From a virus, in the IMG/VR virus record IMGVR_UViG_3300033553_000551, positions 1 through 22,900 of that record: DNA of 22,900 bases. The stretch is one strand, 5' to 3'. The position numbers and the translations under genes were made by a program. The notes beneath the pieces are model-generated. The model saw only the letters and a list, made by a program, of their open reading frames with translations. It was not told the origin of the DNA and did not search any database. Numbering within the stretch: position 1 is the stretch's first letter; every line of letters begins with the position of its first letter. Below, in pieces: positions 1 through 22,900 of this stretch.

Positions 1-1
1 A

Positions 2-967
2 ATCGCAAGAGATCAAAGTGTAGTCGCTACTGAAATAAACATGATCAAAGCCCAAACGAACAAAATACTATTAAGCAGTGCAGTTGAAATTGGAAAAAGG
101 TTAAAAGAAGCGAAACAAATGGTAGGACACGGTAACTGGGAACATTGGCTGGAAACCGAAGTAAGTTACTCCAAAAGAACAGCCACGAATCTAATCAGAA
201 TTCACGATGAATATGGTCCGTTATTGATTGAAAATCAAATCGGCAACCAGGTTGCCGATTTGGGTTACACCCAAGCTGTGGCAATGCTTAAACTAGATTT
301 TGAAGAGCGAGAAATTTTCATGGAAGATAACGATGTGCCAAGCATGTCAAAGAGAGATTTAGAGGCTGCCATCAAAGAGAAAAATGACATTTTAAGAGAA
401 AAAGAGATCCTTGAAGGTCGAGTGAAAGCATTAATAGACAATCAAGCAGTCCTGGAGAAAGAAATCGAAGAACATTCCACTGAAACTGATCAGTATGAAA
501 CTGAAATAGGGAATTACAAAAACCAGATTGAAGAAATGAAAAAGAAAGCACTCGAAGTTGACAAGCTTGAGAAGCAACTTGACGAAAGCAAAGAAAGTAA
601 GACAGCGGATCCGGAACTCATCAAATCTTTAGAGGAGCAATTAAGTAAAGCGAACGCTGAAGCCAAGGCACTTAAAACCGAGTTGCAGGAAAAATCACAA
701 GTGATAGCATCCTACAAGCCAATTGAGAAGAAAGTCGAAGTTATCAAAGAAGTGGTACCAGAAAAAACATTGGCTGAGATTGAAACGCTCAAAACGAAAA
801 TAGCAGCTTCTGAGAATACCATCAAATACAAAGCGACATTCCAGGTATTGGTTACTCTATTCGACGAATTGATCAATATTCTAAATGACATCAAAGCAGC
901 TGACGCTAAAGAATATGAAAAGTACAAAGGCGCGACAAACAAACTTCTTGAAAAATTGATGCAGTAA
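2..967 (+). CDS. DUF3102 family phage protein, 5' end cut by window edge
   Basis: The frame is open back to base 2, and the residues before the first ATG (base 41) already fit the DUF3102 start pattern (VVATEINMIKAQTNKI), so the true start lies upstream of the window. The N-terminal part (to about residue 100) has family hallmarks: EIGKRLKEAK, then GHGNWEHWLE, then SKRTATNLIRI, then LGYTQAVAML. The rest, roughly residues 110-280, is rich in Lys/Glu with heptad-like spacing and is a predicted long coiled coil. The biochemical role of DUF3102 is not established. The N-terminal part looks like a DNA-binding helical domain, which is inference. A perfect 12-bp inverted repeat lies inside the gene at 236-262. 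The next gene starts 9 bases downstream, so it probably belongs to the same operon. Confidence 0.85.
   Translation: MARDQSVVATEINMIKAQTNKILLSSAVEIGKRLKEAKQMVGHGNWEHWLETEVSYSKRTATNLIRIHDEYGPLLIENQIGNQVADLGYTQAVAMLKLDFEEREIFMEDNDVPSMSKRDLEAAIKEKNDILREKEILEGRVKALIDNQAVLEKEIEEHSTETDQYETEIGNYKNQIEEMKKKALEVDKLEKQLDESKESKTADPELIKSLEEQLSKANAEAKALKTELQEKSQVIASYKPIEKKVEVIKEVVPEKTLAEIETLKTKIAASENTIKYKATFQVLVTLFDELINILNDIKAADAKEYEKYKGATNKLLEKLMQ
236..262. repeat. Perfect 12-bp inverted repeat within DUF3102 gene
   Basis: CAAATCGGCAAC (236-247), a CAG loop, then GTTGCCGATTTG (251-262). The arms match perfectly. It lies in the coding region for the NQIGNQVADLG segment. It could form an mRNA hairpin or serve as a palindromic protein-binding site; no T-run follows, so it does not look like a terminator. 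Confidence 0.9.
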
Positions 968-976
968 GGTGGCCAT

Positions 977-1216
977 ATGAAATATGTAATCTATCTCAAT
1001 CAAAGAGTAAGTGGCAAATCACAGTTCACCGGCAAAATAAAAAACGTTAATGGCGCAGATATGGCCATCATGTCGAAGGATAAGCCTAAGCTGTACAGAT
1101 CATACGGATGGGCCATAAGAGAAGCAAAGCAATTGAACATCAAATGCAACCACCAGGGACCGTTTGGCGTGGAAACCTATGCAAGTTATCTACACAGGAT
1201 ATTTAGAGGAGGCTGA
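977..1216 (+). CDS. Hypothetical phage protein, 79 aa
   Basis: A small basic soluble protein with no domain that I recognise. It starts at ATG after an AAGGTGG ribosome site just behind the stop of the DUF3102 gene. The N-terminus (MKYVIYLNQ) looks like a beta strand, and the C-terminus has several aromatic and His residues (GVETYASYLHRIF). It has no membrane segment and no Cys pair. The gene sits 2 bases ahead of the following TTG-start gene, so translation is probably coupled. The coding call rests on good spacing and ribosome sites; the function is unknown. Confidence 0.65.
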   Translation: MKYVIYLNQRVSGKSQFTGKIKNVNGADMAIMSKDKPKLYRSYGWAIREAKQLNIKCNHQGPFGVETYASYLHRIFRGG

Positions 1217-1218
1217 TT

Positions 1219-1446
1219 TTGAAAGTATACTGCGAAGAATGTGAAGGTGCAGGATGGAAAGTCATCGAGGACGCTGATCCATCTGCCGAAGAGATACTGA
1301 ATGAATGCCAGGCATGTAAAGGATGCGGATTCACCGAGAGAAACGATTTAGAGGAACTGGTCCAGATAGGGACAAAATACTTGATAAGCAGAAAGGAGTG
1401 GAACGCATGGATATTGGAACAAGGCGACCAACAAAGATTCAATTAG
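1219..1446 (+). CDS. Small CxxCxGxG zinc-finger protein (DnaJ central-domain-like)
   Basis: This 75-aa protein has two copies of the zinc-binding repeat known from the DnaJ central domain: CEECEGAG near residue 5 and CQACKGCG near residue 31, so one zinc site of four Cys is likely. It uses a TTG start preceded by AGGAGG at 1207-1212 with good spacing. The C-terminal half (ELVQIGTKYLI...) is helical and contains no further motif. Isolated DnaJ-type zinc fingers are common as small phage proteins, but their job is not known; protein binding or a redox role is only a guess. The end overlaps the start of the next gene by 40 bases. Confidence 0.7.
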   Translation: MKVYCEECEGAGWKVIEDADPSAEEILNECQACKGCGFTERNDLEELVQIGTKYLISRKEWNAWILEQGDQQRFN

Positions 1447-1940
1447 AAATGAAGAAGCTCCTTTACGAATATGATTGTGAGCACGGAAAGCTTCCTGATG
1501 TTGAAACAATATGTGATATGACTGGAAAAGCTTCACACACAATCCTCAATATCCTCAGGTGCTCGGATTATCCAAAAGAAATGCTGTTATCTCCACAGGA
1601 TAAGCAGTACATGGAAGCTTATAGAGACGGAATGAAGCCTAAAGACATGGCAGTGATTCTAGGCATTACAGTAAGCACATCAAACAGGCGCATGAGATCG
1701 CTTTGTGACAAAGGTCTTGTAAGCTACAAAATAGAAAAGCGCGTTGAATTTGCAAGAGAAAAGCCAGAGAAAAAGCAGTATGTAAGCGTGAGAGAGGGCA
1801 CTATTTACGCAAATGCCAGAGGATATATTGACAATGTTGATGATTGCTTCATATGTAACTTATGGGACAAAGGCAAGTTCATTGAGGGAATACGGTTCGA
1901 GGGTCATGAACTTGTATTTGTGGAAAGCAGGTGCTCTTAA
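1407..1940 (+). CDS. Helix-turn-helix protein, probable DNA-binding regulator
   Basis: I chose the ATG at 1407 (177 aa) because AAAGGAG lies at a good distance (1392-1397); the frame is open further upstream to 1323, but that stretch overlaps the zinc-finger gene. The N-terminal 50 residues (QLEMKKLLYEYDCEHGKLPDV...) look like a first helical DNA-recognition unit. A second helix-turn-helix follows around residues 70-105 (KPKDMAVILGITVSTSNRR, then LCDKGLVSYK), resembling winged-helix regulators. The C-terminal 60 residues are beta-rich with no motif I know. The role is inferred as transcriptional control of phage genes. The target is unknown. Confidence 0.6.
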   Translation: MDIGTRRPTKIQLEMKKLLYEYDCEHGKLPDVETICDMTGKASHTILNILRCSDYPKEMLLSPQDKQYMEAYRDGMKPKDMAVILGITVSTSNRRMRSLCDKGLVSYKIEKRVEFAREKPEKKQYVSVREGTIYANARGYIDNVDDCFICNLWDKGKFIEGIRFEGHELVFVESRCS

Positions 1941-2407
1941 TGGTAAGGGATGCTGTTCGAGAAATGGAGCAAACAAGGAGGCACAAGGAAGAATCAACCG
2001 TAACTGTATACCGGGCAACCCCGGAACAAATTGATAAGATGTTGGGAGGAAAAGACATGGGAAGACCTGCGGGATCAAAGAACAAGGCGAGATTAAATGA
2101 TAAAAGTGAGGTCACTGCAAAACAAGATGAAAAAGAAGTGAACATAACGGCAAATAACTTAGAGGCAAACACAAACCCAACCGAAAAGTTATTGGAAAAA
2201 GAAGTGTCGGAAACAATTCCTGATCACATGAAAGACTTTAAAGAACTAATACGAATGAAGCATAGAGTGGCTTGCCAATTTGCATTGAAATACAAGATTG
2301 AATCAGAGTTAAAAGAAGCGCAAAGCGACAATACGTTTCAAGAAAGTGTATGCAGAATCATAGATTATTGCGAGGAAACACTCAAACAGTTTAAGAAAGA
2401 CCTTTAG
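1940..2407 (+). CDS. Hypothetical phage protein with GRPAGSKNK motif
   Basis: The gene overlaps the stop of its upstream neighbour (TAATG); a GTG at 1931 is another possible start. An internal ATG at 2058 has a much better ribosome site (GGGAGG, 2043-2048) and begins MGRPAGSKNK, a string typical of the extreme N-terminus of many phage proteins. Two products, or a fused short upstream gene (about 39 residues ending EQIDKMLGGK), are therefore possible. The middle is Asn/Glu/Lys-rich and probably disordered. The C-terminal 75 residues (KDFKELIRMKHRVACQFALKYKIE...) are helical. No enzymatic motif is visible and the function is unknown. The RPxGSKNK string resembles an AT-hook-like basic patch. 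Confidence 0.65.
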   Translation: MVRDAVREMEQTRRHKEESTVTVYRATPEQIDKMLGGKDMGRPAGSKNKARLNDKSEVTAKQDEKEVNITANNLEANTNPTEKLLEKEVSETIPDHMKDFKELIRMKHRVACQFALKYKIESELKEAQSDNTFQESVCRIIDYCEETLKQFKKDL

Positions 2408-2417
2408 AGGAGGCGCA

Positions 2418-2717
2418 ATGAAAATGATTATACTGATTATCGTCCTGATATTCTTAATATCTTGGTCAGCGCTTCTTCATATGGCCAAAGATGACATCGA
2501 ATCAAGGATATCGATTATTGAAGAAGAAAACGAGCTCTCTGAAAAATTAACTAAACGCCTGGACAAAAGAATTAATGTCCTCATGGATGAGGTGAATGAG
2601 ATCAAGGAGGATGTATCTGTAATTCAAGATACCATTGATCCGCTGAGAGTTGAGTTCATCAGTGAAAACAAAGAGTGGATTGACAAAGTGATGAGTGAAG
2701 CGGAGGACCAAAGATGA
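2418..2717 (+). CDS. Small membrane-anchored coiled-coil protein
   Basis: A 99-aa protein. Residues 2-22 are a clear transmembrane or signal-anchor segment (MIILIIVLIFLISWSALL), and residues 28-85 form a predicted coiled coil with regular Ile/Leu spacing (SRISIIEEENELSEKL, KRINVLMDEVNEIKEDV). It has a strong AGAGGAGG ribosome site directly after the previous stop. The charge pattern suggests a single-pass protein with the coiled coil on the outside or in the cytoplasm; the sequence does not decide. Holins and spanins usually lie in the lysis module rather than in the early block, so I do not name it as either. Confidence 0.65.
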   Translation: MKMIILIIVLIFLISWSALLHMAKDDIESRISIIEEENELSEKLTKRLDKRINVLMDEVNEIKEDVSVIQDTIDPLRVEFISENKEWIDKVMSEAEDQR

Positions 2718-3067
2718 AAAGTGAGTTTTATATAGCAACCAAAGTGCTTGGTGCGACTAAAATAAAAAAAGAAAAAGGATTAATCGCCACGATAAAGACT
2801 GCTGTAGGTCCGCTCGAAATCGGATTCAGGTATGTACACATAGGGCACGATGGCGATGAAACACACCACATCGATGAAATCATTTGCGTTGGTACCGAAC
2901 TGAAAACTGGAGTAATAATTGGCAAATCAAACAACATAGTCAATTGTGCAAAAGAAATAAGAAAGAACGCCAAAAATCCAAAAATGAAACTATACCTAAA
3001 CGCACCTTTATCAAAGACGCTAAGAGATCTAATCAGAGAAGAGAAAGAGAAGGTGTCCAATGAGTGA
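2714..3067 (+). CDS. Hypothetical phage protein, 117 aa
   Basis: It starts within the stop of its neighbour (ATGA overlap) after GGAGG at 2702-2706. The first 75 residues are beta-rich (FYIATKVLG, GPLEIGFRYVHIGHDGDETHHIDEIICVG), with a His/Asp cluster near residues 43-54 that could bind a metal; this is inference. The C-terminal 40 residues are helical and basic (NAKNPKMKLYLN, LRDLIREEKEK). I do not recognise the family. It overlaps the next gene by 8 bases, so the two are likely translated together. Confidence 0.6.
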   Translation: MKSEFYIATKVLGATKIKKEKGLIATIKTAVGPLEIGFRYVHIGHDGDETHHIDEIICVGTELKTGVIIGKSNNIVNCAKEIRKNAKNPKMKLYLNAPLSKTLRDLIREEKEKVSNE

Positions 3068-3305
3068 AAAACTAAGACCATGCATTGTCAAAGGCAAGAA
3101 ATCATTTTTCCACAAATGGTCAGAGGTCAGCAAGATAGTAGATCCTTCGCCGTTATTAAATGGCCATGGTGGCGGAGTGGTGAGAGTCACTGTAGGAATC
3201 ATTGAGAATGAAGACAATGGAGCTGTACATGAATGTTATCCATACGAGATCAGATTCACAGACAGAAACATTGGAGAACCTCAGGAGGATATAAGCGTTA
3301 TTTAG
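3060..3305 (+). CDS. Hypothetical phage protein, 81 aa
   Basis: A small beta-rich protein. It begins at ATG with AAGGTG at 3050-3055, inside the end of the upstream gene. Features are RPCIVKGKKSFFHKW, a Gly-rich turn (NGHGGGVVRVTVGII) and an acidic C-terminus. Similar small proteins occur in Clostridia phages, but I know no function for them. It has no Cys pairs, membrane segment or DNA-binding motif. The gene is followed by an AGGAGGG ribosome site for the next small gene. Confidence 0.55.
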   Translation: MSEKLRPCIVKGKKSFFHKWSEVSKIVDPSPLLNGHGGGVVRVTVGIIENEDNGAVHECYPYEIRFTDRNIGEPQEDISVI

Positions 3306-3313
3306 GAGGGTGA

Positions 3314-3496
3314 ATGATTAAAGACAAATTATGGTATGTGAAAAGATCAAAAGCTAGAGCAAGTCAAAACGACACCGAAACTTTTGGAATGTACAATTTC
3401 AACAAAGATTTAATCTGTGAGTTTAGGGAAAGAGAGATTTTAGAAGAAATCTGCATGCAGCACAACCTGATAGTTTTAGAAAGCGAGGGCGAATAA
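3314..3496 (+). CDS. Hypothetical phage protein, 60 aa
   Basis: It begins MIKDKLWYVKRSKAR and ends LIVLESEGE. The start is set by AGGAGGG at 3304-3310. The N-terminal half is basic and beta-like; the C-terminal half (LICEFREREILEEICMQHN) is one amphipathic helix. The stop overlaps the next start (TAATG), and the last codons together with the junction form the first copy of a 20-base cassette that recurs twice downstream. Function unknown. Confidence 0.5.
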   Translation: MIKDKLWYVKRSKARASQNDTETFGMYNFNKDLICEFREREILEEICMQHNLIVLESEGE

Positions 3497-3498
3497 TG
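3479..3498 (+). repeat. Repeated stop/RBS/start junction, copy 1
   Basis: GAAAGCGAGGGCGAATAATG. Near-identical cassettes occur at 3655-3674 and 3843-3862. Each encodes the last residues (E)SEGE or SEDE of one gene, supplies a GAGG ribosome site and contains the start of the next gene. Confidence 0.75.
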
Positions 3499-3672
3499 AT
3501 TGAACAAGATGACTTGAGAGTTAATGTTATAAGAAAAAACTTTGTGAAAATCAAACATATTCATAGCGGTATAACAGTAACTAAAGAAAATAAATCACAA
3601 GTCAAAGCAAAAGAAGAAGCGTTAGAGGAACTTGAGATGCTGGTTGAATTATGGGAAAGCGAGGATGAATGA
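3496..3672 (+). CDS. Short hypothetical phage protein, 58 aa
   Basis: The reading frame runs from ATG 3496 (TAATG overlap) to TGA 3672. The product starts MIEQDDLRVNVIRKNF and ends ELWESEDE. It looks like a short beta hairpin followed by a Lys/Glu-rich amphipathic helix (AKEEALEELEMLVELW). Both ends are tied to neighbours by overlapping stop and start codons, and the upstream GCGAGGG can serve as ribosome site. This tiling is the main support for it being real; the function is unknown. Confidence 0.5.
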   Translation: MIEQDDLRVNVIRKNFVKIKHIHSGITVTKENKSQVKAKEEALEELEMLVELWESEDE

Positions 3673-3674
3673 TG
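3655..3674 (+). repeat. Repeated stop/RBS/start junction, copy 2
   Basis: GAAAGCGAGGATGAATGATG, differing from the other two copies by 2-3 bases. It joins the 58-aa and 62-aa genes. Confidence 0.75.
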
Positions 3675-3860
3675 AGAGCACCGACTATAAGGGTAACAGA
3701 ACTTGAAGCAGTTAAAGAATTTGTTGAAGGCATCAAAGAAGTTAAAGAGTTAAAAGAGGAAGAACTCGTATCATATGAAACGGCATATAAACTGATTATG
3801 AAAAAACATGACGTTTTTAAAGAGCGGATAGAAAAAGAACGGGAAAGCGAGGGTGAATGA
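3672..3860 (+). CDS. Short hypothetical phage protein, 62 aa
   Basis: Two ATG codons stand side by side (3669, 3672); the second is better spaced from GCGAGG. The product begins MRAPTIRVTELEAVKEF and is mostly acidic/basic helix, ending KERESEGE like the protein encoded at 3314-3496. The similar tail is due to the repeated junction cassette rather than clear homology of the whole proteins. The family is not recognised. Confidence 0.5.
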   Translation: MRAPTIRVTELEAVKEFVEGIKEVKELKEEELVSYETAYKLIMKKHDVFKERIEKERESEGE

Positions 3861-3862
3861 TG
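3843..3862 (+). repeat. Repeated stop/RBS/start junction, copy 3
   Basis: GAAAGCGAGGGTGAATGATG, joining the 62-aa gene to the gene starting at 3860. Confidence 0.75.
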
Positions 3863-4087
3863 AAATACTTGATCTCAAAAGAATTCTTTAAAGAATCTGC
3901 TGATATCGCAAAACAAATGGGACTAAAGCGTAACGAATGGACCCACATTCCATACGACAGAAAAGAAAGACGCAAAAACCTATTGGGTAGGAGAGCAGAC
4001 AAAGAACACTTGATAGGTTATTTTTCAGAGGAAGAGACATGTCTCTTGACACCATGGCAGAATATTGTTGAAAGAGAGGTCAAGTGA
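3860..4087 (+). CDS. Conserved-type phage protein, 75 aa
   Basis: The ATG at 3860 is better spaced than 3857 from the GAGGG at 3849-3853. The product begins MKYLISKEFFKESADIAKQ and contains MGLKRNEWTHIPYDRKERR and LIGYFSEEE. Small phage proteins with this layout (helix, then a 'NEW..VP..R..' turn, then 'LIGxFTxxE') are familiar from Clostridia and Bacilli phages, but no function is assigned to them. A 16-bp perfect palindrome (4032-4047) lies near its end. It overlaps the next start by one base. Confidence 0.6.
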   Translation: MKYLISKEFFKESADIAKQMGLKRNEWTHIPYDRKERRKNLLGRRADKEHLIGYFSEEETCLLTPWQNIVEREVK

Positions 4088-4434
4088 TGAAAGCTAAACA
4101 ATACGCTCAAACAGTAATAGACAACGACTTCTCAATTGAATCTCTTGTTGAAATAACAAAAGCTATGATCGATGAAGTTAAAACAATATGCGATCAAAGA
4201 AAATGCCAAAGTGAAAGCGTTATAAACTCAGTGTTCAAAGAAATCGATCAGAAATATAGAGCGACTTGCAGAATCATCAACAAGGAAAAACCGATCATGA
4301 ATGAGAAATCATTTAAGAAATTTATGAGAGAGTTATACAAAGATATTCCACGCATATTAGAGCTTGAATATTTCAGCGAAGGAGAAAGTTATGAAGCTAT
4401 ACTTAATCAAAAGCGTGATACAAAATGTCATTGA
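4087..4434 (+). CDS. Hypothetical helical phage protein, 115 aa
   Basis: A GTG at 4084 and an ATG at 4087 are both possible; the ATG has better spacing from GAGAGGT. The product is almost entirely helical and charged, with two Cys near residues 36 and 41 (ICDQRKCQSE). It ends with NQKRDTKCH. No family is recognised. The last 44 bases overlap the next gene, which carries its own GAAGGAG ribosome site inside this frame. Confidence 0.55.
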   Translation: MKAKQYAQTVIDNDFSIESLVEITKAMIDEVKTICDQRKCQSESVINSVFKEIDQKYRATCRIINKEKPIMNEKSFKKFMRELYKDIPRILELEYFSEGESYEAILNQKRDTKCH

Positions 4435-4648
4435 CTCTGAGTTTGACACCAAAGGAGCTGCACGCAAAGCTCTGAAAATGTTGGATAAAATTGAAAGACA
4501 CGTTAACATAGGATCGGTTATTGACACCATGGTCAAAGAAGGCACAGTCATCAAAAGAGTTGATAGATACAAAGACGATAATAATCCTATTGAAATCAGG
4601 ATCACTGAGAAAGACATTGAAAGATGGATCCTAGAGAAGGAGGAATAA
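4391..4648 (+). CDS. Hypothetical phage protein, 85 aa
   Basis: I take the ATG at 4391 (MKLYLIKSVIQNVI), preceded by GAAGGAGAAAG; the frame is open upstream to a TTG at 4364 that has no suitable ribosome site. The protein has a short N-terminal strand, a helix (TKGAARKALKMLDKIER), and a beta-turn-rich C-terminus ending in an acidic helix (EKDIERWILEKEE). The function is unknown. The next gene follows immediately. Confidence 0.55.
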   Translation: MKLYLIKSVIQNVIDSEFDTKGAARKALKMLDKIERHVNIGSVIDTMVKEGTVIKRVDRYKDDNNPIEIRITEKDIERWILEKEE

Positions 4649-4915
4649 ATGATGTCAAAGTACAGAAAGAAACCAGTAGTTGTTGAAGCAATCCAATGGG
4701 ATGGAAAAAACCTCGTGGAAATCTCCAAATTCATGAAATCAAGAGTTACAGCAGAAGATTTTATGAGTGGAGAAAAACAACTATTAATATACACTCTTGA
4801 AGGAACAATGAGAGCCTCGAAAAACGATTGGATCATCAAAGGCGTAGATGGAGAGTTTTATCCATGCAAGCCGAACATCTTCGAAAAGACGTATGAGGAA
4901 GTCAAGGTTAAATGA
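4649..4915 (+). CDS. Conserved phage protein of the 'YRKKPVVVEAIQW' family
   Basis: The N-terminus (SKYRKKPVVVEAIQWDG) and the C-terminal pattern (NDWIIKGVDGEFYPCKPNIFEKTYE) match a very widespread small phage protein of unknown biochemical role. The length (88 aa) is normal for it. The ATG is doubled (4649, 4652), and GAAGGAGG at 4636-4643 fits either. The family is usually found among early/accessory genes, as here. It overlaps the next start (ATGA). Confidence 0.75.
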   Translation: MMSKYRKKPVVVEAIQWDGKNLVEISKFMKSRVTAEDFMSGEKQLLIYTLEGTMRASKNDWIIKGVDGEFYPCKPNIFEKTYEEVKVK

Positions 4916-5223
4916 TTATAATAGACCAATTTGCAGAACCACCTGAAGAAATATTCGAAGATCCACTAGACCAAAGATACACATGCTACAAATGCAAGAT
5001 TGAACATAGAATCACGTTGCACGAGCCACTCATGGGAAAGAATCGACAGTTATCGAAAAAATACAAACTTCAAGTGCCATTATGCTGGAAGTGTCACGAA
5101 AAAGTACAAACAGAATCAACTAATGAGTATAACGACATGCTCAAGAAGATCATGCAGCGCAAGTTCATATTGTATTATCCGGAACTTGATTTCTTAACTA
5201 TATTTGGGAGGAACTATCTATGA
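4912..5223 (+). CDS. Putative zinc-binding phage protein, 103 aa
   Basis: Two Cys pairs, CYKC near residue 25 and CWKCHEK near residue 60, are separated by a basic linker. This is the spacing of a four-Cys zinc module, with an extra His beside the second pair. The remainder is helical (NDMLKKIMQRKFILYY). It resembles small HNH-like or recombination-associated zinc proteins of phages, but no catalytic His/Asn pair is visible, so I do not call it a nuclease. ATGA overlap links it to the gene before, and its end overlaps the DUF4406 start. Confidence 0.6.
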   Translation: MIIIDQFAEPPEEIFEDPLDQRYTCYKCKIEHRITLHEPLMGKNRQLSKKYKLQVPLCWKCHEKVQTESTNEYNDMLKKIMQRKFILYYPELDFLTIFGRNYL

Positions 5224-5648
5224 AGATATACATTGCAGGCAAAATAACAGGGGTAGACAATTACAAAGAGATATTTGGCGAGGCGGAAGCAAGACTAAAG
5301 AAAATGGGATTTACAGTGATGAATCCGGCAATCCTTCCTTATCCGGGCTTCGAACATAATGAGTATATGCAGATATGCTTAACTATGATTGATGTGTGTG
5401 ATGCGGTTTGTTTGCTCGATGGATGGGAAGAGAGCACAGGTGCGTGCATGGAATTTTATCACGCGAATTCAAATGGAAAACTGATAATCAAATACACGTC
5501 AGAGAGGGACCTGAATGCTGAAGAAGAAAAGACATTGAATGAAGCGGCACTCATGCTTATTGCGGTGGCCAACACCACACTTGATTCAAAGATGTTCATC
5601 GACAAGGTGTTAGAAAGACTTACCGAAAGGGCTCAATATGAAGGTTAG
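5220..5648 (+). CDS. DUF4406 / nucleoside 2-deoxyribosyltransferase-like protein
   Basis: The N-terminus MKIYIAGKITG is the first strand and phosphate/sugar loop of the DUF4406 and nucleoside deoxyribosyltransferase fold. MNPAILPYP follows near residue 35, then the signature DVCDAVCLLDGWEESTGAC around residues 58-76, with an acidic residue after GAC (ME) in the position of the family catalytic Glu. Members act on N-glycosidic bonds of nucleosides or nucleotides, although DUF4406 itself is poorly characterised. The C-terminal 45 residues are an acidic helical extension (DLNAEEEKTLNEAALMLI). GGGAGG at 5207-5212 sets the start. It stands three genes before the Tad1-like gene. Confidence 0.8.
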   Translation: MKIYIAGKITGVDNYKEIFGEAEARLKKMGFTVMNPAILPYPGFEHNEYMQICLTMIDVCDAVCLLDGWEESTGACMEFYHANSNGKLIIKYTSERDLNAEEEKTLNEAALMLIAVANTTLDSKMFIDKVLERLTERAQYEG

Positions 5649-5790
5649 GGCAAAAGACGGAATGAAATACTACTGCAGGTCATGTAGCAAAGAAATGCCA
5701 CGTGACAAGAAGAAAAGCGACAAAGAGCACGTAGTATATAAGGACAAATGCAAGTGTGGAAGTGGCGGAAAGATAAAGTATGTCGAGTAG
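5638..5790 (+). CDS. Small zinc-ribbon-like protein, 50 aa
   Basis: The product, MKVRAKDGMKYYCRSCSKEM..., has CRSC and, 25 residues on, CKCGSGG, an arrangement suited to a small zinc ribbon. It is very basic. The ATG lies inside the end of the DUF4406 gene (11-base overlap), with GAAAGGG upstream at about 5625-5631. The same frame stays open after its TAG stop into the next small gene, probably by chance. Nucleic-acid or protein binding is inferred only from the zinc ribbon and charge. Confidence 0.55.
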   Translation: MKVRAKDGMKYYCRSCSKEMPRDKKKSDKEHVVYKDKCKCGSGGKIKYVE

Positions 5791-5835
5791 GTCAAACGTA
5801 GATTAAGACTCAGACTTTTAGAGGAAGATGGCGTG

Positions 5836-5991
5836 ATGAGAAAAACACTAAGAAACATGATGAAAAAAGAACGAGGAAATAACAAAATTGCTTCAATCTG
5901 GAGAAGGTACCAAGAAAACATATATGGCTATAAAGAGTATTGGATAATGCAAACACGAAACAGAAAAAATGGCAAGAGGTGCAAAGTATGA
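5836..5991 (+). CDS. Short basic hypothetical protein, 51 aa
   Basis: ATG 5836 (or the adjacent GTG 5833) follows AGAGGAAG at 5819-5826. The product is highly basic and aromatic ([30 protein letters not shown]). Its stop overlaps the start of the Tad1-like gene (ATGA), which makes translational coupling likely. No homologous family is recognised. Support is moderate and rests on the ribosome site and the tight junction. Confidence 0.45.
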
Positions 5992-6341
5992 AACTATCAA
6001 CCATTCAGAAATTCAGCAATTTAAACATGGTATTTACTGTAGATGACAAAGGCAATGGGGGAGCGCACCACCGTTATGAAATCGGAATGCCAGAACTTTG
6101 TAAAGAAATACCTATTCAATTTCAAAACGGAGCTAGAAAATCACACGATTCAATTCACGGCGTATTGGATACCGATCTTCTTGAAATTGTTCGACATAGA
6201 CTCCAATGCTTCCAACAAGGAAATTTCGCCACCGAGTACAATGCGGAAGCGCTAAAACACATTGAGTTAGCGTTAATGTGGATGAATCGCAGAGTTGAGG
6301 ATAGAATCGAAAGAAACGTGCTCGGCACGAACGAAAGGTAG
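5988..6341 (+). CDS. Tad1-like protein (candidate anti-Thoeris cyclic-ADP-ribose sponge)
   Basis: A 117-aa protein with ATG 5988 set by AAGAGGT (5974-5980) and ATGA coupling. An N-terminal beta domain carries [11 protein letters not shown] near residues 22-32 and IPIQFQNG at 41-48. A helical hairpin follows: [20 protein letters not shown] (61-80), then [20 protein letters not shown] (87-106) and RNVLGTNER. This matches the phage family of Tad1 and the shared Acb2/Tad1 hairpin domain as I know it: 'GGAxHxYxI', 'IxFQxGP', 'LLxIVxDRLxxFQxG', 'ALxWLxxRTxxRxxRGVEGTH'. Tad1 binds and sequesters the TIR-made gcADPR signal of Thoeris, and related proteins also bind CBASS cyclic nucleotides. Divergences: NGARK replaces NGPIK, and RNVLGT replaces RGVEGT. 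The family assignment is fairly firm; activity is inference. Confidence 0.75.
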
Positions 6342-6347
6342 GAAAAT

Positions 6348-6782
6348 ATGAACAACGTCGCATTAATAGGTAGGTTAGTAAGAGATCCAGAGTTGCGATT
6401 CGTACCAGGCAACGGAATGGCGGTTGCCAATTTCACATTGGCGATAGACAAAGGCCTAACACGAGCAAAGAAAGAAGAATTCGAAGCAGTTGGAAAACCA
6501 ACAGCAGATTTCGTGAGAATTGTCGTTTGGGGCAAACAAGCAGAGAATGCAAGCCAGTATCTCGCCAAAGGAAAACTATGTGCAGTTCAGGGATCCATTC
6601 AATCGGGAAGCTATAAGACCACTTCGGGGGAAACACGTTACACTACTGAGGTCTTGGCCAATAGAGTTGAATTTCTCGAATGGGGAGAAAAGACAGATAA
6701 AAACAATGATAATTTCAGTTTTGGCAATGCAAGCTTCGACGACTACCAATCGGTAGATGATGATGACGATGTTCCATTTTGA
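6348..6782 (+). CDS. ssb: Single-stranded DNA-binding protein
   Basis: A typical phage SSB of 144 aa. Residues 1-108 are the OB fold: MNNVALIGRLVRDPELRF, ANFTLAIDKG, DFVRIVVWGKQAENASQYLAKGK, then VQGSIQSGSY and TTEVLANRVEFL. A short flexible linker leads to the acidic C-terminal tip DDDDDVPF, the conserved docking site for replication and repair partners. It coats single-stranded DNA during phage replication. No replisome gene lies nearby in the window, so the replication module is probably upstream. The length is slightly short for bacterial SSB, as usual in phages. TAGGAAAAT precedes the ATG. Confidence 0.95.
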   Translation: MNNVALIGRLVRDPELRFVPGNGMAVANFTLAIDKGLTRAKKEEFEAVGKPTADFVRIVVWGKQAENASQYLAKGKLCAVQGSIQSGSYKTTSGETRYTTEVLANRVEFLEWGEKTDKNNDNFSFGNASFDDYQSVDDDDDVPF

Positions 6783-6796
6783 CGGAGAGGGCGCCT

Positions 6797-7219
6797 ATGA
6801 AGAAGCGAACGACTCAGCAGCAGAACTTTAGACTAATCGAATCAGAACTCTATTTTTATAAAGACACTAAGAGAAGCCTTGCCGACATGGAGTCTGCTAT
6901 TGTCGAATCATCCGGACATAGCGAGACGGGCATCAGAGCAGGGATATCAAATCCGACGGCACAGAAAGCCGAGAAGCTCCTCACAAGCCTTGAATACCTA
7001 GAAACTAAGCGCAGGATAGACGCCATTGAATACGCGGTAGAAGTGTTCAGAAAATGCCAAGAACCTGCAAAACTTAAGCTCATAGAAATGAAATACTTTG
7101 AAAGGCGATACACGGACGAAGGAATCATTAGCGAACTAAATGTAAGCCGACGGTCATTTTTTAGATGGAAAAGGGATTTCGTTGAGCTCATAGCAAACAA
7201 GCTAGGTTTTGTTATATGA
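6797..7219 (+). CDS. ArpU/RinA-family late transcription regulator
   Basis: I use the ATG at 6797 (140 aa) because GGAGAGG lies at 6784-6790; an upstream TTG at 6779 overlaps ssb. The N-terminal segment QNFRLIESELYFYKDTKRSL is characteristic of this phage regulator family. A long helical middle (EKLLTSLEYLETKRRIDAIEYAVEV) leads to a sigma-region-4-like helix-turn-helix at about 105-135 (YFERRYTDEGIISELNVS, RRSFFRWKRDFVEL). Members activate the late packaging/structural operon. The position, immediately before a promoter-like region and the HNH/terminase genes, fits that role well. The promoter it acts on is inferred to be at 7227-7260. Confidence 0.8.
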   Translation: MKKRTTQQQNFRLIESELYFYKDTKRSLADMESAIVESSGHSETGIRAGISNPTAQKAEKLLTSLEYLETKRRIDAIEYAVEVFRKCQEPAKLKLIEMKYFERRYTDEGIISELNVSRRSFFRWKRDFVELIANKLGFVI

Positions 7220-7268
7220 CACTATATTGGCACTTTTCGAGGGTGCAACCATGATATATTGATAGTGT
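7219..7268 (+). promoter_or_regulatory. Candidate late-operon promoter with flanking inverted repeat
   Basis: An extended -10 element TGATATATT lies at 7252-7260. TTGGCA at 7227-7232 is 22 bases upstream, too far for an ordinary -35, as expected if an activator is needed. ACACTAT (7219-7225) and ATAGTGT (7262-7268) form an inverted repeat around the element. It sits between the regulator gene and the first late gene. Transcription would begin near 7267. Confidence 0.5.
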
Positions 7269-7271
7269 AAA

Positions 7272-7308
7272 GAGTATGGCCATTCGATAATGTCGAGTGG
7301 CTATACTT
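7272..7308 (+). promoter_or_regulatory. Stable leader hairpin of the late transcript
   Basis: AGTATGGCCATTCGA (7273-7287) pairs with TCGAGTGGCTATACT (7293-7307) over 15 positions, two of them G-U, with a 5-base loop and one more G-U outside (7272/7308). No T-run follows, so it is not a classic terminator. It would lie at the very 5' end of mRNA from the proposed promoter and ends about 13 bases before the HNH ribosome site. Confidence 0.65.
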
Positions 7309-7334
7309 ATGTAACGCAGAAAGAAGGTGATCGC

Positions 7335-7721
7335 GTGTTGAAAAGCTGTAAGTATTGTGGAAGAATCCACGATAGGAAGCACGATTGCGGACAAATCCCA
7401 AAGAGACAGAAAAGAAGCACGAGCATCACAAAATTCAGAAGCGGCGGATCATGGCAGAAGAAAAGAAATACAATAATAAATTTAGATAAAGGTCTTTGTG
7501 TAGCATGCAAGAAGTTGAAGATTTACACATATAGCGACCTAGAAGTGCACCATATTGTTCCGCTATCTGAAGATTGGGACCTGAGACTGGAAGAGGATAA
7601 CTTGATCACTTTATGCGAAGGACACCACGACCAAGCAGACAGAGGACTATTGACCAGAAAGCATCTTAAAAGGTTAATTCAAGATAGATATAGCGGGGAT
7701 AGTACCCCCGGGGTCATGTAG
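7335..7721 (+). CDS. HNH endonuclease, packaging-associated
   Basis: I choose the GTG at 7335 (128 aa, MLKSCKYCGRIHDRKHDCG) because AAGAAGGTGA lies at 7321-7330; the open frame starts earlier at 7290 inside the leader hairpin. Zinc pairs are CKYC near residue 5 and CVACKK near 56. The HNH core follows: LEVHHIVPLSEDWDLRLEEDNLITLCEGHHDQADRG, quoted here as the LEVHH, DNLITLC and EGHH elements. HNH proteins next to the terminase genes are known from work on HK97-like phages to assist terminase cleavage of the packaging site. The position directly before terS, with the ending STPGV, supports that role over a homing endonuclease. Confidence 0.85.
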   Translation: MLKSCKYCGRIHDRKHDCGQIPKRQKRSTSITKFRSGGSWQKKRNTIINLDKGLCVACKKLKIYTYSDLEVHHIVPLSEDWDLRLEEDNLITLCEGHHDQADRGLLTRKHLKRLIQDRYSGDSTPGVM

Positions 7722-7808
7722 TCCCAAAAACCAAAAACACAGAAGACCACGACGCCCTAGATCTGTACAAAATATTCCCCCATCAGCTTTCACGAAGGAG
7801 GCAACTCC
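7694..7808. other. Candidate packaging-site (cos-like) region before terS
   Basis: The HNH gene ends in a GC-rich patch. CGGGG (7694-7698) pairs with CCCCG (7706-7710), and the central CCCCGGGG (7706-7713) is a perfect palindrome in otherwise A-rich DNA. An 87-base gap follows with no open frame, ending in the GAAGGAGG ribosome site of terS. Many Bacillota phages with this gene order carry a similar C/G-run at the same place, which I know only as a recurring pattern. Assignment as cos is inference. Confidence 0.4.
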
Positions 7809-8378
7809 ATGCCAACACCATCAAAACCATATGCGGTACTAGTCGCTGAAAAAAAATCAAACAGAACAAAGAGGGAGTTGAAGGCCAGAAAAGAGGCAGA
7901 AGAGGCGCTTTTGACTGGGAGCAAAATAAAAGAAAGACCAGAAGTAAAAGAGAACAAAAACGCGCACAAAGAATTTTTAAGAGTGACAAAAATGTTATCA
8001 AATATAGGCAAAAACGATGCGATTTATGAACCAATTATAAATAGATATTGTCTAATCCAGGCAGAGTGTATCCAAATCGATGAGGACAGAGAAAAAACCA
8101 AAGCGATGATCGAAAGGCTCGAAAAAAACATTGAAGATGTACTGAGTGAAATCGAAGATCCGGAAGCAAGAGCAGATCACTTAAATAGCTTCAGTAAGTC
8201 AATTGAAAAATTGTACAAATTATTGATTGCATACGACAGACAAATCCAAACAAAGCGAAAAATGTTGTTTGATATTGAAAAAGAAAACATCATGACCATC
8301 GCGGCAGCGCTTAGAAATGTCCCGAAAAAAGAAAAAGAAAAAGAAAATCCACTCCTGAGGGCTTTAAATGGGAATTAG
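7809..8378 (+). CDS. terS: Terminase small subunit (P27 family)
   Basis: A 189-aa protein. After a basic disordered start (KSNRTKRELKARKEAEEALL) comes the P27-type core: HKEFLRVTKMLSNIGKNDAIYEPIINRYCLIQAE appears as the segments LRVTKML, NDAIYEP and INRYCLI, followed by helices and DRQIQTKRKMLFDIEKEN. The C-terminus is Lys/Glu rich. Small terminases recognise the packaging site on the genome and regulate the large-subunit ATPase and nuclease. The gene has a perfect ribosome site (GAAGGAGG), lies directly after the HNH gene and overlaps terL by 11 bases, the usual arrangement. Confidence 0.85.
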   Translation: MPTPSKPYAVLVAEKKSNRTKRELKARKEAEEALLTGSKIKERPEVKENKNAHKEFLRVTKMLSNIGKNDAIYEPIINRYCLIQAECIQIDEDREKTKAMIERLEKNIEDVLSEIEDPEARADHLNSFSKSIEKLYKLLIAYDRQIQTKRKMLFDIEKENIMTIAAALRNVPKKEKEKENPLLRALNGN

Positions 8379-10062
8379 AAACAGCGTAGCATATGAATAT
8401 GCATCGTGGTGCGTTGATCAGGAAAACAAAAAAGCTCCAAAATACGTAAAAAAGCAAGCTAGCCAATGGATGGAAATTGTCGAAGGAAATAATGAAGAAG
8501 CTTTCATCGATGAAGAGGCCTATGAAAAAATAAACAGCATAGTAAAACTGATGGTGCATCCGGACTTGGCTTGCCCCATGGATGAAGGACTTGAACCATA
8601 CGCATGGCTGTTGATTGTGGCCACACTATGCACAAAGTTGAAAACTGACTCTGGAAGAAACATAAGGTACTACATCACCGCAATACTGGAGATTTGCAGA
8701 AAGAACTTCAAAACATTCAACGCGGCAGTCATATTCATAATTTTAATGCTGACAGAACCTCAATTTTCGAGGTTCTTTTCTGTTGCTCCAGACTTAAAAC
8801 TATCAAAAGAATTGCAATTGGCAATCAGAAAAATCATCAAAGTAAGCCCGTTGTTAGCAGAAGACGGAGTATTCAAAAACCTGAGAAGTGAAATAAGGTG
8901 TTTGATCACAGACAGCGAGTACACTCCACTAGCCTATTCAGAAGACAAGATGGATGGAAAGCTTGCTAATGCATTTTTAGCTGACGAAGCAGGAGCGATG
9001 GACTCGTATCCGATTGAAGCAATGAGATCATCACAGATCACACTTTTCAACAAGCTGGGAATAATCATTTCGACGCAGTATCCCAACGACAACAACGGAA
9101 TGATTGATGAAATAGACAAAGCGAAAAAAACGCTCGATGGATTAAGAGAAAACAAACGAGTATTTGCACTGCTTTACGAACCGGATGAAGAACTGCTTGG
9201 TGATGATAAATGGATGACTGAAGATTTGGTGATTTATCAATCAAATCCGGTAGCGACATCACACCCATACGTATTTGATGCTATAAGAGATATGCGAGAA
9301 GACGCAGTAGAGTACGAAAACAAACGTGAAAACTACCTTTGTAAGCACAACAATATAAAATACAAAAGCCTTGGAGTTGAAGGTTACGTTGAAATAACAA
9401 AAGTGAGAGAATGCAAAATCGAAAACGATCCTGAGTTCTGGAAAGGAAAAAGAGTTTACCTGGGGCTGGACTTGTCTCAAACAGAGGACAACACATCGGT
9501 CGCAATGGTGACGGAAGACAATGGAATCGTTTACGCGAAGTCATGGGGATTCATTCCGAAAGACAGAATGAAAGCGAAAACAAAAAAAGAAGATGTTGAT
9601 TATCAAAAGTTGATCAATCAAAAGGTGTGTTTCGCAACCGGAAGTGAAGTTATAGATTACTTATTTGTTGAAAACTTCATAATGAACCTGGAAAAAGAGT
9701 ATGGAGTGGAGATCCAACAGATAGGATACGACAGATTCAACGCCATCAGCACGGTCCAAAAACTTGAAGCTGCAGGTTATGAGTGCGTAGAAATCAAGCA
9801 ACATTCAAGTGTTCTGCACATGCCAACAAAATTGTTAAAAGAAGCTATACTCAGCAAAATGTTCAGATACGAAGAAAACTTGATGTTAGAGATTAATTTC
9901 CAAAATGCAAAATGCACAGAAGACACAAATTTGAACAAGTATGTCAATAAGAAAAGGTCATCAGGAAAAGTAGATATGGTCGTTGGAGTGATCAATGCTG
10001 TATACCTGCTTCAGCAAAATATGCTATTTGGATTAGAAGATTTCGGAGCACAAGTCATTTAG
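8368..10062 (+). CDS. terL: Terminase large subunit (ATPase/nuclease)
   Basis: A full-length terminase of 564 aa (Terminase_1-like). The ATPase domain has a Walker A-like EICRKNFKTF at 109-118, where many relatives have RKNGKS/T, followed by LTEPQFSRFFSVAPD. Walker B is AFLADEAG at 202-209, then the coupling segment IISTQYPND. The nuclease domain begins with YLGLDLSQTED (Asp 368), continues with GYDRFNA near 453-459, and ends with KVDMVVGVINAVYLL (Asp 536), the expected three-acid arrangement. It packages the DNA into the prohead together with TerS, portal and HNH. The start lies within terS, with GAGGG at 8354-8358. A terminator-like hairpin lies inside the gene at 8754-8780. Confidence 0.95.
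   Translation: MGIRNSVAYEYASWCVDQENKKAPKYVKKQASQWMEIVEGNNEEAFIDEEAYEKINSIVKLMVHPDLACPMDEGLEPYAWLLIVATLCTKLKTDSGRNIRYYITAILEICRKNFKTFNAAVIFIILMLTEPQFSRFFSVAPDLKLSKELQLAIRKIIKVSPLLAEDGVFKNLRSEIRCLITDSEYTPLAYSEDKMDGKLANAFLADEAGAMDSYPIEAMRSSQITLFNKLGIIISTQYPNDNNGMIDEIDKAKKTLDGLRENKRVFALLYEPDEELLGDDKWMTEDLVIYQSNPVATSHPYVFDAIRDMREDAVEYENKRENYLCKHNNIKYKSLGVEGYVEITKVRECKIENDPEFWKGKRVYLGLDLSQTEDNTSVAMVTEDNGIVYAKSWGFIPKDRMKAKTKKEDVDYQKLINQKVCFATGSEVIDYLFVENFIMNLEKEYGVEIQQIGYDRFNAISTVQKLEAAGYECVEIKQHSSVLHMPTKLLKEAILSKMFRYEENLMLEINFQNAKCTEDTNLNKYVNKKRSSGKVDMVVGVINAVYLLQQNMLFGLEDFGAQVI
8754..8780 (+). repeat. Intragenic terminator-like hairpin in terL
   Basis: AGAACCTC (8754-8761) pairs perfectly with GAGGTTCT (8769-8776) around a 7-base loop, followed by TTTTC. 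It lies within the codons for TEPQFSRFFS, a conserved protein segment, so it may be coincidence. Confidence 0.5.
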
Positions 10063-10077
10063 AAAGGGGGTGAAAGA

Positions 10078-11316
10078 TTGAAATGGCCATGGCAAAAAGA
10101 AGAAAGAGCAGAAGAAGAAAGAGCAGAAGTAATATTAGAGCCGACAGTTGACGCAACGTTACTCGAAGCGCTGCTAGGAAGGACGGCTGTATCCAGAGAG
10201 CAAGCGCTAGCAATACCGGCAGTGAAAAGTTGTATAAATTTCATTGCAGACACAGTGACGCTCATGCCAATCAAGCTCTATAAAATCGAAAAAGGAAGTG
10301 CTGAAGAAGTGGAAGATGTCAGGACAAAACTTCTGAATGACGACACAAACGACACTCTGGATGCAGTCCAGTTTTGGAGAGCGATGATCAGCGATTACTT
10401 TTTGGGGAAAGGGGGATATGCGTATTTAAACAGGTATGGGAACGACCTGATGAGCATAAATTATGTAGAAGATTCCGCTGTGAGTATATTGAAAAATTCA
10501 GATCCAATATTCAAGCTGTTTAAACTTTACGTAAACGGTAAAGAATATTGGCCACATGAATTTCTAAAAATACTAAGAAACACAAGGGATGGCTCGAAAG
10601 GAGTTCCAATAACAGAAGAACACGCGCTGGTGTTCAGCGTATCATATAACTCCTTGATGTTTGAAGAAAACTTGGTAAAAAAAGGCGGTAACAAAAAAGG
10701 GTTTCTTAAATCAGAAAAGAAATTGACAGACATCGCTATTGCTGCACTAAAAGAGGCTTGGAAAAATCTTTACAGCAACAACACGGAGTCTGTAGTAGTT
10801 TTGAATGATGGCCTATCGTTTCAAGAATCATCAAACACTTCAGTTGAAATGCAACTCAACGAGAACAAAAAGACCAATTCGGAGCAGATATGCAAATTAT
10901 TCAATGTGTCGGCGAACGTAATTAGCGGGTCCGCTTCAAGAGTTGAATATGTGAATTCGTTCAAAATGGCAGTAATGCCGGTTTTGAGAGTAATTGAAAG
11001 CGCTTTAAACAAAGAAATGCTACTCGAAACGGAAAAAGGATCCTACTATTTCTCGTTCGACACAAAAGAAATGCTTAAAGGTGACATCAAAGAGCGATTT
11101 GAAGCTTACAAAATTGCAATTGAAGCTAATTTTATGCAGATTGATGAAGTCAGATATCTCGAAAATATACCTTCATTGGGAATCAAATGGATAAAACTTG
11201 GACTTGATTCAGTACTATACGACGTTGAAAACAAGACGATTTACACGCCTAATACGAACGAACTCGTAAGTACAGGCAAAAAGAAAGGTGGTGAACTGAA
11301 TGAAAGCGGAGATTAG
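10078..11316 (+). CDS. HK97-family portal protein
   Basis: A 412-aa protein with a TTG start after AAAGGGGGTG. After an acidic/basic N-terminus comes the family pattern ALAIPAVKSCINFIADTV-TLMPIKLYK (about 42-70), then the RTKLLNDDTND loop, FWRAMISDYFLGKGGYAYL, the SLSFQES-type segment (VVLNDGLSFQES) and ICKLFNVSANVI. It ends with a variable polar tail. Portals form the dodecameric ring at one head vertex through which DNA is packaged and ejected. It lies 15 bases after terL and overlaps the protease gene by 17 bases, the normal HK97-type order. Confidence 0.93.
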   Translation: MKWPWQKEERAEEERAEVILEPTVDATLLEALLGRTAVSREQALAIPAVKSCINFIADTVTLMPIKLYKIEKGSAEEVEDVRTKLLNDDTNDTLDAVQFWRAMISDYFLGKGGYAYLNRYGNDLMSINYVEDSAVSILKNSDPIFKLFKLYVNGKEYWPHEFLKILRNTRDGSKGVPITEEHALVFSVSYNSLMFEENLVKKGGNKKGFLKSEKKLTDIAIAALKEAWKNLYSNNTESVVVLNDGLSFQESSNTSVEMQLNENKKTNSEQICKLFNVSANVISGSASRVEYVNSFKMAVMPVLRVIESALNKEMLLETEKGSYYFSFDTKEMLKGDIKERFEAYKIAIEANFMQIDEVRYLENIPSLGIKWIKLGLDSVLYDVENKTIYTPNTNELVSTGKKKGGELNESGD

Positions 11317-11884
11317 AGCAGACGGAGTGCATATTTTCGGATATGTAAATGTTCCAGGGAGAGAGTCGAGGCCCGTAATGACGCCGAGAGGAAAAGTGAT
11401 TGAAGTAATTGAACAAAGGGCGTTTGCAAATGCTTTGAGCAAAGCGGAAAACATCGACTTAATGGTAGATCATGAAAGAACAGTGGCCTCAACTACTGAA
11501 AAAACACTCGACCTAAGAGAAGATGAAGTTGGGCTTAGAGCATACGCAATAATCAGCGATGCTGAAGTTGTCAAAGCGGCAAAAGAAGGCAAGTTAAAAG
11601 GTTGGAGCTTCAACATGAGAAAAGTGGTCGACGAAATGGAAGAACGCGCAGGGAAGTTGCCACTAAGAAGAGTAAAAGAGTTTTTAATGTCAGAGATCAC
11701 TCTGACAATAAAAAAAATACCTGTATATTCTTCAACTTCGATTGAAATCAGGGCTGAAGAAGAAGAGGAAATAGAAGTAAGAACAATGATCGAAGTCGTT
11801 GAAGTCATCGACAAAAGAGAAACCAAAATTGACTACTCGAAAATCGAAAGTAGAATACCAAAAGAGAAGGAGATTCAATCATGA
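11300..11884 (+). CDS. Prohead protease, HK97 (U35) family
   Basis: A 194-aa protein with the N-terminal family strand HIFGYVNVPGRESRPV, then the catalytic His in LMVDHERT (His 58) and the catalytic Ser in LKGWSFNMRK (Ser 103). SEITLTIKKIPVYSS (131-145) follows, where relatives carry the 'EVSLVxxPA' segment. Members mature the prohead by trimming the capsid protein's N-terminal scaffold. The C-terminal 45 residues are highly acidic/basic (EEEEEIEV...) and not needed for the fold. AAAGGTGGTG precedes the ATG. The stop overlaps the capsid start. Confidence 0.92.
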   Translation: MKAEIRADGVHIFGYVNVPGRESRPVMTPRGKVIEVIEQRAFANALSKAENIDLMVDHERTVASTTEKTLDLREDEVGLRAYAIISDAEVVKAAKEGKLKGWSFNMRKVVDEMEERAGKLPLRRVKEFLMSEITLTIKKIPVYSSTSIEIRAEEEEEIEVRTMIEVVEVIDKRETKIDYSKIESRIPKEKEIQS

Positions 11885-13017
11885 AGGGATTAATCGAAAA
11901 AAGAAACAGCAAAGTGAAAGAAATGAAAACATTGCTCGGACTTGCAAAAAATGAGCAAAGAGCGTTCTCGGACGATGAAAACACAAAATTCGAAACGCTC
12001 GAAAAAGAAATCAAAGACCTAGATGGAACAATTGCAGCAGAAGCAAGAGCAAAAGCGGCAGAGATTCAAAACTACGACGGGCCAAGGAATGAAGACGAAG
12101 AGAAAAGAGCAGAATCGGAAGAAAGAGCTTTTGAAAACCATATTAGAGGCATCGTAGAAGAAAGAGCAGATGTAAATCTTGCAACCGGAGACAATGGCGC
12201 TATCATCCCGTCATCAATTGCTAACAAAATCATTAAAAAAGTGTATGACATTTCTCCAATCTATCAGTTGGCTACACGCTACAATGTTGGTGGAACGTTA
12301 AACATTCCTTACTATGACGAAGACACTCAAAAAATCACAATGGCATATGCTACAGAATTTGCTGATCTTGAGTCGACTTCAGGAAAACACACAAGTATTT
12401 CCCTCGCTGGATTCTTGGCTGGTGCGTTGACAAAAGTTTCAAAGTCATTGATCAACAACACAAAATTCCCTCTCGTGGACTATGTTGTAAAACATATGGC
12501 GGAAGCAATTCACAGATGGATGGAAAAAGAACTGTTGAATGGAACTGTAGGTAAAATCATTGGTCTTTCCACCGTATCACAAAAAGTAACTGCAGCAGCT
12601 CAGACAGCTATCACAGCTGATGAGTTAATTGACTTGCAAGAACTTGTACCAGATGCGCACCAAGGACCGGCAATTTTCATCATGAACAGAAGCACAAGAA
12701 AAGCAATCAGAAAACTCAAAGACGGAGATGGAACATACTTGCTCCAAAAGGATTTCAACGCCAAATGGGGATACACGTTGCTTGGCAAAGACGTATATGC
12801 TTCTGACAACATGCCTGCAATGGCAACAAGCAACACCGCAATTTACTATGGTGACATGAGCGGACTCGCTGTCAAGATCTCTGAAGAAATCAACATCGAA
12901 GTGCTCAAAGAAAAATTCGCCACACAACATGCTTATGGAGTAGTGGGATGGGTTGAAGCGGATTCAAAAATTGAAGACGCTCAAAAAATCGCAAAACTCG
13001 AAATGGCTGGAGTGTAA
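11881..13017 (+). CDS. Major capsid protein, HK97 fold
   Basis: A 378-aa protein. Residues 1-95 are a charged coiled coil (delta/scaffold domain; KGLIEKRNSKVKEMKTL, EKEIKDLDGTI). The HK97 fold follows from about residue 97: ADVNLATGDNGAIIPSSIAN, YDISPIYQLATRYNVGG, then the A-domain (FIMNRSTRKAIRKLKDGDG, LLGKDVYASDNMP) and the closing FATQHAYGVVGWVEADSKI. Maturation cleavage probably falls near EER/AD (about residue 95-96), by analogy with HK97 gp5. The upstream protease supports this. No crosslinking residues can be assigned from sequence alone. It is followed by AAGGAGG and the repeat protein gene. Confidence 0.95.
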   Translation: MKGLIEKRNSKVKEMKTLLGLAKNEQRAFSDDENTKFETLEKEIKDLDGTIAAEARAKAAEIQNYDGPRNEDEEKRAESEERAFENHIRGIVEERADVNLATGDNGAIIPSSIANKIIKKVYDISPIYQLATRYNVGGTLNIPYYDEDTQKITMAYATEFADLESTSGKHTSISLAGFLAGALTKVSKSLINNTKFPLVDYVVKHMAEAIHRWMEKELLNGTVGKIIGLSTVSQKVTAAAQTAITADELIDLQELVPDAHQGPAIFIMNRSTRKAIRKLKDGDGTYLLQKDFNAKWGYTLLGKDVYASDNMPAMATSNTAIYYGDMSGLAVKISEEINIEVLKEKFATQHAYGVVGWVEADSKIEDAQKIAKLEMAGV

Positions 13018-13032
13018 TGAAGGAGGAAATCC

Positions 13033-13443
13033 ATGAGAATTAGAGCTTTAGTGAGCTTCTCTGGATTAATTTCGATGGGCAAAGGTCAAGTGATGGAGTG
13101 CAACAATGAGGTTGCACTCCAGGACTTGCTTAAAGTGGGCTACGTTGAAGAAATTAATTCGAAAGAAGACCCAACAAAAGAACCAACAGGCACTTCTGAA
13201 GAACCAGCAAGTATTCCTGAAGAACCATCGGGTACTACCGAAGAATCAACAAGCACTCCTGAAGAACCAGCAAGTATTCCTGAAGAACCATCGGGTACTA
13301 CCGAAGAATCAACAAGCACTCCTGAAGAATCAACAAGCACACCTGAAGAGTCAGCAGTCACACCTGCAACAGAACCTGTAGAGGAAGCAAACGAAGAAAA
13401 AGGGGTTGATTCCCGTGAAACTAAGCGAAATAACAAGAAGTGA
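13033..13443 (+). CDS. Small phage head-region protein with Glu/Pro/Ser/Thr repeat tail
   Basis: The 136-aa product begins with a compact domain (MRIRALVSFSGLISMGKGQV... LQDLLKVGYVEEI, residues 1-45). Small proteins with this pattern commonly lie just after phage capsid genes; the function is not known to me. Residues 56-111 are eight consecutive seven-residue units (EEPASIP, EEPSGTT, EESTSTP and variants), encoded by 21-base units at 13198-13365. A 63-base block is exactly duplicated. The tail must be extended, acidic and disordered. A flexible appendage on the capsid surface or a linker is inference. AGGAGG precedes ATG. Its end overlaps the connector gene by 29 bases in another frame. Confidence 0.8.
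   Translation: MRIRALVSFSGLISMGKGQVMECNNEVALQDLLKVGYVEEINSKEDPTKEPTGTSEEPASIPEEPSGTTEESTSTPEEPASIPEEPSGTTEESTSTPEESTSTPEESAVTPATEPVEEANEEKGVDSRETKRNNKK
13198..13365 (+). repeat. Tandem repeat: eight 21-bp units, including an exact 63-bp duplication
   Basis: Bases 13198-13260 and 13261-13323 are identical 63-mers, each made of three 21-base units; two more units follow to 13365. The repeat stays in frame and encodes seven-residue units starting EE. The lack of any substitution between the 63-mers points to a recent duplication. Confidence 0.95.
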
Positions 13444-13711
13444 AGTGGTAAGCTATCTCAAATTAGACGAAACCACAATGACTCCTGAAGAGCTAACGGA
13501 GATCGATGGTTATTTAGCAGCGTCAAAAAGTTTTATAAAAAATTACACAGGACAAGGGATAATTTATCTGGATGAACATCCAGAAATAAACCACGTAGCC
13601 CTTGTCCTTTGCGAAGACATGCACGACAACAGAAGCATGTATGTGGACAAGAACAATCTTAATAATTTTGTGAGCATGATCCTCGGGATGCATTGCATCA
13701 ATTTGATTTAG
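13415..13711 (+). CDS. gp6-like head-tail connector protein
   Basis: GTG 13415 is preferred (98 aa, MKLSEITRSEVVSYLKLDE), with AAGGGG at 13399-13405; a TTG at 13406 is too close. The protein is helical with the family pattern: 'EVVSYLRLD', then ELTEIDGYLAASKSFIKNYTG, then a helix ending ALVLCEDMHDNRSMYVDKNN and SMILGMHCINLI. These proteins form a ring beneath the portal. The length is normal. Nested inverted repeats lie inside the gene (13549-13608). Confidence 0.85.
   Translation: MKLSEITRSEVVSYLKLDETTMTPEELTEIDGYLAASKSFIKNYTGQGIIYLDEHPEINHVALVLCEDMHDNRSMYVDKNNLNNFVSMILGMHCINLI
13549..13608 (+). repeat. Nested inverted repeats in the connector gene
   Basis: The outer arms AGGACAAGGG (13549-13558) and CCCTTGTCCT (13599-13608) match perfectly over 10 bases. 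Inside the 40-base loop, CTGGATG (13568-13574) and CATCCAG (13577-13583) form a second perfect 7-base pair of arms. Together they could fold as a two-part mRNA structure. Confidence 0.8.
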
Positions 13712-13720
13712 GTGGTCATT

Positions 13721-14050
13721 ATGAATCCAGGAAGACTCAATAAAAAAGTTGAAGTTTGGGGAAAAAAAGACGGAACAAATAGTCTCAATCAAAACACACA
13801 AGAAGATGAGTTCATCAAAAAAGTGTGGGCTGAGATCATACCCCAAACAGGAAGGTTGATGACCCAACCGGCAGAGACAATTTTGAGCAACGTGACACAC
13901 AAAATAATCATGAGATACTCTGCATATCCAGGGCTGAAGGATGAAATGTTCATTGAATACAACGGGAAAAGATTTGATATCGATTTCATATTGAATCCTT
14001 ATGAAAAAAACGAATATTTTGAAATATTCGCAAAGCAGGTGGGATCATGA
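13721..14050 (+). CDS. Head-tail adaptor/joining protein (SPP1 gp16-like)
   Basis: I choose the ATG at 13721 (109 aa) over the GTG at 13712 because AGGTGGT at 13710-13716 then serves as ribosome site. The beta-rich pattern MNPGRLNKKVEVWGKKDG, KVWAEIIPQTGRL, THKIIMRYSAYPGLKDEM and YNGKRFDIDFILNPYEKNEY fits the phage head-tail joining family. It would sit between the connector ring and the tail terminator. It overlaps the next start by 4 bases. Confidence 0.85.
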   Translation: MNPGRLNKKVEVWGKKDGTNSLNQNTQEDEFIKKVWAEIIPQTGRLMTQPAETILSNVTHKIIMRYSAYPGLKDEMFIEYNGKRFDIDFILNPYEKNEYFEIFAKQVGS

Positions 14051-14487
14051 TAACGCTTGAAAATCTCATAACCGCAATCAATCTCAAAATCAGAACATTG
14101 GAGACCGAAGCATTCGAAGTGGTCATCAATGAAAACGATGTAAAAGAAGGTTTTAAAAGACCTTCTTTTTTTTCAAAAATCGAAGAAACGCGCACAACAC
14201 ACTATTTGCATGACTTCATGAGAGAGGTAACGATTTCAATATATTACTTCCCTTCCGATAGAGACAAGTATCAACTTGAAGTGATGGAAATGCAACAGAA
14301 AATGGAAAAGCTCTTTAAAAACGGATTAGAAGTGGGCGACAGGCACATAAACATTGAAGACGACATCGAGGGAGATGTATCAGACGGCGTACTATCAATA
14401 ACAATGAAGTTTAAATACTACGATGTCGATGAGAGCGAATCAGAAATGCTTACGCCAATGGAGGAGTTGATTTTCGATGAGCAATAG
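14047..14487 (+). CDS. Tail terminator/completion-like protein
   Basis: A 146-aa protein with the layout of the phage tail-terminator-like family found before xkdI/xkdK-type genes: an N-terminal helix (LENLITAINLKIRTLE), the central motif VKEGFKRPSFFSKIEE, strands (EVTISIYYFPSDRD), helix (QLEVMEMQQKMEKLF) and a final strand (LSITMKFKYYDV). The position between the adaptor and the gp10-like gene fits a joining role. The name is by family pattern and context; there is no catalytic motif. It contains a terminator-like hairpin at 14142-14173. ATGA couples it to the adaptor gene. Confidence 0.7.
   Translation: MITLENLITAINLKIRTLETEAFEVVINENDVKEGFKRPSFFSKIEETRTTHYLHDFMREVTISIYYFPSDRDKYQLEVMEMQQKMEKLFKNGLEVGDRHINIEDDIEGDVSDGVLSITMKFKYYDVDESESEMLTPMEELIFDEQ
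14142..14173 (+). repeat. Intragenic terminator-like hairpin in tail-terminator gene
   Basis: AAAAGAAGGT (14142-14151) and ACCTTCTTTT (14160-14169) are perfect 10-base arms with an 8-base loop; the T-run extends through 14173 (eight T). It lies in the codons for VKEGFKRPSFF. Confidence 0.6.
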
Positions 14488-14908
14488 CACAATTGACATA
14501 GACGACTCTGAATTTCTAGAATTCTTTGAAGCGCTCGAATCGTTTGAAAAGAAATTACCAGAAGAGGCGAAAAAAGCGCTTGGAAAAGTTGGAAATGAAG
14601 TAAAAAAAATAATCAAGTCCGAAGCAAAAAGAAATGTGAAGAAAAAAACCGGCAACTACCTAAAATCAATTAAAAAAGGGCGCGTGTGGGAAGAAAACGG
14701 AAATTTCAGCGTTAGGGTTTTTCCAAGATTTAAAACAGCCCCACATTTTGCGCTCATAGAACGAGGACACAGAATCGTGACAAAAGACGGAAAAGAAATT
14801 GGGTTTGTACCCGGCAAAAGAATATTTGAAAGAGCCAACAATGAAATCGGAAGAAATTTCGAAAGGATAATCGAAGAAGAAGTTCTCAAAGAACTGGATA
14901 AAATCTAA
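14477..14908 (+). CDS. HK97 gp10-like / XkdI-like head-tail protein
   Basis: A 143-aa protein. The helical N-terminus (FLEFFEALESFEKKLPEEAKKAL) leads to VKKIIKSEAKRNVKKKTGNYLKSI, then a beta part (SVRVFPRFKTAPHFALIERGHRIV), the characteristic 'H..LIE.GH' segment of the family, and a final helix. It is expected to help finish or join the tail tube. GGAGG within the preceding gene provides the ribosome site, and the genes overlap by 11 bases. The next gene is the sheath, as in PBSX-like modules. Confidence 0.85.
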   Translation: MSNSTIDIDDSEFLEFFEALESFEKKLPEEAKKALGKVGNEVKKIIKSEAKRNVKKKTGNYLKSIKKGRVWEENGNFSVRVFPRFKTAPHFALIERGHRIVTKDGKEIGFVPGKRIFERANNEIGRNFERIIEEEVLKELDKI

Positions 14909-14918
14909 GGAGGTAGAC

Positions 14919-15974
14919 ATGCCATTACCGCAAATAGACATTACGTTTAGCACTTTGGCAGTATCGGCTGTAAAAAGGTCGGAAAGAGGAATATTAGCTC
15001 TCGTACTAAGAGACGACACAAATGCACCAGGAGTGTCGGAACACACAAGAGTCACAGATGTGGTCCAGGAAGATTGGACAGGACCCAATTACGACCTAAT
15101 CGTCAAAGCATTTTTAGGAAATCCGTCAAAAGTAATAATTGCCAGAGGTGCAACAACTGATTTGAACTACAATGATCAATTGAATGCACTTAAATCAAAG
15201 AAATTTAACTGGATCGCAGTTCCGGGAATCGATGAATTGGAAACATCCTTGATAGCATCTTGGGTCGATTCGGAAAGAACATCTGGAAAGATGGTGAAAG
15301 CTGTATTGCCGAACACTGCAGCAAACGACGAATCCGTTGCAAACTTCGCTACTGAAGGTATTGTGGTAGGAGCAAAAACCTACTCGGCGTCAGAATACAC
15401 CGCAAGAATAGCAGGCATCTTGGCAGGCATAGGATTAGATAGATCCGCAACTTATTTTGAACTCGCAGAAGTGGAAGACATCGTAGAAAGCGTTGACCCC
15501 GATGCAGATGTGGATGCAGGAAAGCTTATCTTAATCAAACAAGATGGCAGCATTAAAATCGCCAGAGGAGTGACATCTTTAATAACTACCACTGCATCAA
15601 AATCGAAAATTTTCAAAAAAATCAAGATAGTTGAAGGAATGGACCTCATCAAAGAAGACCTCAAGACAACTTTCAATAACGAGTATGTTGGAAAAGTAAA
15701 CAACAGCTACGACAATCAGGTGCTCTTGATTACTGCAATGAGAGCGTATTTGAGGGGATTGGAAGGCGAAGTGCTGGATCCTAGTTACTCAAATTCAATT
15801 GAAATAAATATTGAAAAGCAACGATTAGCATGGGAAGGAATTGGGACTGACACCAGTGCATGGGACGATCAGAAAGTAAAAGAAAATTCATTCGAGGCTA
15901 GCGTATTCCTTGGGGGGAACCTTAAGTTTCTCGACGCCATGGAAGATTTAACTTTAGACTTCGTACTGGCATAA
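14919..15974 (+). CDS. Contractile tail sheath protein (XkdK-like)
   Basis: A 351-aa protein with the XkdK-type start MPLPQIDITFSTLAVSAVKRSERGILALVL, quoted as the TFSTLAVSAVKRSERG core. It continues with the central alternating segments NWIAVPGIDE, KMVKAVLPN, TARIAGILAGI and the C-terminal handshake region (YDNQVLLITAMRAYLRGLEG, IEKQRLAWEGIG, VFLGGNLKFLDAMEDL). Sheath proteins polymerise around the tube and contract to drive it through the envelope. Its presence identifies the virion as a myovirus-type particle. At about 350 residues it is short like other XkdK-type sheaths. AAGGAGG precedes the ATG. Confidence 0.93.
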   Translation: MPLPQIDITFSTLAVSAVKRSERGILALVLRDDTNAPGVSEHTRVTDVVQEDWTGPNYDLIVKAFLGNPSKVIIARGATTDLNYNDQLNALKSKKFNWIAVPGIDELETSLIASWVDSERTSGKMVKAVLPNTAANDESVANFATEGIVVGAKTYSASEYTARIAGILAGIGLDRSATYFELAEVEDIVESVDPDADVDAGKLILIKQDGSIKIARGVTSLITTTASKSKIFKKIKIVEGMDLIKEDLKTTFNNEYVGKVNNSYDNQVLLITAMRAYLRGLEGEVLDPSYSNSIEINIEKQRLAWEGIGTDTSAWDDQKVKENSFEASVFLGGNLKFLDAMEDLTLDFVLA

Positions 15975-15984
15975 GGAGGAAGCA

Positions 15985-16407
15985 ATGAACGAAAGCAAAA
16001 GAGTCATTAACGGTACCTTTGGTTACGTGTGGGTCGATAACGAAATTTGGCTGGAAGTTGAGTCATTCGAAGCAATTGTAAATGTCGACTATGAAGATCA
16101 ACACATGGCAGGAAGTCTTGCTACACATAAAAGACAAATTGGTTGGAATGGAACAGGAAGCATGACGATCAAAAAAGTGAGAAGCAGAATGGCTTCAAAA
16201 CTAGCGCAAGGAATTAAATCAGGAAGATTGCCAAGAGTTAAGATTGTAGGCAAACTTGCGGACCCCGATGCACTTGGAGCAGAACGAGTTGCAATTTACG
16301 ATGTAACATTCGACTCGCTGACACTTATGAAGTTTGAACAGAAAACTTTGCTAAAAGAAGATGTAAGTTTCGCGTTCAGCAACTACGATCCGATTGATTT
16401 AATTTAG
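15985..16407 (+). CDS. Tail tube protein (XkdM-like)
   Basis: A 140-aa beta-rich protein: RVINGTFGYVWVDNEIWLEVESFEA, shown as GTFGYVWVDNEIWLE, then IGWNGTGSMTIKKVRSRM and YDVTFDSLTLMKFEQKTL. These match XkdM-type tube subunits. It forms the inner tube inside the sheath, through which DNA is delivered. The gene follows the sheath gene after a TAAGGAGGAAGC ribosome site, the expected order. Length and pattern are normal for the family. Confidence 0.92.
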   Translation: MNESKRVINGTFGYVWVDNEIWLEVESFEAIVNVDYEDQHMAGSLATHKRQIGWNGTGSMTIKKVRSRMASKLAQGIKSGRLPRVKIVGKLADPDALGAERVAIYDVTFDSLTLMKFEQKTLLKEDVSFAFSNYDPIDLI

Positions 16408-16416
16408 AGGTGAAAG

Positions 16417-16788
16417 ATGGAAAACAAAACATTAACCATTAAAGAGTTGATTGAAAAAAAAGAAAAAATTTCAAAGAAAAAATCAAAAAGAGAAACGTTG
16501 TTTGTAAAATCGTTTGAAAGTGACATTGTAATCACGGCGCCGACTTCATCATTGATATTGGAAGCGCAAGAAATGGGCGAAGACGACGCCACAAGAGCAG
16601 ACATGTATTTGGTTTTCGAATGCGTCGTTGAACCAGACTTGAAAGACAAAAGTCTGCACGAAGCATACGGATGCGCAGACCCGATTGATATTGTGAACGA
16701 GTTATTTCTTCCTGGCGAAGTGGCAGGAATTGCTGACAAAATCATGAAGCTTGGTGGCTTCGGAGGCTCTGTTGAAATAAAAAACTAA
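16417..16788 (+). CDS. Tail assembly chaperone, unshifted product (XkdN-like)
   Basis: A 123-aa protein. The N-terminal Lys-rich segment (LTIKELIEKKEKISKKKSK) leads to strands (ETLFVKSFESDIVITAP) and helices (TSSLILEAQEMGEDD) and ends with EVAGIADKIMKLGGFGGSVEIKN. This matches the XkdN family of tail assembly chaperones that, with a frameshifted longer form, coat the tape-measure protein during tail building. The reading frame ends immediately after the heptamer A AAA AAC. GAGGTGAAAG precedes the ATG. Not part of the finished virion, by family knowledge. Confidence 0.88.
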   Translation: MENKTLTIKELIEKKEKISKKKSKRETLFVKSFESDIVITAPTSSLILEAQEMGEDDATRADMYLVFECVVEPDLKDKSLHEAYGCADPIDIVNELFLPGEVAGIADKIMKLGGFGGSVEIKN

Positions 16789-16949
16789 TAAGTAGTGATC
16801 AGGATTTATATCTTCTGCATCACTACTTGCAAAAAGGTCACAGACTTAAAGACCTATTAAAATTGGACCATGCCGAGAAGGCATTCATGATTCAAAGCAT
16901 GGTCCTTTACTATGAAGAACAAGCGAAGAGGTGGGGAGAAAATGAGTAG
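16417..16949 (+). CDS. Tail assembly chaperone, -1 frameshift product (XkdN plus extension)
   Basis: A -1 slip on AAAAAAC (16779-16785) moves the ribosome from the XkdN frame to a frame that stays open from 16785 to the TAG at 16947-16949. This adds 54 codons: LISSDQDLYLLHHYLQKG..., ending AKRWGENE. The product would be about 177 aa. The extension has no good start codon or ribosome site of its own near its beginning, and its DLYLLHHYLQKG / LDHAEKAFMIQSM pattern is that of the second tail-chaperone ORF of myoviruses. Chaperone frameshifting here is widespread in tailed phages (lambda G/GT is the classic case). The extension's end overlaps the tape-measure start. Confidence 0.88.
16779..16828 (+). 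promoter_or_regulatory. Programmed -1 frameshift signal: slippery heptamer plus stem-loop
   Basis: The heptamer A AAA AAC (16779-16785) is in the correct phase: AAA and AAC are zero-frame codons, and the zero-frame stop TAA follows at once. Four bases later begins a perfect 10-base stem: AAGTAGTGAT (16790-16799) with ATCACTACTT (16819-16828). After a single bulged C, CAGGA (16800-16804) can extend it by pairing with TTCTG (16813-16817), one pair being G-U. Spacing and order fit a stimulated -1 frameshift site. Confidence 0.88.
16865..16905 (+). repeat. Inverted repeat ahead of tape-measure start
   Basis: GGACCATGC (16865-16873) and GCATGGTCC (16897-16905) are perfect 9-base arms with a 23-base loop. 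It lies within the frameshift extension, 37 bases before the tape-measure ATG, and could shape translation of that gene. Confidence 0.6.
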
Positions 16950-18585
16950 CAAAACCATAGAAAGACGAATAATGCTCAGAGATCAAGTAACCCCAACAAT
17001 GAGCAAAATCAACAAAAGCACCATCAATTACAAGAAAAACGTAAAAGACTTGAAAAGAAGTGGTGACAAAACATGGCGAAGCCTGAAGCGCAACATGGTA
17101 GGCGTAGCGATGGCGGGAGCGGCACTCGCAAAGTCTGTACTTGCGATAAGAGGGATGGAAGAAAAGTACATCATTCAGTCACAAGCTCTTGCGAAATTAG
17201 AAGCAGTATTCAGAGCGACAGGAAGAGCAACTGATGAAGAAGTGCTGAGCCTGAAGAAATATTCATCAGAATTACAAGGATTAGGAGTCATCGGGGACGA
17301 AGTGATTCACTCTGGGATGCAACAACTCGCCACGTTTAATGTAACTGCGGATACAGTGAAGACTTTATCTGAAGGAATGATGGACCTTGTCGCCCAAACA
17401 AAAGGACTCGACGCCACTGGTCAAGACGCAGTCAATATTGCGAACATGATTGGAAAGGCAATGGGCGGGCAAATTGGCGCACTTTCAAGAGTAGGAATAT
17501 CCTTTACTGAAGCTCAAGGAAAAGTACTCAAATACGGAACCGAATCCGAAAAAGCGGCTACTATGGCTGAGGTATTAAGGCAAAATGTTGGCGGCGTCAA
17601 TGCGGCATTGGCGGCTACTGACGAAGGACAAATCAAGCAACTTAAAAACAGATTTGGGGACCTACAAGAAACAGTTGGAAGCGTCATGGTCAACATTAAA
17701 GCATCTTTTGCCAGTGCTTTCAACGAAAATATGCCTGCAATTGAAGCAAGAGTAAACGCTGTGGCAGACTCTTTGAACAGATGGGTAGATGAAGGCGGAA
17801 TAACAAGATTTATCGAAACAGTTGGAATCGTGAAGCAAACGTTAGTAGACCTGTCGCCTATAATTGGAGCGGTAGCAACAGCTATAGGCATTTACAAAAT
17901 TAATGCATTATACGCAACCTTAACACAACAAGGATTAAATGCGGCGATGATGGCAAACCCGATCGGGTTTGTAATTGGATTGTTAGTGGGCCTAGTAACG
18001 GTAATAACGATTGTAAGAAAAAACAAAGAGACGCTTAAAATAAAATTCATGACTACCTGGAACGCAATTGCTGGATATGCAGAAGGAGCGATCAACAGGA
18101 TGATTGGCGGACTCAACACAATGCTGAGCGGAGTAAGTTACTTCAAAGACAATGTGGTTTACTTTTTCGAGAACATGTGGAACATAGTAGTGAGCATGGC
18201 GGAAAGAAGAGCACAAGACTTCCTGAAGCCGATGAACGCTATGCTGAGAGCCATGGGTAAAGAAGAAATCAAAGTAAACTTCAGCGCAGTGAAAAGAGAA
18301 TCAAGCAAACCAGTTTATGAAAAGAGAAATTTCATAGACGAAATTGAAGTGAAGAGGTTTTCAAACGACACCATTTCCGCGATCGAAGAAGCACGAAGAA
18401 GAAAACAAGAAAAGCAAATTGAAGACAACACAAAAGCAATGGCAGCTCTATCCGACGATCTTTCAGAAAACACATCTGAGCTCACGAAAAACACTGAAGC
18501 ACTTAAGAAGTCGAGCAAAGACCTAACGGGAGAAGAAATAGCGGACAAGTTGCTTCCTAGATTGGAGAGGGTTGTTTATGGTTAA
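16942..18585 (+). CDS. Tail tape measure protein
   Basis: A 547-aa protein. I choose the ATG at 16942 (MSSKTIERRIMLRDQVTPTM), with GGTGGGGAG just upstream; the frame is open back to 16912. The N-terminus is the usual 'DQVTPTMSKI' tape-measure start, followed by coiled coil, a Gly/Ala-rich hydrophobic helix (VGVAMAGAALAKSVLAIRG), the helical region with LGVIGDEVIHSGMQQLATF, and two hydrophobic stretches (SPIIGAVATAIGIYKI and PIGFVIGLLVGLVTVITIV). The end is a coiled coil (ALSDDLSENTSELTKNTEALK). At about 0.15 nm per residue it implies a tail near 80 nm, which is estimate only. No lysozyme or peptidase domain is visible. Confidence 0.92.
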   Translation: MSSKTIERRIMLRDQVTPTMSKINKSTINYKKNVKDLKRSGDKTWRSLKRNMVGVAMAGAALAKSVLAIRGMEEKYIIQSQALAKLEAVFRATGRATDEEVLSLKKYSSELQGLGVIGDEVIHSGMQQLATFNVTADTVKTLSEGMMDLVAQTKGLDATGQDAVNIANMIGKAMGGQIGALSRVGISFTEAQGKVLKYGTESEKAATMAEVLRQNVGGVNAALAATDEGQIKQLKNRFGDLQETVGSVMVNIKASFASAFNENMPAIEARVNAVADSLNRWVDEGGITRFIETVGIVKQTLVDLSPIIGAVATAIGIYKINALYATLTQQGLNAAMMANPIGFVIGLLVGLVTVITIVRKNKETLKIKFMTTWNAIAGYAEGAINRMIGGLNTMLSGVSYFKDNVVYFFENMWNIVVSMAERRAQDFLKPMNAMLRAMGKEEIKVNFSAVKRESSKPVYEKRNFIDEIEVKRFSNDTISAIEEARRRKQEKQIEDNTKAMAALSDDLSENTSELTKNTEALKKSSKDLTGEEIADKLLPRLERVVYG

Positions 18586-18991
18586 GGTTTATATAAGCAT
18601 CAACAACAATGAAGAAGTGATCCTGTTACCGGTAAGTCCTGCCGAGTACGAAATTGACGAACCGTGGGAAGGGCAAGAAATATCCGGCCTAAATGGTCCA
18701 ATGAATATTATTCAAAACAAAGGACTCGGTTCAACTAAAATCGAGTCCTTTTTCCCTATAAGAGACTACCCGTTTTTACTCAATCGAGAACTATGGGGGA
18801 TGGAATACGTCGAAAAAATCAAAAAATGGCGAGACAGAAAAGTACCGATCAGATTCATCATCACAGAAAACGGAAACACTGACGTGAACATGGCTGTTAC
18901 GATAAACAACTTCACTTATGGAAAATCTAAGTCCGGCGATATCAATTACGCGCTGGATCTGAAAGAATTCAAGTTTGTGGAGGTGAGGTGA
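18578..18991 (+). CDS. XkdP-like tail/baseplate protein lacking a LysM domain
   Basis: The ATG at 18578 is set by GGAGAGG (18564-18570). The 137-aa product has the XkdP N-terminal pattern: VKVYISINNNEEVILLPVSPAEYEI, seen as EEVILLPVSPAEYEI, then GPMNIIQNKGLGSTKIESFFP and PFLLNRELWGMEYVEKIKKWRDRKVPIRFII, seen as EYVEKIKKWRDRKVPIRF. B. subtilis XkdP is longer and carries a C-terminal LysM peptidoglycan-binding domain; this protein ends after the first domain with a strand (INYALDLKEFKFVEV). It probably links the tube to the baseplate hub. It overlaps the tape measure gene. It contains a terminator-like hairpin at 18719-18753. Confidence 0.8.
   Translation: MVKVYISINNNEEVILLPVSPAEYEIDEPWEGQEISGLNGPMNIIQNKGLGSTKIESFFPIRDYPFLLNRELWGMEYVEKIKKWRDRKVPIRFIITENGNTDVNMAVTINNFTYGKSKSGDINYALDLKEFKFVEVR
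18719..18753 (+). repeat. Intragenic terminator-like hairpin in XkdP-like gene
   Basis: AAAGGACTCG (18719-18728) and CGAGTCCTTT (18742-18751) are perfect 10-base arms with a 13-base loop, and the T-run continues to 18753. It lies in the codons for KGLGSTKIESFF. Confidence 0.65.
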
Positions 18992-19989
18992 TGTTCAAGA
19001 TAACGCTCATCAAAAACGATGGAAGCAAAGCCATTAACATATCTCCAATTGTACGGGCTTTTTCTTGGGATAGTGACATGTCGCTCAAATCAGTAATTGA
19101 GTTCGACATAATTTGGAGCAACACCAAGTATATCCCAAAGAATCCCGTAGAGATCGGAGATTTAGTCGTCATATCTTTTGATGGTGAAGAAGTCAATCGA
19201 GGAATAATAGTATCGGAAAAAAGAGATGGAAAACCAACAATTCAGTACACTGCATACGACTACGGATGGTATCTGTCGAAATCATCAAGCGTATACCAAT
19301 TCAAAGTCGCAAGTGCAAAACAGGCCATCACAAAGATACTAACGGACTTCGGAATGCCGATCGGAAACGTGGCTGAAATGCCAACACTCATCGATTCAGT
19401 GTTTGTTCAAAAAACACCAGCTGAGATCATAACCACGATTATTAAAGCTCACGAAAGACAAAGTGGCCAAAAAATGTATTCAGAATTGCGAAAAGGCAAA
19501 ATGTATATTGAAAGCATGAAGGATATGGTTATAATCGGAAAGTTCAAACTGGCAACGAACTTGGCAAGCAATAACGTTTTAGACAATCCAATCGGGATTG
19601 AAAGAAAGAGATCCATTGAAGACATGAGAAACAAGATAAAAGTAATTTTATCTCAAAACGACAACTATGAAACTGTAGCTCTAGCCCAAGACATTGAATC
19701 TGGAGCAAAATTTGGATTATTGGAGCAGACATTCAAAATCGATGAGGAAGACGCATCAAAAGCAAGACAAGTATCAAAAATACTACTTCAAAGACTGAAC
19801 AAAATTCACGAAAGCAATAAAATATCGTTGATGGGAGATTATCGATTCAAAGCAATGAGATTGTTTGACTTGAAAGAGCCTCTAACTGGATCAGAAGGAA
19901 GATACATGATCACAAACTGCAACCACGAAGTATCGTCGGAAGTCCACACCATGGAACTATCGCTCACGTTGCCGGAGGACATAGCATGA
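18991..19989 (+). CDS. XkdQ-like baseplate hub protein
   Basis: A 332-aa protein; ATG 18991 is better spaced than the adjacent GTG 18988 from GGAGGTGAGG. The pattern is that of the XkdQ/YqbQ family: ISPIVRAFSWDSDMSLKSVIEFDI, seen as FSWDSDMSLKSVIEF, then the 'GDLVVISFDGEEVNRGIIV' strand pair and QYTAYDYGWYLSKSS. Later segments are QAITKILTDFGMPIG and the closing LTGSEGRYMITNCNH. The family resembles the gp27/gpD hub proteins of contractile tails; that structural link is family knowledge. It is placed between XkdP-like and DUF2577 genes as in PBSX. Confidence 0.88.
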   Translation: MFKITLIKNDGSKAINISPIVRAFSWDSDMSLKSVIEFDIIWSNTKYIPKNPVEIGDLVVISFDGEEVNRGIIVSEKRDGKPTIQYTAYDYGWYLSKSSSVYQFKVASAKQAITKILTDFGMPIGNVAEMPTLIDSVFVQKTPAEIITTIIKAHERQSGQKMYSELRKGKMYIESMKDMVIIGKFKLATNLASNNVLDNPIGIERKRSIEDMRNKIKVILSQNDNYETVALAQDIESGAKFGLLEQTFKIDEEDASKARQVSKILLQRLNKIHESNKISLMGDYRFKAMRLFDLKEPLTGSEGRYMITNCNHEVSSEVHTMELSLTLPEDIA

Positions 19990-20303
19990 CAAGTGTAGAA
20001 AAATTAGGGATGATGTTCAAGGAAAGAACCAACAAATTCAACGTGAACATAACTTCAGGCGAAGTGGTTTCGGTATCACCTCTTAAAATAAAGTGGGGCG
20101 AAGACATAATCATTGAATCGAAAAAGATTATTCTAGCAAACCTAATCAGTTCCGGATTTGTGGTCGAATACACAGACTCCACAGGCACTGGCAGCACAAC
20201 TAAGACGATCACAATAAAAAACCCGTTAAAGGTAAATGATAAAGTGATTATGGTACCGGATGACGACTTTAATATGTGGTACGTAATAGACAAGGTGGGA
20301 TAA
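19986..20303 (+). CDS. DUF2577 (XkdR-like) baseplate protein
   Basis: A 105-aa beta-rich protein with ATGA overlap to XkdQ-like. The pattern ITSGEVVSVSPLKIKWGEDIII, seen as GEVVSVSPLKIKWGED, followed by ILANLISSGFVVEYTD and NPLKVNDKVIMVPDDDFNMWYVIDKV, is that of DUF2577 proteins, which have an OB-like fold and belong to the spike/hub part of PBSX-type baseplates. The length is normal. Confidence 0.87.
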   Translation: MTSVEKLGMMFKERTNKFNVNITSGEVVSVSPLKIKWGEDIIIESKKIILANLISSGFVVEYTDSTGTGSTTKTITIKNPLKVNDKVIMVPDDDFNMWYVIDKVG

Positions 20304-20305
20304 TT

Positions 20306-20719
20306 ATGTTGCCTGAAATATCTAAATTGGAATTCGAAAACGAAGTTGAAAATACTGAAGAAACAACCGACAATACTTTTTCGTTTGATTTTGAAAAAGG
20401 GGAATTCGCACTAATTGACGGAAAAGTAATCCCGTTACAAGGAGTGGAATACATCAAAGCGTGGATAGAAAAAACCGTAAGAACACGAAAGAATCTAGAA
20501 ATTTACCTGGAATACGGTTCTAGTCATCATGAAATGATAGGAGGCGTGTTCGACAGAGATTTTGCCAGGGCGGAAATAACACGCATGATCAAAGATGCTC
20601 TATTGAAAAACGAAAAAATATTAAGCGTAGAAAGCATTGAGATTTCGATAGAAGGTTCTAAAACAAACTTAACACTGCAGGTCGAAACGTCATATGGAAG
20701 CGCGGAGGTAAGCTTGTGA
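20306..20719 (+). CDS. DUF2634 (XkdS-like) baseplate wedge protein
   Basis: I use the ATG at 20306 with AGGTGGGA at 20293-20300; the open frame reaches back to 20276 inside the previous gene. The 137-aa product has the DUF2634 pattern: SFDFEKGEFALIDGKVIPLQGVEYIKAWIEKTVRTRK, seen as DFEKGEFALIDGKVIPL and YIKAWIEKTVRTRK, then LEIYLEYGSSHHEMIG and FARAEITRMIKDALL. It resembles gp25-like wedge proteins of contractile injection systems. It overlaps baseplate J (GTGA). Confidence 0.87.
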   Translation: MLPEISKLEFENEVENTEETTDNTFSFDFEKGEFALIDGKVIPLQGVEYIKAWIEKTVRTRKNLEIYLEYGSSHHEMIGGVFDRDFARAEITRMIKDALLKNEKILSVESIEISIEGSKTNLTLQVETSYGSAEVSL

Positions 20720-21774
20720 GAAAATTTGAAGAAATACTTAGCTTCATGCTAAATCTAATCCCTTCCAAGTACGACAAAAGGGAAGGTAGTTTTATTTACG
20801 ATTCAGTAGCTCCGGCGGCAAAAGCATTTGAGTATACCAATGGAGAAATAGACAAAGTAGCTGAAAAGCTCGACGTTGAAAACTTGTTTGGCGACGAATT
20901 GGAAACATTCGTTTATCAAAGGACTGGAGTGAGAAAGCTTCCAGCTACAAAAGCCACGGGCGTATTAACCGTGATAGGAAATGGCGCGGTGACGGAAGGC
21001 GATTTGTTCGAAACTGAATCGGGAATACAGTTTGAAGCTTCAGAAACTGTTGCAATAATTTCTACAGCAAACGTTGAAATACAAGCTGTTATTGCAGGAC
21101 CTAGCGGAAACGTTCCTGCCGAGCAAATAACAAAAATGCCAATAACAATCACTGGAATTACAAGTACAACGAACGAAGGACCGACTTCGGACGGATTTGA
21201 AGAAGAAAGCGATGAAGCACTCAAAATTCGTTACTACGAAAGAAGAAGAACCCCCGCCACAAGCGGAAACAAAGCTCACTATGTAAACTGGGCCAAAGAA
21301 GTACCTGGAATCGGAAGTGCAAAAGTATTTCCGCTTTGGGCAGGCGACAACACGGTGAAAGTGGTAGTTATAAACGCAGACAAACATCCAGCAAGTTCGA
21401 CATTAGTGGATGAAGTGCAGGAATACATTGATCCAAATTCTAGCGGACAAGGAGAAGGTCAAGCGCCTATGGGAGCTTATTGCACAGTTGAAAGTGCCAT
21501 TGCTTTAGATATAAATGTAAATGTGACCATCACGAGAGATCCGGCATATACGATAGAGGAGACTGAAACAAACATATCTAATGCAATAGACAGTTACCTC
21601 AAAAGTATAGCGCTCGAATCAACATATGTAAGCTATTCAAATATCGGAGCACTTATTCAGTTTTCAAACGGAGTAGCCGATTATTCTAGTCTCACAATCA
21701 ACGGAGGAAGCGTCAATATTTCTGTATCAGAGAGCGAAGTCGCAATCCTAGGGACGGTGATTGCAAGTGAATAA
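20716..21774 (+). CDS. Baseplate J family protein (XkdT-like)
   Basis: A 352-aa protein with a GTG start after GCGGAGG. It begins with the wedge helix (LSFMLNLIPSKYDKREGSFIYDSVAPAAKAFEY, seen as PSKYDKREGSFIYDSVAPAA), then LFGDELETFVYQRTGVRKLPA and the beta domain (ATGVLTVIGNGAVTEGDLF, GPSGNVPAEQI). The family region ESDEALKIRYYERRRTPATSGNKAHY follows, seen as EESDEALKIRYYERRR, and then GIGSAKVFPLWAGDNTVKVVV. It forms the baseplate periphery and wedges. The length and order (after XkdS-like, before XkdU-like) are standard. Confidence 0.95.
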   Translation: MRKFEEILSFMLNLIPSKYDKREGSFIYDSVAPAAKAFEYTNGEIDKVAEKLDVENLFGDELETFVYQRTGVRKLPATKATGVLTVIGNGAVTEGDLFETESGIQFEASETVAIISTANVEIQAVIAGPSGNVPAEQITKMPITITGITSTTNEGPTSDGFEEESDEALKIRYYERRRTPATSGNKAHYVNWAKEVPGIGSAKVFPLWAGDNTVKVVVINADKHPASSTLVDEVQEYIDPNSSGQGEGQAPMGAYCTVESAIALDINVNVTITRDPAYTIEETETNISNAIDSYLKSIALESTYVSYSNIGALIQFSNGVADYSSLTINGGSVNISVSESEVAILGTVIASE

Positions 21775-22309
21775 ATTGTTAATCGAATATTTACCGTCGT
21801 TTATGCAAAAATCGAACGTGTACAAAAGCATGTTCGGAGCAGAAGAAGCGGAAATCAATCTGATTGAACAAAGGATAGCGGACTTAAATGCCCAACTAAA
21901 TATTGACACAGCAACATGGGCGCTTGATATATACGAAAAAGACCTAGGGATTCCAGTAGATATCAACAAACCATATTCAGAGAGGCGAGCGGTAATCAAG
22001 TCCAAAGAAAGAGGATCCGGAAAAGTAGATGCAGAACTGTTAAAAACAGTGGCAGATGCCTATGCGAATGGAGAGGCCAATGTCGACTTTGATGGAAAAA
22101 TACACATTAGGTTTACAAGCATACTTGGGATACCTGAAAATCAAGACGATTTAGAGGAAGTTGTAGACAGTCTAAGACCTGCGCATTTAGAGGTTATATT
22201 TCACTTCCTTTATATGACGTGGGGACAACATGATGCCTACAATAAAATGTGGGGAGAATGGGATGCCTTACTATTAACATGGGATCAATTCGAAGCATAC
22301 GAAGAATAG
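21767..22309 (+). CDS. XkdU-like tail protein (DUF2313 / gpI-type)
   Basis: I prefer the GTG at 21767 (180 aa, MNKLLIEYLPSFMQKS), which overlaps the baseplate J stop, with GGTGAT upstream. A TTG at 21761 is another option. The family pattern is EYLPSFMQKSNVYKSMF, AEEAEINLIEQRIADLNAQLNIDTATWALDIYEKDLGI, seen as ATWALDIYEKDLGIPVD, then YSERRAVIKSKERGSGKVD and LRPAHLEVIFHF. It connects the baseplate with the fibre proteins. The C-terminus is unusually Trp-rich (TWGQHDAYNKMWGEWDALLLTWDQF). Confidence 0.87.
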   Translation: MNKLLIEYLPSFMQKSNVYKSMFGAEEAEINLIEQRIADLNAQLNIDTATWALDIYEKDLGIPVDINKPYSERRAVIKSKERGSGKVDAELLKTVADAYANGEANVDFDGKIHIRFTSILGIPENQDDLEEVVDSLRPAHLEVIFHFLYMTWGQHDAYNKMWGEWDALLLTWDQFEAYEE

Positions 22310-22321
22310 GATGGTGACAAG

Positions 22322-22600
22322 ATGCCTAGTGCAAGCAAAACGCTGAATTATGATTTAAACCAATGGACAAGCAACGAGTACCCAAGGAGAACAGATTTCG
22401 TTGAAGACAACGCAAAGACAGACGCTGCCATCAAAGCGGCTGATGACAAAGCGGAGTCCTCAGATTTAAGACTCACGGCGCATCAAGACGCAAGTACGCC
22501 ACACGTTTTATTCAACGCAAATGATGGAAAGTACTACAAATACGGCGAACAAATCTCAGCTGAAGGCAAGCCGCAACTGATATTCGAGGAGGTATTATAA
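22322..22600 (+). CDS. Small fibre-associated tail protein
   Basis: The 92-aa product begins MPSASKTLNYDLNQWTSNEYPRRTDFVEDN, seen as SKTLNYDLNQW, a pattern I know from tail or fibre proteins following xkdU-type genes, where it is often the N-terminal attachment domain of a long fibre. Here the protein is short: a helix (AAIKAADDKAESSDLRL), then HQDASTPHVLFN and KYYKYGEQIS, the sort of repeat unit seen at the start of fibre shafts. It may be a fibre gene reduced to its N-terminal attachment part. Confidence 0.7.
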   Translation: MPSASKTLNYDLNQWTSNEYPRRTDFVEDNAKTDAAIKAADDKAESSDLRLTAHQDASTPHVLFNANDGKYYKYGEQISAEGKPQLIFEEVL

Positions 22601-22900
22601 ATGCCAGCAAACATATTAAATAAACCTAGCGAAGAAACGCACATCAGAATCGCAGACGCACTCGAAAAAATGGCGATAGGCATGATTGAAGCAGACTCCA
22701 CCGGATCACCTGGTTCGAAGTTTATCGTACAAGGAAACAGAGACGCTGGATTCTTGGGTTTTGTTCCTGCGGCGAATCTATTTACCGGAACAGAGCTGGC
22801 AACTCTATGCGGAATCACAGCGGGGTCAGCTATCAACACAGACGTTTCGTGGATTAAGTACATCCACGAAGGCAAGATCAGATTCACACCACTCAGAACG
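22601..22900 (+). CDS. Putative virion structural protein, 3' end cut by window edge
   Basis: ATG 22601 directly follows the previous stop, with GAGGAGG at 22585-22592. The 100 visible residues (MPANILNKPSEETHIRIADA, then TGSPGSKFIVQGNRDAGFLGFVPAANLFTG, seen as AGFLGFVPAANLFTG, then SWIKYIHEGKIRFTPLRT) have no stop before the end of the window. The 'W.KY.H.GK..F.P..' segment is like that of phage structural proteins found among fibre genes. The full length and the receptor-binding part lie beyond the window. Confidence 0.6.
   Translation, partial: MPANILNKPSEETHIRIADALEKMAIGMIEADSTGSPGSKFIVQGNRDAGFLGFVPAANLFTGTELATLCGITAGSAINTDVSWIKYIHEGKIRFTPLRT

Follow-up and report, generated by a model that had tools for sequence, protein, structure and literature searches.

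Does translation of the tail assembly chaperone gene in this phage always end at its stop codon, or are some ribosomes carried past the stop into a second reading frame? The question is raised by a short junction in the window, by which we mean the whole 22,900-base virus record analysed here. Matches to Pfam and PHROGs profiles in the window include genes for terminase, capsid, sheath, tube, chaperone, tape measure and baseplate; the source phage is thus contractile-tailed, and no DNA similarity to named phages was detected for the window at the blastn level. On the + strand, to which all features below belong, a tail tube gene of XkdM type (15985..16407; PF09393, 5.7e-46) stands upstream of ORF1 (16417..16788; 0-frame product 123 aa), and a tape-measure gene (16942..18585; phrog_27166, 7.4e-13), with its own Shine-Dalgarno (SD) sequence ggtgggga, stands downstream. 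ORF1 matched PF08890 with an E-value of 8.9e-14 (52 bits, the curated cut-off being 27) and the tail assembly chaperone family phrog_4976 with 4.9e-35, and its profile also finds YqbN of B. subtilis (PDB 3KLU). In phiCD08011 (L009, 499-882), phiHugo (L124, 597-1010) and also CD2301, the corresponding chaperone gene is labelled 'portal protein', apparently a copied misannotation. As set out below, the end of ORF1 is very probably a site of programmed -1 ribosomal frameshifting, of the lambda G/GT type, in a tail assembly chaperone of the XkdN family, with an ORF1-ORF2 fusion of about 177 aa as the predicted product.

The initial annotation had described this junction as a complete -1 frameshift cassette, and its coordinates and counts were all correct, base for base. 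The slippery heptamer A_AAA_AAC, said to lie in the right phase, does so at 16779-16785, the 0-frame codons across the junction being GAA ATA AAA AAC TAA. The zero-frame TAA, said to be the very next codon, is found at 16786-16788, directly 3' of the heptamer, and a second TAA (16789-16791) follows directly. Among 6,587 codons scanned in the ORFs of the window, A_AAA_AAC occurs in phase five times, and it adjoins a stop only at 16779-16785. Slippery words at ORF ends are rare: any word of the form XXXYYYZ was found at the ends of only 2 of 241 other ORFs of at least 100 aa in the loci compared.

Relatives of the junction were gathered by tblastn and profile scans from IMG/VR, named phages (hosts Clostridioides, Terrisporobacter, Monoglobales and Lachnospiraceae) and GTDB genomes (Clostridia, Bacilli and Negativicutes), and 75 non-redundant relatives, the window included, were left after removal of identical junctions. 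The alignment with related phages that the initial annotation had proposed as a check on the heptamer gave an unbroken result: the heptamer is present at the end of ORF1 in 75/75, as A_AAA_AAC in 71 and as A_AAA_AAG in 4. The stop follows directly in 68 of the 75 and one codon later in the other 7. Canonical XkdN genes were also retrieved with PF08890, from 199 genomes of the order of Jeotgalibacillus plus Anaerovirgula; of 21 further loci found in this way, leaving out L121 (below the cut-off) and repeats of earlier loci, all 21 carry A_AAA_AAC, and in 19 the stop is the next codon. A further two named phages, retrieved via ORF2, agree, phiHugo having A_AAA_AAC TAA and Dulem virus 31 having A_AAA_AAG CCA TAG. 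The latter (L125, PP511318.1) is a 35.8-kb record, filed under Microviridae, in which genes for sheath, tube and tape measure are present. In the A_AAA_AAG loci L018, L022, L024, L125 and L055, one sense codon precedes the stop in 4 of 5; these come from few lineages, and a trade-off between heptamer strength and stop position, A_AAA_AAG being the more slippery, is possible.

This survey bears on two other explanations of the junction. The homopolymer might suggest a single gene, split into ORF1 and ORF2 by an indel or by an assembly error; the same junction in about 96 non-redundant records (75 + 21), including finished phage genomes and isolate genomes, refutes this explanation, and we give it practically no weight. 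The fused frame might also arise by slippage of the polymerase rather than of the ribosome, since a run of A6 is present in every relative. Six A residues are, however, a short run for polymerase slippage, the run is exactly six in 75/75 (the base before it always T or C, the base after it C or G), and the codon phase is in every case the one expected of tandem tRNA slippage. Transcriptional slippage, moreover, needs neither a positioned RNA stem nor an adjacent stop, yet both are selected, as described below, and we regard it as highly improbable.

Ribosomal slippage at the heptamer would lead into ORF2 (16785..16949), an extension of 54 codons in the -1 frame beginning with CTA. No stop interrupts the -1 frame between 16776 and the TAG at 16947-16949, a stretch over which the 0 and +1 frames are not open. 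In the relatives, the -1 frame is free of stops over 48 codons in 74/75 loci, whereas the other frames average 4 or more stops. Divergence at codon positions 1, 2 and 3 is 0.33, 0.24-0.26 and 0.50-0.52, respectively, the order expected of coding sequence, and the median pairwise dN/dS of ORF2 is 0.49, a modest value limited by noisy short sequences. From the pattern of sequence change, the -1 frame of ORF2 is coding. The extensions of the relatives share the pattern KKLI...YLQ.G...L...E..F...SM, in which K1, K2, I4 and G20 are invariant among 47 aligned members. ORF2 matches no Pfam family and no named homologue, and its sole family is phrog_10264, listed in PHROGs as 'unknown function'. An AlphaFold2 model built with 37 sequences gave a compact domain of three helices (pLDDT 89), for which no fold match with E of 0.001 or below was obtained, the best being E 4.6 in the PDB and 0.42 in BFVD.

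Could ORF2 instead be a separate protein, its translation reinitiating past the TAA or beginning at a start of its own within the gene, the A-run being incidental? It is annotated as a separate hypothetical protein in public records, and an in-frame ATG lies 33 nt after the start of the heptamer in 27/75 relatives. In L119, the only relative noticed in which the conserved Ile is Met, TAATG overlaps the stop, and termination-reinitiation is possible in that locus. The initial annotation had stated that the 54-codon frame lacks a start and had named, as evidence against frameshifting, relatives in which the second frame has its own conserved ribosome site and start. The frame itself stands as described, and in the window no ATG, GTG or TTG is found in it near the junction or ahead of the conserved part; as a statement about the whole frame the absence of a start does not hold, since TTG occurs at 16827 and ATGs occur from 16887 on. 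These are too late to make the conserved part of ORF2, and the TTG, the first candidate in the window, is buried in the 3' arm of the stem. Among the relatives, a start at or before the heptamer in the -1 frame was found in only 4/75, none with a convincing SD, no downstream start is common to all 75, and 19/75 have no scored start within the first 30 codons. The best SD has a median of -8.9 kcal/mol for gene 1 against -2.4 kcal/mol for ORF2. By this comparison, ORF2 has neither a conserved start nor a conserved ribosome site. Conservation begins at KKLI, ahead of any start, and independent translation of ORF2 would leave the invariant heptamer unexplained; we consider it very unlikely.

Under the frameshift reading, the position of the stop can be examined apart from the protein that is encoded. 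The first codon after the slip is Leu CTN, of which the last base determines whether the 0-frame TNA is a stop and is silent in the -1 frame. CTA or CTG, giving TAA or TGA in the 0 frame, was used in 67 of 69 CTN codons against 29.5 expected from the CTN usage of the genes themselves, and CTA alone in 58 against 11.9 expected. The corresponding P values, about 3e-24 for CTA or CTG and 2e-44 for CTA, are too small because relatedness is ignored; the excess of CTA and CTG spans distant lineages. The stop directly after the heptamer is thus selected beyond the needs of the -1 protein, a point that the initial annotation had missed. It may serve slippage or may simply mark the end of the first product. 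The adjacent stop is not indispensable, because 7/75 natural variants have one sense codon between heptamer and stop. In Desulfosporosinus L068, TCA stands where the window has TAA, a change without effect on the -1 frame product.

Downstream of the stop, the initial annotation had pointed to a perfect 10-bp stem beginning 4 bases after the heptamer and extendable past one bulge, and such a stem is indeed formed by 16790-16799 (AAGTAGTGAT) with 16819-16828 (ATCACTACTT). It extends outward by a U.G pair (16789/16829), giving an outer helix of 16789-16799 with 16819-16829, and past the bulged C16818 five more inner pairs join 16800-16804 to 16813-16817. The putative stimulatory stem-loop (16789..16829) thus consists of 11 outer pairs, the bulge, 5 inner pairs and a loop of 8 nt. 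Its minimum free energy is -17.9 kcal/mol (z -5.3), and none of 200 shuffles was equally stable; a single one of 20,000 dinucleotide shuffles gave a perfect stem of at least 10 bp at the same place, and across the window such stems occur at 0.17% of positions. When the first 48 nt in the window were compared with synonymous recodings preserving the -1 protein, z was -5.2, and 0/200 recodings were as stable. No match of note was found in Rfam.

Over the 75 sequences, the mean probability of pairing with a downstream segment reached 0.88-0.95 at +8 to +12 nt past the heptamer, where synonymous recodings gave 0.53-0.60; at -1 to +4 pairing was not raised. Four loci (L055, L088, L071 and L027) showed no excess pairing at the usual place. 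The short hairpin with the geometry of the window was found in 23 loci, 22 of them distinct. In these 22 relatives its helix is 90% paired with two-sided changes at 10 of 12 pairs, a level of covariation reached by 0/500 shuffles and not approached by any of six slid versions. The alignment proposed in the initial annotation as a check on the stem thus yielded both strong covariation and a positional peak of pairing, and the downstream stem is under selection. Within the short-hairpin group the bases of the two arms also encode the S-D and H-H-Y stretches conserved in the extension, and protein and RNA therefore share them.

The partner of the 5' arm differs between lineages. Clostridial relatives are without the short hairpin, and the same 5' arm pairs there with a segment about 76 nt further on; this long-range helix is 93% paired with two-sided change at 2 pairs, weaker evidence from only 8 sequences. 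Other lineages keep the position of the 5' arm and use still other partners. A proximal hairpin was rejected as a universal feature, since 18/47 loci lack a clear excess of folding in the first 48 nt (z above -1.64); many of these gain such an excess at 112 nt. Because the 5' arm is fixed and its partner varies, the conserved unit is no single sequence or loop but a helix that starts at a fixed distance from the heptamer. This difference in the 3' arm had also escaped the initial annotation.

It could be argued that the stem is kept for another reason, such as mRNA stability, masking of a site or termination, and that frameshifting proceeds by heptamer and stop alone, given that no single structure is conserved between distant lineages and that a second hairpin lies further downstream. 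The constant distance of the 5' arm from the heptamer, even where the partner moves by tens of nucleotides, fits a ribosome roadblock and nothing else obvious, however, and a terminator reading of the stem was rejected, as the coding strand here showed no terminator-like site. We therefore hold another role of the stem to be improbable, though somewhat less so than independent translation of ORF2 or transcriptional slippage. The second hairpin (16865-16905, GGACCATGC...GCATGGTCC) is located inside ORF2, about 80 nt past the slip site and just 5' of the tape-measure ribosome site, with -17.1 kcal/mol and z -3.4.

Upstream of the slip site, the window carries an SD-like GGAGG (16762-16766), 12 nt 5' of the heptamer, which is the spacing of known upstream stimulators. 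Its duplex with the anti-SD (-8.8 kcal/mol) is the strongest among the 75 loci and is not conserved, and it could be an extra stimulator of this phage only. An upstream SD was rejected as a general stimulator, being strong only in the window among the 75 loci compared.

Based on these observations, the -1 frameshift reading of the initial annotation gains support from the heptamer in all relatives, the covarying stem and the lack of a conserved start for ORF2, and the mode of expression in vivo can be predicted. Most ribosomes would terminate at TAA after ...EIKN and so produce the 123-aa chaperone. The stem, about 4-8 nt downstream, would delay a small fraction of them; these would slip back by one base on A AAA AAC, pass the stop and translate 54 further codons, and the resulting fusion would end in the three-helix domain. 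By analogy with lambda gpG and gpGT, the short product would cover the tape-measure protein, and the rare fusion would bring in tube subunits.

Frameshifting is likely to be infrequent, since A_AAA_AAC is a poor slippery site in E. coli and the adjacent stop lets the release factor compete. The heptamer is listed as low or inefficient in E. coli, though some insertion sequences probably use it (PMC4066793). At the HIV site, a stop next to the heptamer made frameshifting less frequent through release-factor competition, both in bacteria and in mammalian cells (PMC4373837). The cassette is probably tuned to infrequent slippage that is driven by the stem. It is also conceivable, though on balance doubtful, that the XkdN family represents a distinct design, in which a heptamer poor in E. 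coli, a stop at the A-site position and a positioned stem with a movable partner arm act together, the stop being a working part and slippage taking place after translocation (E/P sites) in competition with the release factor. If so, the chaperone ratio would depend on the termination capacity of the host. Inefficient heptamer and rate-lowering stop are both kept, and the family is natural material on which to study the mechanism, the alternatives being that Firmicutes ribosomes behave in another way and that selection favours a very low rate. The junction also provides a recoding signal that can be tested family-wide, in contractile-tailed phages and prophages of Clostridia, Bacilli and Negativicutes, and it predicts a second chaperone product where an unrelated hypothetical protein is now annotated.

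The cassette is of a known kind; its support is unusually good and its conservation clean. Studies of the lambda G/GT -1 frameshift are reportedly those of Levin 1993 and Xu 2004, the latter said to be the survey most likely to mention frameshifting in XkdN. No description of frameshifting in the XkdN family was found in the literature searched, which did not cover the Xu 2004 survey; within that literature the cassette is new for the family. Its less ordinary features are the heptamer that is inefficient in E. coli and the near-obligatory adjacent stop.

The -1 frameshift in the tail assembly chaperone of lambda has been reviewed (PMC5009743); the 30:1 ratio of the products is important there, and the tube protein is bound by the extension. 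A_AAA_AAC is also found in the g-t pair of an archaeal tailed virus (PMC5009743). As in lambda G/GT, the chaperone ORF in the window stands just before the tape-measure gene, the predicted -1 slip is near the end of that ORF, the C-terminal extension has no start of its own and low-level expression of the fusion is expected. Unlike lambda G/GT, the heptamer is A_AAA_AAC, the stop is the next codon and a clear positioned stem follows; ORF1 is of the XkdN family, from a contractile tail, and ORF2 has no detectable relation to gpT. ORF1 is a member of the XkdN/YqbN chaperones of PBSX-like contractile phages (PF08890, phrog_389, phrog_4976), further loci of which share the A_AAA_AAC-stop junction and the KKLI extension, and YqbN (PDB 3KLU) also ends in KN. 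The run of A in the heptamer, the downstream stem and the GGAGG of the window resemble a dnaX-type site (A_AAA_AAG, upstream SD and downstream stem). Assignment to that type was rejected: the last base of the heptamer is C in 71/75, the upstream SD is not conserved, and the predicted product is an extension and not a truncation. Rous sarcoma virus and barley yellow dwarf virus have -1 sites in which the codon after the heptamer is a stop (PMC4373837); as in these viruses, the stop lies directly 3' of the heptamer with structure downstream, whereas the present site would be read by bacterial ribosomes on another heptamer, and selection on the stop is seen here family-wide.
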